Position numbers and translations under genes: made by a program
Notes under the pieces: model-generated
Told to the model about the DNA's origin: nothing
What the model saw: only the letters and a program-made list of their open reading frames with translations
Database searches by the model: none
In this document: positions 1 through 64,000 of the stretch, piece by piece
Numbering within the stretch: the stretch's first letter is position 1
Layout: each line of letters starts with the position of its first letter
Source: an uncultured Desulfobacteraceae bacterium
GTDB lineage: Bacteria > Desulfobacterota > Desulfobacteria > Desulfobacterales > UBA5852
Length of the DNA stretch: 64,000 bases
Assembly: GCA_913060875.1 (NCBI GenBank)
Contig: CAJXSL010000004.1
Location: 124,001-188,000 of the forward strand
Direction: 5' to 3'

Positions 1-1010
1 CCGGGCCAGGGGCTCTTTTTGGCCATCAGACCGCCGCACCCCAGGGGGCAGCTGTAGCAATGGTATTTGACCACCATGGGGTCTGTAAATACTTCGGGAC
101 TCAGGTTGACGGAACGGTCCCGGTCAAAATCCTCATTGCTGCCGCGCCAGTTCTTGATCGGCGTGTCGCCCACCTCCACCATGATCTGGTTCAAACTGGC
201 GGTGCCGTATTTATCCAGCATGAGCTTGTAGAGCATGCCGTCAAAAGCCATCTGCACCGGCAGCATGCGCATGAGGGAACCGGCATACGCCATCATCATG
301 CCGTTCATGAATGGGGGAGCAAACTGCACGGTTTCGTTGCATTGCCGGCTCAGGGTTTTGACGGCCTCCCGATCGTGGACCGGGATGCGCTGCCCCCCTC
401 CCAAAACGACCGCTTTTAAACGTTTGGCCCCCATGACCGCGCCCAGTCCCGCCCGGGCGGCCATGCGGCCTCCATCGTTGGCAACCCCCGCTATCAGGGA
501 ACGGTTTTCACCGGCCGGACCGATGCAGGCCACGCGCATGTGGCGGCCATCTTTCTGCTGCAGGCGCTTTTCCGTCTCGAGGGTATCGCAGCCCCATAAA
601 TCACCCGCATCCCGCAATTCGACCTGCCCTTTGTCGGCCCAGAAATACACCGGACGCGGGCTGACACCCGTAAAAAAAATACCGTCGACGCCGCATCGTT
701 TGATGGCCGGCGAAAAATTGCCGCCGCAGTTTGCATCGCCCCAGCCACCGGTCAGGGGGGATTTCCCGGTGACCATCCAACGCCCGGTAAACAAACTGCC
801 GGTACCGGTCAGCAGGCCGGATACGAAGCCAAGGATGTTATCGGGACCGAGGGGATCGGCCCCGGCAGGTATGCGGTCGTATAAAAGATGGGCAGCCAGC
901 CCCACGCCGGACAGAACCTGTTCATATAAGCGATCGGGAATCGGTTCGATGGCGATCGTACCCCGGCCGAGATCGACCCACATGATTTTGCCCATGGTGG
1001 CGTGGCCCAT
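1..1010 (-). CDS. Aldehyde:ferredoxin oxidoreductase, tungsten type (3' end outside window)
   Basis: The reading frame translates to an AOR-family N-terminal half: it opens MGHATMGKIMWVDLGRG, continues through the glycine-rich tungstopterin-binding domain (GDANCGGNFSPAIKRCG, GADPLGPDN, MAARAGLGAVMG), and near residue 315 has the CYSCPLGC (C-x2-C-x3-C) cluster motif that supplies three of the four [4Fe-4S] ligands. Family members oxidise aldehydes to acids with ferredoxin in the cytoplasm; the exact substrate cannot be read here, and W-containing relatives such as BamB share the motif. The ATG at 1010 has GGAG seven bases upstream; a second in-frame ATG at 995 is less well placed. The gene has no stop inside the window because it runs off the left edge. 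Confidence 0.93.
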   Translation of the reverse strand, partial: MGHATMGKIMWVDLGRGTIAIEPIPDRLYEQVLSGVGLAAHLLYDRIPAGADPLGPDNILGFVSGLLTGTGSLFTGRWMVTGKSPLTGGWGDANCGGNFSPAIKRCGVDGIFFTGVSPRPVYFWADKGQVELRDAGDLWGCDTLETEKRLQQKDGRHMRVACIGPAGENRSLIAGVANDGGRMAARAGLGAVMGAKRLKAVVLGGGQRIPVHDREAVKTLSRQCNETVQFAPPFMNGMMMAYAGSLMRMLPVQMAFDGMLYKLMLDKYGTASLNQIMVEVGDTPIKNWRGSNEDFDRDRSVNLSPEVFTDPMVVKYHCYSCPLGCGGLMAKKSPWP

Positions 1011-1186
1011 GCCGCCTCTCCATCGTGCCTGCAGGGAATATTGGATAGAGGATAGAAAACAATAGCCGACCAGGACGGCCACAACAGGATGTCAGCGGAA
1101 CAACCCGGTTGATCAACGATGAACAGATGTGAGGTCGCTGGGTCGCCTGGTCGGCTATCGAAATTATGAGCATTAACCCGAATTCA

Positions 1187-1215
1187 ACCGTAGCGGTTTG
1201 GTACCGATTTGTCAA
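1187..1215 (-). promoter_or_regulatory. Possible sigma-70 promoter for the aldehyde oxidoreductase
   Basis: On the minus strand a perfect TTGACA (1210-1215) is followed after 17 bases by TACGGT (1187-1192), about 180 bases before the start codon. The -10 box matches only three of six positions, so this is tentative. The remaining gap from 1011 to 1260 holds nothing else I recognise. Confidence 0.3.
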
Positions 1216-1256
1216 TCCAATTTCGTTCAAGCCGCTGCCGATATCGTGGTGGTGGG

Positions 1257-1297
1257 ATAAAGAAAAAGAACCGGCATCCATTGCACCGGCTCTTTAG
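1257..1297 (-). terminator. Rho-independent terminator of the 65-aa gene
   Basis: On the minus strand a 10-bp stem (1265-1274 with 1286-1295, one G-U pair) and an 11-base loop are followed by TTTTTCTTT. It lies just downstream of the small gene ending at 1328. Confidence 0.7.
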
Positions 1298-1327
1298 GGG
1301 GCCCTTCACGGGGGCGGTGTGTACTTA

Positions 1328-1525
1328 TTACAAAACGTTGGTCGGTCCCTTGGCCTCGCATCGGTTTCCCGGACAAAATACCGCCAACCAGGCGCTCTCT
1401 TGTTCGACCCGACGGGCCCTTTTCAATGGAACCGCCAACGATTCTGCCTCAGTCAGACAAGCGCCGCCGGGGCAGAACACCTTAAGCCAGGGATCACGCA
1501 GCTTATCATATTTCTCCGTCGTCAT
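1328..1525 (-). CDS. Small protein with paired CPGG-x-C and CPGN-x-C motifs, unknown
   Basis: A 65-residue protein that I cannot assign to a family. It has two similar cysteine motifs, CPGGAC near residue 18 and CPGNRC near residue 51, spaced so that they could form one metal site or an intramolecular redox pair. There is no signal peptide or membrane segment, so it should be cytoplasmic. The start at 1525 is chosen because GGAGG lies six bases upstream; with the terminator right behind the stop this makes a convincing single-gene transcript despite the short length. Charged and cysteine-rich composition resembles other small zinc-binding proteins, but no function follows from that. Confidence 0.72.
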   Translation of the reverse strand: MTTEKYDKLRDPWLKVFCPGGACLTEAESLAVPLKRARRVEQESAWLAVFCPGNRCEAKGPTNVL

Positions 1526-1709
1526 GATGTGCCTCCTTTCACATCATAATTCCAGGCTCGATGCCCGGTTATAAGTAGAGGGTAGCCATTCTTAGGGAAG
1601 ATGCAAGACGGTGGCGCTGTAGCGCAACGACATCCCGATGCACCGTGCCCGGGTGGTGAAAACCACCGGCATGACAATGGAGGAGAATCGATTTCAGAGA
1701 AATGCACAC

Positions 1710-2273
1710 CTAGAAGACAAGCAGCGGCATCGCTTCCGGCTTTTTATCGCGTTCGATGGGCAAAAACTGCAGGGACTTTTGCTGATGGGTTTCCGCTTCC
1801 TTCTCGTTTACCTTGCTGGCAATGGGCATGTAGTAAAACGCCAACTTCATACGACGATCTTTCTGGTAGAATTTCAACTTCATGCGTATCGTCTTATATT
1901 GCCATTTGTATATCGTCTGGTCGCCGGCCACCGACCACGTTATTTTGGGGAAGCCATAACGGCTTTCCATGTAAGTTTTAATGGCGTCAAACGTTTCCAT
2001 GGAATCAATCAGCAGAAAAGCAGAAAAAAAGTGATCACCATGAGTGCCGTAGATCACCCGGGCGATGTCAAACCCTTTGACGGTCCTGACCGTGTCCGGT
2101 TGAATGTAGTAGCGCAAATCCCCCTTCTCATAAAGCAGCTCATAACCGCGCTGGTCACGGATGTCCGCCCCCCAGGGAATTCCCAGGAATTCGCGCTCCA
2201 GTGCTTGCCCGCAGGCCGGACCTGCCAAAAGGCTCGCCATAAAAAAAACGACCATTCCAGAAAATATCCGCAT
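1710..2273 (-). CDS. Secreted protein of unknown function
   Basis: 187 residues starting MRIFSGMVVFFMASLLAGP, a typical signal peptide with likely cleavage after the Ala/Gly-rich stretch before QALEREFLGIPWG. The start at 2273 is preceded by AAGGAGT at good spacing; an upstream in-frame ATG at 2333 would place hydrophilic residues before the signal peptide and lacks a ribosome site. The mature part is rich in Tyr, Lys and Phe and has no cysteine; the FLGIPWG opening motif is one I associate with small exported proteins of deltaproteobacteria, without a known role. It follows the regulator ending at 2348 by 74 bases in the same direction and may be co-transcribed with it. Confidence 0.75.
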   Translation of the reverse strand: MRIFSGMVVFFMASLLAGPACGQALEREFLGIPWGADIRDQRGYELLYEKGDLRYYIQPDTVRTVKGFDIARVIYGTHGDHFFSAFLLIDSMETFDAIKTYMESRYGFPKITWSVAGDQTIYKWQYKTIRMKLKFYQKDRRMKLAFYYMPIASKVNEKEAETHQQKSLQFLPIERDKKPEAMPLLVF

Positions 2274-2347
2274 GGTTGTTACTCCTTTATCCGGTCTATG
2301 ACAATGGCAGGAGAAAGGGCGCCGGGACATCACGCGAGGTGGGGGTA

Positions 2348-3475
2348 TTAGGTCAGCCCGGAAACGATTTTCGGAAACAAATTCTCCAGTTGAACTTTCA
2401 TGTAGAACCAGTTGCCATCGGTCTTGGTAACCCCCATCAAGCGAAGACCGGCAGCCGCTTCGAGTTCCGAGGTGACCAGAAGAATGACACCGCTGCGGGT
2501 GTGAAGCGTCAGCGCCTGGCTGCGGTCGAATCCGATCTGACCTGTTGTTTCCTCACTCACCGAATAAATACTGCTGATGCCGATGGCAAGCCGTTCCAGA
2601 TCGATGTGTTCGTCAAGGATATCCGCCGCCAGGATATCGCCGTCGGCATCCAGTATGGCAACCGCCTGATAGCCTTTAATAGACTTGAACTCACCGATGG
2701 AGTGGGACAGGATGGCGCGGCTGGTTTCCTCGTCCAGGAGGGTTTGGCTGGTCGATGTTTCCAGAACCACCCCTTCGCCGGTGGATTCTTCTTCCCGCAG
2801 GGCTTCGGTTTCTTCCCGCATCCAGGTGGCACCGGCCATATCCATGAGATGTGTTTTGACACGTGTCCGGGTGCGCCGGCGGGGAAGCTCTGAAAATTTA
2901 ATGGCAATACGGTCCCATTCGGAAATCGCCAGCGCGGCCTTTTCACCGGTTTTGCCTTTGAGATGGGCGTCGATCAGCACGCCTTCGTCAAAATAGAGAT
3001 AACCTTTGCCCTTGCCGGCGGATTTGATTTCCATGCGGCAGGTTTTCTGCTCGATCTCGATCAGCGGCAGGATGCTGGCCATGGTCATGCCCTTGTAGTT
3101 CATCCCCTCGTCCCGCAGGTTGAGCCCCACAAAAATAGCCGACGCCAGCGCGCCGATTTCGAACGGTTTCTCAAGATGGTAGAGAACCTCCTGCTGGTCC
3201 ATGCGCTTACGGAACCAGGGCTTGCCGTAATCGGTCATGACGATGCAGGGCGTGTTGGGATGTTCCTGGGTCATGAAGGCCAAAAGCTCCAGGCCGTCAA
3301 AGGTGGGCGTGTTGATATCCGTGACGAATACCGCCACTTTTTCATTCGTGAGAAGTTTGATGGCTTCCTCGCCGTCGCTGGCGACCAACACTTCGAACTG
3401 GTGCATCTTGTCAAGGCCGTCTTTGAGCGATTTCAGAAAATCGGCACTGCTATCGACGATCAAAACCTTATCCAT
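2348..3475 (-). CDS. Response regulator with PATAN (DUF4388-like) and roadblock-like domains
   Basis: 375 residues. Residues 1-120 form a receiver domain: MDKVLIVDSSAD start, phospho-acceptor Asp in VFVTDINTPTFDGLELL, and the conserved Lys in YHLEKPFEIG. A middle PATAN/DUF4388-type domain follows (GYLYFDEGVLIDAHLKGKTGEKAA), a module typical of deltaproteobacterial regulators. The C-terminal 110 residues (KGYQAVAILDADGDILAAD onward) look like a roadblock/LC7 fold. There is no DNA-binding domain, so output is probably by protein contact. I used the start at 3475 because the upstream extension is not receiver-like. It is divergent from the chemotaxis receptor at 3857 and may act in the same signalling context, which is an inference from position only. 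Confidence 0.85.
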   Translation of the reverse strand: MDKVLIVDSSADFLKSLKDGLDKMHQFEVLVASDGEEAIKLLTNEKVAVFVTDINTPTFDGLELLAFMTQEHPNTPCIVMTDYGKPWFRKRMDQQEVLYHLEKPFEIGALASAIFVGLNLRDEGMNYKGMTMASILPLIEIEQKTCRMEIKSAGKGKGYLYFDEGVLIDAHLKGKTGEKAALAISEWDRIAIKFSELPRRRTRTRVKTHLMDMAGATWMREETEALREEESTGEGVVLETSTSQTLLDEETSRAILSHSIGEFKSIKGYQAVAILDADGDILAADILDEHIDLERLAIGISSIYSVSEETTGQIGFDRSQALTLHTRSGVILLVTSELEAAAGLRLMGVTKTDGNWFYMKVQLENLFPKIVSGLT

Positions 3476-3546
3476 AGAACCCGTCCTGTGAAAATGCGTT
3501 GTCTTTGGTCGCTCCGGAAAGCTGAATTCCCCTTTGCCCAACAACA

Positions 3547-3560
3547 GTATCGGCCGATAC
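3547..3560. promoter_or_regulatory. Perfect 14-bp palindrome in a divergent intergenic region
   Basis: GTATCGGCCGATAC is fully self-complementary and sits 72 bases upstream of the response-regulator start, in the 380-base gap shared with the chemotaxis receptor gene. The form suits a dimeric repressor site; no regulator is identified. The rest of the gap (3561-3856) is AT-rich but holds no convincing -35/-10 pair. Confidence 0.35.
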
Positions 3561-3856
3561 CGCTGTTAAATTTAGCACAGAGTTGCACCAGCACCCGGCA
3601 GGAAGTACCCAACACAGCGTAATTTATTGAAACTATATGACATAATTTAAACAAAGGGTCAATAGACCCCTCCGCCGGAAGGGCCCATCGGCAAAGGACC
3701 ATCAAATAGAATTAAAGCCGCGCTAAAAAAAGCCCGATACCCCCCTTTAAGGCCCGGCATCTCCATCCCGCAAGCCGGCAGCTGTTCGGGATGGTCTTGC
3801 AGGTGAAATGGTTCGTTCGACGAACGGACAGACAATATTCGCGGGGAGGCAACCAA

Positions 3857-5449
3857 ATGCTTAACAAGTTCAAACTTTCGACAAGGATTCTTTTGCTCGG
3901 CGTGGTTATCGTTATGGCGTTCAGCGGGATTTTCGCCTGGCTGTACCCGAAAATCAAAGGCAATATGTACGACGCCAAATATCTTAAAACACGGCACCTG
4001 GTGGAGGCGGCCCACAGCATGGTGGGCTATTATGCCGAACTGGCCGACAAGGGAACCCTCTCGACCGAGGAGGCCCGGGAGCATGCCAAAACCGCCTTGC
4101 AGGCCATGCGCTACGAGGGCAATGAATACTTCTGGGTCAACGACATGACGCCGCGCATGATCATGCACCCCATGAAGCCCCAGTTGAATGGCAAAGATGT
4201 CTCCGGCTCAAAAGACCCGAACGGCAAACACCTGTTCATGGAAATGGTCAAAGTCTGCAAGCAAAACGGAGCTGGCTTCGTGGATTATATGTGGCCCAAG
4301 CCGGGCGTGGACGAACCGCAGCCCAAAATTTCCTATGTAAAACTGTTCCCCCAATGGAATTGGGTGATCGGATCCGGGATTTACGTCGATGACGTCCAAA
4401 AAGAAATCGCCGGACTGTTCACCATCATCTTTATCGTGTTGGGCGTCATCATGGTCGCCGCGCTGACCATTTCCTGGCTCATGGCCCGCTCCATCGCCAA
4501 GCCCATCGACAACATCATCAAGTCCCTGAACACGGGATCGGACGAGATCGCCTCGGCCTCCAGCCAGGTGTCCTCGGCCAGCCAGTCCCTGGCCGAAGGC
4601 GCTTCCGAACAGGCCGCCAGCATCGAAGAAACATCGGCCTCCCTGGAGGAAATGGCCTCCATGACCCAGCAAAACGCCGACAATGCCGGCCAGGCGAACC
4701 ACCTCATGAAGGATGCCAATGCCGTGGTGGAACACGCTACCGGGGAAATGGCCCAACTGACCCATTCGATGGGGGAAATATCCAAATCCAGCGAAGAAAC
4801 CCAGAAGATCGTCAAGACCATCGACGAAATCGCCTTCCAGACCAACCTGCTGGCCTTGAATGCAGCGGTGGAGGCCGCCCGGGCCGGTGAGGCCGGCGCC
4901 GGATTCGCTGTGGTGGCCGACGAAGTCCGCAATCTGGCCATCCGCGCGGCCGAAGCCGCCCGGAATACATCCGTGCTGATCGAGGACACGTCCAAACGCG
5001 TGAAAGACGGATCCCAACTCGTCACCAAGACGAATACGGCCTTCACCGAAGTGGCCGAATCCTCCACCAAGGTGGGGGATCTGGTGGGTGAAATCGCCGC
5101 AGCCTCGACCGAACAGGCCCAGGGGGTCGAACAAATCAACAAGGCCGTCACCGAAATGGACAAAGTGGTCCAGCAAAACGCCGCCACGGCAGAAGAATCG
5201 GCCTCCGCCTCCGAGGAGATGAACGCCCAGGCCGAGCAGATGAAACACATGGTGCAGGAACTGGTAGTGCTCGTCGAGGGGCAGCGCTCCCGCACCCAAA
5301 CAACGGCCGCTCCTAAAAAAGTAAGCCGCCCGACCCACAGGAATCCGGCGCCGAAAAACGCAGCCTCCTTGCCTGCGGCCAAAGGGGCTGCTCCGGAGCA
5401 GGTCATCCCGTTCGACGACAACGCCGGCGACGCCTTCCAGGATTTTTAA
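3857..5449 (+). CDS. Methyl-accepting chemotaxis protein with sCache_2 sensor
   Basis: 530 residues. TM1 at about residues 10-30, then a periplasmic single-Cache domain ([31 protein letters not shown] are hallmark sCache_2 elements, often binding small carboxylates), TM2 at about 190-215, a short HAMP-like linker, and a long cytoplasmic helical bundle with the highly conserved hairpin tip [21 protein letters not shown]. Glutamine/glutamate pairs typical of methylation sites flank the tip. The tail is Ala/Pro-rich and lacks the NWETF pentapeptide for CheR docking. Start 3857 has GGGGAGG seven bases upstream; the upstream in-frame Met at 3791 does not. No che genes accompany it, so it must feed a signalling array encoded elsewhere. 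Confidence 0.96.
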
Positions 5450-5484
5450 TCCCGGGGAAAACACGGCCCATCTGAAACCCTATC

Positions 5485-5512
5485 GGGGAGGTCGCGCGCA
5501 TGCGACCTCCCC
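5485..5512 (+). terminator. Hairpin downstream of the chemotaxis receptor
   Basis: An 11-bp perfect inverted repeat (5485-5495 with 5502-5512, loop GCGCAT) lies 36 bases after the stop. There is only a weak pyrimidine run after it. A second 10-bp inverted repeat follows at 5546-5555 with 5567-5576. Nothing else is recognised between 5450 and 5824. Confidence 0.55.
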
Positions 5513-5824
5513 CAGCCCCTTCTCCTTTGATCCGTTGGGCCGGACGGGGAAAGGGCCCCCCCACGTCCCTTTCCCCCAGTCCCGTTGTGTGCTATAGTGT
5601 TTGAAATTAAACTCTTTTTCACATCGGTTGCGATTGTGTAATGCCACTCGCTATATGGTTCGGGGAGCCTATCTGATCGCAAGTCACTGCAGGCCAAAGA
5701 ACCCCAAACCATAACCAGGTCACCGGTAGTAATCCGGCGATTTTCCGTCGCCTGCATGCCGGCACAACCACGGCGAAAGATCGTCGGCAACCCTAACGGG
5801 CCAACCCTCGGGGGAAATGGTGCC

Positions 5825-6790
5825 ATGAGCTTCCAACGACTACGTTCCCACTTGAAGTCCATCCAGATCAAAGAACACATCATTGCGGACCGCAAAGGCA
5901 ACAAGGAAAACATCAAAAGTAAAATCATCGTCCCCATCTTGCAGACCATGGGGTGGCACCTGTTGCGGGATATGGATTTCGATCACCAGGGCCTCGATAT
6001 CGTCCTCTTTAAAGACGGCAACCCCACGGTGATCGTGGAAGTCAAATCCTGGGGCGATCCCCTGGAAGAAGACATCAACCAGTATCTGGAATACAGTTTT
6101 CGACTGAATTGCCCCTGGATATTCCTCTCCACCGGACAACACATGGCCCTCTATTGCACACTGCTCAACCAGCAGGATCTTTCCGAGGCAGAACCGATCC
6201 TTGCGTTTTCCTTTGACGACCTGGTTGGCAAGGAAGGCAACAAAGTCCTGAGCCAATTCGACCTGATGATGGGCAAAAAAAACTTTTTCAAGAAAAACGG
6301 CACGCTTTATCTGCACGTCGCCGAACGGCTATCCGGCCAAAGCATTGAAGAGGCCCAGATCGATTTCGTCAAATCCGCCTCCCAGCATGTGCGTGACGAC
6401 CGTACCCGGCAATTGACCGTGGAAAGCTTTTTATCCCAGCTCCGCCACCATTCCCGACAGGTCTCAGGTGCCCTGGTCTATCTGCATTCCAAAATTGTGA
6501 ATGCCCAGCAACTTAACAACCGCCTGAGTCTCCGCTACCGCAACAAGGGCGTGGGACTTGAATACGAAAGTGTGGGCAACCCCGGGAACGAAACCCTCAA
6601 TCTCTTTGACATCTATCCCGAAAGCGCCCGGATCACCTTCGGCCAGGATGGATGGAAAAAATTGAACATCACGGCCGCCACTTTCGATGAAATGAAAACC
6701 GTTCCCCGCAAAGCCCAGTCGTTCACATGGGCCCGTGAGGTGGGCAACCTGCTGGAGCGCGCCATCCGGGAAATCAATATCTTCGGATAG
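5825..6790 (+). CDS. Stand-alone HsdR N-terminal-type (PD-(D/E)xK) protein
   Basis: 321 residues. Residues 20-130 match the nuclease domain found at the N-terminus of type I restriction R subunits: the acidic residue in HQGLDIVLF, then VIVEVKSWG giving the E-x-K pair, then QYLEYSF. There is no helicase part, and no hsdM or hsdS gene nearby, so this is one of the small stand-alone members common in anaerobic proteobacteria and archaea, whose role (DNA repair, defence or regulation) is unsettled. The C-terminal 180 residues are not recognised. The ATG at 5825 follows GGGGGAAATGG; the upstream in-frame extension (MPAQPRRKIVG) looks non-coding. Confidence 0.8.
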   Translation: MSFQRLRSHLKSIQIKEHIIADRKGNKENIKSKIIVPILQTMGWHLLRDMDFDHQGLDIVLFKDGNPTVIVEVKSWGDPLEEDINQYLEYSFRLNCPWIFLSTGQHMALYCTLLNQQDLSEAEPILAFSFDDLVGKEGNKVLSQFDLMMGKKNFFKKNGTLYLHVAERLSGQSIEEAQIDFVKSASQHVRDDRTRQLTVESFLSQLRHHSRQVSGALVYLHSKIVNAQQLNNRLSLRYRNKGVGLEYESVGNPGNETLNLFDIYPESARITFGQDGWKKLNITAATFDEMKTVPRKAQSFTWAREVGNLLERAIREINIFG

Positions 6791-6871
6791 GGAGCGCGGC
6801 CGGCAGACCTCCGAAGCTCCCCCCCAAGACCGCGCATCAATAGTTAGTGCCCCGTTGGATCCGCACGCGCC

Positions 6872-6950
6872 TAACCCGAACATTTCATGAAATTTTTCCT
6901 ACACCATAAATTTTATGCAAATCTTCAAGGGTATAAACGCTATTCGGGGT
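6872..6950. repeat. Dispersed repeat R1, copy A
   Basis: Starts TAACCCGAACATTTCATGAA and ends CTATTCGGGGT, so the outer ends are imperfect inverted repeats. Copies B (15658), C (19811) and the truncated inverted copy D (59391) share the same left 30 bases. The gap from 6791 to 7310 contains this copy and R2 copy 1 and no gene. Confidence 0.75.
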
Positions 6951-7131
6951 ATGGTTCTCAGGTGACACTTTGTACCCTTTGCCGATTTCCAGAACCATAG
7001 AAAAAGTTTCACCCTGCGGACGCGCCCGAGATGCCCATTGACCGCGTTATCAGCCGCTTGCGGTACAGGCGTACAGCGGCGCCCCGGATGTCTTGCCAAT
7101 GAACATCGCGAACACGTGAAATATCCGGTCT
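6950..7131. repeat. Dispersed repeat R2, copy 1 (both modules)
   Basis: The left module, 6979-7029 (GCCGATTTCCAGAACCATAG then AAAAAGTTTCACCCTGCGG), recurs at 11348-11399 with two mismatches. The right module, about 7012-7130 (GCGCCCGAGATGCCC ... GTGAAATATCCGG), recurs at 51626-51741 at roughly 80 percent identity by eye. TATGGTTCT (6950-6958) and AGAACCATA (6991-6999) form a 9-bp inverted repeat across its left end. Confidence 0.75.
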
Positions 7132-7310
7132 AATGCGCCGTGGCCTTCATGCCCGCCCCGGATGAATCGCCTTCATTTATTTGAAATTATTCACTTATCT
7201 ATTTAAAATTGAGATTGCAAAAGTGCCCCGGATCTCCTATGAAAAGGCGGTTCTATTGAGAAGCTTCGCAATGTTTACTCAATTTTCAATTCTCTACGGC
7301 GGGATGACTT

Positions 7311-9119
7311 ATGTGGCAATATGAGAAACCGGACAACCTGGTCGAATGGTGGGAAAAAAGTGTAAGTAAATTCAGAAGCAATACGCTGTTCTGGGTCAGG
7401 AACGAGAAGCAGGGGCTCGATCCGATAACCTATGGCGAAATCGACGACCGTATCAACAATACCCGTGGCGGACTGGCCGCGGCCGGGATCCGGGAGGGGG
7501 ATTTCGTTGGCATTATTGCCAACAATCGCCCTGAATGGTGCATTTTGTGCTATGCGACCTACGGTCGCAATGCCCGGTTTGTTCCCATGTACGAAAAAGA
7601 ACGGCCCGAGACTTGGAAATATATTATCACCGACAGCCGGGTCAAAGTTCTGGTGGTCTCCAGTCAGGCCATCTATGACAAAGTTAAAAAGTTCCTGGAC
7701 GAGATACCAACCCTCGAGGAAATATATATCATCGATACGGATGGCGACAACAGCCTGAAAGCCCTTGAGACGTCAGGGGCTGAAAACCCCGTTGAACCCA
7801 TCATCCCCAGCCCCGAAGATACCGCTATTCTTATCTATACATCCGGCACAACGGGTGACCCCAAAGGCGTTCTGCTCTCTCACGGCAACCTCACCTATAC
7901 CCCAAGGGCAGGGTATAAAATTTATCCGGAACTGAATGAATCCCACGTAGGCCTGTCCATTCTTCCCTGGGCGCACTCATACGCTCTTAGCGGGGAATTG
8001 AACAACTGGATCCAGTTCGGCGGATCCCTGGGTTTCATGCGCGAGGTGGCAACCCTTGCTGAAGACATGCAATTGGTGCGGCCGACGTATCTGGTCTGCG
8101 TCCCCCGGCTGTTCAACAAAATCTATGACGGCATCATGGCCCGCATGGAAGAAGAAGGCGGATTGAAAAAAGCGCTTTTCGATGCGGCCCGTAAAACCGC
8201 CAGGAAAAAAAGGAAGCTGAAGGAGCAGGGGCAGTCCAGCCTCATGACCAATCTTCAATTCATGCTTTTCGACAAACTGGTTTTCAGCAAAATACGGGCG
8301 GGTTTTGGCGGAAGGCTGCAGGGCGCTCTTACGGCAAGCGCTGTCATGAACCGCGAAATCGGCGAGTTCTTTTTCGACATTGGCGTGCCCGCCTACGATT
8401 GTTACGGCTTGAGTGAAACATCTCCGGCCGTCGCCATGAACTGCCGCAATGCCTATCGTCTTGGCAGTGTTGGGAAAGTCCTCGAAGGACAAACAGTGGT
8501 TATCGACAAGTCTGTTGTAGAAGACGGTGCCGACGACGGTGAAATCGTCATTTACGGGCCAAACGTCATGAAGGGCTACCATAATAAACCCGAAGAGACT
8601 CAGAAGGTCATGACGGAGGATGGTGGATTCCGGAGCGGTGACCGGGGACGGTTTGACCAGGACGGGTTTCTCTACATCACCGGCCGCATCAAAGAGCAGT
8701 ATAAACTTGAAAACGGCAAGTATGTTTTCCCCCATTCCATCGAAGAGGATATCAAACTGCTACCCAATGTAGCCAATGCGATGGTGTACGGCGAAGGGAG
8801 ACCCTACAATATCTGTCTTGTTTTTCCGGACTTTGATGTATTGGGTAAATATGCGAAGAAAAATACCCTCCCCTCTGACCCGGAATCCCTTTTGAAAGAC
8901 AACGCCGTCACGGAAATGCTGGAAGAAGAAATCGTTGGTTACTTAAGAAAAAAATACGGCGGGTATGAGATCCCCAAAAAATTTATCTTTCTTGACGACG
9001 ATTTTACCCTTGAAAACGGTATGATGACGCAGACCCTGAAACTCAAACGCCGGAATGTTGTCCAGGGGTATCAGGAACTGATTGACGCTGCCTATGGCGA
9101 ACCGGGTCGGTCTCTTTAA
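7311..9119 (+). CDS. AMP-forming acyl-CoA synthetase (long-chain FadD15-like)
   Basis: 602 residues of the ANL superfamily, activating a carboxylate to acyl-AMP and then acyl-CoA in the cytoplasm or at the membrane face. The phosphate-binding loop ILIYTSGTTGDPKGV is at about residue 170, the A4/A5 region YDCYGLSETSPAVAMN at about 360, the hinge region FRSGDRGRFDQDGFLYITGRIKEQ at about 440, and the adenylation lysine lies in the C-terminal MMTQTLKLKRR. It is of the long form with the KXXR-rich helical insertion (ARKTARKKRKLKEQG) typical of long-chain fatty acyl-CoA ligases. The start follows GGGATGACTT. It is a single gene, 190 bases after the R2 repeat, with a strong hairpin behind it. Confidence 0.93.
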   Translation: MWQYEKPDNLVEWWEKSVSKFRSNTLFWVRNEKQGLDPITYGEIDDRINNTRGGLAAAGIREGDFVGIIANNRPEWCILCYATYGRNARFVPMYEKERPETWKYIITDSRVKVLVVSSQAIYDKVKKFLDEIPTLEEIYIIDTDGDNSLKALETSGAENPVEPIIPSPEDTAILIYTSGTTGDPKGVLLSHGNLTYTPRAGYKIYPELNESHVGLSILPWAHSYALSGELNNWIQFGGSLGFMREVATLAEDMQLVRPTYLVCVPRLFNKIYDGIMARMEEEGGLKKALFDAARKTARKKRKLKEQGQSSLMTNLQFMLFDKLVFSKIRAGFGGRLQGALTASAVMNREIGEFFFDIGVPAYDCYGLSETSPAVAMNCRNAYRLGSVGKVLEGQTVVIDKSVVEDGADDGEIVIYGPNVMKGYHNKPEETQKVMTEDGGFRSGDRGRFDQDGFLYITGRIKEQYKLENGKYVFPHSIEEDIKLLPNVANAMVYGEGRPYNICLVFPDFDVLGKYAKKNTLPSDPESLLKDNAVTEMLEEEIVGYLRKKYGGYEIPKKFIFLDDDFTLENGMMTQTLKLKRRNVVQGYQELIDAAYGEPGRSL

Positions 9120-9149
9120 CCTTGAAAGAGCATGACAGTGAAAAGGCTG

Positions 9150-9184
9150 CCGGCAGGAAACGAGAAAGCCGCGTTTCCTGCCGG
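9150..9184. terminator. Hairpin between convergent genes
   Basis: A 13-bp perfect stem (CCGGCAGGAAACG at 9150-9162 with 9172-9184) separates the acyl-CoA synthetase from the convergent YjbQ gene and could serve both. No long T-run follows on either side. Confidence 0.55.
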
Positions 9185-9244
9185 AGGGCCTGATCATTCT
9201 GACACACGCGCTCCGAAACGCGGCACGCTTATGCCGACACCACC

Positions 9245-9661
<417 letters not shown>

Positions 9662-9766
9662 TTCTGACTCCATATCAAACGTTTTTTATATCTTTCTTTA
9701 ACTTAACCGAGGCCGAAATTAAAGAAAGCCGATTAAGTTTAACTTAGAGAAGGTCGAAAGCATTGC

Positions 9767-11293
9767 CTATTTCGACAGAAAACAAATATCATCCACCCAA
9801 ATCTTTCCGGCACGGCTATCGCCCTCTCCCCCGTTGAAGGCCAAAGCCAGCCCCATGGCGCGGCTGGGGTCGAATTTGGCATTGCCGTCTCCTTCCCATT
9901 CCGGCTGGATGAATTTTTCCCAGGGAATATCCACGCGCTGCCAGCCGGCCGCCGTTTCCGCCGATGTAAGCACTTTATATTCGAAATGGGACAGGCTGTC
10001 CGTCGAAGCCCCCTGGTAAGCCACGATGTGCACCTCCTGCTCCGGTCGTTCCGCCCGCAAATAGAGGGATATCCCCCTTTTCGACCGCCAATCTTGGGGC
10101 GCCGGCAAAACCAGGCTGCACGTGGCCCAGCTTTCGGGTGCCACTGAGTAGATGATGCACAGACCGGCCTGCCCCCGAAAGCCTTCGGATACCTCCCGGC
10201 GGCAGCTTAATTGGGTAGCGGCATTACCTTCATCGGCAAATACGATCCACTCATTGACGGCCTGCTCGAAATCATCGATCAGGTTCCGTGTGGTTGCGGG
10301 TGTTGCCCGCTGGATGGATGGAGAGGCCGGACCGGGTTTAGACAGCGGTGGTTGGGCTTGGGTGATCGATTGCTCCGGAGCCGAAGGCACTCCCGCCGGT
10401 TGCGCAGGTTCCTGCCCGGCCAGCCAGCGGTGATAATAGACATTGATCAACGGGACAATTTCCTCAGTGGCTTTCTGATTGCCTCTTGGGGAGGGGTGAT
10501 CATCCCCGTTGGAGGGATAGTAAAGCGTATCGCGCTTATCGGCGACCACGTGTTCGACACGGCCATTACATAACCTGTGGTGATTGCCCGGACCGGTGAG
10601 GACGTTATAAAAGTCGAACACAGCCACGTTGTTTCCCGCATAGCCCTTGAGCCAATCGTTGACAAGCCATCGATTGAAAGCGCGGGCATTGGCGGCGTGG
10701 GTTCGGTCCTGGACAGGCGGCGCCGTAATGGCGATGAAGAGCTTGTCCGGGCGGCTGCCGAAATATGTCAAAAGATCGTTGTAGACGGTCTTGGCATTGG
10801 CCACCGTGAGCCCGCTCCCTCTGCGCGGCGCATCGCCCGGCCGCCCCTCAAGATTGGAATTGGGAAAACAGGACTTGAACATGACGACCTTGTTCTCACC
10901 GCCGGGATCCCTTCTTGTCCGGGTGTAGCCAGAATGCCGGCCGCTCTCGCGGTAGAGCGCTTGGAGATAGACGTCGCGCGCGCTTCCTGTGAACCAGCGG
11001 GGCCAGTCCGTAATGTCGGTGCTGTCGCCAATGCCGTGGGGTCCCCAGCCGTAATTGGTGTCGCTGACAAAATAATTGTTTTTGTCAAGGACGCGCCCCA
11101 GATTGCCATTATCGTCTGACAACCAGTTCTCCCCACAGGAATGGTGGATAAACACCAGTTTGACGATTTCGGCAGGCGGATTGGCCGTGTCGGCGGCGGC
11201 AGGCCAGGCCGACAGCACCAAATATAAGCCGAAGATGAACAGGATCATGCTGGTGTTCCGAATGGTCTGATAACGCCAAACGCGACTTTTCAT
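9767..11293 (-). CDS. Secreted SGNH-hydrolase-like protein with C-terminal carbohydrate-binding-like domain
   Basis: 508 residues. Residues 1-35 form a signal peptide (ILFIFGLYLVLSAWPAAA). Residues 45-290 form a hydrolase-like domain: it opens KLVFIHHSCGENWL and closes with GDDHPSPRGNQ, an Asp/His pair positioned like that of SGNH esterases; the nucleophile is not certain. A Pro/Gln-rich linker (residues 295-335) leads to a beta-rich domain (LIDDFEQAVNEW ... KIWVDDICFL) resembling CBM11/CIA30-type galactose-binding modules. The ATG at 11293 has GGGGAGG upstream. It is the last gene of the sigma/protease block and may act on extracellular polysaccharide or its acyl groups; that role is inference. 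Confidence 0.78.
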   Translation of the reverse strand: MKSRVWRYQTIRNTSMILFIFGLYLVLSAWPAAADTANPPAEIVKLVFIHHSCGENWLSDDNGNLGRVLDKNNYFVSDTNYGWGPHGIGDSTDITDWPRWFTGSARDVYLQALYRESGRHSGYTRTRRDPGGENKVVMFKSCFPNSNLEGRPGDAPRRGSGLTVANAKTVYNDLLTYFGSRPDKLFIAITAPPVQDRTHAANARAFNRWLVNDWLKGYAGNNVAVFDFYNVLTGPGNHHRLCNGRVEHVVADKRDTLYYPSNGDDHPSPRGNQKATEEIVPLINVYYHRWLAGQEPAQPAGVPSAPEQSITQAQPPLSKPGPASPSIQRATPATTRNLIDDFEQAVNEWIVFADEGNAATQLSCRREVSEGFRGQAGLCIIYSVAPESWATCSLVLPAPQDWRSKRGISLYLRAERPEQEVHIVAYQGASTDSLSHFEYKVLTSAETAAGWQRVDIPWEKFIQPEWEGDGNAKFDPSRAMGLALAFNGGEGDSRAGKIWVDDICFLSK

Positions 11294-11347
11294 TTCCGCA
11301 ACCTCCCCTGGCAATGTCCTGCCCGTTGCAAAACCACCGCGAAATGC

Positions 11348-11399
11348 TTTCGCCGATTTCCAGAATCATAGAAAAAGTTTCACCCTGCGGGCGCGCCCG
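11348..11399. repeat. Dispersed repeat R2, copy 2 (left module only)
   Basis: From 11351 it reads GCCGATTTCCAGAATCATAG and continues to GCGCGCCCG, nearly identical to 6979-7029. Its right end lies inside the neighbouring gene and supplies that gene's stop codon (TGA at 11382-11380) and last codons. Confidence 0.75.
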
Positions 11400-12231
11400 T
11401 GTAGGCTTCGGTCACGAAATAGTAGATCATGGGTTCGTCGAAGGGGGGCGCCGGCGCCAGGATTTCGAATACCACCTTGTGAAGGCCGGTTCCGTATGTT
11501 GGAAGACCCGGAACCGGGGGGCTGGGGATGGTCACTTCGCGCAGGCCCCGGTTGAGCTGGCGGGTGACAATGCCCAGGATCTGGCCGTCCACCTTCCACT
11601 GGCCCCGCAGGGTGCCCCCGCCGTTGTAAGCCAGGGTGGCAAAGGCTTGCAGCTCTTTGCTGAAACGCGGCACCGTTATTCGGCCGCCGCTGCTGGGACG
11701 GGTGCCGGCCGCCTCCGGCGGCTGATTGAACTGGAGTTCCATCCGGACCAGGCTAAACGTTCCTGCGGAAGCCGGTACAACCGTCAGCATGACATCGACC
11801 GTCTCTTCATAGCCCGTCGCATATCCGGAAAAAATACGCCGATACATGATACGGCTCTGTTCGAGTTTGAGGGCTTTGGTAACGACCCCGGCGGGAATGA
11901 CCAAAGATTCTGCCACCGATCCCCGGGAATTCACGATGGGCATGGTAAGGCTTCGTTTCACGGTCCCCAGCAGACGACCGGCCGGGGTAAAAAATTGTCC
12001 TTGCAGGGAAGAACTGGTGAAATCCGGAAACGTCGTTTCAACCCCCGAATAACGAAGCTGTGCTGTAGTGTTTGTCCCGGGTACGATATTTACGCTCGGC
12101 GGTGCCGCACTGACCTCAAGGGCATGTCCCGTTTTCGGAAACCCCATGAGAATGGATACCGCGCATGCCAGGAAAAGGGCAAATGCCAGGACGTTTGTCG
12201 CATGACCATGTGAGGATCTGATATAAGCCAT
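11380..12231 (-). CDS. Secreted protein sharing a domain with the adjacent subtilase
   Basis: 283 residues with an N-terminal signal peptide (VLAFALFLACAVSILMGF, then HALEVSA). The mature part is beta-rich with no cysteine. Residues about 200-275 (GGGTLRGQWKVDG, then LPTYGTGLHKVVFEI) align by eye with residues about 240-320 of the subtilase encoded just upstream (GEGVVRGYWQVDTG, LPTTEPGRHDVRLVI), so the two share a domain I do not recognise. The start has GGGAG upstream. The last residues GAPAG and the stop are encoded by repeat R2, which suggests the original C-terminus may have been replaced or trimmed. It is 42 bases behind the protease and surely co-transcribed. The function is unknown; a cell-surface partner of the protease is plausible. 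Confidence 0.75.
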   Translation of the reverse strand: MAYIRSSHGHATNVLAFALFLACAVSILMGFPKTGHALEVSAAPPSVNIVPGTNTTAQLRYSGVETTFPDFTSSSLQGQFFTPAGRLLGTVKRSLTMPIVNSRGSVAESLVIPAGVVTKALKLEQSRIMYRRIFSGYATGYEETVDVMLTVVPASAGTFSLVRMELQFNQPPEAAGTRPSSGGRITVPRFSKELQAFATLAYNGGGTLRGQWKVDGQILGIVTRQLNRGLREVTIPSPPVPGLPTYGTGLHKVVFEILAPAPPFDEPMIYYFVTEAYTGAPAG

Positions 12232-12273
12232 ATTCTTCTCCCGAGTTCGTTTTGCAGGATTGCAATTGGCCCC

Positions 12274-14247
12274 TTAATCCGCCGCACAAATGGGAACATC
12301 CATCAAGTGCTCCAGCCACCGGCAGGTGCTGCCTTCGAAAGGCGGAAGATCTTCGAGCTTCAAATCGGGAGATCGTTCGGCCGCCAGGGCGAGCATGCCG
12401 GCCACAATGGCCGAAGACATGGAGGTGCCCGTAAGAAAATTGAACCGCCCATGGGGAATCGTGGTGAAGATATTCTCCGCCGGGGCACACACCCGCGTAA
12501 AAGAATCGGCATGGGCATCCGGGTAGGGCCGGCCCTTGGCATCCCGGCCGCCGACCGCGACAACCCATGGGCTCGATGCGGGAAACCAGGCCGTTTTCAT
12601 GCCCCGTTCATTTCCCACCGGCGCCACGAACAGCACACCGTCGGCAGCGCCTTTTTCCAACAGCATCTCCACCAACCCGTCCGGACGGAGCGCCCCGAAA
12701 CTCATGTTGACGACTTTGGCCTGCTTGACAAGCGCCCGGTCCAGGGCCTTGACCAGGGCCACGGTATCCCCCCGGCCGCCGGGGTGGTTGGGGGACACTT
12801 GCCGGCAGGCCCTCAAGGCCAAAAGTTCCGCCTCGGGGGCAATGCCCTCGATGCCGAACCCGTTGATGGCGGCGCCGATGATCCCTGCCACGGCCGTGCC
12901 GTGAATTTCGGGTTGGAACGGGCTGTCGGCCACCATATTTTCACTGACCTGGACACGCGTTTCCAAATCCCGATGAGTGGCGTCAACGCCCGTATCGATG
13001 ACCGCGACCAGGACGCCACGCCCGCGGCTCCGGGCATGCAGGCCTTCAAAATTGAAACGGCCGGCGATCTGCTGAAAACCGCGTTTCGGGTCACTGAAAG
13101 TTCTATAAATCTGGTTGGGATCCGCCTGGAGCACATCGGGATCCCGGCGAATGGATGCCACCAGGTCCTGGATATCGCCATCACTTTCCAGGACATAGGT
13201 CCGGAAACCAAGGACACGCACATCGAAGGATTCCACCTGTCGCAACGCAAACTGTTTACACAAGCGATCGATGATCCGGGGGCCCTTCGTCGGCATGACC
13301 GTCACCATGATCTGGCGATGGGTTGAATCGTCCAGGGCCATTGACCCGGCTATAACACGGTAGCTGGCCAAGCTCTCCGGCATTGCGGTATTCGCGTTGG
13401 TGATCACCAGGCGAACATCATGGCGGCCCGGCTCCGTGGTGGGCAGTTGGGCCTTTTCGGGAAAAGCAATGGAAGCGACCGGTCCCTGGAGGCGTTGGGT
13501 AAACAGATGCCGGCGGCCGGTATCCACCTGCCAGTAGCCCCGCACGACCCCCTCGCCCCGCAACCGCACCTGCGCGATCAGCCCGGGGAGGATGGCATTT
13601 TGCGCCACAACAATGGAGGCGCCCCGGTTTTCGAAAAAAAGGTGCACACCTTCAAGGGCGAACGTCGCTTGGCGGTGATCGGGAATCGGCCGGTGAAGCG
13701 TCGCGTTGTGATTTGGCTGTGCGGCGGGCAAGGCGTTCAAAATGGTCAGATTAAACACATTCTCCCGGGACTGTACTCCTGCAGGGCAGCGGTCATAGGC
13801 CAGGATACCAAAACGGTACGGGCCCGCTTCCACGGGCGTCCCGCTGATGATCCCCCTGGAAGTCAGCTGAAGCCCGGGGGGCAGCACAGCGCCTTTCGTC
13901 AGCGCATAACTCACGGGTGGGAAACCGCCGGAAGCCGTAATCGTAGCGGTATAAGGCCTGCCGACGGTTCCGGATGGCAGCGTCAGGGGCGTTGCCGATC
14001 TCAAGGCGCTGCACGGAGCGGTGGTTTGTCCGGCGGACTGGATTTGGTGGGTCAACGGCGGTGCCGGCTGAGACGATGTCGCGTTTTTGTTGGATATCTC
14101 CGGAAGCCCCGCCACCGGCCGGACGGTGGACGCCGAATGCGTCGTGATTGTTTCGGCGGCCCCGGCCAGGTGAGCCGGCGCCCAGAGGGCAAGCGCCCCC
14201 AAGAGCAGAAAACCCCAGTGGCGGCATATGATCGTTGTCAGGCGCAT
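12274..14247 (-). CDS. Secreted subtilisin-like serine protease (S8) with Ig-like domain
   Basis: 657 residues. Signal peptide about 1-30; a putative-Ig (He_PIG) domain at about 85-165 (PSGTVGRPYTATITASGG, LPPGLQLTSRGIISGTP); a beta domain shared with the downstream gene at about 195-315; an I9/fervidolysin-like prodomain ending RRDPDVLQADPNQ at about 325-385; and the S8 catalytic domain with Asp in VAVIDTGVDATHRD, His in IHGTAVAGIIG, the oxyanion Asn in VAPVGNERG and Ser in TGTSMSSAIVAGM. All three catalytic residues are present. The start at 14247 is preferred over 14253 because AGGG is then seven bases upstream. It is 10 bases behind the anti-sigma gene, so regulator and protease are one operon. 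The final CRWLEHLMDVPIC may close a disulfide. Confidence 0.93.
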   Translation of the reverse strand: MRLTTIICRHWGFLLLGALALWAPAHLAGAAETITTHSASTVRPVAGLPEISNKNATSSQPAPPLTHQIQSAGQTTAPCSALRSATPLTLPSGTVGRPYTATITASGGFPPVSYALTKGAVLPPGLQLTSRGIISGTPVEAGPYRFGILAYDRCPAGVQSRENVFNLTILNALPAAQPNHNATLHRPIPDHRQATFALEGVHLFFENRGASIVVAQNAILPGLIAQVRLRGEGVVRGYWQVDTGRRHLFTQRLQGPVASIAFPEKAQLPTTEPGRHDVRLVITNANTAMPESLASYRVIAGSMALDDSTHRQIMVTVMPTKGPRIIDRLCKQFALRQVESFDVRVLGFRTYVLESDGDIQDLVASIRRDPDVLQADPNQIYRTFSDPKRGFQQIAGRFNFEGLHARSRGRGVLVAVIDTGVDATHRDLETRVQVSENMVADSPFQPEIHGTAVAGIIGAAINGFGIEGIAPEAELLALRACRQVSPNHPGGRGDTVALVKALDRALVKQAKVVNMSFGALRPDGLVEMLLEKGAADGVLFVAPVGNERGMKTAWFPASSPWVVAVGGRDAKGRPYPDAHADSFTRVCAPAENIFTTIPHGRFNFLTGTSMSSAIVAGMLALAAERSPDLKLEDLPPFEGSTCRWLEHLMDVPICAAD

Positions 14248-14256
14248 GGTCATGCC

Positions 14257-14898
14257 CTAGTAACTGGGCTCCGCCAGCCGGACCAGCTTCGAGTCGAGCA
14301 ATACTTTCAGAACGTCCTCGCCCGACCGTTCGGCCGTACGAACCTCGATCACATAAAGTCCATTGGCCATTGGGCCGGCAATGATGTCGGCATCGATTTT
14401 TTCTAGCAGCCCACGCATTTCCTTTTCCAGGGCATTTTCGTCAAACACGACGTTGAGTCTCTGGGATGCTGCATTGGTGGACTGACCGGACGACAGGGTC
14501 TGGTAGTCCTGCTTGTCCGGCAGCGTTCCCACCAGTGTAATCAGCAGCACCAGTTGGACCCCCGCCACGGCCCAGGCCACCCGGGGGGAGAAAAAAGTGG
14601 TCCGGAAAAAATCGGCCAGCTTTGCGAATAGCATGGGCGGATCGGCAGGCGCGGTCTTTTTTTCCTGAGCCTCGATATTGTCCATGATGCGCGCAAATAC
14701 CTTATCGTCGGAGGGAAAAGGAACCGCTTCCTCCACTTCGGGATAGAGGGCTGCGATCTCTTCAAACTCCGCCAACTCCTGTTTTAGCGCCGCATTATTC
14801 GCCAGGGCCTCCTCGAAGGCCGTCTCTTCGCTCTCGGACAAACGGCCGTTGATATAGAGCGGTATCATCTCGCGCAATGTTTCGGTGTCATATTTCAT
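14257..14898 (-). CDS. Membrane anti-sigma factor with subtilase-prodomain-like outer domain
   Basis: 213 residues. Residues 1-60 are a zf-HC2/ZAS-like sigma-binding domain (LREMIPLYINGRLSESEETAFE) but without the zinc-binding His/Cys set. One TM helix lies at about 103-123 (AWAVAGVQLVLLITLVG). The outer part, residues about 150-213, reads like a fervidolysin/I9-type prodomain: LNVVFDENALEKEMRGLL, IIAGPMANGLYVIEV, and the terminal LAEPSY, compare the DPDVxxAEPNY ends of subtilase propeptides. It overlaps the sigma gene by 11 bases, implying translational coupling. Inference: the neighbouring protease may recognise this domain, linking extracytoplasmic proteolysis to sigma release. Confidence 0.85.
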   Translation of the reverse strand: MKYDTETLREMIPLYINGRLSESEETAFEEALANNAALKQELAEFEEIAALYPEVEEAVPFPSDDKVFARIMDNIEAQEKKTAPADPPMLFAKLADFFRTTFFSPRVAWAVAGVQLVLLITLVGTLPDKQDYQTLSSGQSTNAASQRLNVVFDENALEKEMRGLLEKIDADIIAGPMANGLYVIEVRTAERSGEDVLKVLLDSKLVRLAEPSY

Positions 14899-15448
14899 CG
14901 TACGCTACCCCAAGCTTTCCGATCGCTTTCCTTAACGCCGATTTGGCATAAAACACGCGGGTTTTAACCGTGTTGACCGATATCGCCAAAATCTCAGCGA
15001 TCTCCTGGTAGTTCATCTGCTGGAAAAACACCAAATCCAGAACCTCCCGGTGCTTGTCGGACACCATGCCCATGGCCTTTTGCAGCAACCACCTCCGGTC
15101 GGCATCGTCCGGATTCGGCTGGTTCTCATCGGCGATATGCTGGTAATCGTCGATGTTGGCATGGTGCCGGTTTTTGCGCAACGCGTTCATGGCCAGGTTC
15201 CGGGCAATCCCGAAAACCCATGTCTTCACTTTGGATCGACCGCGGAACCGGGCGGCGCCCTTCCAGACCTGAGTGAAAACTTCCACCTGGACGTCTTCCG
15301 CCAGGCTTTCATCACGGAGTATCCGGTAAAGATAAAAATAAACACTCCGAGACATGGATTCGTACAATTCTCTGAAGGCCGCATGGTCGCCCTGGGCCAC
15401 TTTGGCGAGCAGGCGGGTTTCCGGTGCAGCAGCGATCCCTTTATTCAT
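14888..15448 (-). CDS. ECF-type RNA polymerase sigma factor
   Basis: 186 residues with region 2 at about 25-95 (FRELYESMSRSVYFYLYRILRD, AEDVQVEVFTQVWKGA, KTWVFGIARNLAMNALRK) and region 4 at about 120-180 (LDLVFFQQMNYQEIAEILAISVNTVKTRVFYAKSALRK, the helix-turn-helix for the -35 element). There is no region 1.1 or 3, as expected for extracytoplasmic-function sigma factors. It heads an operon with its anti-sigma, a subtilase and two other secreted proteins. Upstream GGAA is a weak ribosome site. Autoregulation is likely, but I could not identify a target -35/-10 pair. Confidence 0.95.
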   Translation of the reverse strand: MNKGIAAAPETRLLAKVAQGDHAAFRELYESMSRSVYFYLYRILRDESLAEDVQVEVFTQVWKGAARFRGRSKVKTWVFGIARNLAMNALRKNRHHANIDDYQHIADENQPNPDDADRRWLLQKAMGMVSDKHREVLDLVFFQQMNYQEIAEILAISVNTVKTRVFYAKSALRKAIGKLGVAYDEI

Positions 15449-15657
15449 GTGTCGTTTCCGGTTGTCAAAAGGTTCAAATAATTCCCGGGTTGCCGAAACA
15501 AGAAACCCTAGCGGGCAATGGGGAGATGCTGGAACAACCCCGGTTTCTCCCGGGGCCTTGCCCTCTTTCCAATATCCAATGGTGGTCTTTCAGGCGGGCG
15601 TCCGCGCTTCAGGGGAATTGGCAAAAGAAAACAGAGGGCATCTTTCCCCAGGCTTTC

Positions 15658-15717
15658 AGCCCGAACATTGCATGAAGTTTTTTCAACGCAAGAAATTTTA
15701 GGCAACGATTCGGGTTA
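15658..15717. repeat. Dispersed repeat R1, copy B
   Basis: Begins CAGCCCGAACATTGCATGAA and ends ATTCGGGTT at 15716, with a shorter middle than copies A and C. It sits 210 bases upstream of the sigma-factor start. The remaining gap 15718-16028 holds nothing recognised. Confidence 0.7.
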
Positions 15718-16028
15718 GACAGCGCGCACCAACGCTTCTGAGAGTATGCCAAGAAGACCCGGGAGTGTCAATTGACAGGCGGGCGGCCGGAAAGGAACCC
15801 GCCACCGGAGCAGGGCAGGTTATGGTGCGGAACGGGAAAATTGGCGCCACTTGTGGCGGTTGAATGAAGACATAAACGCATCCTATACAGCAGCGACAAC
15901 CTGGTCAGCGCTAAATGCAGGACACTGCAAACGGATGAGAGGATTCCGCGCCATAACGCGTGAAACCCTCTCCGAGATCGATGGCCTCCGGCCGGCAGTG
16001 TCAGTCCGGGCGGAGTCCTTTGGCCATA

Positions 16029-16333
16029 TCATCGCCGCAGGTAGGTAAAGTCCGGATCGGGACGCCCCACGAAGCAGGATCGGGTAAACCCATGTTTGCG
16101 GATAATGTGCAGGGTTTGGCGGGCCTCGGCTTCGTTCTGGTCAAAATCGAACAGCCAGTGAGAACCGTCGACAATTTTCCAGTTTCCGTCCTGCCGTCGG
16201 ACGTCGGCCGGACCACTTCATGGCGGCCTGACGGTAAGCAGCGGGTTGTTGCCCCCATGGCCGGCAAGGTCATGGCAGCCAAAGCGAGAAGGAAAAATAC
16301 CATCATTTCGATCCATGGTTTGCAGATGTTCAT
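16029..16333 (-). pseudogene. Small secreted protein gene broken by a one-base frameshift
   Basis: From the ATG at 16333 (GGGGG four bases upstream) one frame encodes a signal peptide, MNICKPWIEMMVFFLLALAA then MTLPAMGA, followed by TTRCLPSGRHEVV. A different frame then encodes QDGNWKIVDGSHWLFDFDQN, EARQTLHIIRKHG and CFVGRPDPDFTYLRR, with a stop at 16031-16029. The second half looks like the WKIVDGxHW...CFVGRPDP tail that I associate with a recurring small domain in deltaproteobacteria (from memory). The second frame has a TGA at 16220-16218, so the shift must lie between about 16220 and 16195. A sequencing error, a true pseudogene or programmed slippage are all possible; there is no obvious slippery heptamer. 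It is divergent from the Zra-like genes and shares their operator boxes. Confidence 0.75.
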
Positions 16334-16482
16334 GTCGCCCCCTTGCCTTGCCATCAGGTGAATTGACGTTTTCGATCAGGCTTTAGCAATGGGTAACGCG
16401 CAGCGGCCAAATGGTTCAAAAAAAGAAACCATGGCATTTTTTTTGTAACCCATCCTACCGATATGCCTCTCTGATTCCATAT

Positions 16483-16497
16483 GGGGCATTTTTACCC
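16483..16497. promoter_or_regulatory. ZraR-like operator box
   Basis: GGGGCATTTTTACCC, whose complement GGGTAAAAATGCCCC resembles the GAGTAAAAATGACTC-type ZraR boxes of E. coli as I remember them. It lies 94 bases upstream of the sensor kinase start. Confidence 0.6.
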
Positions 16498-16525
16498 GGT
16501 TGCGCTTCATTACCAACCGTCAACT

Positions 16526-16540
16526 GTTTACAAATGCCCC
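16526..16540. promoter_or_regulatory. Second ZraR-like operator box
   Basis: GTTTACAAATGCCCC matches 12 of 15 positions of GGGTAAAAATGCCCC, 43 bases after the first box, in the same intergenic region. Confidence 0.45.
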
Positions 16541-16590
16541 ACAACCCCTAATTTCAAATGCACATATCAATCGTCAGCGGGAACGGCGCC

Positions 16591-18411
16591 ATGCTTAAAT
16601 CCGATAACCCCGAACGCTTCAAATTTTTCCCATCGCCCTGGATCGTCGTCGCTACGGCATCCATTCTGCTGCTGGTGGTCGTGGCCCTGGCCGTGCGCAA
16701 TATCAACCGTGAAGCCCAGCACATGTCCCGCATTTTGAATGAAAAGGGCGCGGCGTTGATCAAGGCCTTCGAGGCCGGCGCCCGAACCGGCATGATGGGC
16801 ATGATGTGGGGGGGGAACCAGGTCCAGCGCCTGCTGGAGGAGACGGCGCGACAGCCGGATATCGTATACCTGATGGTCGTTGACCGCGACGGCCGAATCC
16901 TGGCCCACAATGACCGTGCCAAAATCGGGCGCGTGCTGGCCGATCTCCCGGCAGCAGGAGAGGGAGAACGCTGGCGCCTTACAAAACAGGCAAACGGCCC
17001 GCAGACCTTTGAGGTCTACCGCCTGTTCAAGCCCCTGCAGGGTGCTGGGCGGGGGAACCGCCGCGGCATGGGGGGACGTCACCAGGACCGGTTCTGCCCC
17101 CCCGGCATGTCCGGGCAGGGAAACACGGACTGGTGCTTCCCCGGCGATCCTGCAAATAGTGACCAGATCATCCTGGCCGGCTTTGACATGGCGCCCTTCG
17201 AAGACGCCCGCCGGGAGGATATCCGCAACACGATCACCATTTCGGGGGTATTGGTACTGCTGGGGGTTGCGGGATTCATCTCCATCTTCTGGGCGCATCA
17301 CTACCGTAGCGCCGCGCGATCGCTGCAGGATGCCAGTGCCTTTGCCCGGGAAGTGGTCACCAGCCTGCCGGTGGGACTGATTGCCACCGACCACCAGGGA
17401 AAAATCGCCTTTTTCAATGCTGCGGCGGCGAACATCACCGGCATCGGGTTCGACCAGGCGCGGGGCCGCCGTCCGGAAGACGTACTGCCGGCCCACTGGA
17501 GCCATCTGCAGGATGCCCTGACCCGGGGCCAAAAAATCATCGAGCAGGAGATGGAATGCCCCTTTGCGCCCGACCGGACCGTCCCTGTGAGTGTCAGCGC
17601 CAGCTGCATCGTCAATGAAGACGGACATTTCGTTGGCCACGTCATCATCCTGCGCGATCTGGCTGAAATCAGGCAACTGCAGGCGACCCTGCGGCGCACG
17701 GAGAAAATGGCCGCCCTGGGAGGACTGGCCGCCGGTGTGGCCCACGAAATCCGCAACCCCCTGAGCTCCATTAAAGGCATGGCCACTTATTTCGGCAACA
17801 AGTTTCCGGAAGGCAGCGAAGACCGGGAAGCCGCCCGGGTGATGACCGGTGAGGTCGACCGGCTGAACCGCGCCATCAGCGCGCTGCTGGATTTCGCTCG
17901 TCCATCCGAACTGAACCGGCGGCCGACCGATATCCCGCAACTGCTGTCCCATTGCCTGAAACTGATCGCCCCGGATGCGGCGGCTAAAAGCATTGTTGTC
18001 CGGCAGGACATCGACCTCCCCCCCGACTACCGGCCGCTTATGGATAGTGATCGTTTTTCCCAGTGCATCCTGAACCTTTATCTCAACGCCATCCAGGCTA
18101 TGCCGGCGGGGGGGCGGATCATCATCCGAGCGCGAGTTGACGAAGACGCCGCCCTTCATCTGGATATCCGTGACACCGGGCCGGGCATTGCAGACGAAAT
18201 GCAGTCCCAGATCTTCGATCCCTATTTCACCACCAAACCCAAGGGAACGGGGCTCGGTCTGGCCATCGTCCACAAGATCGTCGAAGCGCACGGCGGGCGT
18301 ATTGATGTGCAGAGCCGGCAAGGCGAGGGCGCGCGCTTCCATATTACCCTGCCCCCCTTGCCGGCCGCCAACGCCATCCCCACCAACAGCGAGGTTACCC
18401 GTGCCGAATAA
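16591..18411 (+). CDS. zraS: Sensor histidine kinase, ZraS/HydH-like
   Basis: 606 residues. TM1 at about 16-36 (WIVVATASILLLVVVALAV), a periplasmic sensor region of about 175 residues with two cysteines in FCPPGMSGQGNTDWCFPG and the AGFDMAPFEDARREDIRNT element typical of ZraS, TM2 at about 212-232, a PAS domain (VVTSLPVGLIATDHQGKIAFF), the phospho-acceptor H-box GVAHEIRNPLSSIKGM, and an ATPase domain with the N-box (LNLYLNAIQAM), DTGPGIADEM and GTGLGLAIVHK. The start at 16591 has GGGA at good spacing; the earlier Met at 16558 does not. Its last 11 bases overlap the regulator gene. The stimulus is probably metal or envelope stress, by analogy with ZraS. Confidence 0.9.
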   Translation: MLKSDNPERFKFFPSPWIVVATASILLLVVVALAVRNINREAQHMSRILNEKGAALIKAFEAGARTGMMGMMWGGNQVQRLLEETARQPDIVYLMVVDRDGRILAHNDRAKIGRVLADLPAAGEGERWRLTKQANGPQTFEVYRLFKPLQGAGRGNRRGMGGRHQDRFCPPGMSGQGNTDWCFPGDPANSDQIILAGFDMAPFEDARREDIRNTITISGVLVLLGVAGFISIFWAHHYRSAARSLQDASAFAREVVTSLPVGLIATDHQGKIAFFNAAAANITGIGFDQARGRRPEDVLPAHWSHLQDALTRGQKIIEQEMECPFAPDRTVPVSVSASCIVNEDGHFVGHVIILRDLAEIRQLQATLRRTEKMAALGGLAAGVAHEIRNPLSSIKGMATYFGNKFPEGSEDREAARVMTGEVDRLNRAISALLDFARPSELNRRPTDIPQLLSHCLKLIAPDAAAKSIVVRQDIDLPPDYRPLMDSDRFSQCILNLYLNAIQAMPAGGRIIIRARVDEDAALHLDIRDTGPGIADEMQSQIFDPYFTTKPKGTGLGLAIVHKIVEAHGGRIDVQSRQGEGARFHITLPPLPAANAIPTNSEVTRAE

Positions 18412-19783
18412 AACCCACCTACTGGTCGTCGATGACGACATCGGCCACCTGACGACCCTGAAAACCCTTGTTCGCAGCTGGGGCTATCGTGTGACCGTGG
18501 CGGAAGACGGATCGGCTGCGGTCGATGAAGTCAAGACCCAGCCCTTCGACCTGATTCTCATGGATGTCCGCATGACACAGATGGACGGGATCGCGGCGCT
18601 CAAGCGGATTAAGGCCCACAATCCCGCCATCCCCGTCCTGATCATGACGGCATATTCATCCGTTCAGACAGCGGTGGACGCCCTGAAAACCGGGGCCTAT
18701 GATTATCTCACCAAACCCCTGGATTTCGACACGCTTCGTCTTACCGTTGAGCGGGCCATGGAGCACACCCGGCTGAAAAATGAAAACCGCCGGCTCAAGC
18801 AAAAACTTCGGGAGGAATTCGACTGGCAGAACATCATCGGCAGCAGCCCGCCCATGCGCGCCCTTATCGATATGGTGGCCATGGTGGCGCCGTCCGAAGC
18901 AACGGTTCTGATTACCGGTGAAAGCGGGACCGGGAAAGAACTGATTGCCCGCTCCATTCACTTCAACAGCCCCCGCCGATCCAAACCGTTTGTGGTGGTC
19001 AACTGCGCAGCCCTGGCGGACACCCTCCTGGAATCCGAGCTTTTCGGCCACGAAAAAGGCGCTTTTACCGGAGCGGACAAACGCCGGGAGGGGCGTTTCC
19101 GCCAGGCCGATGGGGGCACCTTGTTTCTCGACGAAATCGGCGAGACGTCACCCGCCATGCAGGCCAAACTTCTGCGTGTGATCCAGGAGCGCGAATTGCA
19201 GCGGGTCGGCGGCGACGAAACCCTGCACGTCGATGTGCGCATCCTGGCCGCCACCAACCGGGATCTGTCCGGGGAAGTCAAGCAGGGAAAATTTCGGGAA
19301 GACCTTTTCTACCGGTTGAACGTCGTGACCGTGGACATGCCGCCCCTCAGGGCCCGCCACGCGGATATCCCGTTGCTGGCCCAGCATTTCATGAAACAAT
19401 TTGCTTCACGCAACCGGAAAGAGATCAAGGGCTTCACCCCTCGGGCCATGGACCTTTTGATCAGGCACGACTGGCCGGGCAATGTACGCGAACTGGAGAA
19501 TGCCGTCGAACGGGCCGTGATCCTGATCACCGGCGACTATATCACTGAACGCGAACTGCCGTTGAGCATATCGCCCGACCGCGACAGCGCTTCGTCCGAA
19601 CCAGCGGTGACCGGAGATAGGATGCTCGCCCTGGATGGCATGCAGTCGCTGGAGTCCATCGAAAAAAAAGCGATTAAGGCCACGCTTGCGGAAACCGGCG
19701 GCAACAAGAGTGAAACCGCCCGCCGGTTGGGAATCAACCGCAAAACGCTGCATCTCAAACTGAAGCGCTATGGGCTGGCCTGA
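18401..19783 (+). CDS. zraR: Sigma-54-dependent response regulator, ZraR-like
   Basis: 460 residues starting at a GTG (GAGG six bases upstream) that overlaps the kinase stop. Receiver domain 1-120 with Asp in LILMDVRMTQMDG and Lys in DYLTKPLDFD; AAA+ domain 135-370 with Walker A GESGTGKE, the sigma-54-contacting loop [12 protein letters not shown], Walker B GGTLFLDEIGE and the arginine-finger region; C-terminal Fis-type helix-turn-helix GGNKSETARRLGINRKTLHLKLK. It should activate -24/-12 promoters when phosphorylated by the adjacent kinase; the GGGTAAAAATGCCCC boxes at 16483, 16526, 20581 and 20623 are its likely sites, and the zraP-like gene at 19920 has a sigma-54 promoter. Confidence 0.93.
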   Translation: MPNKTHLLVVDDDIGHLTTLKTLVRSWGYRVTVAEDGSAAVDEVKTQPFDLILMDVRMTQMDGIAALKRIKAHNPAIPVLIMTAYSSVQTAVDALKTGAYDYLTKPLDFDTLRLTVERAMEHTRLKNENRRLKQKLREEFDWQNIIGSSPPMRALIDMVAMVAPSEATVLITGESGTGKELIARSIHFNSPRRSKPFVVVNCAALADTLLESELFGHEKGAFTGADKRREGRFRQADGGTLFLDEIGETSPAMQAKLLRVIQERELQRVGGDETLHVDVRILAATNRDLSGEVKQGKFREDLFYRLNVVTVDMPPLRARHADIPLLAQHFMKQFASRNRKEIKGFTPRAMDLLIRHDWPGNVRELENAVERAVILITGDYITERELPLSISPDRDSASSEPAVTGDRMLALDGMQSLESIEKKAIKATLAETGGNKSETARRLGINRKTLHLKLKRYGLA

Positions 19784-19810
19784 AGCGTGAAGTCTCCGAC
19801 GGCCTGCTGT

Positions 19811-19905
19811 TAACCCGAACATTTCATGAAATTTTTTCTACACAATGAATTTTGGAAAGCGCATGGCATTTTTCGGCCATGCGCCTTTGCGATGATATTC
19901 GGGTT
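19811..19905. repeat. Dispersed repeat R1, copy C
   Basis: Begins TAACCCGAACATTTCATGAA and ends GATATTCGGGTT, so TAACCCGAA and its complement frame the element. Its middle contains a separate terminator hairpin. Confidence 0.75.
19855..19888. terminator. Bidirectional terminator inside R1 copy C
   Basis: AAAGCGCATGGC pairs with GCCATGCGCCTTT (9-bp perfect core, 19859-19867 with 19876-19884) between the convergent zraR and zraP genes; short A/T runs flank both sides. Confidence 0.6.
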
Positions 19906-19919
19906 GAACCCGGCTGGGC

Positions 19920-20402
19920 TTACCAGCAGCGGGCGCCACCACCAGCTCCGGGGCAGTTCCCGTAGCCGGGCCCCTTTCCGCCCCTTCCGTAACGGCCACG
20001 CCCGGCCTCCGGGTTGATCTTGCGCATGGCCATCATATGGTCGATACGCTTTTCGTCCAATTGCGCTTCCAGTTGGGACAATGCTTTTTGCAAACCTTTC
20101 GCCTTGGCGGCATCCGGGGTTTCCTTGGCCAGTTCCCGACGCAAGTCCAGATCTTTCTGGTAAATTTCCTGGCGGAGATCGGCCGTGTCGTCAAAAAACG
20201 CCTGGCGCTGGGATTCCATTTGTTTGGTTTGTTCGGGACTCAGGGTGGCCGCACCGTAGCCGCCGCCCCAGCGCCCGCCGGGTCCCCCGCAGCCACCGTA
20301 GCCACTGCCGCGGCCCCAACCGGCAAAGGCATTGGCACCGTATCCCAGAATGAACACAACCGCTGCCACGACGATTCCATTGATCAGTGTTTGCTTCTTC
20401 AT
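19920..20402 (-). CDS. zraP: ZraP/Spy-CpxP-type periplasmic metal-stress protein
   Basis: 160 residues: signal peptide MKKQTLINGIVVAAVVFILG then a Gly/Trp-rich stretch, a helical heavy-metal-resistance core (LSPEQTKQMESQRQAFFDD, LDLRRELAKETPDAAKAKGLQ, KRIDHMMAMRKINPEAG) and a Gly/Arg/Cys-rich tail ending GGGARCW that may bind metal. ZraP is a zinc-responsive periplasmic chaperone; the core helices with LTPEQ-like opening and the (H/K)-rich HMMAMRKI segment fit this family. Start 20402 is backed by GGAGG. A -24/-12 promoter and two operator boxes lie upstream, so it is the likely main target of the adjacent ZraSR-like pair. Confidence 0.88.
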   Translation of the reverse strand: MKKQTLINGIVVAAVVFILGYGANAFAGWGRGSGYGGCGGPGGRWGGGYGAATLSPEQTKQMESQRQAFFDDTADLRQEIYQKDLDLRRELAKETPDAAKAKGLQKALSQLEAQLDEKRIDHMMAMRKINPEAGRGRYGRGGKGPGYGNCPGAGGGARCW

Positions 20403-20456
20403 GCTATCCTCCGTTGTAGGGTTAATAAATTTCGCATCATCTTGCGACCCTACACA

Positions 20457-20474
20457 TTTCAAGTGCTGTGCCAA
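20457..20474 (-). promoter_or_regulatory. Sigma-54 (-24/-12) promoter of zraP
   Basis: On the minus strand TTGGCACAGCACTTGAAA fits TGGCAC-N5-TTGC with GA in place of GC at -12. It lies 55 bases upstream of the zraP start. Confidence 0.65.
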
Positions 20475-20580
20475 CCGTCTTGAAAATTCGCCAAAAACAT
20501 ATAACGCTTTGTTAATTCAGCTAAATTTAGGTCCCCAACCGTCAAACCCGACAACCGGCAACGGTTTTAGCAACACCGAT

Positions 20581-20595
20581 GGGGTATTTTGCCCC
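20581..20595. promoter_or_regulatory. ZraR-like operator box (palindromic)
   Basis: GGGGTATTTTGCCCC, about 110 bases upstream of the zraP -24/-12 promoter, the usual distance for a sigma-54 enhancer site. Confidence 0.6.
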
Positions 20596-20622
20596 ACATA
20601 TAGCGGTATTCCAACCCCACAC

Positions 20623-20637
20623 GGTGCATTTTTACCC
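20623..20637. promoter_or_regulatory. ZraR-like operator box
   Basis: GGTGCATTTTTACCC, 42 bases from the previous box centre to centre (four helical turns), matching the 43-base spacing of the pair at 16483 and 16526. Confidence 0.55.
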
Positions 20638-20747
20638 ATCGCACTCCCTATTGCGGATATTTATGAATACCATTCATCCTTTGGCTCATATTCAAAATGT
20701 TACATTTTTTTCAGATAGATATTGTCACTGATCTTCTCTTCATCGCC

Positions 20748-20777
20748 TTGACACTGGACTGGCGATTGTGCCATATT
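20748..20777 (+). promoter_or_regulatory. Sigma-70 promoter of the metF operon
   Basis: A perfect TTGACA (20748-20753) and CATATT (20772-20777, four of six) with 18-base spacing, about 110 bases before metF. Confidence 0.45.
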
Positions 20778-20889
20778 CGCGAAATTCTAAATGGCAGCGA
20801 TAGAGAAATGTAATGACCGCGAATGCCTTGAAAACCACAAACACTGTCGAGGAATCTACCGGATCGCACTGGCAACAGAGGACAAATCT

Positions 20890-21810
20890 ATGAGCGAAAG
20901 CAATCTTGCCAAAATTCTCAAAGCAGGGCACTTCGCCTTTACCGGCGAACTGGGGCCCCCGCGAGGCGCAAATGTCGAACATGTCCGCGAGAAAGCCGCT
21001 CCACTCAAAGGAATGGTGGATTCGGTCAATATCACCGACAACCAGACCGCAATGGTGCGCATGTCCAGTTGGGCCGCCGCGCTGATTGCCATCCAGGAGG
21101 GCCTGGAGCCCAACTACCAGATGGTCTGCCGTGACCGGAACCGCCTGGCCATGCAGGCCGACATCCTCGGCGCCTATGCCCACGGCATCCGCAACATGCT
21201 CTGCCTTTCCGGCGACCACCAGCAATTCGGCGATCATCCGAATGCCAAGGGCGTGTATGACATCGATTCGATTCAGTTGATCGGTATGACCAAACGCATG
21301 CGCGACGAAGGGCTTTTCCTGAGCGGCGCCAAGATGGACGGGTCCCCCCAGATGTTCATCGGCGCGGCCGCCAACCCCTTTGCAGAGCCCTTCGAATGGC
21401 GCGTCCACCGCCTGGCCAAGAAGATCGAAGCCGGGGCGGATTTCATCCAGACCCAGTGCATCTATAATATGGACAAAATGCGCGAGTGGGTACGGCAGGC
21501 CAACGACATGGGGCTGACTGAAAAAACCTATATCCTGGCCGGCGTAACCCCCATGAAGAGCCTCGGTATGGCCCGCTACATGAAGAGCAAGGTGCCGGGT
21601 ATGGATGTACCCGATGAGGTCATCAAACGGCTTCAGGGCGTCGACAAGAAAAAACAAGCCGACGAAGGCATCAAGATGGCCTGCGAACAGATCGAAGAAT
21701 TCAAGGAAATGAAAGGCGTGGCCGGTATCCACCTCATGGCCATCGAATGGGAGCACAAGGTTCCGGAAATTGCGGAACGGGCCGGTGTCCTCCCCCGGCC
21801 GGAGGTATAA
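20890..21810 (+). CDS. metF: Methylenetetrahydrofolate reductase, MetF
   Basis: 306 residues, a complete flavoprotein TIM barrel. The catalytic glutamate region is FTGELGPPRG at about residue 18, followed by DSVNITDNQTAMVRMS, the folate/FAD strands MVCRDRNRLAMQADILGAY and GIRNMLCLSGDHQ, and the substrate-pocket Gln/Tyr region ADFIQTQCIYNMDKM. It interconverts 5,10-methylene- and 5-methyl-tetrahydrofolate in the methyl branch of the Wood-Ljungdahl pathway. The start at 20890 has GAGGA eight bases upstream. It is first in an operon ending in metV, with three membrane/redox genes in between, which suggests the electron donor or acceptor is not NAD(P)H but the membrane complex; that is inference. 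Confidence 0.95.
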   Translation: MSESNLAKILKAGHFAFTGELGPPRGANVEHVREKAAPLKGMVDSVNITDNQTAMVRMSSWAAALIAIQEGLEPNYQMVCRDRNRLAMQADILGAYAHGIRNMLCLSGDHQQFGDHPNAKGVYDIDSIQLIGMTKRMRDEGLFLSGAKMDGSPQMFIGAAANPFAEPFEWRVHRLAKKIEAGADFIQTQCIYNMDKMREWVRQANDMGLTEKTYILAGVTPMKSLGMARYMKSKVPGMDVPDEVIKRLQGVDKKKQADEGIKMACEQIEEFKEMKGVAGIHLMAIEWEHKVPEIAERAGVLPRPEV

Positions 21811-21899
21811 CCGACAGCGCACCGCACCGGCGCCCGGTGCGCCACAGTGTGCGCACTTCATTGCCCGTTCTTGAGGGCGGAATGTTTGGGGAGATGTCC

Positions 21900-22577
21900 A
21901 TGTACGATTTTATCAGGGGTCCACTGGTGTGGATCGCTTTCCTGGTTTTCATCCTCGGCACCATTTACCAGGTGGTCCGATTCTATCGCTTGAGCCGACC
22001 CAAAGAACGCTACCAGGTGCGCGTACCGTTCGGCAAACCGCCCAAAGAACCTGACGAGTCGCCCGCCGAGCCTGAGCTTACCTGGTGGCAGTGCGTGAAG
22101 TTGAGCGTAGTGGGCGTCAACCCGGTGATGGTCTCCGTTACAACGGTGTTCCACCTGGCCCTGGTGCTGACGCCGCTTTTCGTTCTGGGGCACAACGTCC
22201 TGCTGGACCTGGCCTGGCACGCGAGTCTGCCCAGCCTGCCGGAAGCGGTGGCCGATGGTCTCACTATGATTGTCATTGCCGGCGGAATTTTCTTCCTGCT
22301 GCGCCGGATCTTTGTGGACCGCGTGCGCGCCATCTCAACGGCCTATGATTATGTGGTGCTGCTCATTGCAACGGCGCCATTTATCACCGGGTTTCTGGCC
22401 TACCATCATCTTTTCGATTATGACACGGTCATCCTCCTGCATATGCTGGCCGGCGAAATCATGTTGATGGCCGTACCGTTCACCAAACTGGTCCACATGC
22501 CCTATTTTTTCATCAACCGGTTCGTGCTGGTACACGAAAACACTCTGGGTACCGGCGGAAGCCGTATCTGGCGCTAA
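21900..22577 (+). CDS. NarI/TmcC-like membrane subunit
   Basis: 225 residues with five or six hydrophobic segments (about 9-27, 75-100, 120-140, 155-170, 175-195). Histidines within the membrane parts (TTVFHLALVLTPLFVLGH, AYHHLF, LLHMLAGEIM, KLVHM) are candidates for two b-type hemes, as in NarI, DsrM and TmcC. Such subunits pass electrons between the quinone pool or periplasmic cytochromes and cytoplasmic Fe-S proteins. The ATG at 21900 has GGGGAG six bases upstream; in-frame ATGs at 21882 and 21894 are alternatives. It follows metF by 89 bases and precedes an Fe-S protein and a tetraheme cytochrome, reproducing much of a Tmc/Qmo-type complex between metF and metV. Confidence 0.82.
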   Translation: MYDFIRGPLVWIAFLVFILGTIYQVVRFYRLSRPKERYQVRVPFGKPPKEPDESPAEPELTWWQCVKLSVVGVNPVMVSVTTVFHLALVLTPLFVLGHNVLLDLAWHASLPSLPEAVADGLTMIVIAGGIFFLLRRIFVDRVRAISTAYDYVVLLIATAPFITGFLAYHHLFDYDTVILLHMLAGEIMLMAVPFTKLVHMPYFFINRFVLVHENTLGTGGSRIWR

Positions 22578-22602
22578 GCGCCGCCATCCAGCGGAGACAG
22601 GA

Positions 22603-23001
22603 ATGAGCTCGAACAGTCAAGCGCCCATCAATCATGAAGAAGTCCGGCAAATGCTGGATCACCATCAGGACAAAATGAAAACGGCCCTGCGGGTCTGTGC
22701 CCATTGCAGCCTGTGCGCCGACAGCTGTTTTCTGTATCACGTCCATGACAAAGATCCCCGTTACATGCCGTCCCACAAGGTCATCAATTCTCTGGGGAAA
22801 CTCTATAAGAAAAAGGGCAAGATCGACCGGGCCGGTTTCGAGGAAATCAGCGAAATCGTCTGGCGACGATGCGTTCTGTGCACCCGATGCTATTGCCCCC
22901 TGGGCATCGACATCCCGGAAATGATCGCCTTTGCCCGCAGCATCTGCCGCTCCCAGGATGTATACTTCCAGTGGAGCGACCTTGAGCAGCCGGCCGAGTA
23001 G
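22603..23001 (+). CDS. Small cytoplasmic Fe-S protein, HdrC-like
   Basis: 132 residues without a membrane segment. It carries CAHCSLCADSC at about residue 32, a regular C-x2-C-x2-C-x3-C [4Fe-4S] motif, and CVLCTRCYCP at about residue 88, where the last cysteine is two residues closer than the usual C-x2-C-x2-C-x3-CP. The following PLGIDIPEMI is typical of HdrC/GlpC-type proteins. The shortened motif suggests an altered or missing second cluster. GGAG lies six bases before the start. Between a NarI-like subunit and a periplasmic cytochrome it is the natural cytoplasmic electron link to MetF/MetV; that link is inferred from gene order. Confidence 0.85.
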   Translation: MSSNSQAPINHEEVRQMLDHHQDKMKTALRVCAHCSLCADSCFLYHVHDKDPRYMPSHKVINSLGKLYKKKGKIDRAGFEEISEIVWRRCVLCTRCYCPLGIDIPEMIAFARSICRSQDVYFQWSDLEQPAE

Positions 23002-23064
23002 GCACCTGTTGCCCCCCGGCTCCGGAACGCCATTGAAGTTGATCAGAAAGGTACTGCGACGGAA

Positions 23065-23478
23065 ATGATTTCAAACAAACGACCCATGGTATTGGCAACG
23101 GCCATTTGTCTGGCCTTTATCGGATTAGGCCTGTCAACCATCTCTTTCGCCCAGGACGAAGAAATGCGCCTGAACACGGGCGAAGACATCACGGTTCAGC
23201 GGACAGCGGTCCCATTTTCCCACGATTTGCACATGGGGCTCTATGAATGCCTGGATTGCCATCACGACTACAAGGACGGCGCCAACGTCCTGGACGAGGA
23301 TACGCTCGAAGAAGGCAACCCCGATGTCCGCTGCGCCACCTGCCATAATGACCAGGCCGACCTGGATCGACAAAAAGCGTATCACCGCCAGTGCATGGGG
23401 TGTCATATCGATACACGCAAAGCCGGCGAAGCTTCCGGCCCTGAAATGTGCGGGGCCTGCCATTTACCGGAAGATTGA
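23065..23478 (+). CDS. Periplasmic tetraheme cytochrome c (class III/TmcA-like)
   Basis: 137 residues with signal peptide (VLATAICLAFIGLGLSTISFA, cleavage before QDE) and four CxxCH heme sites: CLDCH, CATCH, CMGCH and CGACH. Upstream histidines FSHDLH, HHDY and YHRQ are candidates for the distal ligands, as in cytochromes c3. The acidic composition and the position next to a NarI-like subunit recall TmcA of the Tmc complex of sulfate reducers. It would exchange electrons with periplasmic hydrogenases or formate dehydrogenases. The ribosome site is weak. It lies 63 bases behind the Fe-S protein and 37 bases before metV. Confidence 0.92.
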   Translation: MISNKRPMVLATAICLAFIGLGLSTISFAQDEEMRLNTGEDITVQRTAVPFSHDLHMGLYECLDCHHDYKDGANVLDEDTLEEGNPDVRCATCHNDQADLDRQKAYHRQCMGCHIDTRKAGEASGPEMCGACHLPED

Positions 23479-23515
23479 GCGAACATTCGTAATTCATCCA
23501 CCTTGGAGGTCGCAA

Positions 23516-24190
23516 GTGGTTAAAGCCAAGAGAAAACCCCTGGAAGAAATCAAGCAGGCGATTCAAGACTATACCCGCGTTCTGAACATCGGCTGCGGCG
23601 GCTGTGTATCCGTCTGCCTGGCCGGCGGCCAAAAAGAAGTCAATCTCCTGAATGCCAAACTGAACCTCGTGTTGAAAAATGACAACAAGGCCACCCGCGT
23701 AGACGGATTCACCGTCGAGCGCCAGTGCAACGAAGCCTTTCTGGTGGCGTTGGATGCCCGCGTGGCGCGCTACGACTGCCTCATGTCCATGGCCTGTGGC
23801 GCGGGCGTGCAGCTTCTGGCCGAACGCTACCCGGACAAACCGGTCTTCCCGGCGGTCAATACCATCGCCATCGGGGTCGATCGTGAAATCGGGGTTTCCG
23901 AAGAACGCTGCCGGGCCTGCGGCGAGTGTGTTCTGGGCTACACGGCCGGCATCTGCCCCATCACACGCTGCGCCAAGGGTCTATTCAACGGCCCCTGCGG
24001 CGGCACCAACAACGGCAATTGCGAAGTCAGCAACGATATCCCCTGTGCCTGGCAGGATATCTACAACCGTCTGAAAGCCCAAAACCGTTTGGACGACATC
24101 AAAAAAATCAAGCCGGCCATGCAATGGCAGAACCAGACCCGCCGGATGATCGTTCAGGACGAATACGCCGCCCGCTACAAGGACAAATAG
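23516..24190 (+). CDS. metV: MetV, zinc/Fe-S partner of methylene-THF reductase
   Basis: 224 residues starting at GTG (TTGGAGGT six bases upstream). The N-terminal part has NIGCGGCVSVCLAGGQKEV and CLMSMACGAGVQLLAERYP; the C-terminal part has the MTHFR-C signature CRACGECVLGYTAGICPITRC followed by GLFNGPCGGTNNGNCEV. MetV binds zinc and Fe-S and forms the MetFV core of acetogens, where it passes electrons to the MetF flavin. Here metF and metV are separated by three electron-transfer genes rather than adjacent or joined to hdrABC. A bidirectional terminator follows. Confidence 0.92.
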   Translation: MVKAKRKPLEEIKQAIQDYTRVLNIGCGGCVSVCLAGGQKEVNLLNAKLNLVLKNDNKATRVDGFTVERQCNEAFLVALDARVARYDCLMSMACGAGVQLLAERYPDKPVFPAVNTIAIGVDREIGVSEERCRACGECVLGYTAGICPITRCAKGLFNGPCGGTNNGNCEVSNDIPCAWQDIYNRLKAQNRLDDIKKIKPAMQWQNQTRRMIVQDEYAARYKDK

Positions 24191-24226
24191 CCCCAATCCT
24201 AATAGCGCCGCATCGATTCCAACAAG

Positions 24227-24260
24227 AAAGCCCCCGCCCTTTGACAGGCCGGGGGCTTTT
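24227..24260. terminator. Bidirectional terminator between metV and fdhA
   Basis: AAAGCCCCCG (24227-24236) pairs with CGGGGGCTTT (24250-24259), with T/A runs on both sides, between the convergent metV and formate dehydrogenase genes. Confidence 0.85.
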
Positions 24261-24292
24261 CAGTTGAATCGCGGGCGGGAAACGATGACGGT

Positions 24293-27061
24293 TCAGGATC
24301 CGGGCATCAGCTTCACCGCACACACCTTGTATTCGGGAATGCCGGATACGGGATCCAGGGCCGCATTGGTCAGCTTGTTGGCGGCCCCCTGGGCATAATG
24401 GAAGGGGATGAAAACCGTTCCGGTGACGGCCTTGCGGGACACCTTCACCTGGGCATCGATCTGTCCCCGGCGGGATGCAATGCTGATGCGATCGCCATCG
24501 GCCACACCATAGGTGGCCGCATCCTGGGGCGAAATTTCCACGAAGCTTTCCGGCGCCCGCTCCATCAGGTCCTTCGACCGCATGGTCATTGTGCCGGTAT
24601 GGTAGTGGTACAGGATACGCCCGGTGGTGAGGTACAGCGGGTAGTCCTGGTCCGTCACCTCGGCCGGCGGCTGCCACTCGATGGCGTGGAACAGCCCCTT
24701 GCCCCGGGTAAACTGGGCGCTGTGCAGGACGGGCGTTCCGGGGTGCTCCTCGTTCAGGCAGGGCCAATGCAACCCCTCCCGGTCGATGCGCTGGTAGGTA
24801 ATCCCGGCGTAGCTCGGCGTCACCTGGCGGATTTCCTCGAAAATGGCCTCGCTGTCGGCATAGTCCATGGGATACCCCAGGCGGTCGGACAGTTCGGTCA
24901 AGATTTTCCAGTCGTCCCAGGCCTCCCCCGGGGCCTCCACGGCCCTGCGAACCCGCTGGACACGCCGCTCGGTATTGGAGAAGGTGCCGTCCTTTTCGGC
25001 AAAACACCGGCTGGGCAGCACCACGTCGGCCATGCGGGCGGTTTCGGTCATGAAAAGGTCCTGGACCACCATCAGCTCGAGGTGTCCCAGGCAGTCTTCG
25101 GCATGGTTGAGATCCGGATCGGACACCAACGGGTTTTCCCCGATGACGTAGAGGGCTTTCAAACGCCCGTCATGGGCGGCCGGGATCATCTCGGTGGCTT
25201 TCATGCCGATGCTGGTGGACAATCCGTCCAGGCCCCAGGCCGCTCCCATTTTACGGCTGGCATCCTCGTTGTTCACCGGCTGGTAGGCCGTAAAGACGTT
25301 GGGCAGCCCCCCCATGTCGCAAGCGCCCTGGACGTTGTTCTGGCCCCGCAGGGGATTCACCCCGCCGCCCGGCATGCCGAGATTGCCGCAGAGCATGGAT
25401 AGGTTGGCCAGGGATTTGACATTGTCCGTACCGCAGGTGTGCTGGGTGATCCCCATGCAGTAAAGGATGCTGCCCACACCGGCCTGGGCATAGAGTCGGG
25501 CCGCTTCCACGAGTTGCTGGGCCGGGATGCCCGAAATTTCCTCCACATATTCCGGCGTATATTTGGCCACCATGGCCTTCAGCTCTTCGAAGCCCTCGGT
25601 GCGCTCGGCCACAAAGGCTTTGTCATGCAGGTCTTCCGCGATGATGACGTGCATCATCCCGTTGATCCAGGCCACATCCGTACCGAGATTGGGACGGAGG
25701 TAGTGATCGGCGAATTCCTTGATCTTGATGCGGCGGGGGTCCACCACGATGAGACGGGTCCGGCCGGAGGACACCGCCCGTTTGACGCCGGCGGAAATGA
25801 CCGGATGGTTCTCCGTTGTATTGGAGCCGGTGATGAGGATGACATCGGCTTTCTCGACACAGGCGATGGTATTCGTCATTGCCCCGCTACCGAATGCTGC
25901 GGCCAGACCGGCCACGGTGGAGCTATGTCAGAGACGGGCGCAATGGTCCACGTTGTTGGTCTTGAGCACCGCCCGGGCAAACTTCTGGGCCACGTAGTTT
26001 TCTTCGTTGCTGATACGGGCGGATGTCAGCACCCCGATGCTGTCCGGCCCGTGGGCTTCTTTGATGGCGGTCAGCTTGCCGGCAATGAAATCCAGGGCTT
26101 CATTCCACTCGACTTCCTGGAATTCGCCCTCCTTCTTAACAAGGGGCCGGGTCAACCGGTCCGGTGCGCCAACGAAATTGTAGCCGAAGCGCCCCTTGAC
26201 GCACAGGCTGCCATAGTTGGGCGCGACATCTTCCACCCCGGTCACTTTGACCACGCGATTGTCCCGGACGTGCAAATGAATCTGGCAGCCGACACCGCAG
26301 TAAGTGCAGGTGGTCCGCACACGCTCGGTTTCCCAGGGTCTGACCGCGTAGCGAACATTCTTTTCCACCAATGCGCCCACCGGGCAAACCTGGACACACT
26401 CGCCGCAGAAGACGCAGTCGGAATCCTTCAGCGGCTTGTCGCCGGCGGCAATGATTTTGGTTTCCGATCCCCGGAATCCGAAACTGATAGCCTTGTTGAC
26501 CTGGACCTCGTTGCAGGCCTGCACGCAGCGGCCGCATAAAATACAGCGGGAAAAATCCCGCACGATAAACGGGTTAACATCCTCCAGGGGATAGTTGACC
26601 ACCGTGCCGGGCAGACCCTCGCCGGTCACCTGGTAGCGGTAGGCCAGGTCCTGGAGCTGGCAATCCCCCCAGACCGGGCAGAGTTGATCGCTGCGGTCGT
26701 CTTCGGCCACGCCCAGCTGGAAGGCGGTCCAGTCCTGTTCGTCCGATCCCCGGGCGGCGCAATTGTGGTTCCCCGAAGCCAGGAGAAGCTTGATGATGGT
26801 TCGGCGGGCTTCCACCACTTTGGGCGATTCCGTCTGGATCACCATATTCTTGCCCGCCGGTGTGGCGCAGGCCGGCAACAGCGTCCGGGCCCCTTCCACT
26901 TCCACCACGCAGACACGGCAGGCGCCGGTGGGGGTCGTGCCTTTCAGATGGCACAAGGTGGGAATGTCGATGCTGTTGCGCCGGGCCACGTCGAGAATCG
27001 TTTCGCCCGGTTCAAAGGTGAATTCGTTCCCGTTCATCACCAACAGGTTCTGATCTGCCAT
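24293..27061 (-). CDS. fdhA: Selenocysteine formate dehydrogenase, NuoG/FdhA-type catalytic subunit
   Basis: 922 residues when the in-frame TGA at 25930-25928 is read as selenocysteine (Sec378, context CARL-U-HSSTVAGLAAAFG). Order: N-terminal [2Fe-2S] domain with C37, C48, C51 and C65; a His/Cys [4Fe-4S] segment (HNCAARG ... CPVWGDC); two ferredoxin clusters CILCGRCVQAC (about 174) and CVFCGECVQVC (about 218); the molybdopterin-enzyme cluster CTYCGVGC at about 253; then the bis-MGD domains (GSNTTENHP, YCMGITQHTCGTDNV, GGVNPLRGQNNVQGACDMG). It reduces CO2 or oxidises formate in the cytoplasm with Mo or W. The start has GGGGAAAACC upstream. No diaphorase subunit (FdhB/NuoF) is adjacent. With convergent metF-metV it suggests the methyl branch of CO2 fixation or acetate oxidation. 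Confidence 0.95.
25892..25930 (-). promoter_or_regulatory. SECIS element for selenocysteine insertion
   Basis: In the mRNA the UGA is followed after exactly 18 bases by GGUCU in the loop of a GGCC/GGCC stem (GGCCGGUCUGGCC), the same loop sequence and distance as in E. coli fdhF as I recall it. This decides that the UGA is a Sec codon, not a stop. Confidence 0.9.
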
Positions 27062-27475
27062 GGTTTTCCCCTTTTCGGTACGGAATCGCTTGAAGCTGCG
27101 CTATCCTCGGCCGTGGCCGGTCATATGAGCTTAACCTGGGCACCCCCTCCCCATGGGGCATGCCACGCATGAACCCAATTTTTTATAGAAAACAAGGGGG
27201 CTTGTCAACGAGGGAAATCGTCGCTATTGGAGAGCGAGAGACCTGATTTCACCATTTGTCCTTGGCAACTGCCGACAGCCATTGAGATCAATGTGCCGGG
27301 CCAATATGACCATCTGCCGGCAAAAGACATAGGGTTAAACCAGGTTTCTCCATAAGTCGTATTGGCTTTGTAAAAGAATACGCTCTGGTAAGCAGGCCCC
27401 AGAAAAAGGATCCCACCCTATCCCTGCCTGCTGTTCGATTGGGGCCGCACGGTTAAAAAACAACGCCCCCCTTCC

Positions 27476-27512
27476 TTTGCGATATTTCACAATAACTTTT
27501 GCGCTATTTCGC
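27476..27512 (+). promoter_or_regulatory. Direct repeats, possible enhancer for the porin promoter
   Basis: TTTGCGATATTTCAC (27476-27490) and TTTGCGCTATTTCGC (27498-27512) are 22 bases apart, two helical turns, and 53-90 bases upstream of the sigma-54 promoter. No gene is recognised in the 640-base gap 27062-27704. Confidence 0.4.
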
Positions 27513-27564
27513 GATTCCTTCACTCCAGAATCGAAAACTTCAATATTTACAGACATCTTCAAAC

Positions 27565-27580
27565 TGGCACGCATACTGCT
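27565..27580 (+). promoter_or_regulatory. Sigma-54 promoter of the porin gene
   Basis: TGGCACGCATACTGCT matches TGGCACG-N4-TTGCW at all but one position; about 125 bases before the start codon. Confidence 0.8.
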
Positions 27581-27704
27581 TGGAAACAATTCATAAGGTT
27601 GCGATGTCATTCGGCCCTTCAGATCAAGGCCGAGTGGATCGATAGGGGTTAGGTATAAGTGTATGGTTTGATCGTTACCCATTAACACCCAAGGAGGAAT
27701 ACGA

Positions 27705-29000
27705 ATGAAGAAGTTTTCGATTCTGGCACTGGCCGCTGTTCTGGTCATTGCCCTGACTGTTCCGGCCGCCGCGTTGGAGAACGAATTCGGTGGTTACTGG
27801 CGTACCCGTTTTATGAACCAGGGACACTTCAACGGTGAAGACGACGACGCCACCAACCTGCGCCGGACCGACACCCGGACCCGTCTCTACTACACTGCCA
27901 AGCTTAACGACAACCTGAAGTTCGTCAACAAATTCGAGATGGACGCGGTCTGGGGCGACCCAACGGGTTATGGCCGTGTCGGCGCCGACGCGATCGCGGT
28001 CGAAGTCAAGAACAGCTATGCGGATTTCAACCTGGGCCCGGTCAACGTCACCGTGGGTGTGCAGCCCTACGCCCTGTTCCGTGAATTCTACATTTCCGAC
28101 GATGCCTCCGGCATCATCGCCCGCTGGAAAGTGCTGGACAACGTGGTTCTGGCCGGTTCCTGGCTGAAAAACTTCGAAGGCGGCGCCGGCACGGGCAACA
28201 ACGAAGACATCGACGCCTACACCCTGAGCTCGGCGATCTACTTCAGCGAAAACATCTCCATCAAACCCAGCATTTCCTACTCGCGTTCTTCCGAGCTGAA
28301 CACCCTCGCCGGTCTCGGCCTCTTTGCCAATGTCCCGGGCACGGCTGTCATCACACCCGGCTTCTGGGGCGAAGTGGAACTGTTCACCTACGGGTTTGAT
28401 TTCGATGCGTCCTTCGACAACTTCGGCATCTGGGCCACCCTCGTGGGCCAGACCGGTGACGTCGAACAGAATACGGCCGGTCTCAGCGACCTGGATCTCA
28501 AAGGCTGGCTGGTCGCCGTCGGCGGCAGCGTCGGCTTCGACATGTTCGACATCCACGGCCAGGTCATGTACACCCCGGGCGACGACGATGCGCTTGACAG
28601 CGACATCGACACGTTCTTCTGCCCCAGCGGCTCCTACTACTGGTCGGAAATCATGGGTCTGGGGATCTTCGACAACAACAACCCCGTCAACACCCCGGGC
28701 GACCATGTCCAGAACGTAATGGCCGTCAACCTGGGTACCACCATCAAACCCATGGACAAACTGAAAGTGACCGTGGATCTGTGGTATGCCGAACTGGAAG
28801 AAGACGTCGTTTTCGCTCCTGGTGTTGAAGAAGACGAACTGGGGACCGAGCTGGACGTCAAGGTCACCTATGAACTCGTGGAAGGCCTGAACCTGGATCT
28901 GGTCGGCGCTTACCTGTGGGCCGGCGATGCCATTTCCGCTGATGGCGACAACGACGACGATCCATATGAGTTCGGCGCTCGCCTGAGCCTCAGCTTCTAA
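27705..29000 (+). CDS. Outer-membrane beta-barrel porin
   Basis: 431 residues. Signal peptide MKKFSILALAAVLVIALTVP ending AAA. The mature protein has alternating hydrophobic/polar strands, abundant Tyr/Trp/Asp/Gly (YWRTRFMNQGHFN, YYTAKLNDNLKFVNKFEMD, VTVGVQPYALFREFYI) and ends in Phe (FGARLSLSF), the recognition signal for outer-membrane insertion. Cysteine is almost absent. The sequence is of the type annotated in sulfate reducers as a general or alginate-export-like porin. AAGGAGG lies before the start. Sigma-54 control, a likely activator gene 325 bases downstream on the other strand, and a strong terminator behind it suggest a regulated, highly expressed solute channel; the solute is unknown. 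Confidence 0.9.
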   Translation: MKKFSILALAAVLVIALTVPAAALENEFGGYWRTRFMNQGHFNGEDDDATNLRRTDTRTRLYYTAKLNDNLKFVNKFEMDAVWGDPTGYGRVGADAIAVEVKNSYADFNLGPVNVTVGVQPYALFREFYISDDASGIIARWKVLDNVVLAGSWLKNFEGGAGTGNNEDIDAYTLSSAIYFSENISIKPSISYSRSSELNTLAGLGLFANVPGTAVITPGFWGEVELFTYGFDFDASFDNFGIWATLVGQTGDVEQNTAGLSDLDLKGWLVAVGGSVGFDMFDIHGQVMYTPGDDDALDSDIDTFFCPSGSYYWSEIMGLGIFDNNNPVNTPGDHVQNVMAVNLGTTIKPMDKLKVTVDLWYAELEEDVVFAPGVEEDELGTELDVKVTYELVEGLNLDLVGAYLWAGDAISADGDNDDDPYEFGARLSLSF

Positions 29001-29041
29001 CGCTCCCGTATCGCCATCACTGCAGCCTCAGCCCCTGTTAC

Positions 29042-29080
29042 GGCCGGGAGAGAACCTTTAACTCTTTCCCGGCCTTTTTT
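29042..29080 (+). terminator. Rho-independent terminator of the porin
   Basis: GGCCGGGA pairs with TTCCCGGCC and is followed by six Ts (29075-29080). The rest of the gap to 29324 shows nothing recognised. Confidence 0.9.
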
Positions 29081-29324
29081 AGGGCGTTGCTTGAACAAAT
29101 ATCGGAGCAATATCCCCTTGTACAGTTTTAAGTGGCCACAAGACTATCGCCGCTACATTATCACCGACAATGGAAAAGGCGTGCCTACATAACCCGGAAA
29201 CCAGCTTAAGGCGCTGTCTTCCTCACCGTAGATCCATGTGGCGATGACTTCCCGCCACCTCTTCGCAAAGGGCCTTGTCTCATCATGGCGGTCGCCAAAA
29301 TCCTGGATTGAGAATCAGCTATCA

Positions 29325-30869
29325 TCACGCGGAATTTTTCTGTCTGAAGGGAATACCCAGTTTGATCATACGGCTGCGCAGGGTACTGGGGTTGATGCCC
29401 AAGAAATTTGCCGCCCCGTTCGGCCCGTGGATGCGGCCGTTGGTCAGTCGCAGGGCATTGCGTATGTGGTTTGCCATCACGCCCTCCAGGGAGCCGGGCA
29501 GGGAATCATCCGGCCCGGGTTCCAACGCCGAGACGGCCCGGTGCTGGGGCTGGGGTAACAGGCCCTGAAATGACAGCCGGGCTCCCCGGGCCAGCAGCAA
29601 AGCCCGTTCGACCGCGTTCTCCAACTCCCGCACATTGCCGGGCCAGTCATAGCAAGTGAGGCGGTCAATTTCCTTTTGCGCCACCACAGGGATAGGATGC
29701 AGACCCAAATCCCGGCATTTGCGCTCCAGGAAATGCGTGACCAACTGAGGGACGTCGTCAATCCGCTGCCGCAACGGCGGGATGTGGATTGGGAAAACGT
29801 TAATCCGAAACCACAGGTCCTGCCGAAAAGTTCCGGCTGTGACCATTTCCGCCAGATCCCGGTGGGTGGCGGCAATCATACGAATATCGATGGGCATGCT
29901 TTCCGTACCGCCGACCCGTTCAATCTCACCGGACTCGAGCACCCGCAGCAGTTTGACTTGAGCCTCCGGGGGCAATTCGCCGATTTCATCCAGAAAGATC
30001 GTCCCGCCGTGGGCCCGTTCGAACCAGCCCGGCCGACGGCGCAGAGCACCGGTAAAGGCTCCTTTTTCGTGACCGAAGAGCTCGCTGTCGATCAACGAGG
30101 CGGGAATTGCCCCGCAGTTGACTTTCTTCATGGGGCCGGCCGCCCGGGGCGATAGCCCGTGGATCGCATCGGCAATGACTTCCTTGCCCACGCCGGTTTC
30201 TCCCAGCAGGAGCACCGGCGTGCGGACTCTGGCGACACTGCGGGCCAGCGTCATGACATCCTGAAGGCCGCTATCGGCCCCGACGATCTTATTTCCACCA
30301 GAGGCCGGCAGTTGCTCATCGCAGGAGACCAGCGGGGATTCGGACGCCGTATTGTTGATATCGCCCCTATTTTTCATGGCACTGGCCAGAGCTATCTCGA
30401 AAGGCTTGCGCAGAAGCGCTAGACGCTCGGCATGAACGGGCTGAAAGATTTCGCTCAAGCCCGCCTCCACGGCCAGCACCCCGAAACCGCCATCTTCCAG
30501 TCGTAGCGTCATGCCCAAATAGCCTGCCGGCTGTTTTTCATGGTAGCGGGACCAATCCTGTGCCATCGGATCCCTATCGGGGGCGTTGATAATCCTCTCC
30601 CGCAGGTCCAACAGCTCGGTGACCATTTTTCGCCGCGACGCTGCCGAAAGCGGCACACTGTAGGTACAGCGCACACCGCCACCGTTGCCGTCCGCCCGGG
30701 CAATCACGTTAATTCGTCCGCGAGAACTATCCAGTGCACTCAGATACAATGATTCTGCCGGCATGTACTGGCGGAGATACTGGAGCGTCTGAAAAAGCGC
30801 CTGCTCGATGCGGAAACTGCCGCAAATCAGCAGGGTCGCTTCATGGAAAAAGGCGTCCTGGTCGCTCAT
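29325..30869 (-). CDS. Sigma-54-dependent activator with GAF-like sensor
   Basis: 514 residues. Residues 1-165 form a GAF-like ligand domain ([22 protein letters not shown]), followed by an AAA+ domain with Walker A GETGVGKE, the sigma-54 loop [12 protein letters not shown], Walker [12 protein letters not shown], and a C-terminal Fis-type helix-turn-helix ([24 protein letters not shown]). There is no receiver domain, so it probably senses a small molecule directly (NorR/FhlA style). It lies 49 bases behind a TetR gene in the same direction and is convergent with the porin gene, whose sigma-54 promoter is the obvious nearby target. AAGGA precedes the start. Confidence 0.92.
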
Positions 30870-30917
30870 CCTTCATTCCTTATTGCGGGTGCGGTCCGTG
30901 GTGGGCCGCCTCCAATT

Positions 30918-31586
30918 TCAACAATCCGGACGGGGGTTGTCCGGGATCATCGATGTAGTTTCCAGATCTTCAAAAAGCCGGTCGAGGCTTTGTTCAACCA
31001 GCGGCAAAATCTCCTCCAGACAAACCTGACGCTGGCCAGCCTTGCCGAATAAAATGGGCGCCCCTTCTATGAAGAAGCCAATCATGACAACACACTTTTC
31101 CAAATCATGACGCGCGGCCCCTGGAAAGACCCGGGCCAACAAATCCGCCAGCAACTCCCCGGTCGCCGTCCTGGTTTTTGACAGGGCATCGGCGATCAAA
31201 GCATCATGACATGCCATGGCCTGTATCTCACGTTTTAAATGCTGGTCGTCCGGTTGCAACTTGTGCCGAATCCCCCGGGTGACAGACGCCATGACCCCCT
31301 CCCGGGTGGACTCTGAACCAGCGATGAACGGATCATCCGTGGTTTTGAATTTCTCCAGCAGATCATCAAAAAACGCGTAAACCAGCTCTTCTTTGTTGGA
31401 GAAATGGTAGGTGAGGTTGCCGACGCTGATACCGCACTTATCCGCCAGCGTCCGCATGGTCAGACCGCCGTACCCAGATTCGATCAGGATTTCCCGCAAT
31501 CCGTCCAGAATCCTTTGACGGGTTTTTTCAGAACGTTGCTGCTTAGGATTTTTACCCCTACTTTCAGGTGTCGATATCCTGGCCAT
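30918..31586 (-). CDS. TetR-family transcriptional regulator
   Basis: 222 residues with a TetR DNA-binding domain at about 15-65: QRSEKTRQRILDGLREILIE, GGLTMRTLADKCGISVGNLTYHFSNKEELVYAFF. The C-terminal ligand domain is not assignable. AAGGA lies eight bases before the start. A perfect 7-2-7 inverted repeat sits between the -35 and -10 boxes of its own promoter, so autorepression is likely. Co-directional with the sigma-54 activator, it may control that gene too. Confidence 0.92.
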   Translation of the reverse strand: MARISTPESRGKNPKQQRSEKTRQRILDGLREILIESGYGGLTMRTLADKCGISVGNLTYHFSNKEELVYAFFDDLLEKFKTTDDPFIAGSESTREGVMASVTRGIRHKLQPDDQHLKREIQAMACHDALIADALSKTRTATGELLADLLARVFPGAARHDLEKCVVMIGFFIEGAPILFGKAGQRQVCLEEILPLVEQSLDRLFEDLETTSMIPDNPRPDC

Positions 31587-31630
31587 CAGAATTTCCTTAA
31601 TGTGATTAACACCATTAAATAAAGTGCAGT

Positions 31631-31661
31631 ATTATTTTAGTACATTTGTACTATTTTTCAA
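31631..31661 (-). promoter_or_regulatory. TetR promoter with overlapping operator
   Basis: On the minus strand TTGAAA (31656-31661) and AATAAT (31631-31636) with 19-base spacing enclose TAGTACATTTGTACTA (31638-31653), a perfect 7-bp inverted repeat with a 2-base spacer. It lies 45-75 bases before the TetR start. Confidence 0.65.
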
Positions 31662-31815
31662 GATGAATTTCATCTCTCCTCAAGACGCTGACGGTCAGTC
31701 TTTTCCTATTCCGGAAAGGAACGCACCGACGGTAAAGAAGGACAGGGCTAAATGACGTGCAAGAAAATCCGATTACCGATTCGTATCAAGTGGAGGAAGG
31801 GTTGTATGGAAGGGG

Positions 31816-32208
31816 TTATTTAACGGGGGGATCCGACCGCCGGCAGCGCCAGGCATAAAACCCGGCCCCGACGAGCGCGCCGAGGGCGTCCGCCACCAGG
31901 TCCCACCCGTCGGCCATTCGTTCCGGCACGAAGGACTGGTGCCATTCATCGCTCAGGCCAAACAGGACGGCAAACAGGAAACCGGCCAGGAAAACGGCCG
32001 AAGCCCCCTGCAAAACCCGCAGAGTCGCCCCGGCGCGGCAGGCCAGAAACCCCATGACGGCATAGGCCGCCAGATGGGCGAATTTATCCTGCAGGGGCAG
32101 ATCCGGCCCCATGTCCGGTGACGGCAGGGACGATTGGATGAACATCAGCAGGCAATAACCCGCCAGAAGGGACCAGGCGATGACCGGATGACGCAGGGAG
32201 AGGTTCAC
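31816..32208 (-). CDS. VanZ-like membrane protein
   Basis: 130 residues with four hydrophobic helices and the VanZ signature: LQDKFAHLAAYAVMGFLAC in helix 2, and LFGLSDEWHQSFVPERMADGWDLVADALGALVG near the end. The family is linked to glycopeptide tolerance and envelope functions, without a defined activity for most members. I chose the GTG at 32208 because the earlier GTG at 32232 lies inside the hairpin that ends thrS; ribosome sites are poor for both. It follows thrS by 64 bases. Confidence 0.8.
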   Translation of the reverse strand: MNLSLRHPVIAWSLLAGYCLLMFIQSSLPSPDMGPDLPLQDKFAHLAAYAVMGFLACRAGATLRVLQGASAVFLAGFLFAVLFGLSDEWHQSFVPERMADGWDLVADALGALVGAGFYAWRCRRSDPPVK

Positions 32209-32221
32209 TTTATTCTTCTTC

Positions 32222-32249
32222 AAGGGGGCCACAGGCTTCAGGCCCCCTT
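32222..32249 (-). terminator. Hairpin behind thrS
   Basis: AAGGGGGCC pairs with GGCCCCCTT (9 bp perfect, 10-base loop). There is no T-run, so it may attenuate rather than end transcription into the VanZ gene. Confidence 0.5.
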
Positions 32250-32272
32250 GCCGTTATCGACAGCCATCAGCG

Positions 32273-34189
32273 CTAGTCGCCAAAAATGGTGAGATCCAGC
32301 TTCCGGTTCCGTATGTGAGCCAGAACAGTATCCAGGAACGCGTCCCGGCTGACGCCGTAGCGCACCTTGCCGTCAAGGGTTCGCACCGCAAGTGTATCGG
32401 CCGCCTGTTCCTTGGCACCAATGGTCAGGATCAGCGGAATCTGGCGCAATTGCGACTCCCGCACCTTCTTGTTCAGGCTCTCGGCCCGGTCGTCCAGCTC
32501 GACCCGCAGACCGGCGGCGGCCAGGTCGTCCCGCACCGACCCCGCGTAGGGGGCCAGGTCGTCGTTGATGGGCAGCACCACCGCCTGCACCGGAGTCATC
32601 CAAAGCGGATACTTGCCGGCAAAATGCTCGATGAGGATGCCAAAAAAGCGTTCGAGGGACCCCAGCACGGTCCGGTGGATCATGATGGGACGCTGGCGCT
32701 GGTTGTCACGGTCCACGTAATTCAGGTCGAACCGCTCAGGGAGCGACATGTCCAGTTGGATCGTGCCGCATTGCCAGGTGCGGCCCAGGGCGTCTTTGAT
32801 ATGAATGTCGATTTTAGGGCCGTAGAAGGCGCCGTCCCCTTCGTTCAACTGATAGTCGGCATGGTAGCTCTCCAAAGCCGACCGTAAACCATTGGTGGCG
32901 ATCTCCCACTGTTCGTCGGTGCCGATGCTTTTTTCCGGGCGGGTGGACAACTCAAGGTGAAACCCGAGCCCGAAGGCGCCGTAAATGATCTCCACCAGAC
33001 GCAGTACGCCCAGAATTTCCGCTTCGATCTGATCAGGGGTCATGAAAATGTGGGCATCGTCCTGGTGGAAGGCCCGCACCCGGAAAAGTCCGGACAGAAC
33101 CCCGCTCATTTCATGGCGGTGAACCAGGCCGATCTCTGCGGCCCGCAGCGGCAGTTCCCGGTAAGAGTGGGGGCGGTTTTTATAAAGGAGCATGCCCCCC
33201 GGGCAATTCATGGGCTTGATGGCATACTCGATGTCGTCCACCACGGTGGTATACATGTTTTCCCGATAATTTTCCCAGTGACCGCTGCGCTCCCATAATT
33301 TCCGCTGGAGCATGATGGGGGTCTTGGTCTCGACATAGCCGGCGGCCTGGTGCGCTTCACGCCAGAAGTCCAGCAAGAGGTTCCACATCACCATGCCTTT
33401 GGGGTGGAAAAAAGGCATCCCGGGGGCTTCGTCGTGAAAGCTGAAAAGCTCCTGGGCCTCGCCGATTTTGCGATGGTTGCGCTTGCGGGCTTCTTCCAGA
33501 AAGGTCAGATAGGCTTTCAGAGCCTTTTTGTCGAAATAGGCCGTGCCATAGACCCGCTGCAGCTGGGCCTTGCTCTGATCGGCCCGCCAGTAGGCGCCGG
33601 ACACTTTCATCAGCTTGAAGGCTTTGACAAAACCGGTGTGAGGCACATGCGGCCCCCGGCAAAGGTCGACAAATTCGCCCTGCCGGTAAAGGGAAATGGT
33701 CCTATCCGGAAGGTCTTCAATCATTTCCAGCTTGTAGGGCTCGTCTTTGTAGAGTACCAGGGCATCCGTTTTGCTGATGTCTTCCCGGCGGATGGGCAAT
33801 TTTTCCTTGACGATCTTGCGCATCTCAGCTTCGATTTTCGCAAAATCATCTTCCGAAATCGGCTCCATATCGATATCGTAATAAAATCCGTCATCGATAA
33901 CCGGACCAATGGTCAGCTTCGCCTTGTCGTTCAGGCGCAATATGGCCTGGGCCATGACATGGGCCGCACTGTGCCGCATGATATCCAGCGCCTCTTCATC
34001 CCGGGTGGTGATCAGCCGCAGGGCCGCGTCCGCATCGATGGGCCGGTAGATATCCTGCAATTGCCCGTCAAGCTCCATGGCCACACAATCACGCGCCAGC
34101 CCCTCAGAGATGGACCGGGCAACCTCCAGCCCGGTGGGTGCCGTTTCAAACTTCTTTATGCTCCCGTCAGGAAGTGTTATATTAACCAT
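32273..34189 (-). CDS. thrS: Threonyl-tRNA synthetase
   Basis: 638 residues, the full bacterial length. N-terminal TGS domain (MVNITLPDGSIKKFETAPTG), the editing/SAD domain with the zinc-like motif HSAAHVMAQAI and the later HTGFVKAFKLMKVSGAYWRAD, class II catalytic motifs (motif 2 region RHEMSGVLSGLFRVRAFHQDDAHIF, the Zn-binding Cys in KPMNCPGGMLLY, motif 3 MIHRTVLGSLERFFGIL) and the anticodon-binding domain at the C-terminus. It charges tRNA-Thr. GAGG lies five bases before the start. The usual infC-rpmI-rplT neighbours are not here, so thrS stands apart from the IF3 operon. Confidence 0.98.
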   Translation of the reverse strand: MVNITLPDGSIKKFETAPTGLEVARSISEGLARDCVAMELDGQLQDIYRPIDADAALRLITTRDEEALDIMRHSAAHVMAQAILRLNDKAKLTIGPVIDDGFYYDIDMEPISEDDFAKIEAEMRKIVKEKLPIRREDISKTDALVLYKDEPYKLEMIEDLPDRTISLYRQGEFVDLCRGPHVPHTGFVKAFKLMKVSGAYWRADQSKAQLQRVYGTAYFDKKALKAYLTFLEEARKRNHRKIGEAQELFSFHDEAPGMPFFHPKGMVMWNLLLDFWREAHQAAGYVETKTPIMLQRKLWERSGHWENYRENMYTTVVDDIEYAIKPMNCPGGMLLYKNRPHSYRELPLRAAEIGLVHRHEMSGVLSGLFRVRAFHQDDAHIFMTPDQIEAEILGVLRLVEIIYGAFGLGFHLELSTRPEKSIGTDEQWEIATNGLRSALESYHADYQLNEGDGAFYGPKIDIHIKDALGRTWQCGTIQLDMSLPERFDLNYVDRDNQRQRPIMIHRTVLGSLERFFGILIEHFAGKYPLWMTPVQAVVLPINDDLAPYAGSVRDDLAAAGLRVELDDRAESLNKKVRESQLRQIPLILTIGAKEQAADTLAVRTLDGKVRYGVSRDAFLDTVLAHIRNRKLDLTIFGD

Positions 34190-34290
34190 TGTGTCCTCGC
34201 TTCATTGGGAATCGTAGATTGCCGCAGTTACCGCTGGCGATAGCAAATTTAGAAATTTAAGTGAAAGCACAGAGTGGGTCAAGCAAAATC

Positions 34291-35439
34291 ATGGTTAAAT
34301 CAACACCGGATGGCTATCAACTGATCGAACAACCCAAGGAACTGGCCACCGCCGCCCGGCAACTGGCCGCTGCAAAGGCGATCGCCTTCGATCTTGAAGC
34401 GGACTCCATGTATCATTTCCAGGAAAAAGTGTGCCTGATTCAAATCGCCACCCATAAAGAAACCCTGGTCATCGACCCGCTTAAAATTAACGACCTCGCG
34501 CCCCTGAAACCGGTAATGGCCAACCACCGCATTCGCAAGGTACTCCATGGCGCCGATTACGACATTCGTTCGCTGTATCGTGATTTCGGCATCGAGGTTA
34601 ACAACCTTTTCGACACGGAACTTGCGTCGCGTTTTTTAGGCATCCACGAAACCGGACTGGATGCGGTTCTTCAGAATCGATTCGGCATTCAGCTGGACAA
34701 GAAGTTTCAACGCAAGGACTGGTCCAAACGCCCCCTGCCCGAAGCCATGATGAATTATGCGGCCGGGGACGTCCATCACCTTCTTCCGCTATCAGCCGTT
34801 ATTGAAAAGGAACTGCGTGAAAAAGGGCGCCTCACGTGGGTGCGGGAAGAATGCGACCTGTTGAGCCAGGTCCGGCCGGCCGAGCCGAACCATACGCCGC
34901 TGTTTCTCAACTTCAAAGGCGCCGGCCGGCTGAAGCCCCGCAACCTGGCCACACTGGAGTCCCTGCTGCAGTGCCGACGCCGGCTGGCCAAAGCCAAGGA
35001 CCGTCCTCTGTTCAAAGTCTTTTCCAACAAATCCCTGATGGCGCTCGCAACGGCCATGCCTACGACGCCCGCGGCGTTGGAACGCTCGGAGGCCCTCAGT
35101 CCGAAACAGGTCAAAATCCACGGGCAGGCCCTTCTGAAAGCCATCCGTGTGGCCCAGGACCTCCCCGCCCCAAAACTGCCGGTCTATCCGCGTCAGCGGT
35201 CGCCTCGCCTGCCGGCAAGGGTGCCGGAGCGTGTGGCCGCGCTGAAAGAATGGCGTGATAAAAAAGCGGAAGACCTGGGACTCGACCCCGGTTTAATGCT
35301 CAACAAAGCCCTGATGCAGGCCATCGCCATCCAGCATCCCCAGCGCATTGCGGACCTGAAGGCCATCTCTGATCTGCATCGATGGCGACAGGAGGTTTTC
35401 GGCCGGGATATTGTGGGCATCATGAAAGGCGTCCGATAG
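34291..35439 (+). CDS. rnd: Ribonuclease D-type 3'-5' exonuclease
   Basis: 382 residues. DEDD exonuclease domain: motif I IAFDLEADSM (Asp, Glu), motif II VLHGADYDIRSLYRDF (Asp), motif III MNYAAGDVHHLLPL (Asp, with Tyr for the DEDDy type). An HRDC domain follows at about 205-290 and a second HRDC-like segment near the end (ALKEWRDKKAEDLGLDPGLML). It trims the 3' ends of tRNA precursors and other small RNAs. A GTG at 34261 is an alternative start; neither has a clear ribosome site. It is divergent from thrS and 18 bases before the next gene. Confidence 0.93.
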   Translation: MVKSTPDGYQLIEQPKELATAARQLAAAKAIAFDLEADSMYHFQEKVCLIQIATHKETLVIDPLKINDLAPLKPVMANHRIRKVLHGADYDIRSLYRDFGIEVNNLFDTELASRFLGIHETGLDAVLQNRFGIQLDKKFQRKDWSKRPLPEAMMNYAAGDVHHLLPLSAVIEKELREKGRLTWVREECDLLSQVRPAEPNHTPLFLNFKGAGRLKPRNLATLESLLQCRRRLAKAKDRPLFKVFSNKSLMALATAMPTTPAALERSEALSPKQVKIHGQALLKAIRVAQDLPAPKLPVYPRQRSPRLPARVPERVAALKEWRDKKAEDLGLDPGLMLNKALMQAIAIQHPQRIADLKAISDLHRWRQEVFGRDIVGIMKGVR

Positions 35440-35457
35440 ACGCCCCGAAGAGGTTCC

Positions 35458-36084
35458 ATGGAAACCGACATTCATTTTACGTCGTCCAACTGCCGTCTGG
35501 AAGGCCGCCTGCACGCGGGCCGGTCTCAGGCGGTCGTCATCACCCACCCCCATTCCTTGTATGGCGGCAACATGCACAACCCGGTGGTCGAAGCCATTGC
35601 CCACGTTTTCCAGCAGCAGGGCTATACGACGCTGCGCTTTAATTTCCGGGGGGTCGAAGGCAGCCAGGGACGCTACGACGAGGGTATCGGGGAGCAGGAA
35701 GATGTGCGGCAGGCCGTGGCCTATCTGGAACAACGCGGTTACGGCCCGGTGGAATTATCCGGGTATTCCTTTGGCACCTGGGTCAACGCCCATTGCGCCA
35801 CCGGCCGCCTTGCGGATATCCGCATGACCATGGTGTCTCCGCCCACAGCCTTTATGGACTTTCGCGGGGTCCGGCACTTGACCGGTCTGGCCCTGGCTTT
35901 GACCGGCAGTCGAGACGATATCGCCCCGCCGGACATGCTGCAACGGATAATCCCCCTCTGGAATCCGGGGGCCAAACTTGAGGTGTTGCCAGGGGCCGAT
36001 CATTTCTTTTCGCAGCATTTGGAGGCATTGAGCGCAGCACTTGAAAGTGCGCTCGTTTGCCTTGGCGCGGCCCTATCGGATTAG
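35458..36084 (+). CDS. Alpha/beta hydrolase (dienelactone-hydrolase-like)
   Basis: 208 residues of a minimal alpha/beta hydrolase. The nucleophile elbow is GYSFGTW (G-x-S-x-G) at about residue 101; VITHPHSLYGGNMHNPVV supplies the oxyanion region; the acid and histidine are probably in TGSRDDIAPP and PGADHFFSQHLEAL. Many sulfate reducers and enterics carry this small form with the HPHPxxGGxMxN signature; the substrate is unknown. GAGG precedes the start. It is 18 bases behind rnd and probably co-transcribed; its stop abuts the convergent TetR gene. Confidence 0.9.
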   Translation: METDIHFTSSNCRLEGRLHAGRSQAVVITHPHSLYGGNMHNPVVEAIAHVFQQQGYTTLRFNFRGVEGSQGRYDEGIGEQEDVRQAVAYLEQRGYGPVELSGYSFGTWVNAHCATGRLADIRMTMVSPPTAFMDFRGVRHLTGLALALTGSRDDIAPPDMLQRIIPLWNPGAKLEVLPGADHFFSQHLEALSAALESALVCLGAALSD

Positions 36085-36711
36085 TCAGAAAGCCTTCAAT
36101 CCATCGATAAAATGATCCACGGCAAAACCGTACATGGCCAGATGATCATCGCCGGCCAGGAGGGTGTCCTGCATTTTTCGGAAGGGCACTAGTCCGTGTA
36201 AAATCACCCAGAAGAGCAGGGCGTGACGCCGGGTATCCATCGCCTTGAAATGCCCCTGCTGAATTCCGTCCCGCAGGGCCTGTTCCACGACCATGAGGAT
36301 GCGGTTGCCGTGCTGGTCGATCTGCTGCTTGATCTCCGGGGCAAACATGACATCGGCCGCGGAAAGAAAGTAATTGATCACATCGAAGTAATTTTTCTGA
36401 TCCCGGCTGAAATTGAGGTAGGCCTGGGCGATGAGGTGCAGGCTCTCCTTGGCGTCGGTTCCCTTTTCGAGGGCCTGGTGAACATCGTTCAGCAGCAGTT
36501 CAAGGCCTTCTTCCTGAAGAACGGCAAAAATTTCTTCCTTGCTGCGGAAATAAAAATAGATCGTCCCCACGGCAAGCTCTGCCTGGCGTGCGATCTGGTT
36601 GACCGAGATGGCATTCAGGCCTTTGCTGAAGAGCAGTTCCCGGGCCGCGTCCAGAATCTGCCGCCGCCGATGTTCTTTTTCTCTTCTGCGTCGTTGTTTA
36701 ATCCCCATCAT
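36085..36711 (-). CDS. TetR-family regulator
   Basis: 208 residues. N-terminal helix-turn-helix: REKEHRRRQILDAARELLFS, NAISVNQIARQAELAVGTIYFYFRSKEEIF. The basic RRRREKEHRRR start is similar to the TetR at 49703 (GIKERKQREREMRRQQ), so the two are close relatives. It is the distal gene of a minus-strand series SDR, ThDP enzyme, symporter, alcohol dehydrogenase, 47 bases behind the last, and probably regulates that series. Confidence 0.92.
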   Translation of the reverse strand: MMGIKQRRRREKEHRRRQILDAARELLFSKGLNAISVNQIARQAELAVGTIYFYFRSKEEIFAVLQEEGLELLLNDVHQALEKGTDAKESLHLIAQAYLNFSRDQKNYFDVINYFLSAADVMFAPEIKQQIDQHGNRILMVVEQALRDGIQQGHFKAMDTRRHALLFWVILHGLVPFRKMQDTLLAGDDHLAMYGFAVDHFIDGLKAF

Positions 36712-36758
36712 TGCAACCTAATGTCTGGCAGCACCCAAGTGGTGGCATGGGCTTTCGT

Positions 36759-37811
36759 TCAAATACCCCGCGATGCACTTTCACCATCCGTTTCCACCAG
36801 CACTTTGATGGCCTGCCCGGTGTCGATCCGCTTCCGGAATACGCCCGGCAACTGTTCCAGAGCGATGACATCCGTAATCAGCGGCCGGCCATCCAGGCGC
36901 CCTTCGGCCATCCACTGGAGGCATTTTCGGTTTTCCGCATGCGTATTGCTGTAGCAACCGGTCAGCCGCGCTTCCTTGAAATTGAGCATCATGGGAACAA
37001 TGGGCGCCGGGGCAAACATCATGCTGACGACACAAATATCGCCTCCCCGGGCCACCCATTCCAGGGCTTTCGGGATGTTGTCCGGCACCCCGGAACATTC
37101 CAGGATCGCAGTAAACCCCACCCCGCCGGTCATCTCGAAAACTTTTTGGCCCATCTCGTCCTTGAAAGGATCAAGGGTATGATCGGCACCCAAATCACGC
37201 GCCAGGAAACGCTTTTCCGCCACCGGCTCGGAAAGGACGATGGGTGCAATACCCATGATCCTCAGGAGGCCAACCGTCGCCAGGCCGATCGGGCCGCCCC
37301 CGATCACCAGAACCGGTCCCTCGTTGACGGTGAGACAGTTGATACCGTGCAGAGCCGCGGCAAAGGCTTCGGCCAAAGCGGCATTCCGGGAATCTACGGC
37401 ATCCGGCACCGGAATGAGCATGTCCGGATAAACCTTGACGTACGCGGCAAAAGCACCCGGCATGTCGCCTATGCCGATGGAGCGGCGGCCGGTCTGGCAA
37501 AAATAAGGCCGGCCGGCCCGGCAATCGCGGCAGTTGCCGCAGAATGTGGGCCGCACGATAAAACGGGCGCCCATGGCCACATCCCGGACTTCGGCGCCAC
37601 ATGCCACCACCTGCCCGCAGACCTCGTGCCCCAGAATGGTGTCCTCGGCCAGGCCGCCTGACTTGACAAGCGAATGGTCAGAACCGCAAAACCCGACATC
37701 GAGCACCTTGAGAAGTACGCCATCCGGCTCGATCGCCGGCACCGGAACGGAAGCCAGCGCCAGTTGACCGTCGCGGTAGACGACCGCCTGCATTTCTTTG
37801 GGAATCGGCAT
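36759..37811 (-). CDS. Zinc-dependent alcohol dehydrogenase (threonine-dehydrogenase-like MDR)
   Basis: 350 residues. Catalytic zinc ligands in GFCGSDHSLVKSGG and GHEVCGQV; structural zinc lobe CGNCRDCRAGRPYFC with all four cysteines; NAD(P)-binding GGGPIGLATVGLL and a later ECSGVPDNI. It oxidises a secondary alcohol or polyol with NAD(P). GAAGGA precedes the ATG at 37811. It is fourth in the SDR/ThDP/symporter series and probably handles the alcohol or hydroxy-acid imported by the symporter. Confidence 0.92.
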   Translation of the reverse strand: MPIPKEMQAVVYRDGQLALASVPVPAIEPDGVLLKVLDVGFCGSDHSLVKSGGLAEDTILGHEVCGQVVACGAEVRDVAMGARFIVRPTFCGNCRDCRAGRPYFCQTGRRSIGIGDMPGAFAAYVKVYPDMLIPVPDAVDSRNAALAEAFAAALHGINCLTVNEGPVLVIGGGPIGLATVGLLRIMGIAPIVLSEPVAEKRFLARDLGADHTLDPFKDEMGQKVFEMTGGVGFTAILECSGVPDNIPKALEWVARGGDICVVSMMFAPAPIVPMMLNFKEARLTGCYSNTHAENRKCLQWMAEGRLDGRPLITDVIALEQLPGVFRKRIDTGQAIKVLVETDGESASRGI

Positions 37812-37857
37812 GGTTTGTCCTTCCTTTGGCCTTCGACACCCCATGGTGCCATGCGGA

Positions 37858-38799
37858 TCAGATACCGGTGCAACTGTCCATGGCGGCTTCATGCTCCGGC
37901 AGTTGACGGCGCGTAAAGATAAACGCTGCTGACAACCCCGCAATGATGTGCCAGATGCCCCACCAGGCCACCAGAATCGCCATCCCGCCCAGACCGTCGA
38001 AAAAATTAAACACCAGCACCAGGCCCAGGGCAGAATTCTGGATCCCGACTTCGATGGATACCGCCCGGCAGTCGCGCTCGGGCAGGCGAAAGATCCTGCC
38101 GGACCAGTAGCCGATATTGAGTGCCAGAAGATTATGTAAAAAGACCGCAAAAACCACCAGACCGACATAGGCCAAAAAGTATTTCCAGTTGGCGGCCAGG
38201 GCGCCACACACAATCAGGATGAAAAAACACAAGGAGAAGATTTTAAACGGTTTTCTCACCTTATCGGCCAGGCTTGGAACGTATCGCGAAACGATTAACC
38301 CGGCTGCCAGAGGAATGCCCAAGATGACGAAAATGGTAATAAAAACATCCTTGGGACTCAGGCTGACTTGCCGTAAAATTTCCGCTGTGGCCGGATTAAA
38401 GCTCCCCCACAGGGCCAGATTGAACGGTGTCATAAAAATGGCCGCTGCCGAAGAAACCGCCGTCATGCTGATGGAAACCGCACAATTGCCTTTTGCCAGG
38501 TAGGTGATGATATTGGACAGATTCCCCCCCGGGCAGGCCGCCACCAATATCATGCCCAACGCCATGGAAGGGTAGGGCTTGATGGCCAGCGTCAACAAAA
38601 AGGTGAAGGCCGGCAGCAAAAGAAACTGAGCGACCAGGCCGATGCCGGGCGCCTTGGGTGCGACCACCACCCGCTTGAAATCCTCCAGTTTCAAATCCAG
38701 CGCCACACCAAACATCATCAGCCCGATGGCGCCATTGATAATGAGCAACCCCTGGGGATTGAAGTTGAGTCTCACCTGGTCGATAGCGGCAATATCCAT
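37858..38799 (-). CDS. Bile acid:sodium symporter (BASS) family transporter
   Basis: 313 residues with nine or ten helices. The N-terminal GLMMFGVALDLKLEDF and the sodium-site region ILVAACPGGNLSNIITYLAKGN, plus EVGIQNSALGLVLV, are BASS family hallmarks. Despite the family name, bacterial members mostly carry small organic acids such as pyruvate, 2-oxo acids or pantoate. GGGAG precedes the start. Gene spacing of about 50 bases on both sides indicates an operon with the ThDP enzyme and the alcohol dehydrogenase. Confidence 0.9.
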   Translation of the reverse strand: MDIAAIDQVRLNFNPQGLLIINGAIGLMMFGVALDLKLEDFKRVVVAPKAPGIGLVAQFLLLPAFTFLLTLAIKPYPSMALGMILVAACPGGNLSNIITYLAKGNCAVSISMTAVSSAAAIFMTPFNLALWGSFNPATAEILRQVSLSPKDVFITIFVILGIPLAAGLIVSRYVPSLADKVRKPFKIFSLCFFILIVCGALAANWKYFLAYVGLVVFAVFLHNLLALNIGYWSGRIFRLPERDCRAVSIEVGIQNSALGLVLVFNFFDGLGGMAILVAWWGIWHIIAGLSAAFIFTRRQLPEHEAAMDSCTGI

Positions 38800-38852
38800 A
38801 TGGCGTCTCCCTGTTGGCGCACCCCGTCATTGGGATGGCATGATCGTTCGAA

Positions 38853-40556
38853 TCAGGTGGCCTTGTAGCCCCCAAGATTGGCCAGCGCTATACTGCCCGG
38901 GCTGACGGTGGTGGGGTCCGTCATCACGTTGATACAACAGGTTTTCCCCGAAGCAAAGGCCGCCTCCAGGGCGGGCCGGATATCCTCCGCCTTTTCAACC
39001 AGGAAACCCTGACCGCCAATGGCTTCGACCAATTTGTGGTAATCCACCCGGCCGATCAGCGTGCCCTCTTCGATGGCGTGCCCGATACGCAGTTCCTGGC
39101 TGTGCCGGATCATGCCCCACCCCAGGTCGTTGCTGATCACCACCACCAGGGGCAGTCCTTTGCGGATCATATTCTCAAATTCCATGAAATTAAAGCCCAC
39201 GGAGCCATCCCCCGTCAGCAGGCAAACCCGTTTGTCAGGATACCGTAATTTGGCGGCCATGGCATAAGGCAGCCCCACGCCCAGGGATCCGTAAATGCCG
39301 TAATCCAGATACAAACCGGGTTTGCGGATGGTGCGGGTCATGCCGATCCAGGTGGTGGTGTCCCCCCCGTCGGCCACGACCACGTCATCTTCCCGATCCA
39401 TGAAGGCGTCGATTTCCCGGGCCAGACGCAGGGGATGAATCGGGCTGGCGTCACTTTCCCAGTTGGGCCGGGCCTGGTCTTTGCCGGTGGCATCGGCGGC
39501 ATTGAGGGTTGTGATCCATTCCTGAAACTGCTCGCGCAGACCTTTGCCACCGTCCTCCGCCGCCATAATGCGGTTGCATTCCTCCAGAAAGGCGCGGGCA
39601 TCACTGACAATGGGCAGATCAACACTGCGATTGCGGCCGATTTCCTCGGGCATGATATCCACCTGCACCATGCGGGCCTCGGGATTGAAGACATCGCCAA
39701 ATATATAATAGAGCCCCACCCGGGTTCCCAGCAGAATCACCAGATCGGTTTCAATATAGGCTGCAAACGCGCCCCCCGGCCGAATCGCCAGCGCTGACTC
39801 GAAACACAAAGGATGCTCGTCCGATATGGTCCCGCGCCCGGAAAGCGAGGTAAACACCGGCACGCCGGCTTTTTCGGCAAATTCGACCAGCGCTTCCTCG
39901 GCATGGGCATGCCACACCCCGCTGCCGGCAATGACCACTGGTTTGCGGGCCTCTGCCAGCCATGTCATCATTTTGCGGGCGTTCACGGGATCCGCCGGCT
40001 GGGAGTTGATTTCGGTCACCGGTTTGCGCACCTCGACCGGGCTGATCTGGGCATTCAGCACGTCAACGGGGAATTCCAGATACACGGGGCCGGGCCGGCC
40101 GCTGGTGGCCGTCCGGAAGGCCAGGTCCACGTACTCAGCCGCCCGTTCGGGTTTCTGACAGACAAAGGTGCGCTTCACCATGGGTTCGATCACCGGGGCC
40201 TGGGCCATGTCCTGCAAGTCGAGCTTCTCTTTGTGATCCAATCCCACGCATCCGGCAATCACCACCATGGGGGTGTTGGAAAAATAGGCGCTGGCCACGC
40301 CGGTCAGCGCATTGGTAAACCCCGGGCCGGCCGTAACCATCGCCACGCCAGGCTGGCGCGTCATTTTACCCCAGGCCTCGGCCATAAAAAGGGCAGCCTG
40401 TTCATGACGCGTATCAAAGAGGGTGATCTCGGTCCCCTCCAGGTATTGATAAATCGGGGTGATATGCCCGCCGCTGAGGGTAAATATTTTTTCAACACCG
40501 CGCGCCACCAGCGCGTCCGCCACCAGTTTGGCACCTGCCACCGTTTCCGTTGTCAT
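38853..40556 (-). CDS. ThDP-dependent acetolactate-synthase-like enzyme
   Basis: 567 residues with all three ThDP-enzyme domains: Pyr domain with the activating Glu in FDTRHEQAALFMAEAWGKM, the central domain (KPVVIAGSGVWHAHAEEAL), and the PP domain with the ThDP motif GDGSVGFNFMEFENMIRKG followed by NDLGWGM. The family includes acetolactate synthase, oxalyl-CoA decarboxylase, sulfoacetaldehyde acetyltransferase and related lyases. It has no ilvN partner, so branched-chain synthesis is unlikely; cleavage or carboligation of a 2-oxo or 2-hydroxy acid fits the neighbours. The ATG at 40556 has AAGGAG six bases upstream. Confidence 0.9.
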   Translation of the reverse strand: MTTETVAGAKLVADALVARGVEKIFTLSGGHITPIYQYLEGTEITLFDTRHEQAALFMAEAWGKMTRQPGVAMVTAGPGFTNALTGVASAYFSNTPMVVIAGCVGLDHKEKLDLQDMAQAPVIEPMVKRTFVCQKPERAAEYVDLAFRTATSGRPGPVYLEFPVDVLNAQISPVEVRKPVTEINSQPADPVNARKMMTWLAEARKPVVIAGSGVWHAHAEEALVEFAEKAGVPVFTSLSGRGTISDEHPLCFESALAIRPGGAFAAYIETDLVILLGTRVGLYYIFGDVFNPEARMVQVDIMPEEIGRNRSVDLPIVSDARAFLEECNRIMAAEDGGKGLREQFQEWITTLNAADATGKDQARPNWESDASPIHPLRLAREIDAFMDREDDVVVADGGDTTTWIGMTRTIRKPGLYLDYGIYGSLGVGLPYAMAAKLRYPDKRVCLLTGDGSVGFNFMEFENMIRKGLPLVVVISNDLGWGMIRHSQELRIGHAIEEGTLIGRVDYHKLVEAIGGQGFLVEKAEDIRPALEAAFASGKTCCINVMTDPTTVSPGSIALANLGGYKAT

Positions 40557-40615
40557 GGTCATCTCCTTATAGTGATTCACCCGCAAGCAACACCACTTGT
40601 TAACGGGCTGTCGTG

Positions 40616-41452
40616 TTAAAGTTCCATCAATTGGCCGCCGGTCACGTTGATGGCCTGGCCGGTGATGTAGGAAGAGGCTTCGGAAGCGAGAAACGCCACC
40701 AGCCGTCCGACCTCGTCCGGCGACCCCACCCGGTTGAGCGGTATGGTCTGGCGCATGGCCTCGTTGCGCTCTTCCACCGTCTTGTCCAGGAAGCCGGCTT
40801 CCAGCGGTGCGCGCCAATCCTCCAGGTCGGTATGAATTTGCCCGGGGCAAATGGCGTTCACCCGAAATCCGGCGCCTGCCAGTTCCTTGGCCATTACCTT
40901 GGTGAGCATAATGACGCCGGCTTTGGCCACGGCATAGGCCCCGTTGAACAGAGGGGGAACCTTGCCACCCCGGGAGGCGGTATTGATGATACTCCCCGGC
41001 TGCCCGAACATGAGCGGCAGGACCGCCCGTGTGACCCGGAATACGCTGTGCAGATTGACATCGATGGTTTTCAGCCAGTCCTTTTCATCATAGGTGTGAA
41101 TGGCATTGGGCACCCCGAAAACGGCACCGGCATTGTTGCATAAAATATCCACCCGCGGAAAATCAGCCGACACGGTGGCCACCATTTTCTGCAGGGAGTC
41201 ATTGGATGTGACATCCACACTGACCGCCATGGTTTGCACCTCGAACCGCCGGCGTAATTCGGCGGCCACCGTCTCCATTTCCTGAACCGATCCGGACGAA
41301 ACAACACCGCCGTCACTTCCTTCCGCCCCCAGATCGGCCACGATCACATGACAGCCGTTGGCCGCCAGGTTTTCAGCAATCGCAAAGCCGATGCCGGTTT
41401 TTTTGCCGGCCCCGGTAACCAGGGCTGTTTTACCTTCCAAATCAGCATACAT
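40616..41452 (-). CDS. Short-chain dehydrogenase/reductase
   Basis: 278 residues of a classical SDR: cofactor loop TGAGKKTGIGFAIAENL, NNAGAVFG, catalytic Ser in INTASRGG, catalytic pair GAYAVAKAGV (Tyr-x3-Lys), and the C-terminal VNAICPGQIHTDLE and YITGQAINVTGGQLM. It oxidises an alcohol or reduces a ketone with NAD(P). The start at 41452 has GGGAGG upstream; the longer ORF from 41503 has none. It is the first gene of the ThDP/symporter series, with operator-like palindromes upstream. Confidence 0.93.
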   Translation of the reverse strand: MYADLEGKTALVTGAGKKTGIGFAIAENLAANGCHVIVADLGAEGSDGGVVSSGSVQEMETVAAELRRRFEVQTMAVSVDVTSNDSLQKMVATVSADFPRVDILCNNAGAVFGVPNAIHTYDEKDWLKTIDVNLHSVFRVTRAVLPLMFGQPGSIINTASRGGKVPPLFNGAYAVAKAGVIMLTKVMAKELAGAGFRVNAICPGQIHTDLEDWRAPLEAGFLDKTVEERNEAMRQTIPLNRVGSPDEVGRLVAFLASEASSYITGQAINVTGGQLMEL

Positions 41453-41498
41453 TGCCACCTCCCATCCATCTCTGACAAAGATGAAAACCTTATTGAGT

Positions 41499-41512
41499 AC
41501 CATTCGAATAGT
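41499..41512. promoter_or_regulatory. Imperfect palindrome upstream of the SDR operon
   Basis: ACCATTCGAATAGT has one mismatched pair; a weaker copy, GTTTTCGAAC, lies about 20 bases further upstream. These are candidate sites for the TetR encoded at the end of the operon. Confidence 0.35.
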
Positions 41513-42060
41513 GACTCATAAAATGTTTTCGAACAGTAGTCAATAAAAATGCGCCCAGCCGGCAGAAGGCGCAGCACCTCGTCGGTTGCAGGTCGATACC
41601 CCTAAAAATAGTCAGGTTATGGACGGTTTCGCATAACGTTTGAGATCGAGGCTTGCGCATCCCGAGGGACACCGCTTCGCGTGGCGTGAGTCGTAATCGG
41701 CGAAGTCACTTAGCCGCAGTGGTAGGAGATATAGGCATAACGCCTGCATCGGATTTAGCAAAACCGTTCTATGAGACCTTGACACAAGGCAAGACCTGGG
41801 AGGGTTTAAATGGATGGAGGTATTTTAAGGCTGTGGCCAAATCGGTTTGGCAGGCCTGGAAATCGATGGAAGGGACAGGCTTGGGTCGCACCTGCAGACC
41901 GGGCCGGAATTACCATTGGCAGACGCGGCCTTTACCGGGGTGGTAACCGCCGGAGGTGTGCCCGCCTATCGACTGCCGGCGATCCATGTCAACCATTCAA
42001 ACAACAAAGGGCCGACCCGAGGGAGCCGACCCTAATATCATCTAACGATTAGCGGATTGA
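41513..42060. other. Intergenic region without a recognised gene
   Basis: An open frame at 41653-41946 exists but has no ribosome site or family resemblance. At 42008-42033 an imperfect stem (AGGGCC/GACCCT) precedes TTTGTTGT on the minus strand and may end the gene at 42061. Confidence 0.5.
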
Positions 42061-42285
42061 TCAGCGCTGCCGCAAAAGCTGTTTGAACCCTTCCAGGGTT
42101 CCCTTCCAAACAGCATCATCACCCGCCATCACGGCCACGATAACATCCTGCTCGACGCTGACCTCAACGGCAAGTTCCTGCTCACCAATGGTAAAGACGG
42201 CTTCACCCCATCGCTCCGCCGGCATACCCGTGGTTTCACAATCATAATCGGTTCGCATTTCAGTTGTCATTCGAATATCACCCAT
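42061..42285 (-). CDS. Small acidic hypothetical protein
   Basis: 74 residues, unrecognised. It is acidic, beta-strand-rich in the middle (EAVFTIGEQELAVEVSVEQDVIVAVMAG) and ends in an amphipathic helix (LEGFKQLLRQR). There is no signal peptide or membrane helix. AAGGGGTG lies before the ATG and a possible terminator follows the stop, which supports a real gene. Confidence 0.65.
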   Translation of the reverse strand: MGDIRMTTEMRTDYDCETTGMPAERWGEAVFTIGEQELAVEVSVEQDVIVAVMAGDDAVWKGTLEGFKQLLRQR

Positions 42286-42422
42286 GAGGACACCCCTTCG
42301 TTCGTCGCATCATGTTGGCGAAAGCTGTTTGTCGTACCCGCCTTGGCAACGGTGGCGGGTTGCCGCCGGGCAATAAAACCGACCCTTATTATACCCTCTC
42401 GACCAGAGGGCAATTACATCTT

Positions 42423-42629
42423 TCAGCCACCCGTGGGGGCGCAGGCCGGCGGTTTAAATCCTCCTGCACCGGTCGGGATGCCCTGCGGACGGATACTACC
42501 CGCCGATATCAGCTTTTCGACACCCTTTTTATGACAGCAGGGGCATTCGGGGTCAGGCTCGTTCGGGGACAGCATCAGGCACTCGAACTCACTGCCGCAA
42601 TGCCGGCAGCGATACTCATACAGCGGCAT
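42423..42629 (-). CDS. FmdB-family zinc-ribbon protein
   Basis: 68 residues starting MPLYEYRCRHCGSEFECL, with the two knuckles CRHC and CPCC of the FmdB putative regulatory domain, then a Gly/Pro-rich tail. GAGGAGG precedes the ATG at 42629; the ORF's longer N-terminus is not FmdB-like. The family's role is uncertain (first seen near formamidase genes). A second, divergent member is encoded just upstream. Confidence 0.88.
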   Translation of the reverse strand: MPLYEYRCRHCGSEFECLMLSPNEPDPECPCCHKKGVEKLISAGSIRPQGIPTGAGGFKPPACAPTGG

Positions 42630-42700
42630 GAGCGCTTCCTCCTCATTTGGTTTTTCATGGCCTCTTGGCGGGTTAGGCGGGGCACATCCCGTTCCGCCAC

Positions 42701-42892
42701 TCAGGGTTTCTTGGGTTTCGTGGATTGATACCCGTCCGAATACCAACCGCCGCCCTTCAGCTCAAACGTGCATTGGGACATGATTTTGTGGGCGCGCTTG
42801 TGACAACGCGGACATTCAATTGACTTGGTCCCCATTTTAACCAAGCGTTCGGTCACGGTTCCTTCGGGGCATTCAAATTCATAAACCGGCAT
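42701..42892 (-). CDS. FmdB-like small protein with incomplete zinc ribbon
   Basis: 63 residues: MPVYEFECPEGTVTERLVKM, then ECPRCHKRAHKIMSQCTFEL. It aligns with FmdB proteins, but the first knuckle has a single cysteine (ECPEG instead of C-x2-C), leaving CPRC and one or two isolated cysteines or histidines. AAGGA lies before the start. It lies 71 bases upstream of the other FmdB gene and is probably co-transcribed with it. Confidence 0.85.
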   Translation of the reverse strand: MPVYEFECPEGTVTERLVKMGTKSIECPRCHKRAHKIMSQCTFELKGGGWYSDGYQSTKPKKP

Positions 42893-43144
42893 GGCGATTC
42901 CTTTCGAGACGGCATAGCCGCCAACTTATTTCACAACCTTTTTAGATAACCTTGTTGGATCAACCTGTCAAATGAATAAATTCGCCCCCTGCTCCCCGAT
43001 ACCGGCCGGCATCCACCCGAAGCCGGGCATGATATTTGCTGGCAACTCTGAACAACGCATCCTCCGAAAAGCCCCTGTGACAATAAGAGGAACGCGTTGC
43101 CAGGCGCATGCTTCAAAAGACGCAACCGCATTGGAGACTATTTT

Positions 43145-43657
43145 ATGATCGAGTCGAAGTACCTGGAAGAAAACGACAAATTGGTTAACTCACTCAAACG
43201 AATCCCCTCTTTGAATCAATTCAAGGAAAGCGAACTGCGCGTTCTCCTCCAAAAAAGCAAAATTCAGAAATACCGCCAGGGCGAGCGCATTATCAAAGAA
43301 GGCAGTTCCGGTGCATGGGTTTACATTCTGGTCTATGGCCGAATCGACATCGTCAAAAACGGACGTATCATCACAACGACCGACCGACGCGGTGAATTGA
43401 TCGGCGAGATCGGCGCCATTGACGGTGCCGTGCGCTCGGCTTCGGTCATGGCTACCGAAGATACAGTCTGCCTGGCCACCGACACGCGACAAATCACCCG
43501 TATGTCAGGCGATGATCGGCTGGCGTTCGGCTACATCCTCTATCGTGTCTTTGCCGAAACCCTGGCCGAACGATTGCGGGTCACCACCCGCGAACTGATC
43601 AAACAGCAAAGCGGCTTCCGTCTGTCCGGATGGCTGTCAAAAGGGTGCCCCACCTGA
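43145..43657 (+). CDS. Cyclic-nucleotide-binding-domain protein
   Basis: 170 residues. A single cNMP/CRP-type beta roll occupies about 20-145 (YRQGERIIKEGSSGAWVYIL, GELIGEIGAIDGAVRSASVMA), with the phosphate-binding cassette region GEIGAIDGAVRSA, in which the Arg needed for cAMP contact is present. There is no C-terminal DNA-binding domain, so it is not a CRP-type regulator; a stand-alone sensor or partner subunit is likely. GGAG lies eight bases before the ATG at 43145. It converges on the sigma-54 activator, seven bases apart. Confidence 0.9.
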   Translation: MIESKYLEENDKLVNSLKRIPSLNQFKESELRVLLQKSKIQKYRQGERIIKEGSSGAWVYILVYGRIDIVKNGRIITTTDRRGELIGEIGAIDGAVRSASVMATEDTVCLATDTRQITRMSGDDRLAFGYILYRVFAETLAERLRVTTRELIKQQSGFRLSGWLSKGCPT

Positions 43658-43664
43658 CCCCCCC

Positions 43665-45212
43665 CTATCGTTTTTTCGCGATACCCAAACGGCGCATGCG
43701 TGATACGAATGTCGATCGATTCACCTTGGCCATCTTGGCCGCCCGGGTAATGTTCCAGCCATACGTTTTCATGAGGTACAGCACATAATCCCGCTCAAGC
43801 TCTTCCCAGGAACGCCGACCGAATGAAAACGATTGGGAAGCATCCCGCTCCTCCTCTGAAAATGGCCGACCAGGCGGAAGGCGCCGATCCGAACGGCGGC
43901 GGCGTTGACCGACGTCGGTCATCGGTGGCGGCAAATCCTTACCCTCAACCACCTCTTTTTCGCTGGTCACGAGGATATAGCGCACGAAATTTTCAAGCTC
44001 ACGAATATTCCCGCCCCAACCGTAAGTGGTCAGCAAGTCCATCGCCACACTGCTCAGGCGCTTGGGGGGCACCTGCATCTTGCCCGCCTCCTGATTCATG
44101 AAGTGTCTCAGAAGCAGCGGAATATCTTCGGGCCGTTCACGCAGGGAGGGCAGCGGGAGGGGCAATACGGAAAGCCGGTAAAACAAATCCTCCCGAAAAC
44201 GATCCTCCGCAACCATCTGGGTCAGGTTGCGGTGGGTGGCCGACACAATCCGCACATCCACCTGACGGGCCTGGTTGGATCCCAGGGGCTTGACCTCACC
44301 ATCCTGGATAACCCTTAAAATTCTGGCCTGCAAATTGAGCGGCATATCCCCGATTTCATCGAGAAAAAGCGTTCCGCCGGTGGCCGCTTCAAACAAACCG
44401 ACACGATTCTTGACAGCGCCCGTGAAGGCACCCTTCGCATAACCGAACAGTTCGCTTTCCAAAAGCGTTTCCGGGATGGCACTGCAGTTCTGCACGAGAA
44501 ACGGCGCTTCCCGCCGAAGGCTCAATTGATGAATCTGCCGGGCAAACAATTCCTTGCCGGTACCGCTCTCGCCCGTGATGAGCACCGGATATTCGGTCAT
44601 CGCATAGCTTTCCATCAGTTCACGCGCTTTCTGAAAAGCCGGCCCCTGCCCGATGAGCCGCCTCCCCCCCCGAATCTGTTCAAGGGTGTGCTTGAGGCTC
44701 TCGGTCTCTTCAAGCTTTTGCCGGTAGCGCAGGGCATTGCTGAGCGAGATGGAACCGACATCAATCAATTCCTGGATATTGTCCAGATAGCCGCTATTCA
44801 GATTCAAGCGTGATTTTCTCAGGGATGTATCGATAATCTGGACAGCACCATAGACGGTGCCATCCCTGAGAAACAGCGGAAAACATAGAATTTTGCTGCT
44901 TTTGACATCCAATCCGTCTTCCGCAGCCCCATAATGACGGCCGTCGACACCCGGCTCCGCCACGGTCATTTGGCGGTGTTCAATAACCCAGCCCACGATA
45001 CTGGGCTCATCAACGCGGACTTGAAGCCCCATAATCGAAGCGCTTTGCTGGCCGAGAGCTTCGACACATTGATAGCCTTCACCCGTCTTAATCCAAATCG
45101 ACCCGCGGCTGACGCCCTGCATTTCCAGCAACGCCCGCAGGAATTTGCGCTGCAACCGTTTGGGGTCCAGTTCTTCGGACAGTGATCGGAACAAATCGAA
45201 ATAGGTTGGCAT
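43665..45212 (-). CDS. Sigma-54-dependent activator with GAF domain
   Basis: 515 residues. GAF domain at about 20-155 (LLEMQGVSRGSIWIKTGEGYQC, RVDEPSIVGWVIEH), AAA+ domain with Walker A GESGTGKE, the loop FGYAKGAFTGAV, Walker B GGTLFLDEIGDMP, and a C-terminal Fis-like helix-turn-helix (YGWNITRAAKMAKVNRSTFVSRMRRLG). It is divergent from a lipoprotein gene whose -24/-12 promoter lies in the shared intergenic region, which makes that gene the likely target. Confidence 0.93.
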   Translation of the reverse strand: MPTYFDLFRSLSEELDPKRLQRKFLRALLEMQGVSRGSIWIKTGEGYQCVEALGQQSASIMGLQVRVDEPSIVGWVIEHRQMTVAEPGVDGRHYGAAEDGLDVKSSKILCFPLFLRDGTVYGAVQIIDTSLRKSRLNLNSGYLDNIQELIDVGSISLSNALRYRQKLEETESLKHTLEQIRGGRRLIGQGPAFQKARELMESYAMTEYPVLITGESGTGKELFARQIHQLSLRREAPFLVQNCSAIPETLLESELFGYAKGAFTGAVKNRVGLFEAATGGTLFLDEIGDMPLNLQARILRVIQDGEVKPLGSNQARQVDVRIVSATHRNLTQMVAEDRFREDLFYRLSVLPLPLPSLRERPEDIPLLLRHFMNQEAGKMQVPPKRLSSVAMDLLTTYGWGGNIRELENFVRYILVTSEKEVVEGKDLPPPMTDVGQRRRRSDRRLPPGRPFSEEERDASQSFSFGRRSWEELERDYVLYLMKTYGWNITRAAKMAKVNRSTFVSRMRRLGIAKKR

Positions 45213-45351
45213 GATTACATATCACCTTTTTATTTAAATATAGCCATATAACGATTAAATATCAACATATATTCAAACTGCTATTCGCCTATCCCTTGCC
45301 GGCTATTTCTATTTGTCATTAATTCCGCCAGTTGGGAAAACCGCCGGCATG

Positions 45352-45367
45352 TGGCACATAATTTGAT
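45352..45367 (+). promoter_or_regulatory. Sigma-54 promoter of the lipoprotein gene
   Basis: TGGCACATAATTTGAT fits TGGCAC-N5-TTG with GA instead of GC at -12, as in the zraP promoter; 38 bases before the start. The AT-rich stretch 45225-45275 with TATTTAAATA could hold enhancer sites. Confidence 0.6.
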
Positions 45368-45404
45368 AATAATGTTGGCCAGATCATGCACTAAGGAAAT
45401 TGAA

Positions 45405-45701
45405 ATGAAGTTTCTAATCATCATGCTCATCATGGGAACATGTCTTTCGATAACGGGTTGCGGCAGTTTGGCCCACATCGTGCAGGGAAGTTATATTACA
45501 CAACCCGGCAACGGAACATTTGATCAAGGGATAACAGATCTGTCGCCGAGTAGCATTCGGGTTTACCATAACAATCCGTATACCGTTCATCTGGAAATAG
45601 AGGAAACCGATTCGCAGGAAGAAATGCAACCGCTTAATGGGGATGGCGGGGCGTCTTTGAATGCCTATGCCGCCTGTCTGACACTGAAGGTCATTTTTTA
45701 A
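45405..45701 (+). CDS. Small lipoprotein, unknown
   Basis: 98 residues with a lipoprotein signal peptide (MKFLIIMLIMGTCLSITGC, lipobox ITGC, then GSLA: Ser at +2 and no Asp, so outer-membrane sorting is expected). The mature part, about 80 residues, is rich in Asn, Gly and Glu (YITQPGNGTFDQGITDLSP) and not assigned to a family. AAGGAAA precedes the ATG at 45405. It is apparently sigma-54-dependent and divergent from an activator gene. Nothing is recognised between 45702 and 45926. Confidence 0.75.
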   Translation: MKFLIIMLIMGTCLSITGCGSLAHIVQGSYITQPGNGTFDQGITDLSPSSIRVYHNNPYTVHLEIEETDSQEEMQPLNGDGGASLNAYAACLTLKVIF

Positions 45702-45926
45702 TGCCGAACCCTGTGTCAAAATGACCTTCCCTCCAAGTGCCCCCCATCCCCACCCTTCCATAGCGAATCGGTAGCAATGTACAAGCCTCGCCTTACCGCC
45801 CTCCCTATCCACCGTCGTCAGCAAACCGCTAAAGATCCCCTTGATCGTGATCCAGCAAAAGGTATACGCTGATGTCATGCCACACTAGGCACCATTCCTT
45901 TTTTTTGCGAATCATAGACGGGTTTG

Positions 45927-48900
45927 ATGACGAAAATTAGCCTAAAGACGAAAACCTGGAAACTGGCCGTCGGCGTATTGGGAACCGTGGCGATCATCAT
46001 CGGTATCATTGTTGTCTGGGTCCCGGTACTCATCGAAGGCCACCTGAACCAGCAGGACTTCAACACCATTTTTAACAAGGCCACAGGCGGAAGCTTCTCC
46101 AGCAACAAACTGGAGCTCACGCTTTGGCCCACCCCCCACGTCATGATTCCTGAAGGGCGCATTGGAATTCCAGGCCGAATCAGCGGGACCTGGCGAAACG
46201 CACAGGTCTATCCGGCGTTTGCCTCCCTTCTCAAGGGCAAACTAAAGGTGGACGGCATTATTCTTGAACAACCCGATTTCACCCTTTCAGCCCCACCCTC
46301 TTCTTCAACCGACAGCCCAACCCCTGTTAAACCAAACGACATCAAGGCGGCCTTCCGGCACCATCTCCAGGCGGGCATGGCCCACATGGCGGCTACGCTG
46401 CCAAGGGCAACGATCGAAATTCGCAATGGCTGCATCCGCGCCAACGGCTTCCTTGCGGAACCGCTTCACCTCGATCAGGTCGACCTGGATTTAGAACTTC
46501 CCCCCGACCGCCTCAGCATTGAGCTGCGTTGTCATTCGAACTTGTGGTCCACATTGCACATCAGCGGATTTCTTGAAGCCGAGCCCTTCAGTGGCAAAAT
46601 TCGCTGTGCGCTCAACCAATTCGACCCAATGGCGTTTGGCAAAAATTTCCCCGACGTAGGATTACATTGGACCAGCCGTCCATGGAATTTTAATGTCTCC
46701 ATCAACCTGGATAACCCGGACCATGCCATCAGTACGCTTAGGGCCCACATCCCCGATTTAACGCTTCAGCGCAACGCGCAACCTGTCCAGCTGAAAGAAC
46801 TTCATCTCGAAACATCCATCGACTTCTCGCCGGCAGGCTTCCGCATTGATCGGGTAAAAATCCTGGCCGATCAACCTCAAATGGCCATTGACGGCAACGC
46901 GGTTATCGACCTTAAAACCCCTCATTACCAGATCAATCTAACCGGTCACCGCCTCACCATTGATCCGCTACGCGATGCGGCGTTGGCCTTAGCTGGCGAT
47001 GATGAAACGGTGGCAGGCATTTTCGACGTTCTGCGCGGCGGCAAGGTGCCATGGATCACCTTTCGCACCCAAGGGCCAAGCGCTGAGGAATTGGCCGTTT
47101 TCCACAACATGACGATAAACGGTGTCGTTGAAAACGGTCGACTTTTCATACCAGGTGCCGAGTTGGATCTGACCCAAGTCTACGGCCGAGCAGATATATC
47201 CAAAGGCATCCTGAAAGGAAGCAGGTTGAAAGCCGCCTACGGCCAAACGACCGGCAAAGACGGAGAGCTGTGGCTGGACCTCGACCAGGAAAATGAAGTG
47301 CCCTTTTCCCTTGGCATTGAAGTCGCTGCCGACCTGGCGCCATTACCGGCCCTTCTGGCCAAATGGGTGGATGACCCGTTGTTCAAGGGTGAAATGGAAC
47401 GCATTCAGCCCGCAGCAGGAACCGCCCGAGGCATGCTGATCCTGGACGGCCGCACCCCGACCCTGGACGTCACCGTGGATGTCACCAGTTGCCGCTTCAA
47501 TGCCGACTACGATCGTCTCCCGGCCTCATTGTCAATAAGTGAAGGCATGGTCCAATATACACCCGATCACATTCGGGTAATTGACATGAAAGGTGCCCTC
47601 GACGCCACAAGCTTCGCCAATCTGACAGGCCAGGTCGCCTTTGGCGACAACGCCATTCTCCAGATCGATAATGCCGCCGTCCAGATTGCCACGCATCAGA
47701 TCCTCCCCTGGCTCAGGTCTTATGGGGTTTTTGACGACCTGCCGTTCGGGCTGGCATCCGAAAACGGTATGCTGGCCCTTACGCAATTGAAACTGGAAGG
47801 CCCTCTGCTGGCCCCCAAGCATTGGGCCTTTGCAGCTGAAGGCACGGCCCACCAGTTGGATATCCTTTCACCCAACCTTCCCGGCCCCGCCAAAATCGAA
47901 ACGGCCCAGCTCCGCGCCAGCACCACCAAACTCGAATTCCCGAAAGCCCGCGTCCGGATGGCCGATGCCGATCTGGCCTTCACAGACACCCAGATTCTTT
48001 TAAAAAACTATCGGCCGACATCGGCGTCGATCACCATTGGCGGCACCGTCGGCCCGGTGTCCGAAAAATGGGCCAGCGACGCCATTGACCTTGGCAGGCG
48101 TTTCCGGATGAAGACACCCGTTACCATGTCGCCATCAACGATCACCTGGTCTTCAGAAAACGGTGAAAAAACCTTTCTCGGTCAGATGACATCCGGTGGC
48201 GGCACGTCCATCGCGCTGGATCTGAAACTGGAAGGCGATCAACTGCGCTACCAGAATACATCGATCGAGGACCAGGATTCGAAAGCCGAATTAGAAATGA
48301 TTTTCGGACCCGAGCAGCTGGAAATCAGTTTTGACGGCAATGTCACCAGCGCCACCCTGAATCGCCTGATGCAGGACAGCCAGTATACAACCGGCAGTTT
48401 GGAAGGCCGCTTCAAGGCCCGCATCTATCCGGATCATCCCGGCAGTTCTTCGGTATCGGGTCAACTGCGGGCCCGGAACATCCATCAACCCCTGCGCATC
48501 GCGAAAACGCTCCATATCGACGAACTCAACCTCAATGCCCGTAACAATAGGGTGTTCCTCAAGCCGGCCGTGATCCAGGTTGACCATCAGACACACAAGG
48601 TAACCGGTTCGATCGGCATCGAAAATGACGGTTTTGTGCTCGACCTTGTGCATACGGCAACGGATCTGGCCCTTTCCCGACCGGAGACGTCAACCGCCGA
48701 AACAGCGGCGGGGGATGCAGATGACCTTGATCTTTGGGATTTGCCGTTGCGGGGCCGCATCATATCAAGGCTGGACCGCTTCACGCTGGGCGAGCTCCAG
48801 TGGGCCCCCTTTGATGCCGCCATCCGTATCGACGAAGGCCACTGGCATTGCCGTATCGAAGAAGCCGCCATTTGCGGCGTCGAAACCGGGGGGAATATTT

Positions 48901-49577
48901 GGATTGCCCCGGACAGCATGACCATTGCGCTGGTGCCTGAGGCCGATGAAGCAAACATAGACCACACCATGACCTGTCTCCTGGAAAAACCGGACTTGAT
49001 CGACGGCCGCTTCGATTTGACCGGTCGTCTTAACACCCAGGGCCCTTCTGATAAACTGGCCCAGTCAATCCAGGGCGAAATGCAACTTAACGCCAGGGAA
49101 GGACGCATCTACCGCTTCAATCTGCTCAGCAAAACCCTCGCCGTGGTCAACGTCACGGAAATATTCCGGGGCAAACTGCCGGATTTGATGCAGGGCGGCC
49201 TGGCCTATGACCGCATCGACATCCAAGTAAGCATCAAGGATAGTGTGGTCACCATCGACCAGGCGGTCATCGACGGCGCGTCGGCCAACATTGCCGCTGA
49301 AGGCACGATTGATCTTGTATCCGGTGAAACGGATATGATCGTCCTCGTCGCCCCTTTCAAAACGATGGACGCCCTTGTACAGTATACCCCGGTAATCCGC
49401 GACTGGTTCGGTGGCACCCTGATATCAATCCCCGTCCGTGTCACCGGGGCGTTTTCCGACCCCACGGTAACCCCCCTCTCGCCGACGGCCGTCGGCAGCA
49501 GCCTCATGAACCTGATGAAAAAAACCATCAATCTGCCGGTCAAAATTGTCGAACCCCTGTGGAAAAAGAAAGAATAG
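45927..49577 (+). CDS. AsmA/YhdP-like large envelope protein
   Basis: 1216 residues with one N-terminal membrane helix (about 13-33, LAVGVLGTVAIIIGIIVVWVP) and a very long beta-rich periplasmic part. AsmA-type features: LELTLWPTPHVMIPEGRIGIP and FASLLKGKLKVDGIILEQPDF at the N-terminus and an AsmA_2-like end (NLLSKTLAVVNVTEIFRGKLP, GLAYDRIDIQVSIKDS, TPLSPTAVGSSLMNLMKKT). Proteins of this AsmA/TamB class bridge inner and outer membrane and move phospholipids. The ATG at 45927 is preferred to the TTG just before it. It is followed by TetR and LysM genes in the same direction. Confidence 0.88.
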   Translation: MTKISLKTKTWKLAVGVLGTVAIIIGIIVVWVPVLIEGHLNQQDFNTIFNKATGGSFSSNKLELTLWPTPHVMIPEGRIGIPGRISGTWRNAQVYPAFASLLKGKLKVDGIILEQPDFTLSAPPSSSTDSPTPVKPNDIKAAFRHHLQAGMAHMAATLPRATIEIRNGCIRANGFLAEPLHLDQVDLDLELPPDRLSIELRCHSNLWSTLHISGFLEAEPFSGKIRCALNQFDPMAFGKNFPDVGLHWTSRPWNFNVSINLDNPDHAISTLRAHIPDLTLQRNAQPVQLKELHLETSIDFSPAGFRIDRVKILADQPQMAIDGNAVIDLKTPHYQINLTGHRLTIDPLRDAALALAGDDETVAGIFDVLRGGKVPWITFRTQGPSAEELAVFHNMTINGVVENGRLFIPGAELDLTQVYGRADISKGILKGSRLKAAYGQTTGKDGELWLDLDQENEVPFSLGIEVAADLAPLPALLAKWVDDPLFKGEMERIQPAAGTARGMLILDGRTPTLDVTVDVTSCRFNADYDRLPASLSISEGMVQYTPDHIRVIDMKGALDATSFANLTGQVAFGDNAILQIDNAAVQIATHQILPWLRSYGVFDDLPFGLASENGMLALTQLKLEGPLLAPKHWAFAAEGTAHQLDILSPNLPGPAKIETAQLRASTTKLEFPKARVRMADADLAFTDTQILLKNYRPTSASITIGGTVGPVSEKWASDAIDLGRRFRMKTPVTMSPSTITWSSENGEKTFLGQMTSGGGTSIALDLKLEGDQLRYQNTSIEDQDSKAELEMIFGPEQLEISFDGNVTSATLNRLMQDSQYTTGSLEGRFKARIYPDHPGSSSVSGQLRARNIHQPLRIAKTLHIDELNLNARNNRVFLKPAVIQVDHQTHKVTGSIGIENDGFVLDLVHTATDLALSRPETSTAETAAGDADDLDLWDLPLRGRIISRLDRFTLGELQWAPFDAAIRIDEGHWHCRIEEAAICGVETGGNIWIAPDSMTIALVPEADEANIDHTMTCLLEKPDLIDGRFDLTGRLNTQGPSDKLAQSIQGEMQLNAREGRIYRFNLLSKTLAVVNVTEIFRGKLPDLMQGGLAYDRIDIQVSIKDSVVTIDQAVIDGASANIAAEGTIDLVSGETDMIVLVAPFKTMDALVQYTPVIRDWFGGTLISIPVRVTGAFSDPTVTPLSPTAVGSSLMNLMKKTINLPVKIVEPLWKKKE

Positions 49578-49702
49578 CGGCCCGGACTTTCCTGCAGAGC
49601 CAACAGAGTATTGAAGTTCCGCTTAATTTATGGTTTGAATGGTCTTTAATTTACGGCGGTGATGATGCGATTGCGTCGGCAAACACCGACCGGGGAGGAA
49701 CG

Positions 49703-50371
49703 ATGGGAATCAAAGAGCGCAAACAGCGCGAAAGAGAAATGCGGCGCCAACAAATCATGGTGGCCGCCAAACGTGTATTTACCCAAAAAGGGTATGAAAA
49801 AAGCACCATGGAAGATATTGCCCGGGAAGCAGAACTAAGTCCCGGAACGCTGTATCTTTATTTTAAAAGCAAAGATGAATTATACGCATCCCTTTGCTTA
49901 CGGGTCCTGCGTTTCATCAATGTAAAAGTGGACCACGTCATCAACGAAGAAAACACCACATACGAAGAAAAGCAAGAAGGTCTGCTGAGGGCGATGAGAG
50001 ACGTATACGCCTACGACCCCCTGATTCTCAACAACATGTTTCATCTGCAGTCCAGTGACACCTTGCGCACCCTGTCTCCTGATCTGCTGGATGAAATCAA
50101 CGATCTATCGCGCAAGGCCTTGCAATCCATGGCCGGCATGTTTGAGCACGGGATCAACACCGGCCACATTATCGATCGCAATCCGCTGGCACTGGCAGAC
50201 ATTGTCTGGGCTCTTTTTTCCGGCATTGTACTCTGGGAAGAAAGTAAAAAAATGATCAATCCAAATCGTAGCGATCTGGAAAAATCATTCGAGTTGGCTT
50301 TTGATATCTTTGGCCGGGGACTGGAAAAATTAAAAAAGGAGGGAAGGAATGGGGATGACATTCAAGCGTGA
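49703..50371 (+). CDS. TetR-family regulator
   Basis: 222 residues. Helix-turn-helix region: RRQQIMVAAKRVFTQKGYEK, TMEDIAREAELSPGTLYLYFKSKDELYASL. GGGGAGG precedes the ATG at 49703. The C-terminus overlaps the LysM gene by 23 bases, so the two are coupled. It resembles the TetR at 36085 in its basic N-terminal arm and recognition-helix context (YFYF/YLYF). Confidence 0.93.
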   Translation: MGIKERKQREREMRRQQIMVAAKRVFTQKGYEKSTMEDIAREAELSPGTLYLYFKSKDELYASLCLRVLRFINVKVDHVINEENTTYEEKQEGLLRAMRDVYAYDPLILNNMFHLQSSDTLRTLSPDLLDEINDLSRKALQSMAGMFEHGINTGHIIDRNPLALADIVWALFSGIVLWEESKKMINPNRSDLEKSFELAFDIFGRGLEKLKKEGRNGDDIQA

Positions 50372-50948
50372 TGATGGGGAAGAAGCCTATGAAGATTATG
50401 ACGCTTATACCGCCCTCAACCGAAAAGGCCTTCTCCGCAAGCCTTTTGTCCCCTATATTGCCGCAGGCGTTGTCGCACTCGTGGCCATTCTGGGATTTAC
50501 CATGTACGGCACGAATTCCCAGAACGATGCCCTGTCCGAAGAAGTTGCCAACCTGACGAAACATCTGGAAGATATTGAATTCCGACTCGGCAATCTGGAG
50601 CAATTGAGTTCCGGGGAAGGGAGCCTTGACGCCCTCCGCAAACAGGCCGAAAATCTCGGCCAGCAGTTTCAAGCCCTGGAAACCAAATTGGGCCAAAACC
50701 TGAACCAAATCAACACCAAGCTGGCCGCGATTGAAAAAAGCCGTCCAAAAACAACCCCATCGGCACCTTCAACAGCAGCAAAAGCAAAGGCGAAATCCCC
50801 TAAAATCCACGTGGTCAAAGCAGGTGAAACCCTATACCAGATCAGCCGCACATACGGTTTGACGGTTGATCAGCTCAAGCAACTCAACAAAATGGGCAAG
50901 GATATAACAATTCGCCCTGGCCAGAAACTCGTTGTCAGCCGAAACTGA
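50349..50948 (+). CDS. Membrane-anchored coiled-coil LysM protein
   Basis: 199 residues: cytoplasmic acidic tail (1-30), one TM helix (about 36-54, YIAAGVVALVAILGFTMYG), a coiled coil (about 60-125, EEVANLTKHLEDIEFRLGNLEQL), an Ala/Lys/Pro linker, and a C-terminal LysM domain (HVVKAGETLYQISRTYGLTVDQLKQLNKM) that should bind peptidoglycan. It has the layout of a cell-wall tether or division/envelope organiser. GGAGGGAAGGA precedes the start. It overlaps the TetR gene upstream. Confidence 0.92.
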   Translation: MGMTFKRDDGEEAYEDYDAYTALNRKGLLRKPFVPYIAAGVVALVAILGFTMYGTNSQNDALSEEVANLTKHLEDIEFRLGNLEQLSSGEGSLDALRKQAENLGQQFQALETKLGQNLNQINTKLAAIEKSRPKTTPSAPSTAAKAKAKSPKIHVVKAGETLYQISRTYGLTVDQLKQLNKMGKDITIRPGQKLVVSRN

Positions 50949-51000
50949 AAACTGACGCGCCACCACAGCCGTTGGACGAAGGCGATGGAAATAACCGGCA

Positions 51001-51609
51001 ATGAACCCCCTCCTTGAGATCTGCCTTGACGCCACAGCGATACTCACCATCGTTTGGGGCATCACCGGATTGCTGCTATCTCTGGGGTTGATTTTTTTCC
51101 CGGAACGCATTCGGTCCATCGACAAATTTTTCAGCCGCAATTATCAACTTAAAGAGCGCCTGACCTACTTCGACCAATCCATCCAAAACGAACCGTTTAT
51201 CTACCGACGGCCAATGCTCTTCGGCATTCTATTTGCCGCCGGCTCCGTTGTCACGCTGCTATTTTTATTTTCCCAACTCGACATCGACCATCTGATGGCG
51301 GTGCTGCACATCAAAACTTCTCACCGTCTGCTATGGCAAATGGCACTCGAAACACTGGTGCTGGCAGGGAAATTGGCCGGTATCATCGGCGTCATCATCG
51401 GCGTTTTTCTTATCATCGCGCCCAAACGGCTCCAGCGCATCGAAGGTCGGCTAAATGCCTGGGTGGCCACACAGCCCTTGGTCGACCGACTGGACGGTTT
51501 CAACCAGGTTGTCAATATTTTTTCGTTTCGCCATCCCCTGCTGATCGGCGCCATCGGTACCATTCTTTCCCTGACGCTGATCACCCTGTCGATCATCAGT
51601 TTTTTCTAA
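51001..51609 (+). CDS. Four-helix membrane protein with internal duplication, unknown
   Basis: 202 residues, four TM helices. The halves are similar: IVWGITGLLLSLGLIFFP-ERIRSIDKFF then FIYRRPMLFGILFAAGSVV, and IIGVIIGVFLIIAPKRLQRIE then FRHPLLIGAIGTILSLTLI. Each half has helix, a basic P-(E/K)-R-(I/L)-x-x-I segment, a soluble stretch ending in R(R/H)P, and a second helix. No family is recognised. A weak GGAA ribosome site lies upstream. It probably belongs to the AsmA-TetR-LysM transcript (52-base gap). Confidence 0.8.
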   Translation: MNPLLEICLDATAILTIVWGITGLLLSLGLIFFPERIRSIDKFFSRNYQLKERLTYFDQSIQNEPFIYRRPMLFGILFAAGSVVTLLFLFSQLDIDHLMAVLHIKTSHRLLWQMALETLVLAGKLAGIIGVIIGVFLIIAPKRLQRIEGRLNAWVATQPLVDRLDGFNQVVNIFSFRHPLLIGAIGTILSLTLITLSIISFF

Positions 51610-51625
51610 CCCAAAAATTATTACG

Positions 51626-51741
51626 CTGCGGGCGCGCCCGAGATGCCCCTTGGCAGCGTTATCATACGCTTGCGGTAGCAGGCGTACAGCGGCGCCCCGG
51701 ATGCCGTCCAATGAACATCCCAAACGCGTGAAATATCCGGG
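51626..51741. repeat. Dispersed repeat R2, copy 3 (right module)
   Basis: GCGGGCGCGCCCGAGATGCC ... GTGAAATATCCGGG parallels 7012-7130; the left module is missing. It sits between convergent genes. Confidence 0.7.
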
Positions 51742-51778
51742 CTGATTCAGTAAAACGCCAACCTTCCATTCTACTTTT

Positions 51779-52666
51779 TCACCCATCGCGCTGACTGAGA
51801 TAGATTCCGATAAAAACAAGGCCTGACGCCATGTACTGATAAAAGGAAAACCGTTCCCCCAGGATCAAGGCCCCCATAATGACCGTAAACACCGGAATCA
51901 AATTGATAAAAACAGATGCACGGCTGACCGGAATCCGGCTGACGCCATAGTTGTACAACCCGTAGGCGCCCAGAGTGACCATAGCGCCCAAATAGACAAT
52001 CGCCATGGCCGGAATGAGGTCGAATTTTTCCGGCATCACGGTTGCCGGCAGGAAAAGAAATGGGAAAAAAAACACGCCTCCCACAAATGCTTGAACGGCT
52101 GTCAGGAAAAAGGGCGAATAGCGGGCGGAAAGACGTTTGAGGCTGATGATATATCCGGTAGCACAGACCATGGCTAAAAATTCGAGGAAATTGCCCAGGG
52201 CAGGATTGGGGGCTTCTACGGAGGGCCGCCCCGCAATGCTCAACCAACACGCCCCGGCAATGGCGACCCCGAAGCCGACCATGGTTTGAGCGGACAGCAC
52301 CTCGCCCAGAACGACACGGGCCCCAATGGCAACCGTCAAAGGCAAAATGGCGCTGATCATGCCGGCCTGGGAGGCGCTCGTCAGTTCCAGTGCCCGGGCT
52401 TCAAAAATAAAATAGAGGCACGGCTCACAAAGGGCCATGAATAGAAGGGGCCGGAGATCCTTGCGAAGCAAAGACGTGGATGTTCGAAATCGCGGGACAA
52501 AAGGCGCAAAACAAATGCTGGCCACAAGCATGCGCCCGAAAATCACGACCATGGGATCGTATCCCCGGAATGCCAGTTTCAGGGCCACAAAGGAGCTGGC
52601 CCAAATCAACATGGCCAGAACCAGCCCCGCATAAGCCCATGCCAGCGACGACATCCTTGTGGACAT
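51779..52666 (-). CDS. EamA/DMT-family transporter
   Basis: 295 residues with ten TM helices in two EamA repeats (LVLAMLIWASSFVALKLAFRG and LGNFLEFLAMVCATGYIISLK). Such drug/metabolite transporters export amino acids or related compounds; the substrate is unknown. The start at 52666 is chosen because the membrane domain begins soon after; the frame is open to an ATG at 52741. It is monocistronic, convergent with the duplicated membrane protein. Confidence 0.9.
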   Translation of the reverse strand: MSTRMSSLAWAYAGLVLAMLIWASSFVALKLAFRGYDPMVVIFGRMLVASICFAPFVPRFRTSTSLLRKDLRPLLFMALCEPCLYFIFEARALELTSASQAGMISAILPLTVAIGARVVLGEVLSAQTMVGFGVAIAGACWLSIAGRPSVEAPNPALGNFLEFLAMVCATGYIISLKRLSARYSPFFLTAVQAFVGGVFFFPFLFLPATVMPEKFDLIPAMAIVYLGAMVTLGAYGLYNYGVSRIPVSRASVFINLIPVFTVIMGALILGERFSFYQYMASGLVFIGIYLSQRDG

Positions 52667-52815
52667 TCCCTGCAATTCCTTCGCTGTTGAATCCTGATGA
52701 ATGCTAACCGTCCCCGTGACCCGGATAAGCTTTCCCGCCATTTCTACAGTCGTCTGGTCATGGAAATGTCCCGGTCATTCTGGACATCCTGAAAAAGACG
52801 GCATAGATTGTCAGA

Positions 52816-53826
52816 ATGTGTCGAAAATCGCAATCTGAAAAACACATCTCCGATCGCCCCTTAACCGGCAACCAACCGCTTTACCTGGCGCCGTTACGGG
52901 GCATCACCGATGCCATTTATCGCACCACCTATGCCGAGCATTTTGATGGAATCGATCTGGCTGTAGCGCCTTTTATCACCACCCATGCGGGGCGCCGCAT
53001 CAAGCCCTCGCATGTACGTGACCTGCACCCCGAAGCAAACCCGACCATGCCGGTCATCCCCCAAATACTGACGAAGAATGCGGATGATTGTATCATCCTG
53101 GCCGAGCACCTTTTCGATATGGGCTATGCCACCATTAACCTGAATTGTGGATGCCCTTTTCCCCAGGTGGCCAAGAAAGGACGCGGTTCCGGTCTGCTCT
53201 GCAACCCGGACGGCCTTGACCGTCTGCTGGAACGCATGCTTTCCCAAATACCCAACAAACTGTCGGTTAAAACACGTCTGGGTCGTCATCATCCCGACGA
53301 AATTCATGCCGTCATGACAATATTCAATCGCTATCCGCTGGCGTCCGTCATCGTCCACCCCCGCACCGGGGTTCAAATGTACGGCGGCGCACCGGATCTG
53401 GAGGCCTTTTCCTGGTGCCTGCAAAACTGCCGGCATCCCGTCATCTATAATGGCGATATCACCGACCGCTCTGGTTTTCGGGAACTGGAAAGGCGATTTG
53501 AGGGTGTTGCCGGATGGATGATTGGCCGGGGGATGCTGGCCAATCCTTTTTTGCCGGGCCTGTTGAAAGGTGCCCACGCTGCTGATAACAGGACAATGAC
53601 CTCGCGCTTCCGGGAATTTCATGACGCCCTGTTGGAACGCTACTGCAATCGTCTAAGCGGTCCCAGCCATCTGCTGGACCGCATGAAGGGATTGTGGAAG
53701 TATTTCGCACAGGGATTCCGGAACAGCGAAACCGCCCGCAAACGCATTCACAAAGCACGATCCATCGATCAGTACCAGTCGGCTGTCAACGCATTCCTGG
53801 GAAACGAACCGGTTTGGTTTTGGTAA
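52816..53826 (+). CDS. tRNA-dihydrouridine synthase
   Basis: 336 residues. Dus signatures: LAPLRGITDAIYRTTY (FMN site), INLNCGCPFPQVAKKGRGSGLL with the catalytic Cys (NCGCP), KLSVKTRLGRHH, IVHPRTGVQMYGG, VIYNGDI and MIGRGMLANPFL. It reduces uridines in tRNA with FMN and NADPH. NCGCP replaces the commoner NMGCP, a variant seen in the DusC-type or COG0042 side branch. No clear ribosome site precedes the ATG at 52816. It stands alone between EamA genes. Confidence 0.93.
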   Translation: MCRKSQSEKHISDRPLTGNQPLYLAPLRGITDAIYRTTYAEHFDGIDLAVAPFITTHAGRRIKPSHVRDLHPEANPTMPVIPQILTKNADDCIILAEHLFDMGYATINLNCGCPFPQVAKKGRGSGLLCNPDGLDRLLERMLSQIPNKLSVKTRLGRHHPDEIHAVMTIFNRYPLASVIVHPRTGVQMYGGAPDLEAFSWCLQNCRHPVIYNGDITDRSGFRELERRFEGVAGWMIGRGMLANPFLPGLLKGAHAADNRTMTSRFREFHDALLERYCNRLSGPSHLLDRMKGLWKYFAQGFRNSETARKRIHKARSIDQYQSAVNAFLGNEPVWFW

Positions 53827-53848
53827 AATCCGACCCTTAAGGACTATT

Positions 53849-54760
53849 TTACGATAGGGTTCGGCGATCGGACCGTAAAAATCCCCAGAGTTGGGACAAA
53901 AGCATCCCCGCAAGCATCAGCCCGCAACCCAGCATGGCCCTTGCGGTCAAAAGCTCGTTGAGCAACCACCACCCTCCTATAGCGGCAAACACGGCCTCCA
54001 TGCTGAGGAAAATGGCGGCATGCGCAGGATGGGCATCTTTCTGGGCCACCACCTGCAGGGTGTAAGCAACCCCCACCGATCCCAGGCCGCCATAAAGGAT
54101 CGGGATGGCGGCCTGCCGCAGACCGTCCCACGTCAGGGTCTCCACCGCCAGGGCGGTCAGCAGGCTCAGCAGGGAACAGACGGCGAACTGAGTGATGGCC
54201 AGTTTCAACGCATCCATGCGCGGCGACAGACGGCCGATGATCAACACATGAGCGGCCCAGAAAAACGCCCCGATGAGTTCCAGCAAATCACCCCAGGCAA
54301 TGGTCATGTGCTCGGTGATACTGAGAAAATAAAGCCCCAGGGCTGCCAGGATGGCCCCCAGCCAGGTTCCCGTGGTGGTGCGCTGGCGAAGGAAAAGACC
54401 CATAAGGGGAACAATCACGACATAGAGACCGGTGATGAAACCGGCGTTGCCGGCTGTCGTGTAGACCAGTCCGACCTGTTGCAGCGATGCTCCGGAGAAG
54501 AGAAAAAGACCGGCCAACCCGCCACCCCACAGAATCGTCCGCCGGCTGGCACGCGGCACCCGCAACCGTGCCGGTGAATCCTTGGGTTTCAGCACGACAA
54601 GCAGCGGCACAAGAGAAAGGCTGCCCAGCGCAAACCGCACGCCGTTGAAAGTGAACGGCCCGACATACGCCATGCCGACCCGCTGGGCCACAAAGGCAAA
54701 TCCCCATATGGTGGCCGTCAGCAGTAAAAGGGCATCGGCGCGGTAGGTCCTGAGATTCAT
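53849..54760 (-). CDS. EamA/DMT-family transporter
   Basis: 303 residues, ten TM helices, two EamA repeats (LLLLTATIWGFAFVAQRVGMA; DLLELIGAFFWAAHVLIIGRLS). The start at 54760 has GAGGA upstream; the ORF could extend to 54811. It is the last gene of the hutH series and resembles YdcZ/RhaT-like exporters only in general fold. Confidence 0.9.
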   Translation of the reverse strand: MNLRTYRADALLLLTATIWGFAFVAQRVGMAYVGPFTFNGVRFALGSLSLVPLLVVLKPKDSPARLRVPRASRRTILWGGGLAGLFLFSGASLQQVGLVYTTAGNAGFITGLYVVIVPLMGLFLRQRTTTGTWLGAILAALGLYFLSITEHMTIAWGDLLELIGAFFWAAHVLIIGRLSPRMDALKLAITQFAVCSLLSLLTALAVETLTWDGLRQAAIPILYGGLGSVGVAYTLQVVAQKDAHPAHAAIFLSMEAVFAAIGGWWLLNELLTARAMLGCGLMLAGMLLSQLWGFLRSDRRTLS

Positions 54761-54862
54761 GCGTGGTTTCCTCTTCCCATCGGTTCCGTCATAAAAATGC
54801 GGACCATACACGGCCGACTATCCCTCGTCAACCGCCCCGGCGAATTCACCCGACGGGGGGGG

Positions 54863-55825
54863 CTACATATGACGCCTGAGGGGAAACACGGTCATGCCGC
54901 CCGGTGGCTTGCAATGCACCACCAGAATTCCCACAACGATGCAGATCAATGCCAACCAGAGATTGGGCCCCAGGGGTTCATGCAAAAACCAGCCGGAAAG
55001 CACCACGCCTACCAGGGGCATGATGAAAACGAAGGAGTGCAGCGCTACCGCGCCATATGTTTTGAGCAGATGGTTCCAGGCGATGAAACCAAAGGAGGCC
55101 GTCACAAAGGTCTGGTAGAAAAGTGCGCTCACCCCCCGCAGGGAAAGCGTCCTGATGGCCGTTTCATCCAGCCAGCAGGCCCCCATAAAAAAAAACGGCA
55201 AGCCGAACAGCATGGAGTAGAGGACAATGTGGAGCGGACTGAAGGTGTTGATGACCCGCTTGAGGAAAACCGTGTTGCAGGCCCAGATAAACGTTGCCAG
55301 GAGAACCAGCCCGTCCCCGGAGCGGATACTGCCGGAAAGGCCTTCGGTTCCAACCAACACGCAGACAACACCGCCAAAACCAAACATCAGTCCCACCAGT
55401 TTACGTCGGGTGATACCATCGCCGGGGATAAAAAAATGGGCCAGGAGCAGTATCAGGAAGGGCAGCAAATTGATAATCAAGGTCCCCCGTGACGCATAGG
55501 TCCGGTTCAACCCGATGTAAAAAAGGGACAATTGCGCTGTGAAAAGAACAGAGTAGACCAAAAGATGTTTCCACTGCCCCGCCTGCAGGCGAAACGACTT
55601 GCCGCTCAATAGCGCCCACAGGGCGATGACGATCGCCGCACTGCTGAAACGGATGGCGGCCGCACTGAACACACCGAAACTTTCAAACGCCACCTTTACG
55701 GCCACCGCATTGGCGCCGAAAAGCATGCAAAGGATGGTGATGTTGACCGCGGCCCCAAAGCCTATCTGAGGGTTGGAGGGTACGGTGGCCAGGGTTTGCG
55801 TGGGTGGGGGGCCGTCAGGTCTCAT
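54863..55825 (-). CDS. EamA/DMT-family transporter
   Basis: 320 residues, ten TM helices (ITILCMLFGANAVAVKVAFESF in repeat 1; GDGLVLLATFIWACNTVFLKRVI in repeat 2). Its ATG overlaps the stop of the preceding gene by four bases (ATGA), a sign of translational coupling. Two EamA proteins in tandem behind an ammonia-lyase suggest export or import of the amino acid or its product. Confidence 0.9.
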   Translation of the reverse strand: MRPDGPPPTQTLATVPSNPQIGFGAAVNITILCMLFGANAVAVKVAFESFGVFSAAAIRFSSAAIVIALWALLSGKSFRLQAGQWKHLLVYSVLFTAQLSLFYIGLNRTYASRGTLIINLLPFLILLLAHFFIPGDGITRRKLVGLMFGFGGVVCVLVGTEGLSGSIRSGDGLVLLATFIWACNTVFLKRVINTFSPLHIVLYSMLFGLPFFFMGACWLDETAIRTLSLRGVSALFYQTFVTASFGFIAWNHLLKTYGAVALHSFVFIMPLVGVVLSGWFLHEPLGPNLWLALICIVVGILVVHCKPPGGMTVFPLRRHM

Positions 55826-56346
55826 GGCGCTCCGTCATTCCAAGGCGATCCCAAGGGCTGGTAGCCCAAAAGAAACCGCAAAAACGCCCCACCGTCATGG
55901 GCCACGGCGTGGGTCCCGGTACGTTCGGCAAAATCAGGATCATAGCGATAAGCCGCCCCCCCGGCAATCAAGGTCGTCCGCGGCGGCAGCGCCGCCGTAA
56001 TCGCCTGGATGTCTTCATCGGAATCAAACTGCAGCACCGTCAGGCCCAAAAGATCCGGCTGCTCATCCCGGCAGGCCGTTACAATGGCGGTCGCCGGCCG
56101 CAGCACCCCCAGGGCATGAATCCTGACACCGACCGCCGCCGCCAGCGATTCGATGACCGCAATACCGTGTCCCCAGCCATCATCCAGTGTGGCCGTCACC
56201 ATCAGGGGCGCCTGCGCCCACAAGCCGTTTCCTTCGGTTCGGCGGCGAAGCGCATCCAGTTGGCTGGCCCCCTTCAGATAGTCCTCCCGGGTGGGCTTCC
56301 CCATTCGATCCCAAGACCGCAACAAGTCATTAACCGAATCACGCAT
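55822..56346 (-). CDS. Cobalamin-binding-domain-like protein lacking the B12 histidine motif
   Basis: 174 residues. A Rossmann-like B12-binding-type fold is suggested by QAPLMVTATLDDGWGHGIAVI, IHALGVLRPATAIVTACRDE, DLLGLTVLQFDSDEDI and TTLIAGGAAYR. The canonical D-x-H-x2-G cobalamin motif is replaced by DDGWGHG, so cobalamin binding is doubtful. A helical N-terminal segment (LLRSWDRMGKPTREDYLKGASQLDALRRR) precedes it. Start 56346 (ATG) is preferred to the TTG at 56358. It lies 52 bases behind hutH and overlaps the EamA gene. The role next to an ammonia-lyase is unknown. Confidence 0.7.
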   Translation of the reverse strand: MRDSVNDLLRSWDRMGKPTREDYLKGASQLDALRRRTEGNGLWAQAPLMVTATLDDGWGHGIAVIESLAAAVGVRIHALGVLRPATAIVTACRDEQPDLLGLTVLQFDSDEDIQAITAALPPRTTLIAGGAAYRYDPDFAERTGTHAVAHDGGAFLRFLLGYQPLGSPWNDGAP

Positions 56347-56398
56347 GGCCGCTTTCAATCCAATTGTTGAGTTCGCTTGCCGTTTGCCCCTTCAACCC

Positions 56399-57928
56399 CT
56401 ATTGCACGGCACCGACCGCCTCCTCGACAGCATCCAGAATCACCCCGCTGCGAATCAATTCGGTAATGCGCTTCACGTCTGCCGACAATATGCGATCGTC
56501 TTCCAAATGGGGCACGACCTTGCGAATTTCGGTGTAAGCGGCCTTGGTACCGGCCCCCGGTTGCATGTTGGTGAAAAGGTCGAGGGCCTGGGCCGCACAA
56601 AGCAGTTCGATGGCAATCACGTTTTCCGCATTTAGGACGACCTCCCGGCTTTTGCGGGCCGATATCGTCCCCATGGAGACATGATCCTCCTTGTTGGCCG
56701 AAGTGGGGATGGAATCCACGACCGCCGGATGGCTCATGACCTTGTTCTCCGACACCAGCGCCGCCGCCACATACTGGGCGATCATAAACCCGGAGTTCAA
56801 ACCGCCGTCCTTGACAAGAAAAGCCGGCAACCCGCTGAGCTTGGGGTTGACCAGCCGTTCGATACGACGCTCGGATATATTGGCCAGTTCCGCAACGGCC
56901 ATGCACATGAAATCCATGGCCATGGCCACGGGCTGGCCGTGAAAATTGCCGCCCAACAGAAAATCCCCGCTTTGCGGATGGATCAGGGGGTTGCCGGTGG
57001 AGGCATTCATTTCAGTTTCCACTACAGTGCGGGCATAAGCGATGGCATCGCGGCTGGCGCCATGCACCTGGGGTGAACACCGCAGCGTGTAGGCATCCTG
57101 CACCCGTTTGCAATCCCGGTGGGAGGAGATAATTTCGCTGGCGTGCGTTAGACGATCCATGTTTTCAGCCGCAATGGCCTGGCCGGGGTGGGGCCGCATG
57201 CGGTGGATACGGGCATCGAATTCCGTTTTGCTCCCCATCAGGACTTCGAGACTCATGGCGGCCGCAATATCGGTATGACGCGCCAACCGCACCGCATCGA
57301 ACACCGCCAAGCCTCCGATGGCCGTCATGACCTGGGTACCGTTGATCAGGGCCAGCCCCTCACCGGCGCCCAGCCTCAACGGACTCAGGCCGCAGGCATC
57401 CAGGGCGTCCCGGCCGGAGACACGGCTGTTGTCGACGTACGCCTCCCCTTCACCGATCAGGACGAGGCCCACGTGGGCCAGGGGCACAAGGTCGCCGCTG
57501 GCGCCCACCGAGCCCTTCTCCGGCACCAGGGGTATGACACCGGCGTTCAGCACGCGCATGAGCGCGGTCACCGTTTCCCGCCGCACCCCGGCATTGCCGC
57601 GGGCAAAATCCTTGATCCGCAGCGCCATGATAGCCCGGACAACCTCGGGGGGCAACGGCCTCCCGACACCCACGGCATGGCTTTTGAGGATGTTATACTG
57701 CAATTTCCGGGTATCTTTTTTGGATATGGCCACATCACTCAAGGCACCAAAACCGGTGGTGACGCCATACACCGTGCGCTCTTCATCCACCCAACGCGTC
57801 ACCAGATCCCAGGCCCGATCGATTCGCCCTTCGGATCCTGCCGTCAGGCTCACGGCCGCTTTGTGACGGGCAATGCGCTCAAGATCGTCCAGGGTCAAGC
57901 CGTCCATGCCCAGCGCTATCGTTTCCAT
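56399..57928 (-). CDS. hutH: Histidine ammonia-lyase (MIO enzyme)
   Basis: 509 residues. The MIO prosthetic group forms from Ala-Ser-Gly in KGSVGASGDLVPLAHV. Conserved residues include the catalytic Tyr in TVYGVTTGFGALS, NILKSHAVGVGRP (the Ser-His pair found in histidine rather than phenylalanine/tyrosine lyases), GNFHGQPVAMAMDF and PTSANKEDHVSMG with the Glu typical of HutH. It converts histidine to trans-urocanate and ammonia. AGGAGGTGTG precedes the ATG at 57928. hutU and hutI are not adjacent; instead a B12-fold-like protein and two EamA transporters follow. A HutC-like operator lies upstream. Confidence 0.92.
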   Translation of the reverse strand: METIALGMDGLTLDDLERIARHKAAVSLTAGSEGRIDRAWDLVTRWVDEERTVYGVTTGFGALSDVAISKKDTRKLQYNILKSHAVGVGRPLPPEVVRAIMALRIKDFARGNAGVRRETVTALMRVLNAGVIPLVPEKGSVGASGDLVPLAHVGLVLIGEGEAYVDNSRVSGRDALDACGLSPLRLGAGEGLALINGTQVMTAIGGLAVFDAVRLARHTDIAAAMSLEVLMGSKTEFDARIHRMRPHPGQAIAAENMDRLTHASEIISSHRDCKRVQDAYTLRCSPQVHGASRDAIAYARTVVETEMNASTGNPLIHPQSGDFLLGGNFHGQPVAMAMDFMCMAVAELANISERRIERLVNPKLSGLPAFLVKDGGLNSGFMIAQYVAAALVSENKVMSHPAVVDSIPTSANKEDHVSMGTISARKSREVVLNAENVIAIELLCAAQALDLFTNMQPGAGTKAAYTEIRKVVPHLEDDRILSADVKRITELIRSGVILDAVEEAVGAVQ

Positions 57929-58100
57929 CACACCTCCTGATCGGATCGCATGCAACCACGTTTACCAAGGAAGGCCGCATCAAGGTCATCATGATAATGC
58001 CGGCCCGGGCGACAGGCTGTCAGCCGGATCGCTTGGCGCGTCCTCATTCGTTCCGGCACCCGTTCTCCGGGTAAAGCACTTGACACTGCCATTGAGCTTA

Positions 58101-58116
58101 TATATACAAGTATATA
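58101..58116. promoter_or_regulatory. HutC/GntR-like operator
   Basis: TATATACAAGTATATA is a perfect 7-bp inverted repeat with a 2-base spacer; the overlapping complement CTGTATATACTTG resembles the TGTATATACA core of HutC sites. It lies about 180 bases upstream of hutH and 100 upstream of the divergent aspartoacylase gene. Confidence 0.5.
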
Positions 58117-58163
58117 CAGACACAAAGCATTTTCTTTGTCAATATCATACAATCGTCTGTTAT

Positions 58164-58190
58164 TCGGTTTTGGCAGGCTGGTTGTATAAT
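58164..58190 (+). promoter_or_regulatory. Possible promoter of the aspartoacylase gene
   Basis: A perfect TATAAT (58185-58190) with a weak TTCGGT -35 (16-base spacer). Transcription would start about 15 bases before the ATG, consistent with the lack of a ribosome site. Confidence 0.4.
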
Positions 58191-58211
58191 AAGCATCACC
58201 CGCCCGTCACC

Positions 58212-59141
58212 ATGGTTGAAACGACGCTGTCTCCTATGCCGTTAAAATCCTGCCTCCCCTTCGACACGGTCTATCTGGTGGGCGGCACCCACGGCAACGA
58301 GCGCACCGGCGTATCCCTGGTGCAGCACTGGGGGCAAAGCCCATCGGAAATCCAGCGGGAAACGTTTGCCACCCATTTACTTTTGTCCAATCCCCAGGCC
58401 ATTGAAAAAAACATCCGCTTTATCGACCGCGACCTGAACCGCAGTTTTCTTCCCCGCCTCCTTGAAGACCGCCGCAACATAGATTATGAAGTCGGCCGCG
58501 CGCGTGAAATTGTGAAAACGTTTTCAGCAGAGCACCCGGGCAAGCGGACCTTTGCAATCGACCTGCACACGACAACGGCGCGGATGGGCACCACCCTTAT
58601 CACCAATACCGTCCCGGCCAACCTGGCCATCGCCGCCCAGGTCCGTCAAAAAATGGCCGAGGTCCGGATTTACAGTTTTGATGCCAGCGATCGAATCAAC
58701 TCTTGCCTGCGGGCAGCCGCTGATGGCGGCATCGGCGTGGAAATCGGGCCGATTCCCCAAGGCGTGGTCCGCCACGACACCTTGGCCATCGCCCGCCAGG
58801 TCGTCCGGCAAATCCTCGATGCAATCGATGCTCATAACCGGAAAACGCTAGCGCTTCCCGACGAAGAAACCGCCGTCTATCTCCATGATCGGCATGTTTT
58901 CTATCCCCAACAACCCTCCAGTGCGGCGCCGGTTTTCGTCCACCAGGCCCTCCAGGGGCAGGATTATCATCCCCTTTCCGCCGGCCACCCGATCTTTCAA
59001 AACCTTGACGGACGCATTTGGCCATACGAGGGTCCAAGTCCCCGGTATCCGGTCTTCATCAACGAGGCCGCCTACTATCGCGAAAACATCGCGTTCTCCC
59101 TGACACGCCGAATTACGTTGGCATCCCTTTTGTCCATCTGA
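58212..59141 (+). CDS. Aspartoacylase/succinylglutamate desuccinylase family (AspA)
   Basis: 309 residues. Zinc ligands are in VGGTHGNERTGVSL (His-x2-Glu) and FAIDLHTTTARMG (His); substrate residues are in DRDLNRSF; the catalytic Glu is probably in GGIGVEIGPIPQGV. The family deacylates N-acyl-aspartate or similar amides in the cytoplasm; the sequence is closer to aspartoacylase than to carboxypeptidase M14 proper. There is no convincing ribosome site at 58212; 58236 is an alternative ATG. It shares the upstream region with hutH in the opposite direction. Confidence 0.88.
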   Translation: MVETTLSPMPLKSCLPFDTVYLVGGTHGNERTGVSLVQHWGQSPSEIQRETFATHLLLSNPQAIEKNIRFIDRDLNRSFLPRLLEDRRNIDYEVGRAREIVKTFSAEHPGKRTFAIDLHTTTARMGTTLITNTVPANLAIAAQVRQKMAEVRIYSFDASDRINSCLRAAADGGIGVEIGPIPQGVVRHDTLAIARQVVRQILDAIDAHNRKTLALPDEETAVYLHDRHVFYPQQPSSAAPVFVHQALQGQDYHPLSAGHPIFQNLDGRIWPYEGPSPRYPVFINEAAYYRENIAFSLTRRITLASLLSI

Positions 59142-59181
59142 TAAGATTCGGCGCACCGGCAGGTTGAATGGGGAATAAGCG

Positions 59182-59382
59182 ATGCAGAAAACACTGATTA
59201 CAATAGGGGTTGTCCTTCTGATCGCCGGCCTGCTCTGGCCCTGGCTGGGCCGAATCCCCATCGGGCGCCTGCCAGGTGATATCATCATCAACCGCCCCCA
59301 CCTTAAAATTTACATCCCCATCACCACCATGATTCTGGTCAGTTTGGTGGTGTCCATCATCCTGTGGTGGATGAAAAAATAA
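59182..59382 (+). CDS. DUF2905 family small membrane protein
   Basis: 66 residues with two TM helices (about 4-23 and 45-63) joined by RIPIGRLPGDIIINRPHLKIYIPI, the GRLPGDI signature of DUF2905. The function is unknown. GGGGAATAAGCG precedes the start; 40 bases behind the aspartoacylase gene. Confidence 0.93.
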   Translation: MQKTLITIGVVLLIAGLLWPWLGRIPIGRLPGDIIINRPHLKIYIPITTMILVSLVVSIILWWMKK

Positions 59383-59390
59383 GTGGCCTT

Positions 59391-59414
59391 AAAATTTTCA
59401 TGAAATGTTCGGGC
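59391..59414. repeat. Dispersed repeat R1, truncated inverted copy D
   Basis: TTTTCATGAAATGTTCGGGC (59395-59414) is the complement of the R1 left end; the other end is missing. It lies just behind the DUF2905 gene. Confidence 0.55.
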
Positions 59415-59463
59415 GCATCCAAGGGAAGGTGGCCTTGATGGAAGGGCAAATAGCCTGAGGCGG

Positions 59464-59943
59464 TCAGCCGGAGCGCACCTGGGCGACACGCCGCCCCCGG
59501 TAAAACGCGATGCTCCAACCCATAAAGAGCAAGAGCGCATTGCGACCCAGCATCCAGGCGGGCTCATTCTGCCAAACAACCTTTTCGGCGGCGGTAAAAC
59601 AGCCACAATCAAATACATGCCCGCGCAATGCATTGATAGCGATGGCCACCGTGAAGCCCAGCAGGAGGGTGCTCAGGATAACGGCCGCCGCCCGGGGATA
59701 AAATCCGGCCAGCAGAGCCAGGCCGGCCGTCAATTCTATGAAAGGGAGAATGATGGCTATCAGATTGATGGCGGCGGCAGGAAAGAGATCGTAACCGTAA
59801 ATAATTTTGGCAAAAACCGCCGGATCTTCAATTTTGTGCATGCTGGCCAGAACAAAAAGCCCGCCCAGCAGCCAACGCAGGCCCAAGTCGACCCATCCAC
59901 TGGTCCACCAGCCTGAATCAGGGTGTTGCGACAGGGTAACCAT
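59464..59943 (-). CDS. MauE/DoxX-like membrane protein
   Basis: 159 residues, four TM helices (LGLRWLLGGLFVLASMHKIED; IAIILPFIELTAGLALLAGF; ILSTLLLGFTVAIAINAL; LGRNALLLFMGWSIAFY). The FDCGCF motif with two cysteines after helix 3 is characteristic of MauE-type proteins linked to disulfide handling or quinone-coupled redox. It overlaps the rhodanese gene by 26 bases, giving a three-gene redox operon with the thioredoxin-like protein. Confidence 0.9.
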   Translation of the reverse strand: MVTLSQHPDSGWWTSGWVDLGLRWLLGGLFVLASMHKIEDPAVFAKIIYGYDLFPAAAINLIAIILPFIELTAGLALLAGFYPRAAAVILSTLLLGFTVAIAINALRGHVFDCGCFTAAEKVVWQNEPAWMLGRNALLLFMGWSIAFYRGRRVAQVRSG

Positions 59944-60412
59944 TTTCAATCCATCCTGGGAATCCGTCGATAAAGACAAGCACGTTTTCAAACCCCCGCT
60001 CCATCAGCAGTTGGGCGGCCGTGTGACTGTCCTGGCAAAGACGTCCGGAACAGTAGGTGATAATCGGCCTTTGCCGCGGCACATCGTCTAAAATCGCCTC
60101 CAGGCGGCTCTCCAGGTCGCCGAGTGGCAGTGAAACCGCACCGGGGATATGGCCCGCGTCATATATGCCCTGGCTGCGCACATCGACAAAAAGTGCCTTG
60201 CCCGAATCAAAAACCCGTTTGGCCGTAGCCACGTCCGGGACTTCAAATTCAGCCCAGAGGGCGGCAAGATCGGTGTCCGCCGTAACGACCCCCGTATCCG
60301 TATCCCACTGGCCGATGAGAGGGATGCCGTGGGGGGAAAAACGATTTATCGCTAAAGCCAAAACAATGGCAATTGCCAGAAGTAAAATAACTTTTTGAAA
60401 CAAATCCATCAT
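59918..60412 (-). CDS. Membrane-anchored rhodanese
   Basis: 164 residues: an N-terminal TM anchor (about 4-22, FQKVILLLAIAIVLALAIN) and a rhodanese domain with RSQGIYDAGHIPGAVSLP and the active-site loop YCSGRLCQDSHTAAQLL (Cys of the CSGRxC form). The domain should face the periplasm and transfer sulfane sulfur or sense polysulfide. Start at 60412 or 60409, both with weak ribosome sites. It lies between the thioredoxin-like and MauE-like genes. Confidence 0.92.
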   Translation of the reverse strand: MMDLFQKVILLLAIAIVLALAINRFSPHGIPLIGQWDTDTGVVTADTDLAALWAEFEVPDVATAKRVFDSGKALFVDVRSQGIYDAGHIPGAVSLPLGDLESRLEAILDDVPRQRPIITYCSGRLCQDSHTAAQLLMERGFENVLVFIDGFPGWIENGYPVATP

Positions 60413-60464
60413 TACGGGGATAAAATGGCAGTTCGTTTTCGTAAAAAGGGCGTCTTTTACAAGA

Positions 60465-60893
60465 CTATGACTGCTCAATATACCGAATCAGTCTTGCCAG
60501 GAACATTTTGGGCTTCATAAAGCCGGGCATGGGACCAATCCGATCGCCATCACGTGTCACGAGAACTGTGGCCGGCAAACCGCGAATACCGAAGACACGG
60601 GATAGTTCCTTTTCCTGGTCTACGTCAACTTTTATGGCGACCACATCATTGTTCATAAAATTGATGACCGAATCATGCGCAAAGGTTTCCTTCTGCATGC
60701 GCACGCAATAGGTGCACCAGTCCGCATAGAAATAGAACACCATGCCTTTGCCGGATTCCTTCGCCTTGATCATTCCTTTGTCATATGCATGCCAGTTGAT
60801 CTGATTGCCGGACCGGGCCTTATCGTTTGGCCAAGCCCACATCAATGCCGTGACGGTGAGCATCGTCAGGCAAACAATGGTTTTCCACTTCAT
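60465..60893 (-). CDS. Exported thioredoxin-fold protein (thioredoxin_7/DsbD-gamma-like)
   Basis: 142 residues: signal peptide or anchor (MKWKTIVCLTMLTVTALMWA) and a thioredoxin fold with FYFYADWCTYCVRMQ (active site W-C-T-Y-C), cis-Pro in IRGLPATVLVTRDG. The WCTYC form with an acidic residue two positions before it resembles DsbD C-terminal and thioredoxin_7 proteins, so it probably reduces periplasmic disulfides. GGGGG lies nine bases before the ATG at 60893. First gene of the operon. Confidence 0.92.
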   Translation of the reverse strand: MKWKTIVCLTMLTVTALMWAWPNDKARSGNQINWHAYDKGMIKAKESGKGMVFYFYADWCTYCVRMQKETFAHDSVINFMNNDVVAIKVDVDQEKELSRVFGIRGLPATVLVTRDGDRIGPMPGFMKPKMFLARLIRYIEQS

Positions 60894-60991
60894 TCGATTC
60901 ATCCCCCTGAATTTTTCCGCTGGCCCGGCGATCCCCCCATGGCAAACCACCAGCGATGGCCGTCTGACGGTAGGCGTTTCTGCCAGCTAAG

Positions 60992-61137
60992 TAGTGTTCG
61001 TCCAGAGATGGTAGATTTTGGCTCCGAGCAAGGTCTGAGCGATTTTGAAACCGCAGGAATAGTAAACTATTTCGAGGATTTCAAAAGAGCGAAAACGCCG
61101 CTCGGGGCCAAAAGATGCCATTTATGGATGGACACTA
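60992..61137. mobile_element. MITE-like element, 146 bp
   Basis: Ends are TAGTGTTCGTCCAGAGATGG and the complement of TAGTGTCCATCCATAAATGG, a 20-bp terminal inverted repeat with 15 matches. The middle has no gene. No clear target duplication is visible. It lies in the 435-base gap between the thioredoxin operon and the HEAT-repeat gene; the rest of the gap shows nothing recognised. Confidence 0.7.
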
Positions 61138-61328
61138 AATAACAGCTCACAATATAACACGCATGGTGTAAAAAGGAAGGGTCAGGTCAAGATTTGCCTC
61201 TCGGTCAAATTTCGAGGGCCATGGCCTGAGGTTGAAATGATGTTTCAGGCAAGCACGGATGCCGGCGTCCTGCCCGTGGCGCCGGCACCCGCTGACGAAT
61301 AGCGCCAAATCCGCATTGAGACCACAAT

Positions 61329-61523
61329 TCAAGCATCCACCGTGATCTTTTCGCTGTCCATGGCCTCCAGGCGTTCCTGGGCGGCCAAACGCACCATCTC
61401 GTCGTCGTCTTTTTCGATGATCTGGCGCAGCAATGCCGGATCTTTCAGACGTGTCACGGCTTTCTGACGCACGTCCGGGTTGGAATGCTGCCACCGTGGA
61501 ACAAAAAAGTCCTGAAATCTCAT
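61329..61523 (-). CDS. HEAT-repeat miniprotein
   Basis: 64 residues: HSNPDVRQKAVTRLKDPALL and DDDEMVRLAAQERLEAM form two short HEAT-type helical hairpins. AAGGAGG precedes the ATG. Small HEAT proteins act as protein-binding adaptors; the partner is unknown. The gap 61524-62020 holds no gene I can support. Confidence 0.8.
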   Translation of the reverse strand: MRFQDFFVPRWQHSNPDVRQKAVTRLKDPALLRQIIEKDDDEMVRLAAQERLEAMDSEKITVDA

Positions 61524-62020
61524 GGTCGGCCTCCTTGTCGAAAACTGAAGTGACGCGGCACCGAGTGTTCAAAGGGGTCACACGCCTTCCGTCCCGCACC
61601 ACATAGATGGCAAACCTAAGGTCAACGATCGTCCCCGGGTCCATGGGGAGGGCCCCGGAGACGCGCCTATCGGCATCTTGATGCGTCCCGTATGGTAGAT
61701 TCCGGCCATCGATTGTCCTTCCCCTGAAAACTATCCATCGGCAACGGCAAACCGCCTGTCGCTTGATGGCATCTTAACAGACCAGAATGAGAGGAACTGT
61801 CGAATCGTTGGGGTGGTGTTCGAAGGGAAAACAACAAGCGAAGATAATGTCCGAATCGTTAGGCCAACAGCTAGGTCTGGGGCAAATTGCGCACAGCATT
61901 TCGGAGAAAATGCGCCCAAGCGTATGACACCAGATATAACTCAAAATAGGGACAGATCCTACCACGTCAAGTTGGCTGGCGCCTGAACGAGTGCGGGACG
62001 CAGGTTCTTCATGGAGGGGT

Positions 62021-62052
62021 GAGGTTCGCCGGGATCTGTCCCGGCGAACCTC
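62021..62052. terminator. Hairpin behind the beta-CASP gene
   Basis: A 13-bp perfect stem (GAGGTTCGCCGGG at 62021-62033 with 62040-62052, loop ATCTGT) 21 bases after the stop on the minus strand; no T-run. Confidence 0.55.
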
Positions 62053-62072
62053 GGTATTCGACGGTTGGAGGA

Positions 62073-63659
62073 TTAATTGTTATCGACGGACACGGTTTGG
62101 CCCGCTTCGGGAACAAAGGCATCATATCCTTTTTGGCCGAGGAAATCGGCAAACGCCAGGGATTGATCTTCTTCACCGTGCACCACGGCGATGCGTTTCA
62201 CGTCCAGGTTGGACGCCTGCAGGAAGTGCATCATCTCGTCACGATCCGCGTGGGCGCTGAACCCCCCGATTTTCTTCACATGCGCGGCCAGGGGATATTC
62301 CTTGTTAAAAATTTTAACCATTGGCGGCTGCCCCTTGCGCCCGTCGGCTTCGTAGGCTTGTCCAAGTTCAAGGATACGGCGCCCAAGCGTGTGCTGCGCC
62401 ATAAATCCGACGATCAGAATCGTGTTCCGGGGGTTATGAATCCTGTAACGCAAATGGTGCAGAATGCGGCCGGCTTCACACATACCCGATGCAGATATGA
62501 CGATATGGGATTTTTTGTCCCTTGTCAGGGCGATCGATTCATCCACGGACTGGACAAAATGCATCTGGTCGGAGGTGAAGGGGTTGCGACCGTTCTGCAA
62601 AAAAGTCTCATGGGTGTCGCGGTCATAGACTTCCGGGTGTTCACCAAAGACTTTGGTCAGTTTGACCGCCAGGGGGCTGTCCACGTAGATGGGCAATCGG
62701 GGCACGGCGCCTTCCATATACAATTCGTGAAGCACATAAAGCAGTTCCTGGGTGCGGCCGAAAGCAAAGGACGGAATTAAAATGGAACCGCCGCGCTCGA
62801 CCGCCTCTTCCATGACCGCCTTAAGCCGTGGCTTCAGATCGATCACCGGCTCGTGCAGACGGTCGCCATAGGTGCTCTCCATGATCATCAGATCGATGTG
62901 GCGATGCTCCTCGGGGAACGCCGTCACCGGATCCCGCAGAATCGGCTTGCCGAACCGCCCGATATCCCCGGTAAAACAAATGGTGCGGTCCCGGCCGTTT
63001 TGGCGCGCGCGAATCATGCTGATGGCCGATCCCAGAATGTGCCCGGCATCGTAAAAGGTGCAGGTCATATCTTTCCCAATGGTAACGGGATGACGGTAGG
63101 GATAGCCGCTAAACAGGGAAAGGGCATCCTCGGCATCCGACGCGGTATAGAGGGGCGTTACCGGATCGAGGCGATAGGTCTGGATGATCTCGTTGATGTT
63201 CTCGATATTAAGTTCATGGCGCCCCTTTTTTAAAAACTTACGAATTTCACTGTTGGACTTTGCCGGATGCTTTTTGCCAGACGGGTTGTCCTTCAGGTGG
63301 GATAAATGGGAACGGGCCATTTTATAGTTCAGATAATTGGCATCCGACTCTTGGATATGCGCGGCGTCCATCAGCAGATACTCGCAGGCATCCCGGGTGA
63401 CACGGGTTGCAATGACACGTCCGCTGAAACCATTGCGGGCCAGCAGGGGGATCCGCCCGGAATGGTCGATATGGGCATGGGACAGAATCACATTGGTGAT
63501 AGCGCTACCGTCAAAGGGCATATGCCGGTTTTTTTCAGCACTCTCCTTACGGCGCCCCTGAAACATGCCGCAATCCAGCAAAATGCGATCCTTGCCGTTG
63601 GCCAGCAAATGGGCGGATCCGGTCACTTCCCGTACTGCTCCGTGGAATGTTACGTTCAT
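62073..63659 (-). CDS. Metallo-beta-lactamase/beta-CASP protein, RNase-like
   Basis: 528 residues. MBL motifs: LLDCGMFQG, motif 2 LSHAHIDHSGRIP (H-x-H-x-D-H), GHILGSA and CFTGDIGRFG; beta-CASP motif A MIMESTYGDRLH, motif B SGMCEAGRILHHL and motif C FSAHADRDEM. This is the YSH1/CPSF-like bacterial group (COG1236), with RNA endonuclease or 5'-exonuclease activity in some members. The start at 63659 has AAAGGAAA upstream. A region of about 70 residues with many Lys (NPSGKKHPAKSNSEIRKFL) is inserted in the MBL domain. Confidence 0.95.
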   Translation of the reverse strand: MNVTFHGAVREVTGSAHLLANGKDRILLDCGMFQGRRKESAEKNRHMPFDGSAITNVILSHAHIDHSGRIPLLARNGFSGRVIATRVTRDACEYLLMDAAHIQESDANYLNYKMARSHLSHLKDNPSGKKHPAKSNSEIRKFLKKGRHELNIENINEIIQTYRLDPVTPLYTASDAEDALSLFSGYPYRHPVTIGKDMTCTFYDAGHILGSAISMIRARQNGRDRTICFTGDIGRFGKPILRDPVTAFPEEHRHIDLMIMESTYGDRLHEPVIDLKPRLKAVMEEAVERGGSILIPSFAFGRTQELLYVLHELYMEGAVPRLPIYVDSPLAVKLTKVFGEHPEVYDRDTHETFLQNGRNPFTSDQMHFVQSVDESIALTRDKKSHIVISASGMCEAGRILHHLRYRIHNPRNTILIVGFMAQHTLGRRILELGQAYEADGRKGQPPMVKIFNKEYPLAAHVKKIGGFSAHADRDEMMHFLQASNLDVKRIAVVHGEEDQSLAFADFLGQKGYDAFVPEAGQTVSVDNN

Positions 63660-63718
63660 AAAGTTTCCTTTCACTGCCTGTCAGGTCCGTATGGTCATCG
63701 TCGGCCGGGCCATCCGGT

Positions 63719-64000
63719 TCATGATTGACCAAACAATGCTTTTACTGCGTTGCGATCCGTCGTGCCGTCCGCCTGTTTAGGCAGCCGATCGACCAATTCA
63801 ACGTAGCGGGGTTTTTTATAGCGCGCGATGCGCACCGCTACGAATTCGGCCAGGTCATCCGGAGCAATCGTTTCTCCGGGATGAAGGACACAAACGGCTT
63901 TGACGCCCTCACCGAACTTCGGGTCCGGCACGCCGATCACGGCGACGTCCGCAACGGCCTCGTGGGTCATAATGACCGCCTCCACCTCGGCCGGATAGAC
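63719..64000 (-). CDS. Acyl-CoA synthetase, C-terminal end (5' part outside window)
   Basis: The frame is open through the right edge: VYPAEVEAVIMTHEAVADVA, VIGVPDPKFGEGVKAVCVLH, and ARYKKPRYVELVDRLPK are the standard C-terminal subdomain of AMP-forming acyl-CoA synthetases. The final motif, usually P-x2-x-x-GK, reads PKQADGTTDRNAVK, so the adenylation lysine is replaced by threonine. The earlier Met at 63985 is internal, not the start. It is 59 bases upstream of the beta-CASP gene in the same direction. Confidence 0.88.
   Translation of the reverse strand, partial: VYPAEVEAVIMTHEAVADVAVIGVPDPKFGEGVKAVCVLHPGETIAPDDLAEFVAVRIARYKKPRYVELVDRLPKQADGTTDRNAVKALFGQS

Follow-up and report, generated by a model that had tools for sequence, protein, structure and literature searches.

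A MetFV gene set with a Tmc/Hmc-like membrane cytochrome b in sulfate reducers: a candidate membrane-bound methylene-THF oxidoreductase

How methylene-THF reductase connects to membrane energy conservation is a question already decades old. According to review, the enzyme has always been recovered mostly in the soluble fraction, and genomes gave no evidence for its localisation at the membrane (PMC8578096); in the model drawn up for Sporomusa, part of the membrane link was left open (PMC9430772). The question is raised anew by a locus of an uncultured Desulfobacteraceae bacterium, which lies within a stretch of 64,000 nucleotides, referred to below as the window and numbered from its first letter. 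There, metF and metV enclose three genes that the original prediction took for the parts of a Tmc-like transmembrane conduit, through which MetFV would exchange electrons. What, then, could this gene set be?

All five genes are on the forward strand with intergenic gaps of about 25–90 nt, and profile matches bear out the predicted order over positions 20890–24190. The gene metF (20890–21810), encoding the catalytic flavin subunit of methylenetetrahydrofolate reductase (306 aa; PF02219, E 2.7e-39), is followed by genes for a TmcC/HmcE-like membrane cytochrome b (21900–22577; 225 aa; PF02665, with NCBIfam TmcC as best match), a two-cluster [4Fe-4S] protein of the dicluster Fer4 type corresponding to the N-terminal part of HmcF/TmcB (22603–23001; 132 aa), and a periplasmic tetraheme cytochrome of the TmcA/class III type (23065–23478; 137 aa; PF02085, signal peptide, four CxxCH motifs). 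The set closes with metV (23516–24190; 224 aa, GTG start; PF12225, E 6.5e-37), encoding the Fe-S (zinc) subunit of MetFV. On its 5′ side, metF adjoins genes for a regulator and for a periplasmic protein of the metal-resistance type. Upstream of metF lies a weak promoter-like site on the same strand (20748–20777; TTGACA-18-CATATT, with a TG ahead of the second hexamer), which has 10 of 12 matches and is one of three such sites seen against 2.4 expected by chance. Downstream of metV, a hairpin read by eye on the forward strand at about 24227–24260 (AAAGCCCCCG...CGGGGGCTTTT) and followed by a T-run is likely to be a terminator common to the module and the convergent fdhA; a program scan of the region lists a shorter stretch of this hairpin.

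By their domains and motifs, the two outer proteins are predicted to form a MetFV-type methylenetetrahydrofolate reductase. MetF matches the MTHFR domain PF02219 with 135.7 bits (cut-off 24) and MetV the C-terminal MTHFR domain PF12225 with 125.5 bits (cut-off 23), and the FNGPCGG motif and 14 cysteines of MetV are invariant in all 53 aligned sequences; no solved MetV structure was found by sequence search. The window genome holds two further MetFV copies with HdrA-type partners (HdrA at both loci, MvhD at L101), so the module is not its sole methylene-THF reductase. In another carrier, G006 (96% complete), the one MetV and the one full-length MetF both lie inside the module, and ACS is present.

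The membrane protein scores 187 bits with the NCBIfam TmcC profile (cut-off 240) and 174 bits with HmcE. It has five transmembrane helices and four histidines (H85, H98, H181 and H199) that are invariant in 54/54 sequences, the number expected for two b hemes, whose binding is thus predicted. Its single-chain AF2 model (pLDDT 85) finds NarI as its best structural match, with a Z of 12.7 and 163 residues aligned at an rmsd of 3.7, and mycobacterial EtfD (PDB 9ojn) as its second (Z 8.3), and with its five helices and four histidines the modelled protein has the NarI-type cytochrome b fold. The tetraheme cytochrome, which reaches 76 bits with the TmcA profile against a cut-off of 114, keeps its four CxxCH motifs and four distal histidines in 52/52 sequences.

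The small Fe-S protein covers positions 25–134 of the 430 in the TmcB profile, scores 89 bits against a cut-off of 735 and has no CCG domains; its eight cysteines are invariant in 53/53 sequences, and the cluster of its shortened second motif (CxxCxxCxC) is predicted. The earlier label "HdrC-like" can be refined, since the protein corresponds more precisely to the N-terminal portion of HmcF/TmcB; a structure search of the PDB with it gave no useful match. In complete MetV-linked loci this reading frame spans about 120–148 aa, versus about 421–446 aa, including the CCG half, beside TmcC/HmcE genes without MetV. Two loci first taken for small Fe-S proteins without MetV (L134 and L136) proved to have frames of 431–438 aa, and the short exceptions are partial loci or contig ends. 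The CCG half, needed for the usual cytoplasmic partner, is therefore absent exactly where MetV is present, which supports the predicted coupling of the Tmc-like genes to MetFV.

The gene set occurs in 73 genomes from 29 families of the phylum. Its carriers include two sulfate reducers that are in culture and have complete sequences, Desulfoluna limicola and Desulfosarcina widdelii, and also a cultured Desulfotignum strain. The survey called for by the original prediction thus found an arrangement far from unique to one genome: 17 carriers have the exact order of the window, and in all 73 loci the TmcC and Fe-S genes are on the metV strand, in several gene orders. Chance co-location was rejected for this reason. 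A multiheme gene lies within 6 kb on the metV strand in 67 of the 73; one genome fuses TmcC and the Fe-S protein in a 365-aa reading frame, and one lineage has HmcA-HmcB-HmcC in place of the tetraheme gene. MetF is exchangeable among carriers, whereas MetV stays with TmcC. In the TmcC tree every MetV-linked TmcC falls within one clade (SH-aLRT 99–100), which has a single origin. A count of changes in the MetV-linked label along the tree gave two; the one sequence out of place, L094, is the TmcC of the window itself, taken from a short locus ending before metV. The corresponding clade of the MetV tree is poorly supported (42).

How does this module relate to known systems? A published classification of MetFV (2S, 3S, 6S and X) does not include this type, and a literature search covering few subscription papers found no description of MetFV with Tmc or Hmc. 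Like the Hdr-type (6S) MetFV-HdrABC-MvhD of Moorella thermoacetica and Sporomusa ovata, for the latter of which a membrane link has been proposed (PMC9430772), it joins a MetF/MetV core to an electron module, but here that module combines a di-heme b subunit embedded in the membrane with a small Fe-S protein and a multiheme cytochrome of the periplasm, and the window cluster contains no HdrA, HdrB, HdrC or MvhD. X-type MetFV, described with NuoEFG homologues in Dethiosulfatarculus and as widespread in Desulfobacterales (PMC8515935), shares the MetFV core and an overlapping host range; its NAD-linked NuoEFG lies upstream, and no NuoEFG was found in the window cluster, its upstream side included. 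With the Tmc complex (TmcABCD) the module shares a TmcA-like tetraheme protein, a TmcC-like cytochrome b and a TmcB-like ferredoxin domain, all scoring below the NCBIfam equivalog cut-offs. However, TmcB combines ferredoxin and CCG (HdrD-like) domains in about 430 aa; in the 132-aa protein it is cut down to its N-terminal ferredoxin part, and MetFV is added. A canonical Tmc paralogue was rejected because of this missing CCG half. The window cluster has no TmcD gene, and a WD40-type TmcD candidate is found at the genome's own Tmc locus (L103). The TmcC and Fe-S proteins also match HmcE and HmcF of the Hmc complex (HmcABCDEF), but MetFV takes the position of the missing CCG part of HmcF, and a tetraheme cytochrome stands in the window version rather than HmcA; hexadecaheme HmcA, HmcB and HmcC were not found in the window. 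One locus (L208) resembles Hmc in part, its HmcF still being the N-terminal part alone. Finally, EtfD connects a flavoprotein to menaquinone through a NarI-type membrane part, as in TmcC here, together with Fe-S and CCG domains. The module differs in its separate polypeptides, in having MetFV for ETF, in its added periplasmic cytochrome and in the absence of a CCG domain.

Taken as a whole, the original prediction is partly supported: comparative genomics strongly favours the Tmc-like reading and the coupling to MetFV. We consider it likely that the five genes encode one membrane-bound methyl-THF/methylene-THF oxidoreductase spanning the cytoplasmic membrane, in which MetFV replaced the CCG head. 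The complex itself, its electron path, its direction and its energy conservation are what we infer from these data. Chemistry would occur at the MetF flavin, and MetV would pass electrons to the small Fe-S protein, docked at the cytoplasmic face of TmcC, whose two b hemes would carry them onward, with either the periplasmic cytochrome or menaquinone within the membrane as acceptor. In evolution, the DsrC/disulfide-type CCG head of a Tmc/Hmc-like complex would have been exchanged for MetFV, with MetV as the adaptor. Since the methylene/methyl-THF couple, at approximately -200 mV, is close in potential to cytochrome c3 and more negative than menaquinone (-74 mV), such an enzyme could bypass the uphill step to NAD+ during acetyl-CoA oxidation, or be powered by periplasmic H2 or formate oxidation during CO2 fixation.

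The exit of the electrons may be viewed differently. TmcC could resemble EtfD or NarI and act mainly as an oxidoreductase of menaquinone, delivering electrons from methyl-THF oxidised by MetFV to the quinone pool, with the tetraheme protein as an accessory or second exit. Its closest folds, quinol-oxidising NarI and EtfD, point that way, as do four MetV-TmcC-FeS loci with no multiheme gene nearby (L059, L068, L073 and L081) and the lineage without Qrc, which carries HmcC, a member of the quinone-interacting NrfD/QrcD family (PMC6303296). However, the multiheme gene is kept beside the set in nearly all loci with every tetraheme ligand retained, and Qrc, which passes electrons from periplasmic cytochromes to menaquinone, is present in 15/15 tested same-order carriers, making the cytochrome exit workable; the quinone route as the main one is tentative. 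Equally tentative is a module working mainly reductively, as an energy-conserving redox loop in autotrophy that leads electrons from periplasmic H2 or formate through the cytochrome and TmcC to methylene-THF. The drop from H2 to methylene-THF is about 214 mV, and membranes of Sporomusa ovata reduce methylene-THF with H2 (PMC9430772), but sequence does not reveal direction, and the same enzyme would have to run oppositely in complete oxidisers.

Does the proposed oxidoreductase serve the acetyl-CoA pathway? CODH/ACS occurs in 49/56 and 14/17 carriers, compared with 2/12 genomes without MetV, so that the predicted co-occurrence with CO dehydrogenase holds for most carriers. Full-length ACS was matched in 63/73 and not found in 7/56 and 3/17, some of them estimated as 90–99% complete; given these 10 carriers, the link is strong but not universal. 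The lineage with HmcA-HmcB-HmcC has the module inside a CODH/ACS operon, as a single co-directional run (acsB-cdhE-acsE-tmcC-feS-metV-metF-hmcA-hmcB-hmcC). Some other C1 task, either oxidising the methyl groups released in demethylation or balancing folate C1 units, is unlikely: it would suit the carriers without full-length ACS, notably family f35 and G452 (99% complete), and the further MetFV copies of the window genome, but it sits badly with the ACS of most carriers, with that operon and with G006, whose sole MetFV is the module copy. Less likely still is that a Tmc-like complex with another cytoplasmic partner shares the metFV operon by accident, for although metF is unlinked to the module in many carriers and the complex with MetFV is a predicted one, MetV is kept with TmcC-FeS throughout the varied gene orders, the MetV-linked Fe-S subunit lacks its CCG half, the set has one origin and it is placed within CODH/ACS operons.

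Because the gene set is a defined one that includes an integral membrane cytochrome, and because it is present in sequenced, cultured sulfate reducers, the question of the membrane link becomes directly testable. It points to a modular rule by which the Tmc/Hmc electron conduit can exchange its cytoplasmic head. Judging from the gene data, methylene-THF reductase in sulfate reducers is probably wired into the membrane electron transport chain, and there is an even chance that this widespread, unclassified MetFV type is a true respiratory complex, in which MetFV replaced the CCG head and the methyl branch of the acetyl-CoA pathway would be in direct electron exchange with the quinone pool and with cytochromes of the periplasm, and would have a part in energy conservation.

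Translation and domain scans bore out the original prediction that metF and metV, at 20890-24190, enclose genes for NarI-like, HdrC-like and tetraheme cytochrome proteins, all five on the same strand. The first gene, metF, is co-directional with the other four and is followed by a TmcC/HmcE-like cytochrome b (nearest curated name TmcC), a two-cluster Fe-S protein of 132 aa (nearest to the N-terminal part of HmcF/TmcB), a tetraheme cytochrome of 137 aa with a signal peptide (nearest to TmcA), and finally metV, which starts with GTG at 23516. Against curated profiles, the TmcC-like, Fe-S and TmcA-like proteins all score under their equivalog cut-offs. Convergent with metV lies a formate dehydrogenase alpha subunit gene (24293-27061, minus strand), whose product is probably a selenoprotein, since an in-frame TGA splits the ORF within the motif ARL-U-HSSTVA.

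The Fe-S ORF measures about 120-148 aa next to MetV-linked TmcC genes and about 421-446 aa next to TmcC/HmcE genes without MetV, the short exceptions being partial loci or loci at contig ends. The absent half is the HmcF/TmcB portion bearing the CCG signature; the window genome also holds a complete Hmc operon with full-length HmcF and a separate Tmc locus. All eight cysteines of the small protein are kept (53/53), its second motif is shortened (CxxCxxCxCP as against CxxCxxCxxxCP), and in one genome (G104, locus L069) TmcC and the Fe-S protein are fused in a single 365-aa ORF. Genome G360 carries one co-directional run of folD, cdhD, cooS, acsB, cdhE, acsE, tmcC, feS (the small Fe-S gene), metV, metF, HmcA (16 hemes), HmcB and HmcC, in which the periplasmic component of Hmc, together with an NrfD-type subunit, replaces the tetraheme cytochrome, and MetFV takes the place of the HmcF CCG half. 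G470 and others resemble this run to the extent of their contigs. Another head swap may be represented by loci L205-L207 (family f82), where a TmcC-like gene precedes an Fe-S ORF whose length (about 262 aa) lies between the two classes and whose N-terminus shows 43-46% identity, and there is no co-directional metV.

Among 40 relatives searched, the five genes occur as a set in 4/5 genomes of the window's genus, in its sister genus and also in families farther away, the last often with the order cyt-metV-tmcC-feS-metF. Within the order (291 genomes surveyed for MetV, 60 neighbourhoods fetched), MetV forms two classes by neighbourhood: metV is adjoined by tmcC and the small Fe-S gene at 49 of the 60 loci, two of these cut by contig ends, and the other 11 have metV-metF without tmcC. 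Together with the relatives this gives 56 carriers in 22 families, to which a phylum-level survey of 247 genomes added 17 in 7 other families, for a total of 73 genomes and 29 families, sampled at one genome per species and including many metagenome-assembled genomes. Among them are Desulfoluna limicola ASN36, Desulfoluna butyratoxydans MSL71, Desulfosarcina widdelii PP31, Desulfotignum, a Desulforapulum autotrophicum MAG and Desulfohalobiaceae. The exact window order recurs in 17/73 carriers, seven within the order (G000, G002-G006, G047) and ten outside it (L188-L197), and is hence not peculiar to the window genome. In 73/73 carriers tmcC and the Fe-S gene share metV's strand wherever the contig includes them, and a multiheme gene lies nearby on that strand in 67/73. 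At L211 (G420) and L213 (G392), the Fe-S gene is separated from metV by an ORF resembling, by eye, a REP-associated transposase. Several modules have a sigma-54 or response-regulator gene as a neighbour (window 18137-19783; L066 and L113, downstream of metF).

In the TmcC tree, every MetV-linked protein falls in one clade (SH-aLRT 99, rising to 100 once extra lineages were added). TmcC-linked MetV proteins likewise group on the same side of a poorly supported branch, whereas MetF sequences mix. Several carriers encode elsewhere a MetF 85-89% identical to the window's, while MetV remains with tmcC, suggesting that MetV is the adaptor and that MetF has a shared catalytic role. L193, L194, L197 and L198 have, immediately after the module, single ORFs of 513-545 aa joining a distant MetF (25-29% identity) to a MetV C-terminal domain (37-43%).

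The cofactor sites are strictly kept: four invariant histidines in TmcC (54/54), four CxxCH motifs plus four more histidines in the tetraheme cytochrome (52/52), and 14 cysteines in MetV (53/53). As modelled by AlphaFold2 (pLDDT 85), TmcC shows five long helices. Among PDB structures it resembles NarI chains most closely (VIA Z 12.7, rmsd 3.7, 163 residues), with EtfD (Z 8.3) and cytochrome b of hydrogenase 1 next, which fits a putative carrier of two b hemes. 

The published MetFV types, namely 2S (ferredoxin), 3S (RnfC2), 6S (HdrABC-MvhD) and X (NuoEFG), as well as the MetF-only type (PMC8515935), all lack a module with cytochromes b and c, unlike the window set. For S. ovata, where no integral membrane subunit was found, the role of membrane link was assigned to MvhD (PMC9430772); for sulfate-reducing partners of ANME, metF with HdrABC was noted, and Tmc separately (PMC10553843). 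In the full-text literature searched, to which most subscription papers do not belong, MetFV is nowhere described together with Tmc or Hmc parts.

A CODH/ACS operon is present in the window genome, away from the module. Co-occurrence with this pathway, which the original prediction had put forward for survey, is common: a strong ACS hit (E < 1e-30) is present in 49/56 carriers in the order and 14/17 outside, and in only 2/12 genomes of the order without MetV. In G006 (96% complete), which has ACS, the sole MetV and the sole full-length MetF are both in the module. Carriers with no strong ACS hit include G204, G156, G250, G226, G235 (family f35), G452 and G453, some at 90-99% estimated completeness, and there the module may have a role unconnected with the acetyl-CoA pathway. 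With ACS missing from some carriers and a nearby cytochrome gene from four loci, other roles or partners appear to exist.

Electrons from methyl-THF would pass through the MetF flavin and the MetV clusters to the Fe-S protein, and from there through two TmcC hemes to the periplasmic cytochrome and Qrc, or straight to menaquinone. Qrc works electrogenically, and HmcC is closely related to QrcD (PMC6303296); QrcD above cut-off was found in none of the G360-type genomes and in 15/15 tested same-order carriers, a contrast that tracks taxonomy and is only suggestive. Given midpoint potentials of -200 mV for methylene/methyl-THF, about -200 mV for cytochrome c3 and -74 mV for menaquinone (PMC8578096), electron transfer from methyl-THF is almost isoenergetic, and reversible, when the cytochrome is the acceptor, and downhill when menaquinone is. 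This would bypass the uphill NAD+ step during acetyl-CoA oxidation; in reverse, H2 or formate oxidised outside could power methylene-THF reduction, as a redox loop.
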